From: Thermomonas sp. S9
Lineage (GTDB): Bacteria > Pseudomonadota > Gammaproteobacteria > Xanthomonadales > Xanthomonadaceae
Length of the DNA stretch: 64,000 nt
Direction of reading: 5' to 3'
Assembly (NCBI RefSeq): GCF_024704365.1
Contig: NZ_JAJDFY010000001.1
Location: 2,647,001 to 2,711,000 of the forward strand
The translations under genes and the position numbers were made by a program. The notes beneath the pieces were generated by a model. It ran no database searches and had not been told where the DNA came from. It was given only the letters and a program-made list of their open reading frames with translations. This document shows, in pieces, positions 1 to 64,000 of the stretch (position 1 is its first letter; each line of letters begins with the position of its first letter).

Positions 1-644
1 ATCAGGAACGGCTTGTCGATCGCACGCTCCGGCTCCGGAATCCAGGTGTCCAGCGCATCCACCAGCTTGATGATCGACGGCACGCCGATCTCCGACTGGT
101 CGCCTTCCAGCGCCAGGCGCGCCGAACCCGCAATGATCGGGGTGTCGTCGCCCGGGAAGTCGTACTTGCTCAGCAGCTCGCGGACCTCCATCTCCACCAG
201 CTCCAGCAGCTCCTTGTCGTCCACCATGTCCGCCTTGTTCAGGTAGACCACGATGTACGGCACGCCCACCTGCCGCGACAGCAGGATGTGCTCGCGGGTC
301 TGCGGCATCGGGCCGTCCGCCGCCGAGCACACCAGAATCGCGCCGTCCATCTGCGCCGCACCCGTGATCATGTTCTTCACGTAGTCGGCGTGGCCGGGGC
401 AGTCCACGTGCGCATAGTGGCGCGTCGGGCTCTCGTATTCCACGTGCGCCGTCGAGATCGTAATCCCGCGCGCCTTCTCTTCCGGCGCCGCGTCGATCGC
501 GTCGTACGCCTTGAACTCACCACCGAAACGCTCCGCGCCCACCTTCGTCAGCGCCGCCGTCAGCGTCGTCTTGCCGTGGTCCACGTGGCCAATCGTGCCC
601 ACGTTCACGTGGGGCTTGGTGCGCTCGAACTTACCCTTTGCCAT
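1..644 (-). CDS. tuf: Elongation factor Tu, outer copy (C-terminal part cut by window edge)
   Basis: EF-Tu delivers aminoacyl-tRNA to the ribosome in a GTP-dependent way. The visible N-terminal ~214 residues carry GHVDHGKT (P-loop), DCPGHADY (G3) and NKAD (G4). The ATG lies at 642-644. It is the last gene of the str group, 96 bp after fusA. Compared with the full copy at 16791-17981, I see only two differences over 644 nt (position 294 against 17631, and 450 against 17787), both silent third-base changes. The similarity ends at the start codon, as expected for gene conversion between duplicate tuf genes. Confidence 0.97.
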
Positions 645-740
645 GGTTTGAAACTCCGAAAATTGGGGATTGGAAACTGGAAATGCGAACCCGGATGCCG
701 GAAGCACGCGCTGCGGCTCCCGGCTGCCGGACGGCGACCC

Positions 741-2864
<2,124 letters not shown>

Positions 2865-2997
2865 GGGAGCCTCTCAATGATTTCGGATTTCAGAATGACC
2901 GAAGACCGCCTCGCGGCGGCATCCGGAGTGTCGCGCCCCGTCCAGGGCCGCGGCGCGGGCGACGGACGATTCCGCCGCACCCGCAATCCCGCCGGGA

Positions 2998-3465
2998 TTA
3001 CCAGCGGTAGTGGGCGAACGCCTTGTTGGCGTCGGCCATGCGGTGGGTTTCCTCGCGCTTCTTGATCGCGCCGCCGCGGTTCTCGGAGGCATCGATCAGC
3101 TCGCCGGCCAACTTGCGCGGCATGCTGTTCTCGCCACGCTTGCGCGCGGACTCGATCAGCCAGCGCATCGCCAGCGCCATGCGACGCGAGGCGCGCACTT
3201 CGACCGGCACCTGGTAGGTGGCGCCGCCAACGCGGCGGGACTTCACCTCGACCGCTGGGGCGACGTTGCCCAGCGCCTTCTCGACCAGTTCGAGCGCGTT
3301 CGGGTTCTTTTCGCTGATGACATCCATCGCGCCGTACACGATCTTCTCGGCAACCGACTTCTTGCCGCTCTGCATCACCATGTTGATGAAGCGGGCGATG
3401 GTTTCGCTTCCGTGCTTCGGATCCGGCAGCACCGAACGCTGCGGGGTATTGCCTTTACGGGACAT
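2998..3465 (-). CDS. rpsG: 30S ribosomal protein S7
   Basis: Primary 16S rRNA-binding protein that nucleates the 30S head. I chose the ATG at 3463-3465 ([10 protein letters not shown]) rather than the upstream in-frame ATG because it gives the family length of 155 residues and has a purine-rich GAGAGAAG just upstream. The C-terminal end AHYRW is typical. The gene lies between rpsL and fusA; in related bacteria S7 also represses translation of the str operon. Confidence 0.97.
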
Positions 3466-3552
3466 GTTGCTTCTCTCGTGGGGCGGGCGCCAGCCCACCG
3501 TTGATCTGCGTGGATGAACCTGTCTCCGGACGCTGCCGGGACGGCCCGCCTC

Positions 3553-3927
3553 TTACGACTTCGGACGCTTGGCGCCGTACTTCGAGCGCGCCTGCTTGCG
3601 CTTGGCGACGCCGGCGGCATCGAGCGAGCCGCGCACGGTGTGGTAGCGCACGCCCGGCAGATCCTTGACGCGGCCGCCACGGATCAGCACTACGCTGTGC
3701 TCCTGCAGGTTGTGCCCCTCGCCGCCGATGTACGAGATGACCTCGTAGCCGTTGGTCAGACGCACCTTGGCCACCTTGCGCAGCGCCGAGTTCGGCTTCT
3801 TCGGGGTAGTGGTGTACACGCGGGTGCAAACGCCGCGACGCTGCGGGCAGTTCGCCAGCGCCGGGGAGGCGCTCTTGTAGGTTTCCGGGCTGCGCGGCTT
3901 GCGCACGAGCTGGTTGATCGTTGCCAT
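3553..3927 (-). CDS. rpsL: 30S ribosomal protein S12
   Basis: Decoding-centre ribosomal protein and first gene of the str group. The start at 3925-3927 ([10 protein letters not shown]) gives exactly 124 residues, the bacterial standard. [12 protein letters not shown] and [13 protein letters not shown] contain lysine at the two positions (43 and 88, E. coli numbering) whose mutation gives streptomycin resistance, so the protein looks streptomycin-sensitive. Longer upstream in-frame starts have no S12-like sequence. Confidence 0.98.
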
Positions 3928-4259
3928 TTCGGGGCTCAATTGGCGGGCGCAAGGCCCATATGGAGACAAACGCAGCCGGATGCTTGCGCAAGCCGGCCGA
4001 CCAAAACAAAAACACGGCCGGCGCAGGACCTTGCGGTCAAACGCAGCCATGTCGAAAAACCACGCCTTCCGCAGCAGCGACCGGACGTGATTGATCTGCG
4101 ATCCCGTCCGTCCTGGACCCAACACGAGGCGCGTCCTGCGTCCTCATTTGGTGATCTGGATGGCGCCAGGCCATCAAAAGCCGCGGAAGCATACACGCTC
4201 CGCGGCCCTGAAGCAAGCCCCGCCCAGGATTCCCGGACGGGGCGCGGCGACCGGCCGGC
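3928..4259. other. Intergenic region rpoC-rpsL (332 bp)
   Basis: Spacer between the end of rpoC and the start of rpsL, both on the minus strand. It holds a terminator-like hairpin near the rpoC end (4175-4206). It should also contain the str operon promoter, but I find no convincing -35/-10 pair. No protein gene is supported here. Confidence 0.7.
4175..4206 (-). terminator. Rho-independent terminator after rpoC
   Basis: Read on the minus strand, an 8-bp stem GCCGCGGA/TCCGCGGC closes an 11-nt loop and is followed at once by TTTTG. It lies about 55 bp past the rpoC stop codon and separates the rpoBC transcript from the str genes. The T run is short, so termination may be partial. Confidence 0.65.
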
Positions 4260-8477
<4,218 letters not shown>

Positions 8478-8548
8478 TGGGATTCTCCGGGTCGGGGGCA
8501 ATGGGTCTTGCGGTGCGGCGCGGCTTCAACGCCGCGCCGTCGCGAAAC

Positions 8549-12713
<4,165 letters not shown>

Positions 12714-12946
12714 GTCGCGTGCGCCTCGTCATGTTCGGCCGCGTATCCGCGGCCGGCGGGGAAATACAGGAACTGACAGTGGGAAGTCGCTGGTATTGCC
12801 GGCACCAGCACGCCCTCTCCCGCTACTTCCGACTGCCAACTCGGTGGTTCTGCAACAACGGTTTCCACAACGGCCAAAGGCCGGAGGCTTCCGCCCCCAG
12901 CCTTTGGTGGTCGCCAGCATGTGCAGCCCGGCGACGCAAGGACCGA
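12714..12946 (-). promoter_or_regulatory. rplL-rpoB intergenic attenuator/processing hairpin region
   Basis: The 233-bp spacer contains an inverted repeat, CCAAAGG (12874-12880) with CCTTTGG (12901-12907), enclosing a smaller CGGA/TCCG hairpin. No T run follows. In other gammaproteobacteria the same spacer holds an attenuator and an RNase III site that reduce rpoBC expression relative to the ribosomal proteins. That role is inferred here from position and structure. Confidence 0.45.
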
Positions 12947-13315
12947 TTACTTGATCTCGACGGTCGCGCCGGCGGCCTCGAGGTCCTTCTTCATCTTCTC
13001 GGCGTCTTCCTTCGACACGCCTTCCTTCACGGTGCCACCGGCCTCGGTGAGGTCCTTGGCTTCCTTCAGGCCCAGGCCGGTGATGGCGCGGACAGCCTTG
13101 ATCACCTCCACCTTCTTGTCGCCGGCGGTCTTCAGGATGACGTTGAACTCGGTCTGCTCTTCGACGGCGGCGACCGGACCGGCGGCGGCGACGGCCATCA
13201 CCGGGGCGGCGGCGGAGACACCGAACTTCTCTTCGATGGCCTTCACCAGCTCCATCACTTCCATCAGCGACTTGGCGGCGATGGCGTCGACGATCTGCTC
13301 GTTGGTCAGGGACAT
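12947..13315 (-). CDS. rplL: 50S ribosomal protein L7/L12
   Basis: Stalk protein that recruits translation GTPases. The 122-residue product has the N-terminal dimerisation helix, an alanine-rich hinge (residues ~35-55) and the globular C-terminal domain with [12 protein letters not shown]. It follows rplJ by 60 bp, the usual pairing in the L10-(L12)n stalk operon. Confidence 0.98.
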
Positions 13316-13375
13316 TGCGATTACCTCTGGATATGTTTCGTTTGGATGGGGAACGTTGTCAGGATCGGACGCGCA

Positions 13376-13912
13376 TCAGGCCGGCTCGGCCTGTGCCCCG
13401 GCTTCCACCGGGGCCACATCGCCACCGCCCTGCTTGTCGGCGACGGCCTTGACCGCGCGGGCGAACATCGCCGCCGGCTCGGCCAGCACGCGGGCCAGCA
13501 TGGCAAGGGCCTGGTCGCGGGTCGGCAGGGATGCCAGGACCTCGACGTGGCTGGCCGGGTACTGCTGGCCACCGACGACGACGACCTTGGGCTGCAGCTT
13601 GTCGTTGCCCTTCGCGAACTCCTTGATCAGACGCCCGGCGGCGCCGGGTTCCTCGGTCGAGAACGCGTACAGCAGCGGACCCACGAGGGAATCCTTCGCC
13701 ACTTCGTACTCGGTGCCGGTGACGGCGCGCACGGCCAGCGTGTTCTTCACAACCTTCAGGAACACGCCCGTCTCGCGGGCCTTCTTGCGCATCGCGGTCA
13801 TCTGCTCGACCGTGGTGCCGGCGTACTCGGCCGCGACCAGGGAGTGCGCGGTGGCGGCGACTTGCGCCACCTGTGCGACAACATCCTGTTTCTGGGACAG
13901 ATTGAGAGCCAT
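13376..13912 (-). CDS. rplJ: 50S ribosomal protein L10
   Basis: Base of the ribosomal stalk. The start at 13910-13912 ([10 protein letters not shown]) gives 178 residues, and a GAGGAGTG ribosome-binding site lies just upstream. The N-terminal rRNA-binding domain and the C-terminal helix that binds L12 dimers are present. In related bacteria an L10-L12 complex binds the rplJ leader and represses translation; the long leader here fits that. Confidence 0.97.
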
Positions 13913-14261
13913 AGTCACTCCTCGATTGAACGCCGCCCGCGGCTCCTGCCGCTGGCGGTCCTGGGCAATGCCGGTCCGTGGCATCGGGGATGTAAGGTCA
14001 TCCCGGCGGTGGCCATCCAGAGCTGTCTTGGTCCAAAACATTCCAGAAGGGCATCACCATCTACGCAGGCCCCCCTCACGGGGGTGGATTAAGCGATCCC
14101 GCCTTCGGCAACGGCGATTCCATGCCGTGTGAGCATCCCTGCCCGTCGTTGCCACGCGCGGACCGCACCTGCGGTCTTTGACGGCTTCCGCCGCGACGGA
14201 TCGCGGCGGGGCCTTCAAAATTTCGAAGCACCGCGCCGCCGGGACGACGCGGCTTGCAGCA
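13913..14261 (-). promoter_or_regulatory. rplA-rplJ intergenic region, probable L10 leader
   Basis: A 349-bp spacer with no supported gene. Two perfect hairpins lie just after rplA: CCGCCGCGA/TCGCGGCGG with a 4-nt loop (14188-14209) and GACCGCA/TGCGGTC (14161-14176). Neither has a T run. The following ~200 nt before the rplJ ribosome-binding site is where the L10-binding leader RNA is found in Gammaproteobacteria. I infer the leader from position and cannot confirm its kink-turn by eye. Confidence 0.5.
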
Positions 14262-14960
14262 TTACTTCAGGCTCAGCGAAGCCTGGTCCACGGTGACACC
14301 GGGGCCCATGGTGGAGCTGAGCGAAATCTTCTGCAGGTAGGTGCCCTTCGAGGCCGCCGGCTTGGCCTTGATCAGGTCCAGCAGCAGCGCCTGCAGATTG
14401 CCCTTCAGCGCATCGTTCTCGAAATTGGCCTTGCCGATGGTGCAGTGGATGATGCCGGCCTTGTCGGTGCGGTAGCGCACCTGGCCCGCCTTGGCGTTCT
14501 TCACCGCCTCGGCCGGGTTCGGCGACACGGTACCGACCTTCGGGTTCGGCATCAGGCCGCGCGGGCCCAGCACCTGGCCGAGCTTGCCGACCACGCGCAT
14601 CGCGTCCGGGGTGGCGATCACCACGTCGTAGTTCAGGTCGCCGGCGGTCATCTTCTCCGCCAGATCGTCCATGCCCACCACGTCGGCGCCAGCGGCCAGG
14701 GCCTCGTCGGCCTTGGCGCCCGCCGGGCAGAACACCGCCACGCGCACGGACTTGCCGGTGCCCGCCGGCAGCACGGTGGAGCCACGCACCTGCTGGTCGG
14801 ACTTCTTGGCATCCACGCCCAGGCGCACGGCCACGTCGATCGCCTCGACGAACCTGGCCTTGCTGTGCTCCTTGACGATCTTCAGGGCTTCATCGATCGC
14901 ATAGGCCTTGCCGGGGACGGTCGCGGCCTGGATCGCCTTCTGTCGCTTGTTCAGTGCCAT
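14262..14960 (-). CDS. rplA: 50S ribosomal protein L1
   Basis: L1-stalk protein that helps release deacylated tRNA. The 232-residue product has the expected length, including [17 protein letters not shown] in the rRNA-binding domain. Its ATG (14958-14960) is 4 nt after the rplK stop, so the two are translationally coupled. In other bacteria L1 represses the rplKA mRNA. Confidence 0.98.
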
Positions 14961-14964
14961 CGTC

Positions 14965-15394
14965 TCAACCCTCCACCACCAGACCCATGGAACGGGCCGA
15001 GCCCGCGATCGTGCGCACCGCCGCGTCGAGGTCGGCCGCGGTCAGATCGGGCTCCTTCGCCTTGGCGATGTCCTCGAGCCTGCTTGCGGGTGACCTTGCC
15101 CACCTTCTCGGTGTTCGGGCGCTTGGAGCCGGAAGTGATGCCGGCCGCCTTCTTCAGCAGCACCGTGGCCGGCGTGCTCTTGGTGACGAAGGTGAAGGTA
15201 CGGTCGGAATAGGCCGTGATGATGACCGGGGTCGGCAGACCCGGCTCGAGCTTGGAGGTCGCGGCGTTGAACGCCTTGCAGAACTCCATGATGTTCAGGC
15301 CGCGCTGGCCCAGCGCGGGACCGACCGGCGGGCTCGGGTTGGCCTGCCCGGCCTTGACCTGCAGCTTGATGTAGCCGACTACTTTCTTTGCCAT
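14965..15394 (-). CDS. rplK: 50S ribosomal protein L11 (single-base frameshift in this sequence)
   Basis: L11 forms the GTPase-associated centre and is needed for RelA activation on the ribosome. The reading frame from 15394 is normal to KVGKVTRKQ, then breaks at 15073-15086. Removing one base gives [11 protein letters not shown] and restores the frame through GLVVEG to a TGA at 14965. The corrected protein has 142 residues, the exact family length, which supports a sequence error. The inserted base lies in the same 14-nt context as the rpoB insertion. Confidence 0.96.
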
Positions 15395-15590
15395 TTTCGG
15401 GAGTCTCCGGGTGCAAACGCCTGGCGTGCAGGCTCCCCATCGGACCGGGAACGATCATCCAGCCACCGCGCGTCCCGGCATCGCACGGCGGAAATTCCAT
15501 TGGCGGCAACGGCCGCACGCGGCGGCCGGCTGCGGTTGCTCCCGAGAGGGAGCCGATAAGTATAGCAGCCCCGCGGCAGCGGCGTCCAGA
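15395..15590 (-). promoter_or_regulatory. rplK promoter and leader
   Basis: On the minus strand a -35 TGGACG (15583-15588) and a -10 TATACT (15559-15564) are separated by 18 bp, overlapping the end of nusG. The ~160-nt leader begins with the hairpin GCTCCC/GGGAGC (15539-15553), followed by GC-rich inverted repeats. This matches the separate promoter known for the rplKAJL-rpoBC unit. The -10 is strong and the -35 moderate. Confidence 0.7.
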
Positions 15591-16166
15591 TCAGGCCTTC
15601 TCGACCTGCCCGAACTCCAGTTCGACGGGGGTGGATCGACCAAAGATCAGCACCGCCACCCGCAGGCGGCTCTTCTCGTAGTTGATCTCCTCGACCACGC
15701 CATTGAAGTCGTTGAACGGGCCATCCACCACCCGCACCATCTGACCCGGTTCGAACAGGACCTTCGGCTTCGGCTTCTCGACGCCGTCCTGCACGCGCTG
15801 CAGGATGGCATCGGCCTCCTCGTCGCGGATCGGCAATGGGCGGTCGGCGGTGCCGCCGATGAACCCCATCACCTTCGGGGTTTCCTTGACCAGATGCCAG
15901 GACTCATTGTCCATGCGCGGGATGCCATCCTCGACATGGGTGGCGATCTGCACCAGCACGTAGCCCGGGAAGAACTTGCGCTCGGAACGGCGCTTCTGCC
16001 CGGCACGCATCTCCACCACTTCCTCGGTGGGCACCAGCACCTCGCCGAAGCGATCCTGCATGCCCATCCGCGCGATGCGGTCGCGCAGGGCCTGCGCCAC
16101 CGACTTCTCGAAGCCGGAATAGGCGTGCACCACGTACCAGCGCTTGTGGACTTCGGTATTGCTCAC
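15591..16166 (-). CDS. nusG: Transcription termination/antitermination protein NusG
   Basis: Processivity factor that binds RNA polymerase and links it to Rho or the ribosome. The product has the NGN domain ([16 protein letters not shown]) and a KOW domain near the C-terminus ([19 protein letters not shown]). I prefer the GTG start at 16164-16166, which has GGAGA five bases upstream; an ATG at 16176-16178 overlapping the secE stop is an alternative adding four residues. It pairs with secE as in most bacteria. Confidence 0.96.
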
Positions 16167-16177
16167 GGCATTCTCCA

Positions 16178-16561
16178 TCAGGAACCAAGCAGCGTCTTGA
16201 CGCCAAGCTGGATGACCCAGTCGAAGGCCGCCAGGATCAGGCTGATGGCGATGACCGCGATGACCACGATCCACATCGTCCGGGTCGCCTCCTGACGGGT
16301 CGGCCAGACCACCTTGCGCAGCTCGAAGCGGGACTCGGACAGGAACTCGCGCACCCGCCTGCCCGCGCCGGTCAGCAGGAACACCCAGCCACCCAGCCCC
16401 AGCCCCGCCAGCACAGCCAGTACCCGCACCACGCCTGGCAGCACACCATCATCGAACCAGTAATAGACGAACACGCCCGCCGCGACCAGCAGCGCGGCCA
16501 GCACGTACTTGACGATGTCCGCGGAACCTGCGGACGGACGGGGCAGCGAATTGCTGGTCAA
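16178..16561 (-). CDS. secE: Preprotein translocase subunit SecE
   Basis: Essential clamp of the SecYEG translocon in the inner membrane. The reading frame contains no ATG between the tRNA-Trp gene and the conserved domain, so I take the TTG at 16559-16561 as start, giving 127 residues with a GAGAG ribosome-binding site. Two hydrophobic helices precede the conserved [14 protein letters not shown] amphipathic segment, followed by the last transmembrane helix. This three-helix form is usual for gammaproteobacterial SecE. The start codon is the least certain part. Confidence 0.93.
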
Positions 16562-16614
16562 GGCGCGACTCTCTCTGGGCTTACTGGCCCGGAATGCGCG
16601 GGCGCTCCGGGAGG

Positions 16615-16690
<76 letters not shown>

Positions 16691-16710
16691 ATCGAAACTG
16701 CACTGTTCCC

Positions 16711-16744
16711 GAAAAAGGCAACGGCGGCTTGCGCCGCCTGCCTT
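16711..16744 (-). terminator. Rho-independent terminator after inner tuf
   Basis: On the minus strand the stem AAGGCA-GGCGGC pairs with GCCGCC-TGCCTT around a GCAA loop, with two unpaired bases (GT) in one arm, and runs into a TTTTT tract. It lies 47 bp past the tuf stop and before tRNA-Trp, so the tRNA-tuf transcript probably ends here and tRNA-Trp-secE-nusG is transcribed by read-through or its own promoter. Confidence 0.8.
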
Positions 16745-16790
16745 CACCCCAGCCCGTTCCCGCAGGCGGAAACGGGGGAAACGCAGGGGC

Positions 16791-17981
<1,191 letters not shown>

Positions 17982-18033
17982 GACTGCGTCTCGTTGGGTT
18001 TGCCTGCCGCGACAGGCGTGAGGTTGCGAATAA

Positions 18034-18109
18034 TGGTGCTCACGAATGGAATCGAACCATCGACCTCCTCCTTACCAAGGAGGTGCTCTACCGACTGAGC
18101 TACGTGAGC
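18034..18109 (-). tRNA. tRNA-Thr (anticodon GGT)
   Basis: 76-nt cloverleaf with acceptor GCTCACG/CGTGAGC, anticodon stem CCTCC/GGAGG around TTGGTAA, and an encoded CCA end. Last tRNA of the cluster before tuf. Confidence 0.97.
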
Positions 18110-18136
18110 AGGTTTTACGACAGGGCCGTGCAATGG

Positions 18137-18210
18137 TGGAGCGGGAGACGGGAATCGAACCCGCGCTAGTAGCTTGGAAGGCTACAGTTCTACCATTGAA
18201 CTACTCCCGC
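18137..18210 (-). tRNA. tRNA-Gly (anticodon TCC)
   Basis: 74-nt cloverleaf with acceptor GCGGGAG/CTCCCGC, anticodon stem GTAGC/GCTAC around CTTCCAA, and an encoded CCA end. Located between the tRNA-Tyr repeat array and tRNA-Thr. Confidence 0.97.
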
Positions 18211-18264
18211 ACCGGGAGCCCTGCTTGTTGCATCCCCGGCTGGTAAGGCCGGCGATCTTGGAGC

Positions 18265-18628
18265 TGGTGGAGGGAGGTGGATGGCGGCGGCGCTACGCGC
18301 CTTGGCCCTCCGGGCCGCGCCTTCGGCGCGCTCAGCAAGGCTGACGCCTTGCTGTCGAACCAGCGGTGGCTCTCATCCACCTCCAGTCCGCACCCTGCTA
18401 CAACCCGACACCTGGTCCAGCGACAATCCCTTGAGGCTGGTGGAGGGAGGTGGATGGCGGCGGCGCTACGCGCCTTGGCCCTCCGGGCCGCGCCTTCGGC
18501 GCGCTCAGCAAGGCTGACGCCTTGCTGTCGAACCAGCGGTGGCTCTCATCCACCTCCAGTCCGCACCCTGCTACAACCCGACACCTGGTCCAGCGACAAT
18601 CCCTTGAGGCTGGTGGAGGGAGGTGGAT
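18265..18628 (-). repeat. Tandem 173-bp repeats bearing tRNA-Tyr 3' tails
   Basis: Two direct 173-bp units (18265-18437 and 18438-18610), nearly identical by eye, lie immediately downstream of tRNA-Tyr. Each unit ends, in the direction of transcription, with the last 18 nt of the tRNA-Tyr gene (ATCCACCTCCCTCCACCA); the third copy of this tail is the tRNA itself. The gap between tRNA-Tyr and tRNA-Gly is therefore 400 bp instead of a few tens. Each unit also holds four consecutive hairpins. The plan parallels the 178-bp tRNA-tail repeats of the E. coli tyrT operon. No protein gene in the units is convincing. Confidence 0.93.
18462..18527 (-). other. Four-hairpin block in repeat unit
   Basis: Four perfect palindromic arms follow one another: GGCGC/GCGCC (18462-18474), GGCCC/GGGCC (18477-18489), GCGCC/GGCGC (18490-18502) and the 9-bp CAGCAAGGC/GCCTTGCTG (18506-18527). 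The same block recurs 173 bp away in the other unit. It could stabilise or process the tRNA transcript or act as a REP-like element; the function is not shown. Confidence 0.8.
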
Positions 18629-18696
18629 TCGAACCACCGAAGGCGTAAGCCAGCAGATTTACAGTCTGCCCCCGTTGGCCGCTTGGGTATCCCTCC
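18611..18696 (-). tRNA. tRNA-Tyr (anticodon GTA)
   Basis: 86-nt class II tRNA with acceptor GGAGGGA/TCCCTCC, anticodon stem GCAGA/TCTGC around CTGTAAA, a long variable arm and an encoded CCA end. It is the first gene of the tRNA-tuf operon, and its 3' end is reiterated in the downstream repeats. Confidence 0.97.
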
Positions 18697-18742
18697 GTAC
18701 ATCTCTCGATGCGGGGCGGTGAAGCCCCTCAAAGAGCCCGTT

Positions 18743-18771
18743 ATTGTTGCCGCCACTTGCAGCCATGTCAA
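18743..18771 (-). promoter_or_regulatory. Promoter of the tRNA-Tyr operon
   Basis: On the minus strand a perfect -35 TTGACA (18766-18771) and a -10 AACAAT (18743-18748) are separated by exactly 17 bp, about 46 bp before the tRNA. A GC-rich stretch follows the -10, as in stringently controlled stable-RNA promoters. Confidence 0.8.
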
Positions 18772-18822
18772 CACGGCGCACCGGGATTTTTCGCGGATGC
18801 CCCGCAGGCCGGCCCAGGCGCC

Positions 18823-19331
18823 TCAGCTGGCCGCGGGCGGCGCACGCACGTAATCGACGAAGGCGAAGGCCAGCGGGTGCGCGGCATCCGCCGGATGCAC
18901 GCTGCGCCCGACCTCCCGCCAGCGTCCCGGCGGCAGCGGCGGGAAGAACGCATCCGCCCCTCCACCGCCGTCTCGACATAGGTGAGATGCAGGTGGGTGG
19001 CCTGCGGCAGGGCCAGCGCGTACACCTGCGCCCCGCCGATCACGCACAGCTCGCTGGCGCCCGCCTCGGCGGCGAGCGCGCGCGCCTGCTCCAGCGAGGC
19101 CACCGCCTGCATCTCGGGGAACGGCACCTGCCCGCCACGGGTCAGCACCAGGTTGCGCCGCCCCGGCAACGCCCGCCCCAGCGACTCGGCGGTACGCCGC
19201 CCCATCAGCACCGGCTTGCCCAGCGTGAGCAATCTGAACCGCTTGAAATCGTCCGGCAAATGCCAGGGCAAGGCGTTGCCGCGACCGATGGCCCGGTTGC
19301 GGTCCAGCGCGGCGATCAGCGAGAGGCGCAT
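18823..19331 (-). CDS. folA: Dihydrofolate reductase (single-base frameshift in this sequence)
   Basis: Reduces dihydrofolate to tetrahydrofolate, the partner step to ThyA encoded just upstream. The start MRLSLIAALDRNRAIG carries the typical substrate/NADPH pocket; GNALPWHLPDDFKRF and GKPVLMGRRTAES follow. The frame breaks at about 18954-18961 after LTYVETAVEG; adding one base joins it to ADAFFPPLPPGRW and the end FVDYVRAPPAAS. The corrected length is ~169 residues, normal for FolA. An ATG at 19344-19346 could add five residues. Confidence 0.92.
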
Positions 19332-19353
19332 ATCGGCAGCAGGCATGGTCGGC

Positions 19354-20148
19354 TCACACCGCCACCGGCGCCTTGATCGCCGGCCACGGATCATAGCCTT
19401 CGATCGCGATGTCCTCGTAGCGGAAGCCGAAGATGTCACGCACATCCGGATTCAGCCTCAGCACCGGCAGCGGGCGCGGCTGGCGCGCCAGCTGCGCGCG
19501 CGCCTGGTCGAAGTGGTTGGTATACAGGTGGGCATCGCCCAGGGTATGCACGAAATCGCCCACGCCCAGCCCGCACACCTGCGCCACCATATGGGTCAGC
19601 AGCGCGTAGCTGGCGATGTTGAACGGCACGCCGAGGAAGATGTCGCCGCTGCGCTGGTACAGCTGGCAGCTCAGGCGGCCATCCGCGACATAGAATTGGA
19701 ACAGGGTGTGGCAGGGCTGCAGCGCCATCTTCGGCAGGTCGGCCACGTTCCAGGCGGAGACGATCAGACGGCGCGAATCGGGATTGCGGCGGATTTCCTC
19801 GACCACCCAGCGGATCTGGTCGAAGGTCTGCCCGTTAGCGCCTTCCCAGCTGCGCCACTGCTTGCCATACACCGGCCCCAGCTCGCCGTCCGCATCCGCC
19901 CACTCGTCCCAGATCGAAACCTTGTTGGCCTTCAGGTAGGCGATGTTGGTGCTGCCCTGCAGGAACCACAGCAGCTCGTGGATGATCGAGCGCAGGTGCA
20001 ACTTTTTGGTGGTGACCAGCGGGAAGCCTTCGCGCAGGTCGAAGCGCATCTGCCAGCCGAACACGCTGCGAGTGCCGGTGCCGGTGCGGTCGGCCTTGTC
20101 GGTACCGCGCTCCAGCACGTGGCCCAGCAGGTCGAGGTACTGCCTCAC
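19354..20148 (-). CDS. thyA: Thymidylate synthase
   Basis: Converts dUMP to dTMP using methylenetetrahydrofolate. The GTG start (20146-20148) overlaps the lgt stop by 4 nt and gives 264 residues, the E. coli length. The active-site segment [13 protein letters not shown] contains the nucleophilic cysteine; [12 protein letters not shown] and [11 protein letters not shown] are also conserved. It is coupled with lgt upstream and folA downstream, a frequent arrangement in Gammaproteobacteria. Confidence 0.98.
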
Positions 20149-21050
20149 CGCGCCGTCTCCGCGCCGGCGGCCGGCCTCAGGGTCGGCGCCGTGCGCGACT
20201 TCCACAGCCAGAACAGGCCGAGCAGGATCAGCGGCAGGCTGAGCAACTGGCCCATGGTCAGCCAGCCGAAGGCGAGGTAGCCGAGCTGGGCATCCGGCTC
20301 GCGCACGAACTCGACCAGGAAGCGGAAGCAGCCGTACAGCAGCGCGAACAGGCCGGACACCGCATAGCGCGGGCGCGGCCGGCGCGAATACCACACCAGC
20401 ACGCAGAACATCACCAGCCCCTCCAGGGTGGCCTGGTACAACTGCGAGGGATGGCGCGCGAACGCATCCAGCAGCCCGGCCTCGTACTGGGCGCGCAGGG
20501 TGGTCGCGTCCATCGAGGCGAACGGCTCCGGCAGCGAACGCGGGAAAATCACGCCCAGACGCTCGAACGCGGTGCCGTAGGTCGGCTTGCCCCACAACTC
20601 GCCGCCGATGAAGTTGCCGATGCGCCCGAACCCCAGCCCGGCCGGTACCAGCGGCGCGATGAAATCGACCGTGTCGAAGAAGTGCAGGTGGTGCCGGCGC
20701 GACCACCAGGCGATCGCCGCGAGCACGCCCAGCAGGCCGCCGTGGAAGCTCATGCCGCCCTCCCAGACCCGCAGCAGCAGCAGCGGGTCATGGATGAACG
20801 GGCCGAAATCGTAGAACAGCATGTAGCCGACCCGGCCGCCCACCACCACGCCGAGCATGGCGTAGAACATCAGGTCGGAGAACCCGTTGTCGTCCACCCC
20901 CGGCAGGCGCCCGGCACGCACCCGGCGGCGCCCCAGCCACCAGGCCACGGCGAAACCCAGCAGGTACATCAGTCCGTACCAGTGGACCTTCAGCGGTCCG
21001 AGCGAGAGGGCGATGGGGTCGATCTGGTGCAGGTACGGCATAGGAACCAT
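20145..21050 (-). CDS. lgt: Prolipoprotein diacylglyceryl transferase
   Basis: Inner-membrane enzyme that attaches diacylglycerol from phosphatidylglycerol to the lipobox cysteine of prolipoproteins, the first step of lipoprotein maturation. The ~300-residue product has multiple transmembrane helices, the conserved MSFHGGLLG segment near residue 95 and the signature [13 protein letters not shown]. The start may be ATG 21050 or ATG 21041 ([10 protein letters not shown]). Confidence 0.97.
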
Positions 21051-21078
21051 GGGCAGTAGGTCATGAGGGACCGGCGCG

Positions 21079-21835
21079 CTACCACTCGCCGGCGCCGGGA
21101 ATGCGGTGGGCCGCCGCGCGGCGCCGCATCAGCAGGTTCAGCCACTCCACCAGGACCGAGAAGGCCATGGCGAAGTAGATGTAGGGCTTGGGCACGTGCA
21201 CCTCGAGCCCGTCGAGCACCAGCACGGCGCCGACCAGCAGAATGAAGGCCAGCGCCAGCATCTTGACCGTGGGGTTGGCGTCGATGAAGCGCCCCAGCGG
21301 GTTGGCCGCCAGCAGCATGATCCCCCACCGCCACCAGGATGGCGAAGACCATGATCGGGATGTGCTCGGCGATCCCCACCGCGGTGATCACCGAGTCCAG
21401 CGAGAACACGATGTCGATCACCGCGATCTGCGCGATCACCAGCGCAAACACCGCAGAGGCGCGCGTGGTGCGCGGATCCTCGTCCTCGCCGCCGGTGATC
21501 AGGTCGCGGATCTCCAGCACGCCCTTCACCAGCAGGAAGGCGCCGCCCAGGATCAGCACCAGATCGCGGATGGAGATGCCCTGGCCGAACAGTTGGAACA
21601 GGTCCTGCGACATCCGTGCCAGGAACGCCAGCGTCACCAGCAGCAGGATGCGGGTGACGCAGGCCACCGCGATCCCTAGCCGGCGCGCCAGCGGCTTGCG
21701 CTCCTCCGGCAGGCGGCTGACCGCGATCGAAATGAACACCAGGTTGTCGATGCCGAGCACGATCTCCAGCGCACTCAGGGTCACCAGGGTCAACCAGGCA
21801 TCCGGCGAAGCCAGGAAACTCAAGTCCATTCCCAT
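21079..21835 (-). CDS. TerC family integral membrane protein (single-base frameshift)
   Basis: TerC-like membrane protein, a family tied to metal-ion (mainly manganese) export and tellurite resistance. The N-terminal part shows [13 protein letters not shown], and [15 protein letters not shown] carries the paired acidic membrane motifs. The frame breaks at the run of Cs at 21322-21326; dropping one base joins FAILVAVG to [13 protein letters not shown] and continues to the stop at 21079. The corrected length is 251 residues. Flanked by dgkA and lgt on the same strand. Confidence 0.9.
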
Positions 21836-21863
21836 CCCTCGATCACAGCCAGCGGGACAGGCA

Positions 21864-22244
21864 TCACAGCCAGCGGGGCAGCAGCAGGGCGCCCCAGACC
21901 AGCAGCACGTTCATCATCAGCACGAACACCGCGGCCGAGCCCATGTCCTTGGCGCGCCCGGCCAGCTCGTGGTGCTCCGGCCCGAAGCGTTCGATCACGG
22001 CCTCCATCGAGGAGTTCATCAGCTCCATCGCCAGCACCAGCAGGCAGCTGCCGATCAGCAGCACGCGCTCTACCGGGGTCTGACCCAGCCACCAGCCCAG
22101 CGGGCCCAGCAACAGGAACAGGCAGACCTCGAGCCGGAACGAGGATTCATGCAGCCAGGCCGCGCGCAGGCCGAGCAGCGACCAGCGCGCCGCGCGCAGC
22201 ACGCCGACCGGTCCGCGCGGGAGGTGCCCGTACAGGTCAGCCAT
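21864..22244 (-). CDS. dgkA: Diacylglycerol kinase
   Basis: Small inner-membrane kinase that recycles diacylglycerol to phosphatidic acid. The 126-residue product has three transmembrane segments and the signature ELMNSSMEAVIERF followed by HHELAGRAKDMGSAAV, which binds ATP-magnesium. The length matches the E. coli enzyme. Confidence 0.95.
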   Translation of the reverse strand: MADLYGHLPRGPVGVLRAARWSLLGLRAAWLHESSFRLEVCLFLLLGPLGWWLGQTPVERVLLIGSCLLVLAMELMNSSMEAVIERFGPEHHELAGRAKDMGSAAVFVLMMNVLLVWGALLLPRWL

Positions 22245-22365
22245 GCGTGCAATTCCTGAGCTGGGAAGCGCGGCGGGAGTCGGCCATCGAACGGAACATC
22301 AGGTGGAACGGCCTGTCATTCTGCCACAAGCCCCCGGCCCGCCCCGGCGTGCGGGGAGGCGCCGG

Positions 22366-23601
22366 CTACTGCGAGCGCAACGCTTCGATCGGATCAAGCC
22401 GCGAGGCCTTGCGTGCCGGGTAGTAGCCGAAGAACAGCCCGGTGGCGATCGAGAACGCCGCTGCCAGCCCCACCACCTGCGCATTCAACTGCACCGGCAA
22501 CCCGCTGAACTTGCCGACCAGCAGCGCACCGATGATCCCGATCACGATCCCGATCACCCCGCCGATCAGTGAAATCAGCATCGCCTCGGCCAGGAACTGC
22601 GCGCGGATATCGCGCGGGCCTGCGCCCACCGCCAGCCGCAGCCCGATCTCGCGGATCCGCTCGGTCACCGAGACCAGCATGATGTTCATGATGCCGATGC
22701 CGCCGATCACCAGACAGATGCCCGCCACCGCGCCCAGCAGCTTGGACATCAGGTTGGTGGTCTGGGTGCGGGTCGCCACGATCTGGCTGATGTTGCGTAC
22801 CACGAAATCGTCATCCGCGCCCGGCTGGATCTTGTGCCGCTGGCGCAGCAGCGCCTCGATCTCGGACTGCGCCGCGTCGAGGTTGCGGGCGTCGTCCACG
22901 CCGACCGAAATCTGCTGGACCGCACCGGGCGGCATGCCCTGCGCGGTGGACAGGCGCCGGCGCGCGGTCTCCAGCGGCACCACCACGATGTCGTCCTGGT
23001 CCTGGCCGAAGCCGCCCTGGCCCTTGGGCTTGAGTACGCCGACCACGGTGAACGGCACCCGCCCGAGGCGGATGGTCTGGCCGATCCCGTCCTGGTCACC
23101 GAACAGCGTGCGGCGCACGGTCTCGCCGAGGATCACCGGCTTGCTGGCGCCGCCGTAATCGTTCGGCTGGAAGCCGTCGCCGCTGGCGATCTCCCAGCCG
23201 TTGATCGGGAACCAGTCGGCCTGCACGCCCTGCCACTGGGTGGAGGCGTTGTTCTCGGCGAACACCGCCTGGGTGCCGCCGCGCAGCGAGCCGGCCACGT
23301 ACTGGACTTCCGGCACCTCGTTGCGGATCGCCTCCACGTCGCCTTCATTCAGGCTCCAGCGGCTGCCCTGCGCCAGCCGCACACCGCCCGGGCCCATGCC
23401 GCCGGCGCTGGAGATGTCCAGCCGCTGCGAGCCGAGGCCCGACACCAGCTTGTCGATCTCGGCCTGGGTACCCTGCCCGATCGACACCATCACGATCACC
23501 GCGGCGATGCCGATGATCACGCCCAGCGAAGTCAGCGCGCTGCGCAGCCAGTTGCCGCGCAAGGCGAACAGCGCGGTACGCAGGATTTCCAGCGGCCTCA
23601 T
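22366..23601 (-). CDS. MacB-type ABC exporter permease
   Basis: Integral membrane part of a MacAB-like export or efflux system. The 411-residue product has an N-terminal transmembrane helix (GVIIGIAAVIVMVSIGQG), a large periplasmic MacB core domain (~residues 50-280) and a C-terminal FtsX-like domain with three helices (GGIGIMNIMLVSVTERIREIG). Its ATG overlaps the stop of the ATPase gene (ATGA). ATPase and permease are separate polypeptides here, unlike E. coli MacB. The substrate is unknown. Confidence 0.93.
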   Translation of the reverse strand: MRPLEILRTALFALRGNWLRSALTSLGVIIGIAAVIVMVSIGQGTQAEIDKLVSGLGSQRLDISSAGGMGPGGVRLAQGSRWSLNEGDVEAIRNEVPEVQYVAGSLRGGTQAVFAENNASTQWQGVQADWFPINGWEIASGDGFQPNDYGGASKPVILGETVRRTLFGDQDGIGQTIRLGRVPFTVVGVLKPKGQGGFGQDQDDIVVVPLETARRRLSTAQGMPPGAVQQISVGVDDARNLDAAQSEIEALLRQRHKIQPGADDDFVVRNISQIVATRTQTTNLMSKLLGAVAGICLVIGGIGIMNIMLVSVTERIREIGLRLAVGAGPRDIRAQFLAEAMLISLIGGVIGIVIGIIGALLVGKFSGLPVQLNAQVVGLAAAFSIATGLFFGYYPARKASRLDPIEALRSQ

Positions 23602-24308
23602 GCGCGGCTCCCGGCACGCCGCGCACCCAGCACGCCGTCGTGGATTTCGTAGATGGCGTCGGCGTGCTCGGCCACGTGCGCATCGTGGGTGATCAGCACC
23701 ACGGTATGCCCGTCCGAACGCAGGCGCTTGAACAGGGCCAGGATCTCCTCGCCGGTCTTGCTGTCCAGCGCGCCGGTGGGTTCGTCCGCCAGCAGCAGCG
23801 GCGGCGCATTGATCAGCGCGCGCGCGATCGCCACGCGCTGCTGCTGGCCGCCGGACAGCTCGGTCGGCTTGTGCCCGGCGCGGCTGCCCAGGCCGACTGC
23901 CTCCAGCATCGCCAGCGCGCGGTCGCGGCGCGCGTGGCGGTGCATGTGGACGTAGCCCAGCGGCATCATCACGTTCTCCAGCGCAGTCATCCGCGGCAGC
24001 AGGTTGAACTGCTGGAACACGAAGCCGATCTTGTGCAGGCGCACCTGCGCCAGCTCCTCGGCGTGCAGGGTGGACACGTCCACCCCGTCGCAGTGGTAGG
24101 TGCCCGAGGTCGGCGTGTCCAGGCAGCCCAGCAGATTCATCAGCGTGGTCTTGCCGGAGCCGGACGGCCCCATGATCGCCACGAACTCGCCGCGGCGCAC
24201 GGTCAGGTCCGCCCCGTGCAGCGCCGCCACCTCGGCCTCGGTGCCGGCCAGGTACACCTTGCTCAGCTGGCGGGTCTCGATGACCGGCGCGAGCGGGTTG
24301 GCGATCAC
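23598..24308 (-). CDS. MacB-type ABC exporter ATP-binding protein
   Basis: Nucleotide-binding subunit of 236 residues. The Walker A motif GPSGSGKTT, the signature LSGGQQQRVAIARAL and Walker B LLLADEPTGALD are all intact, so it should hydrolyse ATP. The GTG start (24306-24308) overlaps the stop codon of the upstream adaptor gene. It belongs to the LolD/MacB-type family that couples to FtsX-like permeases. Confidence 0.95.
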   Translation of the reverse strand: MIANPLAPVIETRQLSKVYLAGTEAEVAALHGADLTVRRGEFVAIMGPSGSGKTTLMNLLGCLDTPTSGTYHCDGVDVSTLHAEELAQVRLHKIGFVFQQFNLLPRMTALENVMMPLGYVHMHRHARRDRALAMLEAVGLGSRAGHKPTELSGGQQQRVAIARALINAPPLLLADEPTGALDSKTGEEILALFKRLRSDGHTVVLITHDAHVAEHADAIYEIHDGVLGARRAGSRA

Positions 24309-25852
24309 GGCGCCCCCACGGCACGCTCGCCGCTGATGATCTGGTCGCCCTCGTGGATGTCGCCCATCACCTCGGTGGCGCTGCCGTCGCTGGCGCCCAG
24401 GCGGATGTTGACCAGCTCCGGCTTGCCGCCCTTGGCCAGCCGGTACACGCTGACCCGCTTGGCATTGAGCTGTGCCTCTACCGCCGCATCCCACTGCGCG
24501 CGCTGGGCGTCGCTCAGGCTGGCGCGAAAGGCCGCGAACTGCTGGTTGAGGCGCTCGCGCAAGCGCGCCCGGATCTGCGCCTGCAGGCTGGCATCCGGCC
24601 CGCCGGCGCCGCCGCCCATGCGCATACCACCGCCGAACAGGCGGTTGCCGCCCTGCTGCGGCGACTGCGCCGCCTGCTGCCGGAACTGCGCGGCGCGCTC
24701 GGCCTGGCGCTTCAGCATCTGCGCCAGGGCCTCGTCGAACGCCGCCTGCTGCTGGGCGGTCAGGCCCAGCCCGGCCGCCGCGGCGCGCAGGCCGTCGGCC
24801 ATCCCGTTGCCACCGCCCGGGCCGCCCTGGCCCGGCGTCTGCGGCTGCAGTGCCGCCAGCGGCGAACTGTCACCGGGCTTGAAACGCAGCGCGGCGTTGG
24901 CCAGCTTGAGCACGCCGGCCTTCTTGCTGACCTCGATCTCGGCGTTCACCGTCAGCCCCGGCAGCAGGATGCCATCGCTGTTGTCCACGGTGACCACCAC
25001 CGGATAGGTCACCACGTTGTTGCTGGTGGTGGCCGCCAGCCGCACCTGCTCCACGGTGCCGCGGAAGCGGCGGTCGGGAAAAGCATCGACGGTAAAACTG
25101 ACCGCCTGCCCGACCTTGACCTGGCCGATGTCGGATTCGTCCACCGCCAGCTCGATCTTCATCTTCGACAGGTCTTCGGCGATGGTGAACAGCTCCGGTG
25201 CCTGCAGGCTGGCGGCGACGGTCTGGCCCGGCTCGATCTTGCGGGTCAGCACCACGCCATCCACCGGCGAACGGATCACCGTGCGCTCCAGGTTGACCCG
25301 GGTGGTCTGGGTGGCCGCGGTCTGCTGGCGGATCGCGGCCTGGGCCGAGTTGACCTGCGCCTGCGCCTGCTCCATCGCGGTGCGGGCCAGGTCCACGTCG
25401 CTGCGTGCGACCAGCTGCTGGCGACCGAGGTCGGCCTTGCGCTGGTAGTCCAGCGTCGCGTTGCGCAGCGTCGCCTGCGCCTGCGCAAGCTGGGCCCGGG
25501 CACTGGCGATCTGGGCCTCGCCCTGGCGGATCTGCGCCTCGTAGATGGACGGGTCGATGACCGCCAGCACCTGGCCCTTCTTCACCGGCGCGTTGTAGTC
25601 GGCCAGTACCTGGGTCACCAGGCCGGAAATCTGGCTGCCGACGGTGACCGTGGTGATCGCGCTGAGGGTGCCGGTGGACGAGATCGCCACCCGGATGTCA
25701 CCGCGCTGCACGGTGTCCGTGCGATAGCCGCCCTCGGCCGCCTGCCCGCGCTTGTGCCAGAGCTGCCAGCCCACGACCAGGGCGGCGATGACGACGACGG
25801 CAATGCCGGCGTTGCGCAAGGGGGAACGGCGGGGGCGACGGGGCTGGCTCAT
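24305..25852 (-). CDS. MacA-like periplasmic adaptor with an inserted Q/G-rich helical segment
   Basis: Membrane-fusion protein linking the MacB-like transporter to an outer-membrane channel. The start at 25850-25852 (MSQPRRPRRS) gives 515 residues with an N-terminal membrane anchor (~14-28), a barrel/lipoyl domain (SQISGLVTQVL), a long coiled-coil hairpin (~105-190) and a beta-barrel. Between ALRFKP (~325) and RVSVYRLAKGGKPE (~466) lies an insert of about 140 residues rich in Q, G and A. It contains LTAQQ and LSDAQ, resembling the LTxxQ motif of Spy/CpxP proteins. First gene of the exporter operon, downstream of a two-component system. Confidence 0.9.
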   Translation of the reverse strand: MSQPRRPRRSPLRNAGIAVVVIAALVVGWQLWHKRGQAAEGGYRTDTVQRGDIRVAISSTGTLSAITTVTVGSQISGLVTQVLADYNAPVKKGQVLAVIDPSIYEAQIRQGEAQIASARAQLAQAQATLRNATLDYQRKADLGRQQLVARSDVDLARTAMEQAQAQVNSAQAAIRQQTAATQTTRVNLERTVIRSPVDGVVLTRKIEPGQTVAASLQAPELFTIAEDLSKMKIELAVDESDIGQVKVGQAVSFTVDAFPDRRFRGTVEQVRLAATTSNNVVTYPVVVTVDNSDGILLPGLTVNAEIEVSKKAGVLKLANAALRFKPGDSSPLAALQPQTPGQGGPGGGNGMADGLRAAAAGLGLTAQQQAAFDEALAQMLKRQAERAAQFRQQAAQSPQQGGNRLFGGGMRMGGGAGGPDASLQAQIRARLRERLNQQFAAFRASLSDAQRAQWDAAVEAQLNAKRVSVYRLAKGGKPELVNIRLGASDGSATEVMGDIHEGDQIISGERAVGAP

Positions 25853-25952
25853 GCGGAGGGAGTCTGCGAGGTCAGGGATCAAGCGGGAACGCGCGGGTGC
25901 GCGCCGGGTTGACGGGCATTCTCGCCCGTCCGGATGACGCCCGACCGTGCCG

Positions 25953-26666
25953 TCAGTCCTGCGCGACGCGCCCGAACAGCAGGCTGGCACAGGTGCCCTG
26001 CCCGAGCGTGCTGTCCAGCCGCAGCGTCCAGCCGCAGCGCTGGGCCAGCCGGTGCGCCACCGACAGCCCGAGCCCGCCACCGCCAGGCGGCGTGCCCAGG
26101 CCGCGGTAGAACGGCTCGAACGCGCGCGCCAGGGTGGCCGCATCCATCCCGACCCCGGTGTCCTCGATCTCGACCCGGTCCGGCAGCACCCGCACCCGCA
26201 CCTGCCCGGCATCGGTGTAGCGGACGGCGTTTTCCAGCAGGTTGCCCAATACCACCGCCATCGCCCGCGGCGGCGCGTGCAGCAGCGGATCGGCCTGCTG
26301 TTCGAGGGCAAGCGCCAAACGCTTGCGCTGCAGCTGCGGGCGCACCTGTTCCAGCACTTGCTCCAGCAGCTCGCCGAGGTGGAAGTCCTCGGCCTCCAGC
26401 GGCACATCCTGCCCGCGCGCCAGGAGCAGCAGGGCATCGATGGTGGCCTCCATCCCCGCCACCGCCTCGCGGATCCGCGCCAGCGAGCGCCGCGATGCCT
26501 CCGACAGGCCGTCATCGTGCGCGATCAGGTCGCTGGCCATGCGGATCACGGTCAGCGGCGTGCGCAGCTCGTGGCTGGCGTCGCGGGTGAAGGCCTGCTC
26601 GCGCGCGAGGCGCTCGGCGGGTGTCGGCGCGCGTGCAGGGTCAGGGCCGGGCAAGGGACTGGGCAT
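25953..26666 (-). CDS. Short histidine kinase lacking a sensor domain
   Basis: A 237-residue kinase consisting of a dimerisation/phosphoacceptor helix (FTRDASHELRTPLTV, His near residue 33) and an ATPase domain with LLENAVRY (N box), DTGVGMDA (G1) and GGGGLGLSVAHRLA (G2). There is no transmembrane helix, HAMP or other sensor, and only 15 nt separate its ATG from the response-regulator stop, so none can be hidden upstream. It probably phosphorylates the adjacent regulator in response to a cytoplasmic or partner-delivered signal. Confidence 0.9.
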   Translation of the reverse strand: MPSPLPGPDPARAPTPAERLAREQAFTRDASHELRTPLTVIRMASDLIAHDDGLSEASRRSLARIREAVAGMEATIDALLLLARGQDVPLEAEDFHLGELLEQVLEQVRPQLQRKRLALALEQQADPLLHAPPRAMAVVLGNLLENAVRYTDAGQVRVRVLPDRVEIEDTGVGMDAATLARAFEPFYRGLGTPPGGGGLGLSVAHRLAQRCGWTLRLDSTLGQGTCASLLFGRVAQD

Positions 26667-26681
26667 GCGCGGCCGGCGGCA

Positions 26682-27382
26682 TCAGGCCGCCAGATCGGCG
26701 ATGCGGTAGCCCGCGCTCTGCACCGTGTGCAGCAACGGGCGGTCGAACGGCTTGTCGATCACCTTGCGCAGGTTGTACAGGTGGCTGCGCAGGGTATCGG
26801 AATCCGGCAGGTCGTCCCCCCAGATCTCGCGCTCGATCTCCTGGCGCGACACCACCCGCGGCGATTCCCGCATCAGGATCGCCAGCAGGCGCAGCGCGAT
26901 CGGCGACAGTGCCAGTTCCTGCCCGGCGCGGGTCGCGTGCAGCGCGGCCGGATCCAGCACCAGGTCGGCCACCTGCAGCACGCCGCCGCCGACCTGGCGG
27001 CGGTCGCGCCGGATCAGGGCATGCAGGCGCGCTTCCAGTTCGCGGATCGCGAACGGCTTGGTCAGGTAGTCGTCGGCGCCGGACGAGAGCCCCCGAGCTT
27101 GTCGTCGAGGGTGTCGCGCGCGGTCAGCATCAGGATCGGGGTGGCCTTGCGCGCCTCGTTGCGCAGGCGGCGGCAGACCTCCACGCCATCCAGCCGCGGC
27201 AGCATCAGGTCCAGCACGATCGCGTCGTACGCGTTCTCCGCCGCCAGCCGATAGCCATCCAGCCCGTCCATCGCGTAGTCCACCTCGAACCCGCGGCCTT
27301 CCAGGTATTCCCCCACCATCTCGGAGATGTTGCGATTGTCCTCGACGATCAGCACCAGCCCCGCCTGTCCGTTTTCACGCAT
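26682..27382 (-). CDS. OmpR-family response regulator (single-base frameshift)
   Basis: Receiver domain VLIVEDNRNISEM with phospho-acceptor in DLMLPRLDG and LTARD, then a winged-helix DNA-binding domain ending TVQSAGYRIADLAA. The frame breaks at 27088-27095 after DDKLGG; adding one base reads LSSGADDYLTKPFAIRE and joins both halves, giving ~233 residues. The start is ATG 27380-27382 (MRENGQAGL); ATG 27403 is an alternative. It likely controls the exporter genes downstream, by adjacency only. Confidence 0.9.
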
Positions 27383-27481
27383 GCCTACGACCCCGTCCGT
27401 CATGCTGGCACCATGCCCGGCCGCCGGTGGATGCTGCGTGAAGGGCTATCCTGCACCCCCGCCCCTGCCCCCAGACCGCCG

Positions 27482-27823
27482 ATGCCCTACGCCCGTCTGC
27501 TCGCCCCGCTGCTGCTGGTGTTTTCCAACATCTTCATGACTTACGCCTGGTACGGGCATCTGAAGGACCGCAGCACTGCACTGCCCAAGGTCATCCTGAT
27601 GAGCTGGGGCATCGCCTTCTTCGAATACCTGCTGATGGTGCCGGCCAACCGGATCGGCAGCACGGTGTACAGCGCGCCGCAGCTGAAGGGCATGCAGGAG
27701 GTCATCACCCTGCTGGTGTTCGCCGGGTTCTCCACCTGGTACCTGGGCCAGCCGCTGAAGTGGAACCACTGGGCCGGCTTTGCGCTGGTGGTGTGCGCGG
27801 CCTGGCTGATCTTCATGGAGTGA
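27482..27823 (+). CDS. DUF486 family small membrane protein
   Basis: 113 residues with about four hydrophobic helices and the family pattern FSNIFMTYAWYGHLK near the N-terminus and VPANRIGS in the middle. DUF486 proteins are related to drug/metabolite transporters; their substrate is unknown. It is transcribed divergently from the response regulator and convergently with the DUF962 gene. Confidence 0.9.
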   Translation: MPYARLLAPLLLVFSNIFMTYAWYGHLKDRSTALPKVILMSWGIAFFEYLLMVPANRIGSTVYSAPQLKGMQEVITLLVFAGFSTWYLGQPLKWNHWAGFALVVCAAWLIFME

Positions 27824-27842
27824 AGGCGCCGGCCGGCCTTCA
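27821..27842. terminator. Bidirectional hairpin between convergent genes
   Basis: The inverted repeat TGAAGGC/GCCTTCA with an 8-nt GC loop spans both stop codons of the converging genes. It could end transcription from either side, though it lacks a T tract. Confidence 0.45.
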
Positions 27843-28147
27843 GAACGGAATCTTCCCGGTCAGAATGTCCTTGTACATCACCCAGTCGCCCATGAACGAA
27901 TACAGCGGGTGACGGAAGGTGGCCGGGCGGTTCTTCTCGAAGAAGAAATGCCCGATCCAGGCAAAGGCATAGCCGGAGACCAGCGCCGCCAGCAGCCACC
28001 ACGGGTTGGCCCGCACGATCGCCAGCAGCACGCAGCCGATGGCCAGGCTGCTGCCGGTGAAATGCAGGCGCTGGCAGGTGCGGTTGCGGTGCTCGCCCAG
28101 GTAGAACGGATAGAACTCGCGGAAGCTGGAGAAGCGCGGGGCGTCGT

Positions 28148-28151
<4 letters not shown>
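27840..28151 (-). CDS. DUF962 / Mpo1-like membrane protein
   Basis: 103-residue protein with two hydrophobic segments and the family motif HRNRTCQRLHFTGS near residue 20, plus GHFFFEKNRPATF, whose histidines suggest iron binding. The yeast relative Mpo1 is a lipid alpha-oxidation dioxygenase; the bacterial role is not established. Its ATG overlaps the mazG stop (ATGA). Confidence 0.9.
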
Positions 28152-29031
<880 letters not shown>

Positions 29032-29035
<4 letters not shown>

Positions 29036-29817
29036 GCGGGCAGGCGGGCAGGCAGGGCGGGATCGCCGACGGCGATGAAGTCGCCGTTGAGCAGGGTGTC
29101 GCGCTGGTTGTAGCGCAGTGGGCGGCCGCGCGCATCCAGCACCGCGCCGCCGGCAGCTTCCACGATGGCCTGTCCGGCGGCGGTGTCCCACTCGCTGGTC
29201 GGGCCGAAGCGCGGATACAGGTCGATCGCGCCTTCCGCGATCCGGCAGAACTTCAGCGCCGAGCCGTAGCCCACCACCTCGCTACCGGGCAGCGCGTCCA
29301 GCAGCGCCTGCGTGCGCGCGTCGCGGTGCGAGCGGCTGGCGGCGATCCGCAGCGGCGCGGCGGCGGGAATGCGCGCATGGATCGCCCGGTCACTGTCGCC
29401 TTCGCGGCGGAATGCGCCGCGACCCGGCATGCCGTACCAGAGCCGCCCGGTCACCGGCTGCTGGATCAGCCCGAACACCGCCACGCCATCTTCGACGAGC
29501 GCGATGTTGATGCAGAACTCGCCGTTGCGCTTGACGAACTCGCGGGTGCCGTCCAGCGGATCGACCACCCACAGCCGGCGCCAGCGGCGGCGCTCGGCGA
29601 TGTCGAGCGCGCGCGACTCCTCCGACAGCACCGGAATGCCGGGGGTCAGCGCCTGCAATCCGTCGACGATGCAGCGGTGCGCGGCCAGGTCGGCGGCGGT
29701 CAGCGGCGAGCGGTCGTCCTTGTGCTGCACCGCGAACTCGCCCTCGTACACCGCCAGGATCGCGGCGGCCGCGCGCTGCGCGATGCCGATCACGCTCTCG
29801 CGCAGCGTCTCATCCAT
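29032..29817 (-). CDS. cysQ: 3'(2'),5'-bisphosphate nucleotidase CysQ
   Basis: Removes 3'-phosphoadenosine 5'-phosphate made during sulfate assimilation. The 261-residue product has the inositol-monophosphatase fold with LSEES, WVVDPLDGTREFVKR and a WDTAAGQAIVEAAGG metal-site motif. It overlaps nudE by 8 nt upstream and mazG by 4 nt downstream, forming a tight operon of small-molecule hydrolases. Confidence 0.96.
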
Positions 29818-30364
29818 GCGCCTGCTGCTCCAGCCACTCGCGCACCAGGAACAGCGCGGCGATGCTGCGCCCTTCCGAGAACTCCTCGCGCAGGATCAGC
29901 TGGCCGAGATCGGCCAGCTTCCACGGCACCACCTCCAGCTCCTCCGGCTCGTCGCCGGGCAGGCGCTGCGGGTACAGGCCGCGCGCCAGCACCAGATGGG
30001 TCTGATGGCTCATATAGGTCGGCGCCAGACTCAGCCGGCGCAGCACGCGCAACTCGCGCGCGCCGTAGCCGGCTTCCTCCATCAGCTCGCGGTTGGCCGC
30101 CTGCTCCGGGGTCTCGCCGGCATCGATGCGGCCCTTCACCAGCCCCAGCTCGTAGCGATGCACCCCGGCCGCGTATTCACGCACCAGCAGCACCGTGTCG
30201 GCATCCAGCAGCGGCACCACCGCCACCGCGCCGTGGCCGCGGCTATGCAGGCGCTCGTACAGGCGGCGCTCGCCGTTGCTGAACTCGAGGTCCAGCCGCT
30301 CCATGCGGTAGGGGCCGGCGTCGTGCTCGGTGATGCCATGGATGACGGGCAACGGGCGGCTCAT
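29810..30364 (-). CDS. nudE: ADP-sugar/NADH Nudix hydrolase NudE
   Basis: Nudix pyrophosphatase acting on ADP-ribose, NADH and related compounds. The 184-residue product contains the Nudix box GRIDAGE...[10 protein letters not shown] (~residues 79-101). First gene of the nudE-cysQ-mazG-DUF962 operon, with only 29 bp between it and divergent bioA. Confidence 0.94.
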
Positions 30365-30393
30365 GCGGCCGCCCCGGCAGCGATAATGACGGG

Positions 30394-31805
30394 ATGAAGG
30401 ACGTTCACGACCCCATGATAGCCGCGGCCGATGACTGGCGCGCGCGCGACCTGGCGGTGCTCTGGCACCCCTGCACCCAGATGCGCGAGCACCCGCAGGC
30501 GCTGCCGCTGTTTCCGGTGGCGCGCGGCGAGGGCGCCTGGCTGGTGGGCATGGACGGCCGCCGCGTGCTGGACGGCATCAGCAGCTGGTGGACCAACCTG
30601 CACGGGCACGCCGAGCCGCGCATCGCCGACGCCATTGCCAGGCAGGCGCATACGTTGGAGCAGGTGATCCTGGCCGGCTTCTCGCATGCGCCCGCGGTGG
30701 AGCTGGCCGAGCGCCTGCTCGCCCTCGCCCCGCGTGAGGCCGGCCGCGCGCCGCTGGCCAGGGTGTTCTATGCCGACAACGGCTCCTCGGGTGTGGAGGT
30801 GGCGCTGAAGATGGCATTCCACTGGTTCCACAACCGCGGCGAACACCGGCGCACCCGCTTCATCGCCCTGACCGGCAGCTACCATGGCGAAACCCTGGGC
30901 GCGCTGGCGGTCGGCGACATCCCGCTGTACCGCCGGGTGTACGCGCCGCTGCTGCTGGAAGCGCTGTTCGCGCCCTCGCCCGACGCGTTCGGCGCGCGCG
31001 ATGCCGCCGCGGCCGAGGCGCGCGCGCATGCCGCGGCCGATGCCTTGGCGGCGCTGCTGGAGGCGCACCCGGGCGAAGTCTGCGCGCTGATCCTGGAACC
31101 ACTGCTGCAGTGCGCGGGCGGGATGCGCATGCACCACCCGGCCTACCTGCGCCGTGTGCGCGATCTCTGCGATACCCACGGCGTGCTGCTGATCGCCGAC
31201 GAGATCGCGGTCGGTTTCGGTCGCACCGGCACCCTGTTCGCCTGCGAGCAGGCGCCGGGCGGTGGCATCCAGCCGGACCTGCTGTGCCTGTCAAGGGCCT
31301 GACCGGCGGCTTTTTGCCGCTGTGCGCGGTGCTCGCCACCCAGGCGATCTACGACGGCTTCCTCGACGACTCGCGCGAGCGCGCCTTCCTGCACTCGCAC
31401 AGCTACAGCGGCAACCCGCTGGCCTGCGCCGCGGCGCTGGCCTCGCTGGACATCCTGCAGCAGGACGCGGTGCTGGCCCGCAACCGCGGCATCGCGGCGC
31501 AGATGGCCGAACGCGCCGCCCGCTTCTCCACGCATCCGGCGGTGGCCGAGGTGCGCCAGACCGGGATGGTGGTCGCGATCGAGCTGCACCCGGAGGCCGG
31601 CAATGCCGAGGACGGCCACGCGGTGGAGATCGCCGGCCGCCGTGGCCTGCGCATGTACCGCGCCGCGCTGGAGGCCGGCGCGCTGCTGCGGCCGCTGGGC
31701 GACGTGCTGTACTGGATGCCGCCCTATTGTGTGGGCGATCGTGAGCTGGACGTGCTGGTCACAGCCACCGAGGCCGCGCTGGCAGAGGCCGCCGGATGCG
31801 CCTGA
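30394..31805 (+). CDS. bioA: Adenosylmethionine-8-amino-7-oxononanoate aminotransferase (single-base frameshift)
   Basis: PLP-dependent transaminase of biotin synthesis using S-adenosylmethionine as amino donor. N-terminal [20 protein letters not shown], the PLP-region [12 protein letters not shown] and [10 protein letters not shown], and [13 protein letters not shown] are present. The frame breaks at 31290-31293; adding one C gives [15 protein letters not shown], restoring the PLP-binding lysine and the C-terminal half to 31805. A start at 30415 (MIAAADDW) is also possible. It overlaps rsmE by 10 nt. Confidence 0.94.
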
Positions 31806-32527
31806 CCCGCTGCCACATCGCCCAGCCGCTCGCGCCCGGCAGCGAGATCACGCTGCCCGAGGACGTTTCCGCGCATCTGCTGCGGGTGCTGCGGCTTTCG
31901 CCCGGCGACGCCTGCGTGCTGTTCAACGGCGACGGCCACGACTACGACGCCCGCCTGCTCGTCGCGGACAAGCGCGGGGCGCGCGCGGAGATCCTCGCCG
32001 CACGGCCGGTGGCGAACGAATCGCCGCTGCGGATCACCCTGCTGCAGGGCATCGCCCGCGGCGAGAAGATGGACTTCATCCTGCAGAAGGCCACCGAGCT
32101 CGGCGTAGCGCGGATCGTGCCGGTGGACAGCGAACGCAGCGAGGTCAGGCTTCCCACCGCGCGCGCCGGGAAACGCCTGGTGCACTGGCGGCAGGTGGTG
32201 GTATCGGCCTGCGAGCAGAGCGGGCGCGCGTGGGTGCCGGAGGTGCTGCCACCGCAGCCGCTGGCCAGCGCCGCGGCGCAGCGGGAAGGCCGCGGATTTC
32301 TGCTCGATCCGCAGGCCGACGCTTCGCTGGCCGCGCTGCGCGGGACGCCGCTGGCGGCCTGCACGCTGGCGATCGGGCCGGAAGGCGGCTGGTCGCCGCG
32401 CGACCGCGCGCAGCTGGACGCCGCCGGCTTCAGCGGCCTGCGCCTGGGGCCGCGGGTCTTACGCACCGAGACCGCGGGGCTGGCGGCGATCGCGGTGCTG
32501 CAGGCGCTGGCCGGGGATCTCGGCTGA
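31796..32527 (+). CDS. rsmE: 16S rRNA (uracil-1498-N3)-methyltransferase
   Basis: SPOUT-class methyltransferase modifying U1498 near the decoding centre. 243 residues with an N-terminal PUA-like domain and the knotted C-terminal domain: ATELGVARIVPV, IGPEGGWSP and LGPRVLRTETA form the SAM site. Co-transcribed with bioA by overlap. Confidence 0.96.
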   Translation: MRLTRCHIAQPLAPGSEITLPEDVSAHLLRVLRLSPGDACVLFNGDGHDYDARLLVADKRGARAEILAARPVANESPLRITLLQGIARGEKMDFILQKATELGVARIVPVDSERSEVRLPTARAGKRLVHWRQVVVSACEQSGRAWVPEVLPPQPLASAAAQREGRGFLLDPQADASLAALRGTPLAACTLAIGPEGGWSPRDRAQLDAAGFSGLRLGPRVLRTETAGLAAIAVLQALAGDLG

Positions 32528-32558
32528 GCCGCCCCCCGGCCAGGCGCGACGGGCAGGC

Positions 32559-33035
32559 TCAGGCCGCGGCCGCCAGCGCCTCGCGCAGGGTGTCCTCGAG
32601 CGCCTCGAGATCCGGCACCACCGCTTCGTCCTCATTCAGGCGCACCCGCGCCAGCACGCCGGGCGGCAGCGCCTCGCCCTCCGCCTCCAGGGTCGCCAGC
32701 GCCGCCTCGGTCACCGTCACCAGGCGCGGGAAGCCTTGCGTGAGCAGCGCGAAATAGGGGCGCCGGGCGTCGCCACCGAGCGCCTTCAGCACCACCACCT
32801 TGCTGCCCAGGCCGCCCTGCTCCTCGGCCAGCCCCGCGAACCGCGAGAACGACAGCAGCGGCAGCTGCCAGCCGCGCCAGCGGATGCGGCCCAGCAGCCA
32901 GGCCGGCGTGTTCTCCACCGGCTCCGGGGTGGCGAACGACAGCACCTCGGCGATGGTGGCGTTCGGCAGCAGCAGGCGCGCCTGCGCGACCTGGATCAGC
33001 ACGCCGCGGATGATCGGGGCAAGTTCGGAAGACAT
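32559..33035 (-). CDS. chpC: CheW-like protein, ChpC position
   Basis: 158-residue CheW-domain protein (VLIQVAQARLLLPNATIAEVL, WLLGRIRWRGWQLPLLSF). By position it corresponds to ChpC, the second adaptor of the Pseudomonas Chp system that helps couple signals to ChpA. Last gene of the cluster, 8 nt after the ChpB-like gene. The assignment rests on family plus context. Confidence 0.8.
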   Translation of the reverse strand: MSSELAPIIRGVLIQVAQARLLLPNATIAEVLSFATPEPVENTPAWLLGRIRWRGWQLPLLSFSRFAGLAEEQGGLGSKVVVLKALGGDARRPYFALLTQGFPRLVTVTEAALATLEAEGEALPPGVLARVRLNEDEAVVPDLEALEDTLREALAAAA

Positions 33036-33043
33036 GGGCTACC

Positions 33044-34018
33044 TCAGGCGGACCAGCGGTGCAAAAGTTCGCGGGACATCTCGGCCAGGCTGCGCGACTC
33101 GCCGCCGCGCGTCACCAGCATGCGGCTGCTGGCCGGATCGAAGCAATTCTCGGGGGCCTGGCCGTACGCCATAGCGCCGGCCAGGCGCAGCGACAGCGCG
33201 GCGTCCACCCCCGACGGATCGGCCCCGCTCAGCAGCAGGATGGCGCTGTCGGCCGCCGGCAGCCCGGCAAAGCGCGGCTCGCCTTCGCAGGTGGCGAAGA
33301 TCGCCCCGGCCGGCGCGCGCACCACGTCCAGCCCGTCCGGCATGACGTGCACGCAGCCCGCCTGCAGCGGCTCGCCGGGCTGGGCCAGCACCACCTGCAT
33401 CAGGGTGGCGCGCTGCATCTGCCGCACCAGCTTGTCGTACTGCCCGCCCTCGAGCTTCTGGCGCAGCAGCACCGGCCGCGGGAACCGCGCCGGCAGGCTG
33501 GCCAGCAGCTGGCGCACCGCATCCGGGCCGCCGATTCCGGCCACGATCGCCACCGCCCCGGTCGGCGCGGCGGGGGCGTGCGACGGCGCCTGCGGCACCT
33601 CCGGCAGCGCCGCCACCTGCAGCGCCAGTGCCTGCATTTCCTCGACGAATCCGATCCGCGCGCTGTGCCCGGGCGCCGCGGGCAGCACGTCGCCATGGCC
33701 GTCCAGCTTGGCCGCCAGGTGCCGGGCCCAGCGCGCGGCCTCCCAGCCGTCGCGCCTGGCGGCGACCTCGGCCTCGTCGAACACCACGTCCAGCCCCGGG
33801 TCGGCCAGCAGCGGATCGAACCGGTCCAGCACGCCTTCGGTGGCCGCATCCAGCACCACTACCAGCGCCTGCGGTGCCTGCGCGCGGACCGCCGCCTCGT
33901 CGGCCTCGGCCGGATCCAGGGAGGCGGCCAGCGTCGCGCCTGCCGCGTGCACCGCCTGTTCGGTGCGCTCGCGCGCGGCGCCCGGGCGCGCCAGCACCAC
34001 CACGCGGCGCCCGCTCAT
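33044..34018 (-). CDS. chpB: Degenerate CheB-like protein, ChpB position
   Basis: 324 residues. The C-terminal half (from ~residue 155) follows the CheB methylesterase fold, but all three catalytic positions differ: the Ser of GASxGG is Gly (AIVAGIGGPDA), the His of QH is Lys (LLRQKLEGG), and the Asp of GMGxDG falls at Ser (LSGADPSG). The N-terminal half looks like a degenerate receiver without a clear phospho-Asp motif. It overlaps the chpA stop (ATGA). It is probably not an active methylesterase. Confidence 0.75.
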   Translation of the reverse strand: MSGRRVVVLARPGAARERTEQAVHAAGATLAASLDPAEADEAAVRAQAPQALVVVLDAATEGVLDRFDPLLADPGLDVVFDEAEVAARRDGWEAARWARHLAAKLDGHGDVLPAAPGHSARIGFVEEMQALALQVAALPEVPQAPSHAPAAPTGAVAIVAGIGGPDAVRQLLASLPARFPRPVLLRQKLEGGQYDKLVRQMQRATLMQVVLAQPGEPLQAGCVHVMPDGLDVVRAPAGAIFATCEGEPRFAGLPAADSAILLLSGADPSGVDAALSLRLAGAMAYGQAPENCFDPASSRMLVTRGGESRSLAEMSRELLHRWSA

Positions 34019-37000
34019 TGCGCCAGCCCGTCACCCACGTACTCGAGCTTGAGCAGCTCGAACACGTTGCGCATCAGTTCCGGCTCCTGGTAGGGCTTGC
34101 CCAGGTAGCGCTCGACCCCGATCTCCATCGCGCGTTGGCGGTGCTTCTCGCCGGTCCGCGAGGTGATCATCACGATCGGCACGTCGCGCAGGCGCACGTC
34201 GGCCTTCATCGCGGTGGCCAGCTCGTAGCCGTCCATGCGCGGCATTTCGATGTCGAGCAGCATCAGGTCGGGCACCAGCTCTGCCATGCGCTCCAGTGCG
34301 TCCAGGCCGTCCTTGGCGGTGGCGACCTCGAAGCCGTGGCGTTCCAGCACGCGGCCGGTGACCTTGCGCATCGTCACCGAATCGTCCACCACCATCACCA
34401 GCGGGACGCGGCGGGTCTCGACCGGCGCCGCCACGCCATGCTGCAACGCACCGGACGCCGCCAGGGTCGCCTGGCGACGCACCAGCGGGGCCACGTCGAG
34501 GATCACCACCACGCGGCCATCGCCCATGATGGTCGCGCCGAAGATGCCCGGCACCGAGGCCAGCTGCGGGCCACCGGTCTTGACCACGATTTCGCGGCTG
34601 CCCAGCACCTGGTCGATCGCCACCGCCGCGCGCAGTTCGCCCGAGCCGACCAGCAGCAGCGGCATCTGCAGATGCCCTTCGGCCTTGGCCGGCGCGGTGC
34701 CGACCAGCACGCCGAGATCGTGCAGGGCATAGTCCTCGCCGCCGTAGCGGTAAACCGCCCCGGCCTGCGCGAGCTCTTCGCGCGCGATGCGGCCGACGCC
34801 ACGCACGGCTGCGATCGGCACCGCGTATTCGGTCTCGCCGATCTTGACGAACACCGCCTGGGTCACCGCCAACGTCTGCGGCAGGCGCAGGGTGAAGGTG
34901 GTGCCGGCGCCGGGGCGCGAGGCGATGTCGATCGAGCCGCCGAGCTGGCGCACTTCGCTGGCCACCACGTCCATCCCGACCCCGCGGCCGGCGAGCCGGC
35001 TGACGGTCTCGGCGGTGGAGAAGCCCGGCTGCATGATCAGCTGGTACAGCTCGGCATCGGTGAGCTCGGCATCGGCGGCGATCAGGCCGCGCTCGATGCC
35101 GCGCGCGCGGATCGCGGCGCGATTCAGGCCGGCGCCGTCGTCACTGATCTGCAGCACCACTTCCGCCCCCTCGCGGCGCACCGCGACCCGGATGCTGCCT
35201 TCCTCCGGCTTGCCGGCGGCCTGGCGCGCCTGCGGGGTTTCCAGCCCGTGCGCGATGGCGTTGCGCAGCATGTGCTCCAGCGGCGCGGTCATGCGCTCCA
35301 GCACGTTGCGGTCGAGCTCGCCCTGCGCGCCCTCGACCCGCAACTGGGCCTGCTTGCCGGTCTCGGCGGCGGCCTGGCGGATCACCCGGCGCAGGCGCGG
35401 CACCAGCGAATCGAACGGCAGCATGCGCGTGCGCATGAGGCCTTCCTGCAGCTCCGAGCTCACCCGCGACTGCTGGGTCAGCAGGGTCTCGTACTGGCGG
35501 GTGAGGTCTTCCATCGAGCCGTGCAGGCTCTGCAGGTCGGCCGCGGACTCGGCCAGCGCGCGCGAGAGCTGCTGCAGGGTGCTGAAGCGGTCGAGTTCCA
35601 GCGGGTCGAACGCCTCGCGCCCGCTGTCGCTCTCGCGCTGGAAGCGCGCGATGATCTGGGCCTCGGTTTCGGCATCCAGCCGCCGCAGCTGGTCGCGCAG
35701 GCGCAGATTGGTCTGCTCCATTTCCGCCGCGGTGCTGCGGAAGGCCGACAGCTGCTGCTCCAGGCGCGCGCGGTAGATCGCGACTTCGCCGGCGTAGTTG
35801 ACCAGGCGGTCGAGCAGGTCGGCGCGGATGCGCACCTGCTCCTGCGGCGCACGCACGCCGATCTCGTCGTCCTCGAACGCGCCTTCCGGCCGGATCGGGG
35901 GCGACAGCGGCGCGAGCACGGGCCTGGGCGCCGGGGCCTCTGGACGGGGAGCGGCAGCCTCGGAGGATTCCGCCGCTGGCACAGCCGCCGCCGGCGCGCG
36001 GTTCTCGGCGCGGGCGTTGAACTCGTCGATCAGGCCGTCCGGCATGCCGATGGCACGCCGCGCGGCGATCCGGGTGATCATGGTGTGCAGGCGGTCGAAA
36101 CCGCGTTCCAGCAGCGCCACGCCGGCGTCGCCCAGCTCCACGCGCTGCGCCGCCACCGCTTCCAGCAGGGTCTCCATGGCGTGACCGAGTTCGCCCGCCG
36201 CCATCACGCCAGCCATGCGCGCGCCGCCCTTGAGGGTGTGCAGGTCGCGCTGCAGGCCGACGATCAGCTCGTTGTCGTCCGGCGTCTCGCGCAGCTGCGC
36301 CAGCAGGCCGTCGGAATGGTCGAGCAGGTCGCCGGCCTCCTCCACGAAGACGTCCACCAGCTCGGAGATCGAGCTCGCGGGTGTCGAGGGCTTCGTCCGG
36401 GTCCTCGGCCGCCGCCGCGGTGGACTGCAGCGCCGCCAGCGCGGCCAGCTCGCGCGCCTTGGCGGCAGCAGCCGCCTCGGCGGCGCGCCGCTCGGCCTCG
36501 CGGCGCTCGGCCTCGGCGCGGGCTGCCGCGATGCGTTCGGCTTCGAGGCGCTCGGCTTCAGCTCGGGCCGCCGCGATGCGCTCGGCTTCCAGCCGCTCCG
36601 CCTCGCGACGGGCCGCCTCTTCCGCCGCGGCCTGCTCGGCGGCAATCCGTTCGGCTTCGGCGCGAGCAGCTTCCTCCGCAGCCAGCCGCTCGGCCTCCGC
36701 CTGCTCGGCTGCCAAGCGTTCTGCCTCCAGCAGCGCCGCCTCGGCAGCCGCCTGTTCGGCCGCCAGCCGTTCGGCTTCCTGACGCGCCGCTTCCTCCGCG
36801 GCCAGCCGCTCGGCTTCCTCGCGCGCGGCCTGCTCGGCCGCAAGCCGCTCCGCTTCCTGACGCGCCGCTTCCTCCGCGGCCAAGCGTTCGGCTTCCTCGC
36901 GCGCGGCCTGCTCGGCCGCAAGCCGTTCGGCTTCCTGACGCGCCGCTTCCTCCGCGGCCCGACGCTCGGCCTCTTCGCGCGCCGCCTGCTCGGCCGCAAG

Positions 37001-39733
37001 CCGCTCGGCTTCCTGACGCGCCGCTTCTTCCGCGGCCAAGCGTTCGGCTTCCTCGCGCGCCGCCTGCTCGGCCGCCAGCCGTTCGGCTTCCTGACGCGCC
37101 GCTTCCTCCGCGGCCAAGCGTTCGGCTTCCTCGCGCGCGGCCTGCTCGGCCGCAAGCCGTTCGGCTTCCTGACGCGCCGCTTCCTCCGCGGCCCGACGTT
37201 CGGCCTCCTCGCGCGCCGCCTGTTCGGCCGCCAGCCGCTCGGCTTCCTGACGCGCCGCTTCCTCCGCGGCCTGGCGTTCGGCCTCCTCGCGCGCCGCCTC
37301 CTCTTCCGCCGCCTGGCGCGCGGCGTCCTCGGCTGCCAGCTGGGCGTGATCGACGAACGGCAGGCTGGCTTCCGGCAGGGTATCGCGCAGGGCCGCCATC
37401 CGCGCCGCCAGCGCGGCATACACCGGCACCTGTATCGGGGTGGCCTGCAGCGCGAGGGTGGAGACGCGCACCGCCTCGGCCACCTCGGCCAGCGCGGCCA
37501 GGCCAGCGGCATCGGCCGGCTGCTGCGCGGCCAGCAGGCGCTTGATGTAGCCCTCGGCGGGCGCGGTGAACGCGGTCACCGTCGGCACCTCGCTCATCGC
37601 AAAAGCGCCGTTGAGGGTATGGATCGCGCGCAGCAGGCTGCTGTCGGCCTGCGCCTCGCCGGCGCGCGCGCCGGCCAGCCAGGCCTGTATGGTCTCCAGA
37701 TGGCTGCCGACTTCGGCGCCCAGAATCTCCAGCAGCACCGGATCCACCAGCACCACCGCCGTTTCCGGCGCGGCGGGCGCGGCCGGTGCCGGCTCCTCGA
37801 CCGGCGCGGCGGCCCCATCCGCTTCGACCACGGCTACTGCAGCCGCCTCGATCAGCACATCCTCGCCGGCCGCCAGGCGGTCGGCCACGGCTTCCATCGC
37901 CGGGATGTTGGCCGCGACCGCGGCCCCGTCGCGCAGGGCCGCATGCAGGGCCGGCAGCAGTTCGCGCGCCTGGCCGACGAAGGCCACCACCGCCGGACTG
38001 GCCGGGCGCGAGCCGTCCAGCACGCGGTTGAGCATGTTCTCCACGTGCCAGGCGAACTCGCCCAGCACCCTGGCGCCGACCAGCCGGCCGCTACCCTTCA
38101 GGGTGTGGAACACGCGCCGGATCGGACGCAGGGCTTCGGCATCCTCGGGCGTCATGCGCCAGGCCGGCAGCAGGGCGTCGAGGTTGGAAATCTCGTCCTG
38201 GAACTCCTCCAGGAAGATTTCGCGGATCTCGTCGTCGATCTCGTCCCCGGCGGATTCGAACCCGGCCGCCATCGTGGTGCCGGCCGGCACCACGTCCACC
38301 GCCACCGCGGCGGGCCTGGCCGCCTCCGCGGCCGCGCTGGCCTCCGCGGCGAGGCCGGCGGCGATCTCCGCCGCCGCATCGGCTTCGTCCACGGCATCCG
38401 TTCCGGATACGGTGGCGGTATCGGCTTCGACCGCTGCCGCAGGCGCGTCCGCGACCGGCTCGGCCGGCGGTGCCGCTTCGGCCACGGCCGGCAGCGGCCA
38501 GTAGCGCAACGCCTCCAGGCTGGCGCGGGTCTTGTCGAGCAGGTCCAGGCGCTGGCCGAGCGGGTCGTGCAGCGACTCGAGGAAATACTCCATGCTGGCC
38601 AGCGCATCGGCCAGGGTGTCCAGGGTCTGGCCACCCGGCACCTGCCGGCGCTCGACCAGCTCGCGCTGGGTGAACTGGCGCAGCGCGTCCAGATAGCCCG
38701 CCGGCAGCGGCTGCTCGAGGATGCGCAGGGCGCCGGCGACTTCGGTCAGCAAACGCGGCACCGGCTCCAGGGTGGCGTGGTCCCAGTCGGTTTCCACGAA
38801 CGCGACGAACGCGTTGCGCACGTCCGAGAAATTGCTGATGGCGGCGCGGGTGAGCGCGCCCATGACCTTGCGCGATTCCTGCGCCAGCAGGTCACCGGCC
38901 TCGGCGTCGCGCCCGCCGGCGCCGAGGTGGGCCACCTGATCGTCCAGCGAATGGTCGATGTAGATCAGCGCGCCGGCCACGTCCAGCAGCGCGCCTTCGT
39001 CGAACGGACGCGCGCCGCTGGCGATCGCGTGCACGATCCGGCGCTGCTCCTGGACCACGCCGCGGGCGCTGTCCAGGCCGAGCATGCCGAGGGTTTCGCC
39101 GATCCGGTCCAGCGCCTCCACCTGCGGCTGCAGTTCCTGCACGTTGCCGTGCCCGGCGCGCAGAAACAGATCGAGCGCGTCCTTCACCTTCAGCAGGTCT
39201 TCCTTGATCGCCGCGGCCACGGTGTCCAGCAGCGCGCGGTTGCGCCCGGCCAGGCTGCCGCGCGCATGCTCGAGTTCGGCCTCGGTCGGCGCCACCAGCA
39301 GCGAGGGCAGCGCGTCCTGGCCCAGCTCGGGCGCGCCGCGCGCCGCGCGCAGGGCGTTGATCAGCGGCAGCAGCACGATCGGGATGTCGCGATGGCCGCC
39401 CTGCAGGCGTTCCAGGTAGTCCGGCAGCTGCACCACGCCGCGCATCAGCACGGCCAGCGCCTCGTCGCGCGCGGGCACGCCGCCGGCGTGCAGCGCTGCG
39501 GCCAGTTGCTCCATCTCGCCCGCCACCATCGCCGGGGCCTGCAGTTCGAGCATGCGCAGGGTGCCCTGCACCTGGTGCAGGTGGTCGATGCAGGTCTGCA
39601 TCGGTGCCGGGTCGCCGGGGGCCTCGGCGAACGCCTCGAGCTCGATCCGCGCCTGCCGCAGCGCCTCGTCGATCTCCGGCTTCACCCAGCCGAGCGCGGT
39701 GTGGTCGATGGCATCCCGCAACGCCGTGGTCAT
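34015..39733 (-). CDS. chpA: ChpA/PilL hybrid chemotaxis kinase (single-base frameshift)
   Basis: Central kinase controlling type IV pilus extension and retraction. Corrected for one base at ~36370 it is ~1905 residues. Four histidine-phosphotransfer domains are recognisable by LHQVQG, FHTLKGS, IHTLNGA and LHTLKGG. Between the third and fourth lies a ~290-residue E/A/R-rich coiled coil built from 26-residue repeats. Then come a dimerisation domain, CheA-type ATPase ([18 protein letters not shown]), CheW domain and a C-terminal receiver ([20 protein letters not shown]). Pseudomonas ChpA has more Hpt-like modules. Confidence 0.93.
36450..37330 (-). repeat. 78-bp tandem repeats within chpA
   Basis: From about 36720 to 37330 the same segment (GACGCGCCGCTTCCTC on the plus strand) recurs exactly every 78 bp, at 36781, 36859, 36937, 37015, 37093, 37171 and 37249. 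Each unit encodes two 13-residue modules, [13 protein letters not shown] and [13 protein letters not shown]. Towards 36450 the units become diverged and shorter. Such arrays readily change copy number by slippage. Confidence 0.92.
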
Positions 39734-39813
39734 GACGTCGCTCCGATGAAGCCCGGCGATGCGGGACTGGCCTGGAGGCTGTTGTTCATCCGGATCCCCG
39801 TCTCAGCCCGGCG

Positions 39814-41830
39814 TCAAGCAGGCAGCTTGAAGTCGGCGACCGAACGGCGCAGGTCCGCCGCGAGTTGGGCCAGGTTGCCGATCGACTCGGCGGTCTGGCT
39901 GGCGCCCCGCGAGGTCTGTGCGGTGATCGACTGGATGGTGTTCATGGTCTGGGTGATGTTGGAGGCCGCGCTGGACTGCTCCTGCGCCGCCACCGAGATG
40001 CCTTCGATGAGGCCCGACAGGTCGGACGACACCTTTTCGATCTCACCCAGCGCGGTGCCCGCGTCCTCGGCCAGGCGCGCACCGGCGACCACTTCGGAGG
40101 TCGTCTGCTCCATCGACGACACCGCTTCGTTGGTATCGGCCTGAATCGTCTGCACCAGCGACTCGATGCGCTTGGTCGCGCTGGAGCTGCGTTCCGCGAG
40201 GCGCTGCACTTCGTCCGCCACCACCGCGAAGCCGCGGCCCGCCTCGCCGGCCGAGGCCGCCTGGATGGCCGCGTTCAGCGCGAGGATGTTGGTCTGCTCG
40301 GAGATGTCGTTGATCAGCTCCACGATCGAGCCGATTTCCTGCGAGCTTTCGCCCAGGCGCTTGATGCGCTTGGAGGTTTCCTGGATCTGGTCGCGGATGC
40401 TGTCCATGCCGGCGATCGTCTGCCGCACCACGCCGGCACCGTTGGTCGCGATCTGCACCGAGCGCCGCGCCACCTCGGCGGAGTCGGCGGAGTTGCGCGA
40501 CACCTGGTTAATGCTGGCGGCGATCTCGTTGATGCGGTCGGTGGCGGAGTTGATCTCCTGCGCCTGGTGCTCGGCGGCCTCGGCCAGGTGCATGGCGGTG
40601 GCCTGGGTTTCCTGGGCGCTGGCCGCCACCTGCACCGAGGTGTCGTTGATGGTGGCCACCAGGGTGCGCAGCTGCTCTACCGCGAAGTTGATCGAGTCCG
40701 CGATCGCGCCGGTCATGTCCTCGGTGACAGTCGCCTTCACGGTGAGGTCGCCTTCCGCGAGCGAACCCATCTCGTCCAGCAGGCGCATGATCGCCTCCTG
40801 GTTGCGGTCGTTCAGTTCCTTGGTGGTCTGGTAGCGGATGCGCTGGGCGCGGTTCAGGGCCCACAGCAGGCCGCCGATCGAGAACAGCGCCAGCGCGCCG
40901 GACAGGATGCTGACCCAAACGCCGCCGATGATGCTGGTGTCCTTCAGCGAGCCGAACGAGGTGAACGCCGCGAACAGGCTCTCGCTGTCGCCCAGCAGCT
41001 TGTCCGAGCCGCCGGCCAGGGCGGCGGCCGAAGCCTGCGCACCGATCAGCTTGCGCGAGTCGCCGACGATCGCATCGAGGTCTTTCTTCATGCCCTGCCA
41101 CAGGGTGTTGGCCTGGGCCAGCGGGCCGATCGCGCCAACCGCGGTGACCTTGGCGATGTCCTGGCCGCCGTTGAGCAGCACGTTCATCTGGCGATCGAAC
41201 ACCGCCGCGTCGCGGCCGAGCGCATCGGCCGCCACCTGCGCACCGTCGCCGCCGGCGCGCAGTTCCGCGATCCGGCGCGCCATGGCGGCCGAGGTCACCA
41301 CCTGGTTCAGCGCGGTGAACACCTGCGCCGAGCTGGCGCCGCCCGAGGCCAGGCCGCGCACCACTTCGTTCAGCTGCGCCTGCAACTGCGGCACCTTGGC
41401 GGTGAAGCTGTCGGCGCGCCCGGCCAGCGTCAGCACCGCCTGCTGCGAGCCCAGCACTTCCTCCGCACGCTTGGCCAGCGGGGCCCAAGTCGCCGTCACG
41501 GTGCCGATCGGGCCGGCCACGTCGGGCGAATCGCCGAAACGGTCGTTCAGCTCATTTGACGTCGGCGTCCACCTCGCTCTTGGTGGCCTTGAACGCCTCG
41601 AACGCCTGCGCATTGCCGTCGATCGCCTCGCGCGCCTGGTTGGCCAGGCGCTGCGAATTCAGCTGCAACCGCGAGGCCGCCGTGCTGGCGCCGCCGAGGC
41701 GCGAGGCCTTGGTGGTGGCGTACAGGGTGTTGCCGGCGAACACCACCAGCGAGCCGACCAGCAGCCAGATCCAGAAGTTGGTGCTGAGATTGCGGCCCTT
41801 GCCGGCGGCGGAATCCATCAAACTGCTCAT
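39814..41830 (-). CDS. pilJ: PilJ methyl-accepting chemotaxis protein (single-base frameshift)
   Basis: Receptor of the Pil-Chp system that activates ChpA. Start ATG 41828-41830 ([12 protein letters not shown]); transmembrane helices at ~20-40 and ~300-320 flank a periplasmic PilJ domain, then a HAMP-like region and the signalling hairpin tip [20 protein letters not shown]. The frame breaks at the TTT of 41555-41557; dropping one base joins KSEVDADV to NELNDRFGD. The corrected length is 671 residues. Follows pilI by 32 bp. Confidence 0.95.
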
Positions 41831-41862
41831 CGTGCGACCTCGGCTTGCTTGTTGTCCGCCAT

Positions 41863-42660
41863 TCAGGCGGCGGTTTGGCGGAATTCGGGGGGTGCGGGAC
41901 AGGCGTTCGAGGCTGAACACGCCCCAATCCTGGTCGTTCATGCGGTAGGCGCGCTCGACGAAATGCGCATAGCGCCCGTCCATCAGCGCGCTGGCGTCGA
42001 TCGCCTGCGCCTCGATGAAGCTGCGCTGGCCGTACAGCTCGTCGATGGTGACGGCGACGTCGCCGCCCGGCTGGCGCACCACCAGCACCCGCTGGCGCTC
42101 GTGCAGCACGGTGCGCTCGCCCTCGAGGAACTGCTTGAGGTCCACCACCGGCAGCAGGCTGCCGCGGATGTTGGCGATGCCCAGCAGCCACGGCAGCGCG
42201 CCGGGCACGTGGGTCAGCGCCGGCAGCGGCAGGATCTCGACCACCTCGCCGAAGCCGGAGGCCAGCCGGTGGCGGCCGACGCGATAGGCCACGCCGCGCC
42301 ACAGGCCGGGCGCGTCCAGCTGCTCGGGCAGGCCGGCGACGTGCGCCAGACTGCGCTGCTCGTAGTCGGCCAGCGCCAGGAACGGCGAGCGCAGCAGGCG
42401 CGCGGGGCGCACCGGCACGCGCGCGGGCGCGATCGGCGCGGCGTCGGCCGCCTCCGCGTCCGGCGCGGAGGGGCTGCGGCCGCTGTCATGTGGCCGCCAT
42501 CCAGCGCCTCCGTGCCCGACACCTGCCTGTCGGCCTGCGCGTCGGTCTCCACGCCCGCGTCCACGCCGGCGGCCGCCGGCGAAGCAGGCGCAGCCGCCGC
42601 AGTGGGTGCCGCGGCGAACGGCGGACGCCCCTTGTGCTTGTGCTTGCCTCGCTTGCCCAT
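41863..42660 (-). CDS. pilI: PilI CheW-like adaptor with long N-terminal extension (two frameshifts)
   Basis: CheW-family adaptor between PilJ and ChpA. The core (SPFLALADYEQRSLAH, WLLGIANIRGSLLPVVDLKQF, DWGVFSLERLSRTP) is clear. One indel at the six Gs of 41887-41892 removes the real end; correcting it gives EFRQTAA and a TGA at 41863. Another near 42470 separates the core from an upstream ATG at 42660 that starts MGKRGKHKHKGRPPF and an Ala/Pro-rich stretch of ~80 residues. If both corrections hold, PilI has an unusual basic, low-complexity N-terminal tail. Confidence 0.82.
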
Positions 42661-42671
42661 GACGTTCCTGC

Positions 42672-43035
42672 TCAGTGCCCGATGAGTGCGTTGATCCGCG
42701 CCACCAGATCGCTTTCGCGCGGCGGCTTGGTGATGTAGTCCTTGGCCCCTGGCGCAGGCCCCAGACCCGGTCGGTATCCAGCCCCTTGGTGCTGATGATC
42801 AGGATCGGAATGTGCCCGGTCTCGGCATCGCGGGTCAGGGTGCGGGTGGCCTGAAGCCGTTCATGCCGGGCAGGATCACGTCCATCAGCACCAGGTCGGG
42901 CTTTTCGCGCCGGCACGCGGCGATGCCGTCCTCCGCGCTGGCGGACGCGATCACCTCGTGGCCGTTGCGCTCCAGCAGCTGGGTCATCACCGCGGTTTCG
43001 GTCGGTGAGTCCTCGATCAGCAAAATGCGAGCCAT
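42672..43035 (-). CDS. pilH: PilH response regulator (two frameshifts)
   Basis: Single-domain CheY-like regulator of twitching. It begins MARILLIEDSPTETAVM, with phospho-Asp in LVLMDVILPGMNG. Missing bases at ~42848-42852 (restoring GFQATRTLTRD) and ~42746-42749 (restoring RQGAKDYITKP) reconstruct a 121-residue protein ending at the TGA of 42672, the length of Pseudomonas PilH. Two indels in 364 bp is the densest cluster in the window. Confidence 0.9.
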
Positions 43036-43053
43036 GAAAGCCTTACCCCCCGG

Positions 43054-43455
43054 TCAGGCATTGACGTAAGTGCGGATTGCCCCGAGCAGCTCTTCGCGCG
43101 TGAAGGGCTTGGTCAGATACTGCTCGGAGCCAACGATACGGCCACGCGCCTTGTCAAACAAACCGTCCTTCGACGAAAGCATGATCACCGGCACGGTTTT
43201 GAACGTCTGGTTGTTCTTGATCAGCGCGCAGGTCTGATAGCCGTCCAGGCGCGGCATCATGATGTCCACGAAGATGATCTGCGGGTTGTGGTCGGCGATC
43301 TTGGCCAGCGCCTCGAAGCCGTCGGTGGCGGTGACGACCTCGCAGCCCTCGCGCGCCAGCAGCGTTTCCGCCGTGCGCCGGATCGTCCGCGAATCGTCGA
43401 TGACCATCACCCTCAGCCCCTGTAGGTTGATGCCTGCCCCATCCTGCTGCGCCAT
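43054..43455 (-). CDS. pilG: PilG response regulator
   Basis: CheY-like regulator that promotes pilus extension. The ATG 43453-43455 (MAQQDGAGINLQGL) gives 133 residues, close to Pseudomonas PilG. The receiver motifs VMVIDDSRTIRRT, VDIMMPRLDGYQ, MLSSKDG and YLTKPF are intact. First gene of the cluster, divergent from gshB; longer upstream starts run into unrelated sequence. Confidence 0.95.
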   Translation of the reverse strand: MAQQDGAGINLQGLRVMVIDDSRTIRRTAETLLAREGCEVVTATDGFEALAKIADHNPQIIFVDIMMPRLDGYQTCALIKNNQTFKTVPVIMLSSKDGLFDKARGRIVGSEQYLTKPFTREELLGAIRTYVNA

Positions 43456-43621
43456 GCCTGCCCCTTGCGCGCCTTGCGCGATTGCCAACCGCCGCGTCTG
43501 CGCGCGTTGCGGACTGCCTTTATCCAAGCCTGCGGGCAAGCTGTCAAGCATTCGCGCACGCACGGCGCCGGCCGCGGCGGGGGCTGCTACCATCCTGCGC
43601 TCCCCCGCCCGCGAGGCTGCC

Positions 43622-44587
43622 ATGCCGCATTCCGGCCCGCTCGACGTGGTGGTCGTGATGGACCCGATCGCGGCCATCAAGATCGCCAAGGACTCCACCT
43701 TCGCCATGCTGCTGGAAGCCCAGCGCCGCGGCCACCGCCTGCACTACGTGCGCCCCGGCGGGCTGGCCGTGCGCGACGGCCGCGCCGTCGCCACGGCGGC
43801 GCCGCTGCAGGTGCGCGATGCCGCCGGCGAGCATTTCCGACTGGATGAATGGGCCGAGCTCGACTTCGGCCCCGGCCAGGTGGTGCTGATGCGCAGCGAC
43901 CCGCCGGTGGACGCCGATTACCTGCACGACACCCAGCTGCTCACCCTGGCCCAGCGCCAGGGCGCCTTCGTGGTGAACGACCCGCAGGGCCTGCGCGACT
44001 TCAACGAAAAGCTGGCCGCACTGCTGTTCCCGCAGTGCTGCCCGCCGACCCTGGTCAGCCGCGACGCCGGCGCGCTCAAGGCCTTCGTGGCCGAACACGG
44101 CGAGGCGGTGCTGAAACCACTGGACGGCATGGGCGGGCGCTCGATCTTCCGCGCCCGCGCCTTTGATCCCAACCTCAACGTGATCCTGGAGACGCTGACC
44201 GCCGGCGGCCGCCACCTGGCCATGGCCCAGCGCTACCTGCCGGAGATCGCGCAGGGCGACAAGCGCATCCTGCTGGTGGACGGCGAGCCGGTGGACTACT
44301 GCCTGGCGCGTATCCCGCAGGGCGATGAGTTCCGCGGCAACCTCGCCGCCGGCGGCCGCGGCGAAGGCCGCCCGCTGTCCGAACGCGATCGCTGGATCGC
44401 AGCGCAAGTGGGCCCGGAAATGCAGCGCCGCGGCATGCTGTTCGTGGGGCTGGACGTGATCGGCGACTACCTGACCGAGGTCAACGTCACCAGCCCGACC
44501 TGCATCCGCGAGCTGGACGCCCAGTTCGGCCTGAACATCGCCGGCATGCTGCTTGACCGCATCGAGGCGGTGCTCCGGGCGCAATGA
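43622..44587 (+). CDS. gshB: Glutathione synthetase
   Basis: ATP-grasp enzyme joining gamma-glutamylcysteine and glycine. 321 residues from ATG 43622 (MPHSGPLDVVVVMDPI), with MRSDPPVD, VLKPLDGMGGRSIFR and FVGLDVIGDYLTEVNVTSP, the substrate and ATP-metal motifs. Overlaps the tonB-like gene by ATGA. The pilG/gshB/tonB neighbourhood is common in gammaproteobacteria. Confidence 0.97.
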   Translation: MPHSGPLDVVVVMDPIAAIKIAKDSTFAMLLEAQRRGHRLHYVRPGGLAVRDGRAVATAAPLQVRDAAGEHFRLDEWAELDFGPGQVVLMRSDPPVDADYLHDTQLLTLAQRQGAFVVNDPQGLRDFNEKLAALLFPQCCPPTLVSRDAGALKAFVAEHGEAVLKPLDGMGGRSIFRARAFDPNLNVILETLTAGGRHLAMAQRYLPEIAQGDKRILLVDGEPVDYCLARIPQGDEFRGNLAAGGRGEGRPLSERDRWIAAQVGPEMQRRGMLFVGLDVIGDYLTEVNVTSPTCIRELDAQFGLNIAGMLLDRIEAVLRAQ

Positions 44588-45471
44588 CGACACCGGCCGC
44601 TCCCGCCGTACCGCCGGGCCCGCGCATCGGCGAGACCGAGCGCCTGCGCGCCACCGTGGTGCTCTCCCTGCTGCTGCACGCACTGGTGATCTTCGGCGTG
44701 GGCTTCGCGGTCGAGGACGCCGCCCCGCTGGTGCCGACCCTGGACGTGATCCAGACCCGCACCCAGACCCCGCTGACTCCGGCCCAGGCCGATTTCCTCG
44801 CCCAGGCCAACAACCAGGGCGGTGGCGAACAGGACAAGAGCAGCCGCCCGGGGGCACCCCAGGCCGGCCCGGTGCCGCAGGCGACCGAGGGGCTGGCCCC
44901 GCGCCCGCTGCGCGCGCAGTCGCCCGCGCCCAGCCCGCCGCAGGATGACCGGATCGCCGCCTCCACCCGCGGCCGGCAGGCCCTGCCGCAGCCGCGGGTG
45001 CAGCCGCAATCGCCGCCCGACGAGCGCCCGCCCGGGCGCGAGAAGATCGACCACGACATCGAGATGGCGCGGCTGGCGGCCGAGATCCAGCTGCGCTCGG
45101 CCGAATACGCCAAGCGCCCGAAGCGCAAGTTCGTCTCCGCCAGCACCCGCGAATACGCCTGGGCGCAGTACCTGCGCGCCTGGGTGGACCGGGTGGAGCG
45201 GGTTGGCAACCTCAACTACCCGGACGAAGCGCGCCGCCGCCACATCGGCGGGGTGGTGGTGATCAGCGTGGGCGTGCGCCGCGACGGCCGCGTGGAAAGC
45301 ATCCGGATCGTGCGCTCCAGCCACATCCCGATGCTGGATGCCGCGGCCGAGCGCATCGTCAGGCTGGCCGAGCCGTTCCCGCCGCTGCCGAAAACCGCCG
45401 AGGACCCGGACATCCTGCACGTCACCCGCACCTGGCAGTTCCTGCCCGGCGGCGAGCTGATAGACCGCTGA
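44584..45471 (+). CDS. TonB-like energy transducer
   Basis: 295 residues: a single N-terminal membrane helix (TVVLSLLLHALVIFGVGF), a proline/glutamine-rich periplasmic stretch (~85-160) and a C-terminal TonB domain with VGNLNYPDEARRRHIGG near residue 210. It may energise TonB-dependent receptors, or serve in polar or pilus-related functions suggested for TonB3-type proteins encoded beside pilG; no ExbB/ExbD genes are present here. Confidence 0.9.
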   Translation: MTTPAAPAVPPGPRIGETERLRATVVLSLLLHALVIFGVGFAVEDAAPLVPTLDVIQTRTQTPLTPAQADFLAQANNQGGGEQDKSSRPGAPQAGPVPQATEGLAPRPLRAQSPAPSPPQDDRIAASTRGRQALPQPRVQPQSPPDERPPGREKIDHDIEMARLAAEIQLRSAEYAKRPKRKFVSASTREYAWAQYLRAWVDRVERVGNLNYPDEARRRHIGGVVVISVGVRRDGRVESIRIVRSSHIPMLDAAAERIVRLAEPFPPLPKTAEDPDILHVTRTWQFLPGGELIDR

Positions 45472-45494
45472 ACACCTCCCGCGACGCAGCCGCT

Positions 45495-45977
45495 TCAGCG
45501 GTACATGCAGTCGATCAGCGCATCCTCGTGCTTGACCAGCGCATCAAGCGCCTTCTCCCACGGCCCGCTGGACTGCCCCAACGGCACGAAGCCGCTGCCG
45601 TCGGTCTGCGCCAGTTCCGGTGCGGACTGGGTGATGTGGAAATAGCCATCGCCCACCTCCATCGCCAGCTGCGTGCGCAGGGTCTGGGTGGCGAAGCTGG
45701 CGCGGAAACCGGTCAGCATGGTGGCCGCAAGCTGCCCCTGCTCGGCATCCACCGCCCCCACGCTCACGCCCTCCTGCGCGGCGAGACAGGCGCGCGCCTT
45801 GGCCACCAGCTGTTCGCGGCTGCCCGGCACCACATAGCGCGACCCGTCCACCTTCAGGATCGGCCTGGCCTCCTGGCCAGTGTCGACCTCCAGTGTCCTG
45901 CCCTTGAATGGCATCTCCTCGGCGGACACCGACACCGCGACCAGCGCCGCGGCCAGCATCAGGATCCGAACCTTCAC
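45495..45977 (-). CDS. Hypothetical exported protein
   Basis: 160 residues beginning with a clear signal peptide (MKVRILMLAAALVAVSVSA, cleavage probably near residue 19-20). The mature part has two cysteines, one in RACLAAQE and one near the end in IDCMYR, which could form a disulfide in the periplasm. I do not recognise the family. It lies between convergent tonB and co-directional tsaB. Confidence 0.75.
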   Translation of the reverse strand: MKVRILMLAAALVAVSVSAEEMPFKGRTLEVDTGQEARPILKVDGSRYVVPGSREQLVAKARACLAAQEGVSVGAVDAEQGQLAATMLTGFRASFATQTLRTQLAMEVGDGYFHITQSAPELAQTDGSGFVPLGQSSGPWEKALDALVKHEDALIDCMYR

Positions 45978-46043
45978 TCTTCCCCCCTTGCACGTGGAAC
46001 CTACCGGGGAGAATAGCCAAAAGTCACGGCGCGGGAAGTGAAG

Positions 46044-46730
46044 TCACCCGCGCCTTGCCTGCTGCTGGGCCAGGGTGAGGGCGACATCGTTGCGCAGGTA
46101 GGCCGGCTCCACCCGCTCCGGCGGCAGGCCTTCGCCGCGGGCGAAAGCGGCGGCGGCCAGGCGCGCCACGTCGGCCGCGTGCGGCAGGGCGGCGGCATCG
46201 GCGGTGTGCAGGCGCGCCCCCATCCGCGCGCCGAGCGCGCCGCCGGCGACCGCGAAGCCGGTGCCGGCGCCGTACCAGCCCGCGCCCTCGGGCAGGGCGA
46301 TCGCCTCCGGCGTGCCCACCGCCTCGGGGGCCAGCGCCTGCAGCGCATCGCCGTCTCCGGCGAACGCGCCCAGGTAGACCTCGCCCATGCGCGCATCGAT
46401 CGCGGCCAGCCGGCGCGGGCCTTCGGCCTGCAGCGCCAGCGCGGCGAGGGTGGACACCGGCAGCAGCGGGCGGTCGAGGCCGAGCGCGATGCCCTGCGCG
46501 ATCGCCACCGCCAGGCGCACCCCGGTGAACGCGCCCGGGCCACGGCCGAGCGCGATCGCATCCAGCTGGCGGCGTGTCAGCCCGGCCTCGGCCAGCAGCG
46601 CCCCGGCCCAGGGCAGCGCCAGCTCGGCGTGCCGGCGCGGGGCGATGGCGAAGCGCTCGCGCACCTCGCCGCCGATGTAAAGCGCCACCGAACAGGCTTC
46701 GGTGGCGGTTTCGAAGGCCAGTAATTTCAT
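46044..46730 (-). CDS. tsaB: tRNA threonylcarbamoyladenosine biosynthesis protein TsaB
   Basis: Scaffold partner of TsaD in making t6A37 of ANN-reading tRNAs. The 228-residue product has LAFETATEACSVALY, LGRGPGAFTGVRLA and a DARMGEVYLGAF segment typical of the ASKHA fold. Its ATG overlaps the stop of the helicase gene upstream (ATGA). Confidence 0.96.
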   Translation of the reverse strand: MKLLAFETATEACSVALYIGGEVRERFAIAPRRHAELALPWAGALLAEAGLTRRQLDAIALGRGPGAFTGVRLAVAIAQGIALGLDRPLLPVSTLAALALQAEGPRRLAAIDARMGEVYLGAFAGDGDALQALAPEAVGTPEAIALPEGAGWYGAGTGFAVAGGALGARMGARLHTADAAALPHAADVARLAAAAFARGEGLPPERVEPAYLRNDVALTLAQQQARRG

Positions 46731-48687
46731 GGCGCGGAATTATCCGCGAAGAACGCCTGCACGTCGGCCAGCGCGCGCGTGCGCGGCAGCGGCGGCAGCG
46801 AGTCGAGGAAGATCCGGCCATAGGATTTGCCCAGCAGGCGCGGGTCGCACAGCACCAGCACGCCGCGGTCGCTCTCGCTGCGGATCAGGCGGCCGGCGCC
46901 CTGCTTGAGCGCGATCACCGCCTGCGGCACCTGCTCGTCGTGGAACGGGCGCCCGCCGGCACGGCGGATCGCCTCCAGCCGCGCCTCGAACACCGGGTCG
47001 TCCGGCGCGGCGAACGGCAGCTTGTCGATCACCACCACGCTCAGCGCCTCGCCGGCCACGTCCACGCCCTCGCGGAAGCTCGCGGTGCCCAGCAGCACGC
47101 CGTTGCCAGACTCGCGGAACTGCTGCAGCAGGACGTGGCGCGGCGCGCTGCCCTGCACGAACAGCGGCCACGGGCCGTCGGCCAGCGCCGCCGCCGCCTC
47201 GCGCAGGGCGCGGTGCGAGGCGAACAGCAAAACGCGCGCCCGCCCGAGGCCTCCAGCACCGGCCGCACCGCCGCCAGCACGGCCTGGCCATACCCGCGCG
47301 CGGCCGGCTCCGGCAGCCCCGGCGGCAGGTAGCACAGCGCCTGCCGCGGCCAGTCGAACGGGCTGGGCACGATCAGCGTGCGCGGCGCCTCGATCCCCAG
47401 TTTCTGCGCCAGATGATCGAAGCGGCCATCGACCGCCAGCGTCGCCGAGGTGAACACCCAGGCCGCCTGCGACTGCTCGCGGTGCGCGCGCAGCGGGGCG
47501 GAGACATCCAGCGGCGTGCGCTGCAGGCGGAACCCGCGCGGCGAAAGTTCATACCAGCGCACTGCCGGCGAAGCACCGTGCGCCTCTTCCGATGCCGATG
47601 CTTCCAGCCAGCGCTGCAGGCGCCCCAGCTGCTCCTGCGCGCGCGCATGGCAGGCCTCCAGCCCGGGCGCGCCCTCGCGCAGCGGCGCCAGTGCCGCCTG
47701 CAGCCCCTCCAGCGCGGCCTGCAGCGCCTCCAGCGCCGGTTCCACATCCACCGCATCGCGCGCGCGCCCGGCGGCGCCACGCTGCGGCAGGCTGTCCATC
47801 GCCGCCCGCAGTGCGCGGGTGGCCTGCTCCAGCGCCTGCGCCGGGGCCTGCAGCGCGGCCAGCGCGCCGGGCACGGCCCTGGCCTCGGCGAGCGCATCGC
47901 GCGCCAGCTCCACCAGCGGCCGCGCGCCCAGCCCTTCGCCGAAGAACTGCGCCGCCAGTTCGGGCAGCTGATGCGCCTCGTCCACCACGAACGCCTGCGC
48001 GCCGGGCAGGATTTCGCCGAAGCCTTCCTGCTTCAGCGCCAGATCGGCCAGCAGCAGATGGTGGTTGACCACCACCAGGTCCGCCGCCTGCGCGCGCTGG
48101 CGCGCCTGCACCACGAAGCATTCGCTCCAGAACGGGCATTCGGTGCCCAGGCAGTTGTCGGCGGTGGAGGTCACCAGCGGCAGCAGCGGCGAATCCTCGG
48201 GCAGTGATTCCAGCTCGGCCATGTCGCCGCTGCGGGTGCGCCCGCTCCAGGCCACGATGCGCTGGAACTGGCCGACCTGCTCGCGCGCTGTGAGCCGCGG
48301 CTCGCCCTTGGCCTGCTCCAGCCGGTAGCGGCACAGGTAGTTGGCGCGGCCTTTCAGCAGCGCGGTCTTCAGCCCCACGCCCAGGGCCTGGCGCACGCGC
48401 GGTAGGTCGCGCTGGTAGAGCTGGTCCTGCAGCGCGCGGGTACCGGTGGAGACGATGGTCTTCAGCCCCGACAGCAGCGCCGGCACCAGATAGGCGAAGG
48501 TCTTGCCGGTGCCGGTGCCGGCCTCGGCCAGCAGCACCGCGCGCTGTTCGAACGCCTCCGCCACCGCCGCCGCCAGCCGCTGCTGCGCCGGACGCGGGCG
48601 GAAGCCAGGCAGCGCCGCGGCCAGCGCGGCCTGCGCACCGAGCGCCTCGAAGGCGGCGCGGGCCAGCCGCGAATCCGTTCCGGTCAC
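46727..48687 (-). CDS. yoaA: YoaA/DinG-family ATP-dependent DNA helicase (single-base frameshift)
   Basis: XPD-like superfamily 2 helicase. Start GTG 48685-48687 (VTGTDSRLARAA) sits 8 nt after mrcB. Walker A AGTGTGKTFAYL, four Fe-S cysteines (ANYLCRYRL, DNCLGTECPFWSEC), DEAH-like VVDEAHQLPE and SATLA are present. The frame breaks at the AAAA of 47229-47232; adding one base gives RAxLLFASHRALR and continues through GASFREGVDVAGE-type and QGAGRLIRSESDRG motifs to 46727, ~653 residues. YoaA works with DNA polymerase III chi in E. coli. Confidence 0.93.
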
Positions 48688-48694
48688 GGCCCGG

Positions 48695-51163
48695 TCACGG
48701 CGTGGGCTGCGCCGGGCTCGGCGCAGCGGGCGCGGGCGGCGGGGTCTTGGCCGGATCACCGCCGCCGAAGAAATGCCGGAGGGCCTCGCCGGCACGCTGC
48801 AGCAGATTGCCGCCAGGGTCCTCCGCGGGCGGGGCGATCGGGTTGCCGAACTCGTCCAGCTCCACCGGCGGCGCGTACTGGCAGGGCTGGTAGGCCGGCG
48901 CGTAGCCGGCCACGAACGGGAAGCGGCGCGCGCCCGGGCAGTCCTCGTCGGTGCTCTGCCCGTCCAGCACCCAGCGCCATTCGATGCCCTCGGAGGACAG
49001 CCGCAGCGGGGCGCTGGGCAGGCGCCGGAACACTTCCGACCATACCCGCATGCCGCCGGTCGCACCGTACAGCCCGGTGGGCTGGTTCTGGTCGTTGCCC
49101 ACCCATACCACCAGCAGGTGGTCGCCGGTGTAGCCGGCGAACCAGCTGTCGCGGCTGTCGTTGCTGGTGCCGGTCTTGCCCGCCGGCGCCAGGTGGCCCA
49201 GCCCCTGCGCGAGCAGGGCGCGCGCGGTGCCCGCGGTCACCACGTACTGCAGGGCATTGCCGACCAGGCGCGCGGCCACTGCATCGCCCTTCTGCGCCGG
49301 CGGGGCGTCCTTGTCGTAGCGCCTGAGCGCGCGCCCCTGCGCATCCAGCACGCCGCGCACCGCGTGCAGCGGCTGGATCTCGCCGCCGGACGCCAGGAAC
49401 TGGTAGAGCTGCGCCATCGCATACGGGCTCTGGTCCAGCGCGCCCAGGATCAGCGAGGGCTGCGGCTCGGCCTCGATCCCCGCCAGCGTGCGCAGCAGGG
49501 CGGCCAGCCGCGGCAGGCCCACCGCCATCCCCAGCCGCACCGTGGCCTGGTTGTAGCTTTGCGCCAGCGCGTCCATCAAGGTGACGTCGCCGTGGCTGCG
49601 GCCATCGGAATTGCCGGGCGTCCAGCGCCGGCCGCCGCCGAGGCCCACCGTCACCGGCGCATCGCTGACGGTGCTGGCCAGCGACCACTGCGCCGGCTGC
49701 GCCAGCGCCAGCAGGTACACGAACGGCTTGAGCAGCGAGCCCACCGGCCGCCGCGCATCCACCGCGCGGTTGAAGCCGGGCTCGGTGTACTGCCGGCTGC
49801 CCACCACCGCCAGCACGTCGCCGTCGTGCACGTCGGTCATCACCAGCCCGGCCTGCAGCGGCGGGCGGCCGCGCGTCTGCAGCGCGTCCAGGGTGCCGGC
49901 CACTGCCTGCTCCGCGGCCCGCTGTGCGGACGGCGCCATCCCGGTCATCACGCTCAGCCCGGCGCCGGAGATGGAGTCGGCCGGGTAGTCGCGCGCCAGC
50001 TGCTTGCGCACCAGATCGACATAGGCCGGGTAGCGGTTGGCGGCGAGGTTGCCGGCGTCGCGGGTGACCCCCAGCGGGGCCTGCAGCGCGCGCCGGTATT
50101 CGGCCTCGCTGATCAGGCCGGTCTCGCGCATCTGCGCGAGGACGACGTTGCGGCGCTCCAGCGCGCGCTCCGGGTTGCGCCGCGGGTTGTACCAGGACGG
50201 CCCTTTGACCATGCCGATCAGCAGCGCGATCTGCTCGGTGGAGAGGTCTTTCAGGTCGCGGCCGAACCAGAACTCGGAAGCCGCCGCCACCCCGCGGATC
50301 GACTGCGCCCCGCGCTGGCCCAGGTCCACCTGGTTCAGGTAGGTCTCCAGGATGGTGCGCTTGTCGTAATGCGCCTCCAGCAGCAGTGCGAACAGGATTT
50401 CCTTGAACTTGCGGGTGAAGGTCTGCTCGCGGCCGATGCCCAGCAACCCGCTGCGCGCCAGCTGCTGGGTCAGGGTGCTGCCGCCCTGGCGGGTGTCGCC
50501 GCCGGAGGTCAGGTTGACGAGGGCGGCGCGCAGCATGCCGCTGAAATCGATGCCGATATGGTGGTTGAAATCGCGGTCCTCGACCGCCTGCAGCCCGGTG
50601 ACGAGCAGCTCCGGCACTTCCTCCAGCCGCACCAGTCGGCGCTCTTCCTGGTTCTGGCCGTACAGGGTGGCGATCCGCGCCGGATCCAGACGCGCGCTGC
50701 GCAGGGCCTGGCGGCGGCGCAGGTCGCGGATCGCCACCACCCGGTCGCCGGACAGCGCCACGTCCAGCACCGCGGGCGCCACCCGTCCGTCCACGTCGGC
50801 GTAGCCGCGGCTGGAGATCCGCCAGCGCCCGCCGTCGCGCGCATAGGTGCCCGGGCGCAGGCCATCGCCCGGGTGATAGGCCGCCGCCTCCAGCTCGTAC
50901 TGCAGGGTGGGCGCATCCAGCGCCAGCCCCTGGCGCAGCACCAGCGGGCGCGCGTACACCCGGGTCGGCAGCTGCCAGCGCAGCTGGCCGAAGCGCTCGA
51001 CCACCTGCTGGTTGAGGTACAGCAGATACGGGATCAGGAAGCCGAGCAGCAGCGCCAGCGCAGCCAGCGCGGCGCGCAGCAGCCAGTCGCGCCAGTGCGG
51101 GCGAGCGGGCGCCGATCCGGGTGCGGGCAGGTCGTCGGCGTCTTCGTCCGGGATTCGGGGCAT
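48695..51163 (-). CDS. mrcB: Bifunctional penicillin-binding protein 1B
   Basis: Class A peptidoglycan synthase in the inner membrane. 822 residues: transmembrane helix ~28-50, UB2H-like region, glycosyltransferase motifs EDRDFNHHIGID and GGSTLTQQLARS, and transpeptidase motifs RPVGSLLKPF (SxxK serine), SYN and GKTGTSND. The proline-rich C-terminal tail (last ~30 residues) is low complexity. Divergent from the glycosyltransferase at 51251. Confidence 0.97.
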   Translation of the reverse strand: MPRIPDEDADDLPAPGSAPARPHWRDWLLRAALAALALLLGFLIPYLLYLNQQVVERFGQLRWQLPTRVYARPLVLRQGLALDAPTLQYELEAAAYHPGDGLRPGTYARDGGRWRISSRGYADVDGRVAPAVLDVALSGDRVVAIRDLRRRQALRSARLDPARIATLYGQNQEERRLVRLEEVPELLVTGLQAVEDRDFNHHIGIDFSGMLRAALVNLTSGGDTRQGGSTLTQQLARSGLLGIGREQTFTRKFKEILFALLLEAHYDKRTILETYLNQVDLGQRGAQSIRGVAAASEFWFGRDLKDLSTEQIALLIGMVKGPSWYNPRRNPERALERRNVVLAQMRETGLISEAEYRRALQAPLGVTRDAGNLAANRYPAYVDLVRKQLARDYPADSISGAGLSVMTGMAPSAQRAAEQAVAGTLDALQTRGRPPLQAGLVMTDVHDGDVLAVVGSRQYTEPGFNRAVDARRPVGSLLKPFVYLLALAQPAQWSLASTVSDAPVTVGLGGGRRWTPGNSDGRSHGDVTLMDALAQSYNQATVRLGMAVGLPRLAALLRTLAGIEAEPQPSLILGALDQSPYAMAQLYQFLASGGEIQPLHAVRGVLDAQGRALRRYDKDAPPAQKGDAVAARLVGNALQYVVTAGTARALLAQGLGHLAPAGKTGTSNDSRDSWFAGYTGDHLLVVWVGNDQNQPTGLYGATGGMRVWSEVFRRLPSAPLRLSSEGIEWRWVLDGQSTDEDCPGARRFPFVAGYAPAYQPCQYAPPVELDEFGNPIAPPAEDPGGNLLQRAGEALRHFFGGGDPAKTPPPAPAAPSPAQPTP

Positions 51164-51250
51164 GGGGCGGGCGCGGGTCGATGCGACAATCGGAGTCTGT
51201 CGAGTCTACCCCAGCCCTACCCGCCGGACGCCGCCGGCGGCGTCCGCGTG

Positions 51251-53357
51251 ATGCAGGAGTTCAGCCGCATGCAATGGCCCGCCGATGCGCAGTTTCTGTG
51301 GCAGCGCGCGCTGGGCTGGCTGCAGCGCGGCCTGGCCAGCCTGCACGTGCGCGGGCTGGCCGGCAGTTGGCGGCATCTGCGCCAGCGCCGCCGCGCGCTG
51401 TACACGCCGCTACCGCTGTGGCAGCCGCCCGAGGCCGCATTCGCGCCGTTCACGCTGGCCACCTCCGCCGCGCCGCGCGCCAGCCTGGTGATTCCGGTGC
51501 ACGGCGGCTTCGCGCATACCCTGCGCTGCCTGCGCGCGCTGGCGGCGCATCCGCCGGCAACCCCGTTCGAGGTGATCGTGGTGGACGATGCCTCGCCGGA
51601 TGACACCCTCGACAAGCTGCGCCGGATCGGCGGCTTGCGCGTGCACGCGCGCGCGGCGAACGGCGGCTTCATCGCCGCCTGCAACGACGGCGCGCAGCTT
51701 GCGCGCGGCGAGTATCTGGTGCTGCTGAACAACGACACCGTGCCGCAGCCGGGCTGGCTGGAGGCGCTGCTCGGCACCTTCGCGGCGCACCCGGACGCGG
51801 GGCTGGTCGGCGCGCGGCTGGTGTATCCGGACGGCCGCCTGCAGGAGGCCGGCGGGGTGGTGTTCGCGGACGGCTCGGCATGGAATTACGGGCGTGGCGA
51901 AGACCCGCAGGACTGCCGCTTCACCTACCTGCGCGAGGCCGATTACGTGAGCGGCGCGGCGATCGCGCTGCCCACCGCGCTGCTGCGCCAGCTCGGCGGG
52001 CTGGATGCGCGCTATGCGCCGGCCTATTACGAGGACACCGACCTCGCCTTCGCGGTGCGCGCGGCCGGACGGCGCGTGCTGTACCAGCCGGCGTCCACGG
52101 TCGTGCACGTGGAAGGCGCCACCGCCGGCACCGATCCGGGCGCCGGCGCCAAGGCCGCGCAGGCGCACAACCGCGGCGTGTTCGCGGCGAAATGGGCGCA
52201 GGCGCTCACCGCGCAGCCTGCGCCCGGCCTGCTCCCGACCCCGGCGCGGCTGCATGCGCGGCAGCCGCAGGTGCTGGTGATCGACGCCAATACCCCGCGT
52301 CCGGACCACGACTCCGGCTCGCTGCGGATGTTCGAGCTGCTGCGCCTGCTGCGCGAGGAAGGCGCGCACGTGGTGTTCTGGCCGGCCAACCGGCAGGCCG
52401 ACGGCGATTACACCCGCGCCTTGCAGCAGCTGGGCGTGGAGTGCTGGCATGCGCCGTGGGCGCCGCCGCTACCGGCCTGGCTGCGCACGCACGGCGCGCG
52501 CTTTGCCAGCGTGCTGGCCAGCCGCCACTACATCGCCGCCGAGTGCCTGCCGCCGCTACGCCGGCACGCGCCGCAGGCGCGGCTGCTGTTCGATACCGTG
52601 GACCTGCACTTCCTGCGCGAGCAGCGCCAGGCCCGGCTGGCCGGTGATGCCGCCGGCCTGCGTGCAGCCGCGCGTACGCGCCGGCAGGAGCTGGCGCTGG
52701 CGGCGGCGTTCGACTGCACCCTGGTGGTGAGCCCGGCCGAGCGCGCGCTGCTCGAGGCCGCCCTGCCCGGTGCACGGGTCGAGGTGCTGTCCAACCTGCA
52801 CCGCGCGGTGCCGCCCGGGCCGGGATTCGAGCCGCGGCGCGACCTGCTGTTCATCGGTGGATTCCGGCATCCGCCCAACGTGGATGCGGTGTGCTGGTTC
52901 GTGCAGGCGGTGTGGCCGCTGCTGCATGCCGCCGACCCGCTGCTGCGCTTCCACTGCATCGGCGCCGACGCGCCGCCGGCGGGTGCAGGCGCTGGCCGCG
53001 GTGCCGGGCGTGCAGGTGCACGGCCACGTGCGCGACCTGCAGCCCTGAGCGGACGGCTGCCGGGTGGCGGTGGCGCCGCTGCGGGCCGGCGCCGGCGTGA
53101 AGGGCAAGGTGAACCTGGCGATGGCGCACGGCCTGCCGGTGGTGGCCACGCCGCTGGCGGCCGAAGGCATGGCGCTGCGTGACGGTGAGCATGTGCTGCT
53201 GGCAGAAGACGCGCCCGCGTTCGCGCAGGCGGTGCTGCGCCTGCATACCGATGCCGCGCTGTGGCAGCAGTTGGCCGACAACGGCCGCGCGCACGTCGCC
53301 CGCCACTTCTCGCCCGAGGTGGCACGACCGCTGGTGCGCCGTTTGCTGCTGGGTTGA
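51251..53357 (+). pseudogene. Two-domain glycosyltransferase (GT2 + GT4), frameshifted and with an in-frame stop
   Basis: N-terminal GT2 domain: SLVIPVHGGFAHTL, VIVVDDASPDDT, GEYLVLLNNDT (DxD-like) and YEDTDLAFAVRAAG; C-terminal GT4-like domain starting LFIGGFRHPPNVDA and ending GVKGKVNLAMAHGLPVVAT. One extra G at 52981-52983 breaks the frame (APPA then VQALAAVPGVQ). The restored frame then meets a TGA at 53046 just before ADGCRVAVAPLRAG, so there are two lesions. It may be a real pseudogene or further sequence errors. Likely role: surface polysaccharide or glycan synthesis. Confidence 0.8.
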
Positions 53358-53449
53358 TCGCCCGCGGCGGCGAGGCGGCGCGCTTGCCGTCCATGGTTCG
53401 ACAGGCGCGCCACGAATGGGGCGCCGGGTCCGTGCCGTGCTGGAGTCGT

Positions 53450-54942
53450 TCAGCGCAGGTCCTGCTGCACCCGCTGCAGGCGCTGCGCCAGCGCAGCGAT
53501 GCCGGGGACGCTGGCGTCCACCTGGCGCGCGCGTTCAATGCTTCGCGCGCGCCGGGCACGTCGCCGCCGCGCAGGCGTTCGTCACCCACCGCCAGCCAGC
53601 GTTCGGCCAGCCGGCGCTGTGCCGGCAGCAGGCCGGGATCGTTCGGATCCAGCAGCCGCCAGACCTCCAGACAGCGCGCGCGCGCCAGGGCGTTATCACG
53701 CAGGGCGCGCATCTGGCACTCGCGCGAGGCCGCGCGCATCGCCTCTGCCGCCGCCCGTACGTCCGGGTCCTGCGGGGCCAGCGCGCGCGCGGTGCGCAGG
53801 CGATCCCAGGCGCTCTCGCCAGGGGGCGTGAGCCAGTGCCCGCGCGCCTGGGCGTGCGCGGCCTGCCGCAGCAGGCGCTGCACGCGCGCGCGGGTGCGCG
53901 GCGTCAGCGGCGACGCCGCGGGCGGCAGTGCGGGCGGCGCCGGGTGCAGGCGCTGGCGCAAGACCTGCAGGCGATCGTCGGGCACGCCGGCGGCGGCGGC
54001 CAGCGCCAGCAGATGCCGCGCCTGCGCGATACGTCCGGCGCCGGCATCCGCTCTCGCCGCGCGCAGCAGGGCATCGCCGAGGGCATCGCCGCACGGCTCG
54101 GGCAGCGGCGCCGGCAGCGCCGCCCGCAGGCCATCGCAGAGCCGCGCCGCCGCGTCCGGCTGGTGCCGGGCCAGACGCGCACGCGCCTGGCGCAGGCGCT
54201 GCTCGACCGCGCGCGAGAGCCCGGCATGCAGGGCCGGCAGCGCCGGGAAGCCGGGATCGAAGCGTTCCGCGCGCCGGATCAGGTCGGCGGCCTGGGCCAG
54301 GTCGCCGCGTGCCAGCGCCGCCGGGGCCGGTCGCAGCAGCGCCTGCAGGGCGTCCTCGCGCCCTTCCAGCGCATGCTGGCTGCGCGGCGCCCGCTGCAGC
54401 ACCTGCTGGTACAGCGGCAGCGCGGCCTGCGGGCCATCGTCCAGGTGCCCCTCGGCCTGCGCCCGGCGCGCGCGTTCCAGCAGCTCGCCGAGGTCGTCCT
54501 CGGCCTGGCGCGCATCCAGCCTCGCCTGCAGCGCGTCCACCTGCGGTTTCGGGGCCTGCAGTTCGCGCGCCAGCTGCAGCGCGGCCTGGGCCGCGGCGAG
54601 GTCGCCGGCATCGAGGCGCGCGCCGGCACGTGCCAGCGCCGCCTGCGCCACCCGGTCCAGGCCGTCGCGGGCCTCCATCTGGTCGGGCTGCAGCGCCAGC
54701 GCGGCCTCGAACAGCTCGCGCGCGCCGCTGCCATCGCCGGCGCTCAGGTTTCCCGCGCGCAGGGCGCGCTCGGCGCGCTGGCGCAGGGCGTCGTAGCGCG
54801 GGTCCGGCCACAGCCAGCGGCCGAGCGGATCGCGCAGCAGGGCCAGCACCACGGCCAGCAGCAGCGCGCCGGCGACGGCCAGCAGCAGCGTCCGCGCGGT
54901 CCGCGGCAACGCCTGCCAGCGCGCGCGCAGGGCCGGCTTCAT
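53450..54942 (-). CDS. Membrane-anchored helical-repeat protein of unknown function (single-base frameshift)
   Basis: About 497 residues when one base is added at 53534-53539 (joining AREAL to ERARQVDASVPG and ending QRVQQDLR). A single N-terminal membrane helix (~residues 17-38, TLLLAVAGALLLAVVLAL) precedes a long alanine/arginine/leucine-rich helical region with TPR-like spacing (ARELFEAALALQPDQMEARDGL). Its ATG overlaps the relA stop, so it is co-transcribed with relA. I cannot name a function; a periplasmic TPR scaffold is a guess. Confidence 0.7.
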
Positions 54943-57101
54943 GCGCGCCGCGCGGATTCCACGCCCGGCAGCGATTCCAGCCGCGCCAGCAGCAGCCCCA
55001 GCTGCTCGAAATCGACGATCCTGGCCTGCAGCCGGATGCGCACGCGCGCCGCGCCGGCACGCAGTGGGTCGGTGTGCAGGCCAAGCACGTTCACGCCCAG
55101 CTGCGCCAGCAGGGTGGTGATGTCCTTCAGCAGCCACTTGCGGTCCACCGCCTCGATCCGCAGCGCCACCTCCTGCGCCGCCTGCGCACGCCCCCATTCC
55201 ACCGGCAGCACCCGCGCCGGCTCCTTGCCGGCCAGGCGCAGGAAGGCCGCGCAGTCGGGGCGATGCACGCTCACCCCGCGTGTGCGCGTGAGGTAGCCGG
55301 TGATGGCCTCGCCCGGCAGCGGCTGGCAGCAGCGCGCCACCTGCACCAGCAGGTTGTCCACGCCCTGCACGGTGACCACGCCGGCTCCCGGCGCGGCAGG
55401 CGTAGCGGCACGCGGCGGCGCAGCCGGCAAGGCCGGCTCGGGCGACGATGCAGGCTTGTCGGCTTCCTGCAACGCGCGCGCCGCCTGGGCGGAGGTGATG
55501 TCGCCCAGCGCCACCGCCACCAGCAGGTCGTCTTCGCTGTGCAGGTTGAACCTGGCCAGCACCGGCGCGAGGTCGGCGTGCAGCAGTCCCAGCCGGCGCA
55601 GGTCGCGCTCCAGCAGGGCGCGGCCTTCCTCGATGTTGTGGGCGCGGTCGAGCTTGTTGAACCACGCCCGCACCTTCTCGCGCGAGCGGCTGCTGGCAAG
55701 GAAGCCGGCGCTCGGCTGCAGCCAGTCGCGCCTCGGCTCGGGGGTTTTCCCGGTGAGAATCTCCACCCGCTCGCCGGTGCGCAGCACATGGGTCAGCGGC
55801 ACGATGCGGCCGTCCACCTTGGCGCCGCGGCAACGGTGCCCGACCATGCTGTGGATGGCGTAGGCGAAGTCGAGCACGGTGGCGCCCTGCGGCAGGTCCA
55901 CCACCTCGCCCTTCGGGGTCAGCGCGTACACCCGGTCCTCGACCAGCTCGCTGTCGATGCCCTGCAGCGGGCTGGGATCGCCCGCGCCCGCCGCGTCGGC
56001 GGCCTGCTCCAGCAGCTTGCGCATCCAGGCGATGCGCTTGTCCATCGCCGCCCCGCCGGCGCTGCCGCCTTCCTTGTAGCGCCAGTGCGCGGCCACGCCG
56101 AGCTCCGACTGCGCGTGCATCTCGCGGGTGCGGATCTGCACCTCCAGGGTCTTGCCCTCGGGGCCGATCACCGCGGTGTGCAGCGAGCAGTAGCCGTTCG
56201 GCTTCGGGCGTGCGATGTAGTCGTCGAACTCGCTGGGGATCGGTACCCACAGCGCATGCACCAGCCCAAGCACCGCATAGCAGGCGGGGATGTCCTCCAC
56301 CAGCACCCGCACCGCGCGCAGGTCGTACAGCTCCTCGATCGGCAGCCCCTTGCGCTGCATCTTCTTCCAGATGCTGTAGATGTGCTTCGGGCGCCCGGCC
56401 ACGTCGGCCCGCACGCCCTGCGCAGCCAGCGCCTGCCGCAGCTGGCGCAGGACCGCGTCGATGTAGCGTTCGCGCCCGGCGCGGCTGTCGTCCAGCGAGC
56501 GCGCGATGCGCTGATAGTCGGCCGGCTGCAGGATGCGGAACGCGAGGTCTTCCAGCTCCCACTTCAGCTGCCAGATGCCGAGCCGGTTGGCCAGCGGGGC
56601 GTGGATGTCGCGGGTCATCGCCGCCAGCGCCTGCTGCTCCGCGGCCGGCAGCCGCCACGCCGCGCGCATGCGCGAGAGCTGGCGCGCCAGCACGATCGGG
56701 ATCACCCGCAGGTCGCGCACCAGCGCCAGCAGCAGCCGGCGCATGCCCTCGGGATTGCGGCCGCCGCCGTGATCGCGGTGCAGCGCCCACACCCGGCTGG
56801 CGGCGCGCTGGCCTTCCAGCAGCGCGCGCAGGCGCTCGGGCAGGGCGATCGCGGCCTCCGCGACCTGCGCCTGCACATCCACCAGCGCATCCAGCAGCGC
56901 CGCCGCCAGCACCTCGGCGTCGGCGTTGAGGGTGGCCAGGATCGCGAGGGTATCGGCCAGCACCTCGGGGCGGTCGCGCATCGGCGCACCCGCCTGCGCG
57001 CGCGCCAGCCACAGCTGCGCCAGCGGCGCGGGCAGCGCGTCCGCGGGCAGCTGCGCGAGCGCATCGGCGAAACCGGCAGGGGCAAAGGCGGCGGTCGACA
57101 T
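54939..57101 (-). CDS. relA: GTP pyrophosphokinase RelA
   Basis: Ribosome-associated (p)ppGpp synthetase. 720 residues: an N-terminal HD-like domain lacking the HD catalytic pair (LLDALVDV where the motif should be), so hydrolase-dead as in RelA; synthetase motifs RPKHIYSIWKKMQRKG and YDLRAVRVLVED; TGS domain at ~400-460 (RVYALTPKGEVVDLP); zinc-finger-like cysteines (ARCCQPLPGE) and a C-terminal ACT/RRM domain. L11, its activator, is encoded elsewhere in the window. Confidence 0.97.
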   Translation of the reverse strand: MSTAAFAPAGFADALAQLPADALPAPLAQLWLARAQAGAPMRDRPEVLADTLAILATLNADAEVLAAALLDALVDVQAQVAEAAIALPERLRALLEGQRAASRVWALHRDHGGGRNPEGMRRLLLALVRDLRVIPIVLARQLSRMRAAWRLPAAEQQALAAMTRDIHAPLANRLGIWQLKWELEDLAFRILQPADYQRIARSLDDSRAGRERYIDAVLRQLRQALAAQGVRADVAGRPKHIYSIWKKMQRKGLPIEELYDLRAVRVLVEDIPACYAVLGLVHALWVPIPSEFDDYIARPKPNGYCSLHTAVIGPEGKTLEVQIRTREMHAQSELGVAAHWRYKEGGSAGGAAMDKRIAWMRKLLEQAADAAGAGDPSPLQGIDSELVEDRVYALTPKGEVVDLPQGATVLDFAYAIHSMVGHRCRGAKVDGRIVPLTHVLRTGERVEILTGKTPEPRRDWLQPSAGFLASSRSREKVRAWFNKLDRAHNIEEGRALLERDLRRLGLLHADLAPVLARFNLHSEDDLLVAVALGDITSAQAARALQEADKPASSPEPALPAAPPRAATPAAPGAGVVTVQGVDNLLVQVARCCQPLPGEAITGYLTRTRGVSVHRPDCAAFLRLAGKEPARVLPVEWGRAQAAQEVALRIEAVDRKWLLKDITTLLAQLGVNVLGLHTDPLRAGAARVRIRLQARIVDFEQLGLLLARLESLPGVESARRA

Positions 57102-57212
57102 GCGCCTACAGTAGCCGCAGCCTCCGGCAGCGACCAGCGTGCGCCCCGCATCGTCATGCCGGGTGGCCTAGACTGTCCGGGTTCCGACCACCCCGGTGCC
57201 CTCACCGCCTCC

Positions 57213-58994
57213 ATGTCGCTCCACACCGACCTGCTGTCCGCGCGCCAGCGCGTGCGCTCGCTGGCCTCGCGCATGCGCGAGGGTTTCCGCACCCGCGACG
57301 ACGCCTTTTTGCTGTTGGCACTGCTGGTCGGCCTGCTGGCCGGCGGCCTGGCGCTGCTGCAGGAGCATCTGGCGCACGCGCTGCAGGCCTGGTGGTATGC
57401 GCTGCCGGACGACACCAGCCGCCTCAGCGCTCTTCCGCACGTGGCTCCGCCGCTGCTGCTGGCCCTTCCGCTGTCCGGGCTGCTGGTCGGGCTGATCGGC
57501 CTGTATGCGCACCGGCGCCGCCGGCAGCTGGTGGACGCGGTGGAGGCGAATGCGCTGCACGGCGGGCGCATGTCGATGCGCGACAACCTGATCGTGTCCG
57601 CGCAGACCCTACTGTCGAACGGCAGCGGCGCCTCGGTGGGGCTGGAAGCGGCGTACGCGCAGATGGGCGCGGGCGCCGGCTCGCAGCTCGGGCGCGTGCT
57701 GCGGCTGCGTCGCGCCGATCTGCGCACCCTGGTCGGCACCGGCGCAGCGGCGGCGATCGCGGCGGCGTTCGACGCTCCACTGGCGGGCGCGTTCTACGGC
57801 TTCGAGGTAGTGATCGGTGCCTACACCCCGGCCGCGCTGGCGCCGGTGGCGGTGGCGGTGCTGGGCGCGGTGGCGGTGCGCGCGGCGCTGGGCGAGCAGC
57901 TGCCGATGCTGCCGGCGCCGGCCGGAATCGGGCTGGAGTTCGAGGACTACGCCCTGTACGCGCTGATCGGAGTCGCCAGCGCGCTGGTCGGGGTGGCGGT
58001 GATGCGCCTGGTCAGCCTGATCGAAGCCGGGGTGGAACGCACCCGCCTGCCGCGCTGGCTGCGCCCGGCTACCGGCGGCCTGCTGCTCATTCCCCTGGCA
58101 ATGGTGACGCCGCAGGTGATGTCGGCCGGGCACGGCGCGCAGCACATCGACCTGACCGTGCAGCAGCCGCTGCAATGGCTGGCGATCCTGCTGGTCCTGA
58201 AGTGCCTGGCCTCGGCGATCTCGCTGGGCTTCGGCTTCCGCGGCGGCCTGTTCTTCGCCTCGCTGTTCACCGGCACTCTGCTGGGCGCGGTGTTCGCCAA
58301 GCTGGCCGCGCTGGCGCTGGGGCAGCCGCCGCTGAACGAAATCGGCGCGGCGCTGATCGGGATGGCGGCGCTGTCAGCCGCGATCGTCGGCGCACCGATG
58401 ACGATGGCGATGCTGGTGCTGGAAAGCACCCACGACTTCGCCCTCACCAGCGCCGCCATCGCCGCGGTGCTGGTCTCCAGCACGGTGACCCGGCGCATCT
58501 TCGGCTATTCGTTCTCGACCTGGCGTTTCCACCTGCGCGGCGCCGACATCAAGAGCGCGCGCGACATCGGCTGGGTGCGCACGCTCACCGCCGGCACCAT
58601 GATGCAGCGCGCGCCGGATACCCTGCCCGCCACACTGACGGTGGCGCAGGCGCGGGCGCGGCTGCCGCTGGGTTCGGTGCCACGGGTGGTGCTGGTGGAC
58701 GAACACCAGCACTATGCCGGCCTCGTCGCGCTGGCCGACCTGTACGCCGATCGGGTCAAGCCCGAGGCGGCCGTGCTGGACTATGCCCAGAACCGCGGCG
58801 TGGCGCTGCCGGCGCATGCCGACGCGCTGGCGGCGATGCGTCATTTCGATAGCACCCAGAGCGACGAACTGGCGGTGGTGGACGGCGACGGCCACGTGCT
58901 CGGAGTGCTGTCGGAGCGCTTCGTGCGCAAGCGTTACGCCGAGGAACTGGAACGCCGCCAGCGCGAGCTGCTGGGCGAGCGGGTGGACGATTGA
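57213..58994 (+). CDS. ClC-family chloride channel/transporter with CBS domains
   Basis: 593 residues with ~10 hydrophobic segments. Selectivity-filter motifs appear as GSGASVGLE and GFRGGLFFASLFTG, and GAAAAIAAAFDAPLAGAFY is the conserved helix. The C-terminal ~130 residues form a CBS pair (PRVVLVDEHQHYAGLV, ELAVVDGDGHVLGVLS). The glutamate in GLE corresponds to the gating glutamate of ClC exchangers. Resembles ClcB-type proteins. Divergent from relA. Confidence 0.93.
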   Translation: MSLHTDLLSARQRVRSLASRMREGFRTRDDAFLLLALLVGLLAGGLALLQEHLAHALQAWWYALPDDTSRLSALPHVAPPLLLALPLSGLLVGLIGLYAHRRRRQLVDAVEANALHGGRMSMRDNLIVSAQTLLSNGSGASVGLEAAYAQMGAGAGSQLGRVLRLRRADLRTLVGTGAAAAIAAAFDAPLAGAFYGFEVVIGAYTPAALAPVAVAVLGAVAVRAALGEQLPMLPAPAGIGLEFEDYALYALIGVASALVGVAVMRLVSLIEAGVERTRLPRWLRPATGGLLLIPLAMVTPQVMSAGHGAQHIDLTVQQPLQWLAILLVLKCLASAISLGFGFRGGLFFASLFTGTLLGAVFAKLAALALGQPPLNEIGAALIGMAALSAAIVGAPMTMAMLVLESTHDFALTSAAIAAVLVSSTVTRRIFGYSFSTWRFHLRGADIKSARDIGWVRTLTAGTMMQRAPDTLPATLTVAQARARLPLGSVPRVVLVDEHQHYAGLVALADLYADRVKPEAAVLDYAQNRGVALPAHADALAAMRHFDSTQSDELAVVDGDGHVLGVLSERFVRKRYAEELERRQRELLGERVDD

Positions 58995-59010
58995 GCGCGC
59001 CCGGCGCGCC

Positions 59011-62000
59011 TCACCCGCGCAAGCGCAGCTGCGGCAGCCGCACTGCCATCCGCTTGGGTGAAACGGCACCTTTCACGCCCAGCTCCTGCGCGAACAGCTG
59101 CACGCGCAGCTCTTCCAGCTCCCAGCGCAGCGCGCGCGCCTGCGGATCAAGCGGATCGGCGGCCGCCAGCGCCTGCTGAAACGGCGCCAGTTCCAGCATC
59201 CGCGCTTGGTCCTTGCCGGGGTCGCGCTGGGCGCGCTCGGCGCGCAGCGCCAGCGCCTTCAGGTAGCGCGGGTATTCCGCCAGCGCGTCGGCCGGGGTGT
59301 CGCGCAGGAAGCCCGGCGCGGCCAGCGCCTCCAGCTGCGCCTGCATGTCGTCGAGGTTGGCGCGCGCCCAGCCGATCAGCTTCGATTCCAGCTTCGCGCG
59401 CACCTCGGCAATCAGGCCGAGGATGGTTTCGGCCTGGCGCAGCCGCTGCATCGCCTCGCCAAACAGCGCCCGTGCGAGCGCGTCGCGGCGCTGCGCGAAT
59501 GCCTCGGCATCGCGAATCCCCAGCAGGCCGTCGGCACCCAGCGCGACGAACGCGCCATCGACCAGGTCCGCGCGCAGGCGGTCGGCGTCCTTGAGCCCAT
59601 CCTTGCGTGGCGACGCCGACTCGATGGCGGCATACAGCAGCGAGAGCTTCGGCGGCACCGGCAGCTGCTTGCGCGCCTGCTTGAGCTTGTCGGCCAGCGC
59701 GATCGCCAGCAGCCGGCGCACGCCCTGCGGATGCAGGCGCTCGGCCACCTCGCGCTGCGCGTGCAGCACCAGCGACACGCTGTCGCCGTCGTCCTGCAAG
59801 GCCGGGTACGCCGGCACGCCACCCGCGCCCGGCACCGACACCGGGATCGGCGTGTCGGGGAACGCGGTCAACCCGGCCTGCGCCATGCCCTGCGCGGCGT
59901 GGCGCGCGAACGCCCCCGCCGCGCGTTCGCCGAAGCGGGCGCGCAGGTCGTCGAGGTCGCGCGATTCGGCCAGCACCGCCTTGCCGTCCAGCAGGCGCAG
60001 ATTGGCGCGCAGGTGCGGCTCCAATGCGGCCAGGTCGAAATCGGTGGCGGCGACCTCCACCCCGGACAGCTTCTTCAGGAAGCGCGCCAGTGCGCCTTCG
60101 AGGCTGTCGGCGTCCGGCTGCGGGAAGGCCTCCGCGAACGCGCGCGCGAACTCCGGCGCCGGCACGAAATTGCGCCGCAGCGCCTTCGGCAGCGACTTGA
60201 TCAGCGCCGTCGCCTTGTCCTCCACGAAGCCCGGCGCCAGCCACGACAGGCGCGCGGCATCCAGCGCGTCGAGCAGGTACAGCGGCACCGCCACCGTCAT
60301 GCCGTCGTCGGGCTCGCCCGGCGCGAAGCGGTACTGCACCGCCAGCCGCGCCTCGCCCAGCGCGAGGTAGGCCGGAAAGCGCGCGGCGTCGCTCTGCTCG
60401 GCCACCAGCAAATCGTCGTGCGACCATTCCAGCGCGGCCTTCGCGTCCTTCGGCAGCTTCGCGTACCAGGCATCCAGCGCCTGTGCGTTGTGCACGTGCG
60501 GCGGCAGCCGGTCCAGGTACCAGCGCGCCTGCCAGTCCTCGTCCTGCACCAGCCCCACCCGGCGTTGCTTGGCCTCTTCCTGCCGCGCCAGTTCCAGCGT
60601 GCGCAGGTTGCGCGCGAGGAAGCCGCTGCGGGTGTTGATCTCGCCGGTCAGCAGCGCTTCGCGCACGAAGATCTGCCGCGCTTCCTCGGGATACAGCGCG
60701 CCATAGTGGATCGGTTTCTTCGGCGCCAGCACCAGCCCGAACAGGCTGATCTGCTCGCTGCCCAGCACGCGTCCCTGCGCGCGCGACCAGTGCGGGTCGT
60801 GATGGCGGCGCGCCAGCAGGTGCGGCAGCTCGGCGATCGCCCAGTCCGGCTCGATGGCGGCGTTGGTGATCGCCCAGACCTTCTCGGTGTCCAGCAGCGT
60901 GGCCGACAGCAGCCACGGCGGCGGCTTGCTCGCCAGCTTGGAACCCGGGAACAGCTGGAACTTGCGGCCACGCGGGCCGTCGTACAGCCCCTTGTCACCG
61001 CGATGGCCCAGCTGCGTGGGCAGGCCGGCGATCAGCGCGCGATGGAGCGCCGCGTAGGAGGCTGCGGAAAGGGCGTCAGGCTCACTGTTTGCGGAAACTG
61101 AACCTGCCTCCCTTTGTGGCCACAGCTCCTCGCACTGCAGCTTCAGCTGCCGGTGCAGCTCCCACCATTCGCGCAGGCGCAGGAAGCCGAGGAAGTGCTT
61201 GTCGGCCCATTTGCGCAGCTGCGACTGGGTCAGTTCCTCGTGCGCGGCGCGGTAGCCCGCCCACAGCTTGAGGATGCCGATGAATTCGGATTTCGCGTCG
61301 GCGAACTGCGCGTGCGCCGCATCGGCGGCGGCGCGCGCGTCGGCCGGGCGCTCGCGCGGGTCCTGGATGCCGAGGAAGCTGGCGATCACCAGCATCTCGC
61401 GCAGCACCCCGTGCGCCTGCGCGGCCACCAGCATGCGCGCCAGCTTCACGTCCACCGGCAGCTTCGCCATCGTCCTGCCGATGGTGGTGAGCCTGCGGTA
61501 GGCGTCCACCGCGCCCAGTTCATTGAGCTGTTGCCAGCCGTCGGCGATCGCGCGCGGATCCGGCGGTTCCAGGAACGGGAAATCCTCGATATTGCCCAGC
61601 CCCAGCGCCAGCATCCGCAGGATCACCCCGGCCAGCGCGGCGCGGCGGATCTCCGGGTCGGTGAACGCGGGGCGCGCGGCGAAGTCGGCCTCCGAATACA
61701 GGCGGAAGCAGGTGCCCGGCGCGATCCGGCCGCAGCGCCCGGCGCGCTGGTTGGCGCTGGCCTGCGAAACCGGCTCGATATGCAGGCGGTCGAGCTTCTG
61801 GCGCGGGCTGTAGCGCTTGACCCGGGCCAGACCGGGGTCGATGACGTAATGGATGCGCGGCACCGTCAGCGAGGTCTCGGCGACGTTGGTGGCCAGCACG
61901 ATGCGGCGCTGCGGGCCTGGGTGGAACACACGGTCCTGATCCCTGGCCGAGAGCCGCGCATACAGCGGCAGGATTTCGGTGTGGCGGTACTTGCGGCGTT

Positions 62001-62963
62001 CCAGGGCCTGGTGGACCTCGCGGATCTCGCGCTCGCCCGGCAGGAAGACGAGGGTGTCGCCGATGCCCTTGTCGCGCAGGATCTCGTCGCAGGCGGCGAC
62101 GATGCCGTCCACCAGCGTGCGCTGGCCAGCGTCCTCGCCGTCCTGCGCGCCCTCCCCCTCGAGCGGGCGGTAGCGCACTTCCACCGGATAGCCGCGCCCC
62201 TCCACGCACACCACCGGCGCGCCGCCGAAGTGCGCGGCGAAGCGCGCGGTGTCGATGGTCGCCGAGGTCACCACCAGCTTCAGGTCGGGCCGGCGCGGCA
62301 GCAGCTGCTTGAGGTAGCCGAGCAGGAAGTCGATGTTGAGGCTGCGCTCGTGCGCCTCGTCGATGATCAGGGTGTCGTACTGCGACAGCCAGCGGTCGCC
62401 CTGGATTTCCGCCAGCAGGATGCCGTCGGTCATGAACTTGATCGCGGTCTGCTCGCCGACCGCCTCGTTGAAGCGGACCTGGAACCCGACCGCGCCCCCA
62501 GCGGCACCTGCAGCTCCTCGGCGACGCGGCGGGCCACCGAGCGCGCGGCCAGCCGCCGCGGCTGGGTGCAGCCGATCATCCCGGCGGCACCGCGCCCGGC
62601 CCGCAGGCACAGCCGCGGCAACTGGGTGGTCTTGCCGCTGCCGGTCTCGCCGGCCACCACCACCACTTGATGGGTACGGATCAGGGCGACGATCTCGTCG
62701 GCGTGTGCGGCGATCGGCAGCGCCGGGTCCACCGCGCCCGGCGCCGGCAGCGCGGCGACGCGGCGTTCACGCGCGGCCAGCGATGCTTGCAGGCACGCCA
62801 GGAATGCCTCGCGCGGCGCGTCCGCCCCGGGCTTGGCCTGCCACTTCGCCAGCAGGCCGAGCAGGCGGCCACGGTCCCGCGCCAGCGCGGCCTCGATGGC
62901 GCGCCGGGCGTGGCGTGGGTCGGCGGGAAGCGCCGGCATGGGCGCGTGCTCGATAGGTTTCAT
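59011..62963 (-). CDS. hrpA: ATP-dependent RNA helicase HrpA (single-base frameshift)
   Basis: DEAH-box helicase acting on mRNA and stalled or collided ribosomes. The N-terminal frame gives [17 protein letters not shown] (Walker A) and [20 protein letters not shown]; it breaks at the five Cs of 62495-62499, and adding one base joins VPLGG to [15 protein letters not shown]. Then [14 protein letters not shown] (DEAH), [18 protein letters not shown] and [12 protein letters not shown] follow, with the HrpA C-terminal domain. The corrected length is ~1317 residues, typical. Divergent from dps. Confidence 0.95.
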
Positions 62964-63067
62964 GTATCGCGGGCAGCGGGCATTCCGATTTCAGATCGAC
63001 CGGCAACCGGCGTATTGTCGCCGCAAGCCCACCCCACGCCCACCACGGGCACGACGAGGAGTCCGCC

Positions 63068-63604
63068 ATGGCCAAGAAGAAGTCCGACCACAAGTCCACC
63101 AAGACCGCCGCGCATGCCGACGGCAGCCGCGGGATCGACATCGGCATCGCCGCCGGCGACCGCCGCAGGATCGCCGAGGGCCTGGGCCACGTGCTGGCCG
63201 ATGCCTTCACCCTGTACCTGAAGACCCACAACTTCCACTGGAACATCAGCGGGCCGATGTTCAACAGCCTGCACCTGATGTTCGAGACCCAGTACACCGA
63301 GCAGTGGAACGCGCTGGACGACATCGCCGAGCGCATGCGCGCGCTGGGCTACAACGCGCCGGGCTCGTACCACGAATTCATCCGCCTCAGCTCGATCCGC
63401 GAGGAGCCCGGCCAGGCGGCCGCGCCGGCCTGGCACGACATGGTGCAGCAACTGGTGGACGGCAACGAGGCGGTCTGCCGCACCGCGCGCAAGGTGCTCA
63501 AGACCGCCGACGGCGCCGGCGACGACCCCACCGTGGACCTCATGACCCAGCGCCTGCAGACCCACGAGAAGTACGCCTGGATGCTGCGCTCGCTGCTGGA
63601 ATAA
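63068..63604 (+). CDS. dps: Dps ferritin-like DNA-protecting protein
   Basis: 178 residues with the ferroxidase-site segment KTHNFHWNISGPMFNSLH and DDIAERMRALG, forming a dodecameric iron-storage shell that protects DNA under oxidative stress. The lysine-rich N-terminus (MAKKKSDHKSTKTAAH) could bind DNA. It has a GAGGAG ribosome-binding site. Confidence 0.95.
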   Translation: MAKKKSDHKSTKTAAHADGSRGIDIGIAAGDRRRIAEGLGHVLADAFTLYLKTHNFHWNISGPMFNSLHLMFETQYTEQWNALDDIAERMRALGYNAPGSYHEFIRLSSIREEPGQAAAPAWHDMVQQLVDGNEAVCRTARKVLKTADGAGDDPTVDLMTQRLQTHEKYAWMLRSLLE

Positions 63605-63626
63605 ACCGCGGCCGGCGAGCCTGCGC

Positions 63627-63651
63627 GCAGGGCCGGATGGCCCGGCCCTGC
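63627..63651 (+). terminator. Hairpin after dps
   Basis: A perfect 10-bp stem, GCAGGGCCGG/CCGGCCCTGC, with a 5-nt loop, 23 bp past the dps stop. The following sequence is TCCCTTG, so the U tract is weak. Confidence 0.5.
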
Positions 63652-63685
63652 TCCCTTGCGCGGCCCGGCTTGCTACCCTAGCCAG

Positions 63686-64000
63686 ATGCCGTCGTCCGCC
63701 CTTGCAACGCTCCGCCGCGTGTTCGGCCATTCCGGATTCCGCGGCGAACAGGGCGCCATCGTCGAACACCTGCTCGCCGGCGGCGATGCGCTGGTGCTGA
63801 TGCCGACCGGCGGCGGCAAGTCGCTGTGCTACCAGCTGCCGGCGCTGCTGCGCGAGGGCACCGCGGTGGTGGTGTCGCCCTTGATCGCGCTGATGCAGGA
63901 CCAGGTGGAATCCCTGCGCCAGCTGGGCGTGCGCGCCGCATTCCTGAACTCCAGTCTGGAGGCTGCCGAGGTCGCGGCGGTGGAGCGCCAGTTCGCGGAC
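63686..64000 (+). CDS. recQ: ATP-dependent DNA helicase RecQ (cut by window end)
   Basis: First 105 residues of a RecQ helicase: FGHSGFRGEQGAIVEHLL, motif I LMPTGGGKSLCYQLPALL and motif Ia VVSPLIALMQDQV. RecQ unwinds DNA in recombination and fork repair. The catalytic DEAH box and the C-terminal domains lie beyond the window. Confidence 0.95.
   Translation, partial: MPSSALATLRRVFGHSGFRGEQGAIVEHLLAGGDALVLMPTGGGKSLCYQLPALLREGTAVVVSPLIALMQDQVESLRQLGVRAAFLNSSLEAAEVAAVERQFAD

Follow-up and report, generated by a model that had tools for sequence, protein, structure and literature searches.

Downstream of tRNA-Tyr in the tRNA–tuf cluster of Thermomonas sp. S9, two long direct repeats each end with a copy of the end of the tRNA gene, which raises the question of what kind of element they represent and how it came to be built. 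The locus was studied within a window of 64,000 nt, which is the whole stretch of DNA that was analysed. The array lies on the minus strand, and ‘downstream’ thus refers to falling coordinates. The cluster is composed of the following features:

18743–18771, minus strand: promoter-like site upstream of tRNA-Tyr (consensus match only, 10/12, 17-nt spacer)
18611–18696, minus strand: tRNA-Tyr(GTA) (ARAGORN and Rfam tRNA model)
18438–18610, minus strand: probable tRNA-linked repeat unit 1, 173 nt, first after tRNA-Tyr (repeat and sequence comparison)
18438–18455, minus strand: tail copy 1, tRNA-Tyr positions 59–76, exact (sequence comparison)
18265–18437, minus strand: probable tRNA-linked repeat unit 2, identical to unit 1 (repeat and sequence comparison)
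18265–18282, minus strand: tail copy 2, tRNA-Tyr positions 59–76, exact (sequence comparison)
18211–18264, minus strand: spacer from the array to tRNA-Gly, 54 nt (sequence comparison)
18137–18210, minus strand: tRNA-Gly(TCC), next gene of the cluster (tRNA call)
18034–18109, minus strand: tRNA-Thr(GGT) (tRNA call)
16791–17981, minus strand: elongation factor Tu gene (tuf), downstream of the tRNAs (Pfam GTP_EFTU domains)

The sequence-only reading of this locus had reported two 173-bp direct repeats after tRNA-Tyr, each ending in the 18-nt tail, and this was confirmed: units 1 and 2 match at 173/173 letters, which rules out a chance repeat, and both tail copies are exact (18/18 nt), in line with the 18–19 bp that mark tRNA-linked repeats (TLRs). 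The original of the tail, i.e., the last 18 nt of tRNA-Tyr (positions 59–76 including CCA), lies at 18611–18628, and unit 1 begins at the base right after this CCA. TRF assigned the array a score of 732 and 2.1 copies, and the copy number of two falls within the one to five units per locus of E. coli K-12. A DNA search of the own genome returned both units and, at the array edge, a single partial match of 26 nt; a covariance model (R1, introduced below) matched the same two units.

Both units were matched by the Rfam family RtT (RF00391) over all 130 model positions (1–130) with 42.8 bits and an E value of 2.4e-6, at 18438–18570 in unit 1 and 18265–18397 in unit 2, while missing the gathering cut-off of 45 bits. 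The structure plan of the family, an outer helix with the tail and inner helices, is present, with three non-standard pairs marked in the alignment. At the tyrT–tyrV locus of E. coli K-12, four units show the same order of parts as the units of the window. The earlier comparison with E. coli tyrT was therefore right, but too modest: the match to RtT is full-length, and it rules out an unrelated analogue of tyrT. Since the same structured unit occurs in E. coli, the ‘different repeat sequence’ remarked on at the time does not mean that the two are unrelated. The array shares with the E. coli K-12 TLRs (rtT/RttR, tyrT–tyrV) the site after a stable RNA gene, the 18–19 bp end identity, the tandem units and the order complement, P2, hairpin core and tail, but differs in core and arm sequence, in host lineage and in an Rfam score just below the cut-off. 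Its position is also typical, directly downstream of tRNA-Tyr with tRNA-Gly and tRNA-Thr following on the same strand, presumably as one operon. We consider it likely that the units are TLRs, members of a class that includes Rfam RtT and consists of a copied tRNA 3′ end, a core and a complement, and that would be co-transcribed with the tRNA, released by tRNA processing, duplicated, and spread as cores within lineages.

The term ‘tRNA-linked repeats’ is taken from PMC8144298, the available excerpts of which place 22 TLRs at ten loci of E. coli K-12 and give each of them an end of 18–19 bp shared with the upstream tRNA or rRNA. According to the same excerpts, E. coli TLRs have been known since 1978 without a known function, a role in starvation that had once been claimed was withdrawn, and RNase E was suggested by the authors to recognise the repeat. 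An editorial on that work likewise speaks of tRNA-linked repeats (PMC9245011, in part). RtT-family sRNAs were described near Asn and Lys tRNAs in Actinobacillus, with RtT in Pasteurellaceae genomes (PMC4986893, in part), which had already extended the family beyond Enterobacterales, and rtT-like sequences were found in BIMEs (PMC2965389, in part). By eye, a similar hairpin chain is shared by the E. coli TLRs after 5S rRNA (RrA, RrB and RrF), which differ in their host gene and in a common 3′ repeat of 13 nt of 5S and 5 nt of flank; for these, interaction with Hfq and CsrA was reported in E. coli (PMC8144298, in part). A further relative may be Rfam sX4 (RF02223), the consensus of which reads as a tRNA, a spacer and the start of the unit arm GGGGGGUGAGA. 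Its model weakly matched tRNA-Tyr together with the start of unit 1 (18546–18698, 28.3 bits at a cut-off of 70). The family differs in being filed as a separate sRNA that includes the tRNA and, of the unit, no more than its start. Expressed sX4 was found near tufB and trnG in Herbaspirillum (PMC6337395, in part), and on sequence grounds this ‘proteobacterial sRNA’ may be a tRNA–TLR transcript.

In 5′ to 3′ order, unit 1 consists of a 53-nt leader, the arm, GA, GAGCC, a short loop, GGTTC, GA, the 72-nt core and the tail copy. The tail copy reads ATCCACCTCCCTCCACCA, and the arm GGAGGTGGAT is the complement of its start. The parts were placed as follows:

18548–18557, minus strand: P1 arm of unit 1, complement of the tail copy’s first 10 nt (closing helix P1; predicted fold and P1 covariation in 130 distinct aligned units)
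18528–18545, minus strand: helix P2 of unit 1 (GAGCC/GGTTC) and GA (sequence comparison)
18456–18527, minus strand: core of unit 1, 72 nt, four predicted hairpins P3–P6 (predicted fold)
18375–18384, minus strand: P1 arm of unit 2 (unit 1 shifted by 173, the units being identical)
18283–18354, minus strand: core of unit 2, four predicted hairpins (unit 1 shifted by 173)

The stretch GGTTCGA of the unit equals tRNA positions 52–58, the tail copy equals positions 59–76, and the core sits between the copies of positions 58 and 59, so that in its 3′ half the unit repeats the tRNA from T-arm to CCA, interrupted by the core at 58/59. An E. coli 5S-linked unit carries the strand GAGTAGGA in place of GGTTCGA, close to the 5S sequence GAGTAGGGA before its tail. 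In the predicted fold of 18257–18429 (173 nt, unit 2 shifted by 8 nt; −90.4 kcal/mol, z −3.3 vs. shuffles), the arm is paired with the tail copy, and according to this model the tail copy and its complement can close a long outer helix. A preference of the fold for the sense strand was not significant (36/60 units, p = 0.22), and G-T and A-C combinations in P1 were balanced (102 vs. 105). One P1 column pair (21/293) held 40 G-U against 6 unpaired combinations in an alignment that leans to structure, which hints at pairing in the sense strand. At the junction of P1 and P2, GA faces GA in 55/91 and TC or TT faces GA in 20/91 placed units (124 examined); these counts are compatible with tandem G-A or normal pairs, and TTCGAA is also simply the complement of the T-loop.

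Whether the ends of a unit belong to its own host gene was followed in 147 distinct units (four from E. coli), selected downstream of tRNA genes with a terminal CCA for similarity to the tail at ≤3 mismatches. The tail copy is exact in 120 of them and starts at tRNA position 57 in 6, 58 in 100 and 59 in 41 units. When the P1 arm was compared without gaps to its own tail at positions 63–70, for which 109/147 units were usable, 475 Watson–Crick pairs were counted, while shuffled tails had a mean of 333 (sd 12, maximum 374) and 0/2000 shuffles reached the observed value. The fit is clear for Tyr, Gln, Glu and Lys and weak for Ser (3.32 vs. 2.79 of 8, 59 units), and the own tail was not favoured by this gapless test for Pro (1 unit) and Asp (3 units). 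At 30 positions, the tail copy departs from the tail of the tRNA. The arm can pair with the former at 19 of these and with the latter at 13, so that neither is clearly preferred.

Covariation was assessed on 135 model matches (130 distinct) from 100 loci of our own choosing, some of which had been used in building the model, in an alignment fitted to the structure. Under these conditions, 92.4% of cells pair, and 280 are changed on both sides, compared to a shuffle mean of 80.6 and 38–70 for slid versions; in the outer part of P1, all 6 pairs show two-sided changes. The start of the T-arm copy was determined on the units with exactly one GGTTCGA (214/238), reduced to 193 by taking one per locus and tRNA. 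Here, the bases before GGTTCGA agree with the own tRNA at position 50 in 86/193 and at position 51 in 152/193 units (shuffle maxima 70 and 95), while positions 48–49 show no match to the own tRNA beyond shuffles, indicating that the copy starts near position 50. A unit is thus a copy of host tRNA positions ~50–76, split at 58/59 by a core of ~72 nt and preceded by the complement of the tail. In locus L212, the tRNA gene lacks CCA, and the tail copy lacks it as well and extends into 26 nt of genomic 3′ flank. Copying from the mature tRNA, as in retroviral priming, had been prompted by the 18-nt length and is ruled out by this locus; the copy must derive from the gene or its precursor. Terminator palindromes were seen by eye to run into the arm in L104 and L308, and a strict test for a palindrome across CCA and flank was positive in 4/105 placed units (101/206 not placed). 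A snap-back or template-switch origin of the arm is, with so few palindromes, not claimed.

With regard to distribution, the RtT model matched 16/60 relatives at E ≤ 0.01 and passed its cut-off in 2/60, which means that many TLR units are probably unannotated. The covariance model R1 was built from 13 units with 19 base pairs (match in unit 1 at 18438–18559) and was applied to other genome sets than the RtT model, the 60 relatives and the 200 genomes of the order being different samples. It found units in 119/200 genomes of the order (52/69 genera) at E ≤ 1e-3, and at E ≤ 1e-4 in 87/274 genomes of the class (75/222 genera) and in 57/299 genomes of a phylum draw that includes those of the class. 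The hosts were tRNAs for Tyr, Ser (four anticodons), Gln (two), Lys, Asp, Glu, Met, Pro, Thr and Arg. A copy of the tail (≤3 mismatches) was missing from 24 R1 loci; among 18 of these that were viewed, 13 were preceded by a tRNA on the same strand, in most cases with an altered tail copy. ARAGORN called no tRNA upstream of the unit in L018, L085, L087, L098 and L112.

In addition, contigs of GTDB genomes were scanned for a pattern of GGATGAGAACC, gap, GGTTCGAC, gap and AATCC, which holds neither acceptor nor tail sequence, and at least 117 stretches matched. Among the matches listed, a same-strand tRNA ends ≤500 nt upstream in 125/139, compared to 233/4680 random positions of the same loci; nine of the other 14 lie within 160 nt of the locus edge, and five are without such a tRNA. 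GGTTCGAC and AATCC resemble pieces of the T-arm; the matches nevertheless lie downstream of tRNAs and not inside them. A tail copy within 240 nt was exact in 67, had 1–3 mismatches in 17 and 4–9 in 19 of the 103 listed loci with a tRNA, where the host labels Leu, Val and Ala stem from one locus each and from ARAGORN alone. By record title, which can be wrong for metagenomes, the matches listed come from Gamma-, Alpha- and Zetaproteobacteria, Opitutae and other Verrucomicrobia, Flavobacteriales, Chlamydiae and Aminicenantes. A scaffold of Verrucomicrobiae strain DG1235 (L287), which is not titled as a metagenome assembly, carries two units with exact tails after tRNA-Tyr. While the feature of the window belongs to a known class, what is more than ordinary is this breadth and the rule by which the units are assembled, neither of which turned up in print in searches of an open-licence library.

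Within the genus, a tRNA-Tyr search of 25 genomes yielded 24 full-length Tyr loci in 23 genomes, and all of these were examined. In G008 (locus L156), the whole interval from tRNA-Tyr to tRNA-Gly is 54 nt long and agrees at 53/54 letters with the spacer 18211–18264 of the window, which makes the array a precise 346-bp insertion relative to this empty site. A unit or remnant is present in 5/24 intervals, namely two units in the window, one each in G018 and G019, one and a 76-nt partial unit in G006, and a 93-nt remnant in G016; the remaining 19/24 hold spacers of 52–92 nt. The remnant of G016 (L154) has lost the middle of the unit but retains the leader, the final hairpin of the core and an exact copy of the tail, which points to an internal deletion, and the partial unit of G006 (L009/L155) is similar to it. 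A comparison with relatives had been proposed in which patchy presence would favour simple duplication and conservation across genera a function. Both outcomes were obtained, as the units are patchy in the genus (5/24) and their architecture is conserved across genera (52/69 in the order, 75/222 in the class).

The following course of events is suggested by these data. With a promoter-like site upstream of tRNA-Tyr and no terminator-like site found in 17950–18850, the units should be transcribed together with the cluster from tRNA-Tyr to tRNA-Gly. The machinery for tRNA 3′-end processing would, by analogy, cut after the tRNA and after each tail copy, as each copy with its closing helix may be treated like a tRNA 3′ end, and one RNA of ~173 nt would be released per unit. 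The RttR RNA of E. coli is annotated exactly up to the final A of a tail copy, and the 5S-linked RrB RNA was mapped to 3 nt past its own repeat. Co-transcription is not assured for all members, since a terminator-like hairpin between tRNA and arm occurs in 35/105 placed first units (of 206), among them 0/18 Tyr units; the unit of the window is not part of the 105. The tail repeats would further permit gain or loss of whole units by recombination, and the two identical units of the window would then be young: the array is probably a recent tandem duplication of one TLR unit. Over longer times, the core would have spread among stable-RNA genes within lineages, with arm and tail adopting the sequence of the new host gene.

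This last step rests on a comparison of cores. From 92 units kept (one skipped by name, repeats of listed loci omitted), 75 units of 64 genomes of the order were compared, with one per genome, tRNA and locus and a mis-assigned row (L078) removed. Mean core identity was 0.77 for units that follow different tRNAs in the same genome (13 pairs). Within a genus, it reached 0.81 for the same tRNA (45 pairs) and 0.72 for different tRNAs (90 pairs), within a family but across genera 0.670 (50 pairs) and 0.647 (222 pairs), and between families 0.614 (386 pairs) and 0.612 (1969 pairs). Label shuffles within families reached the gap between same and different tRNAs in 0/300 cases at the genus level, 11/300 at the family level and 39/300 for other families. 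The nearest neighbour of a core shared tRNA and genus in 27/75 and came from another tRNA of the same genome in 4/75 cases. Within a genus, units thus appear to be mostly inherited in place by vertical descent, while beyond the genus, tRNA type is a far poorer predictor of the core than lineage. In genus g22 (G045 and G054), six units follow Gln, Ser-TGA, Ser-GCT and Ser-CGA tRNAs with cores that are 0.80–0.93 alike in same-genome pairs, and despite these similar cores, their arms and tails fit their own tRNAs. As far as sequence comparison allows, we infer that a core occasionally spreads between tRNA genes and that its ends are re-tailored to the new host. In its boldest form, which we regard as a tentative possibility, TLRs would be mobile, non-coding and bacterium-wide, settling at the 3′ ends of genes for stable RNAs. 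Only the ~72-nt core would move, while the closing helix would be rebuilt from the target each time (a copy of positions ~50–76 split at 58/59, plus complement), which would give the element the tail of whichever gene it currently follows; the RNA-end processing of the host would cut it out, and the tRNA would be left intact.

The same comparison bears on the reading that each lineage keeps a regulatory sRNA under selection, in which case patchiness would reflect loss only and cores would stay with their tRNA. The strong conservation of structure and the more similar cores of the same tRNA at the genus level speak for it, as does the interaction with Hfq and CsrA reported for those members that are linked to 5S rRNA in E. 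coli (PMC8144298, in part). However, between families tRNA type hardly predicts core similarity (0.614 vs. 0.612), and absence from 19/24 Tyr intervals shows the unit to be dispensable in this genus and argues against an essential role there. In addition, the 5S-linked members were reported to show no clear phenotype when deleted or overexpressed, and CsrA binding was predicted at <0.01 for the 19 TLRs of tRNA operons (PMC8144298, in part). On this evidence, the reading is rather unlikely.

A false duplication by the assembler, which would make the second unit an artefact, draws some force from the 100% identity of the units and from apparent frameshifts in two genes of the assembly (described below). 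Short-read assembly normally collapses exact tandem copies, however, and does not create them. One unit stands at the same place in G018 and G019, and one with a partial unit in G006, so at least one unit of the window is real. We consider an artefact very unlikely.

The 3′ ends of tRNA genes are classic attachment sites, at which phages and islands leave a direct repeat of the tRNA 3′ end, and tail copies might accordingly be remnants of integrative elements that recombined there. In a viral contig (L321, 5780–5950), a TLR unit lies beside a tRNA 3′ fragment in which ARAGORN calls no tRNA. This resembles what insertion of a provirus into a host tRNA followed by a TLR would leave, and the contig would fit such an origin. 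It was, on the other hand, the only match of the same pattern in the whole viral collection, compared to at least 117 in the genomes, although the two collections are of unlike size and type. The units of ~170 bp with their covarying, conserved folded core are unlike integrase remnants, nothing except the unit lies between the tail copies in the way of cargo, and the six neighbouring ORFs tested at 15.6–21.1 kb (NusG, SecE, EF-Tu, DHFR, thymidylate synthase and Lgt by Pfam) include no recombinase. An origin of the array as attachment-site remnants is likewise considered very unlikely.

Least probable of all is a plain tandem duplication by slippage or unequal exchange, with the tail as chance homology and no conserved element, which would account for the (near-)identical units of the window, G037 and G054 and for the varying unit number in the genus, but not for the same helix order with strong covariation after many tRNAs in many families, nor for a tail complement that fits each tRNA, which slippage would not make. 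The earlier suggestion of recurrent duplication anchored at tRNA 3′ ends stands in so far as copy number does change within the genus, while the conserved folded structure and its strong covariation argue against arbitrary slippage.

Overall, the data indicate that the TLR class is no enterobacterial curiosity, as the same unit is found after many tRNAs across Gammaproteobacteria and, by record titles, in other phyla. The rule by which a core is set at 58/59 into a copied host T-arm and tail, with the arm adapted to it, is directly testable. An old oddity is thereby turned into a comparative question, namely how a non-coding core reaches new genes, always with their tail, and what purpose the putatively released RNA serves.

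A few further observations were made along the way. Unit pairs in opposite orientation, 6–9 kb apart, were seen in G173, G210, G066 and G102, and two such opposed pairs stand at a Ser-GGA and a Ser-CGA tRNA (L051/L101 and L041/L097). In the window, the Pfam DHFR_1 match of the dihydrofolate reductase frame at 18768–19445 (minus strand) ends at profile position 122/159, and the C-terminal remainder is unlike DHFR, suggesting a frameshift. A hybrid kinase with Hpt, CheA-type ATPase, CheW and response regulator domains extends over two overlapping frames at 34015–39733 (minus strand). By eye, the frame switches at around 36.4 kb, next to a tandem repeat of 78/234 bp that is rich in Ala and Glu, and the split looks like a frameshift or an assembly indel. 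Together with a completeness of 89.9% in 2 contigs, the frameshifts in the kinase and in DHFR may be uncorrected sequencing indels.
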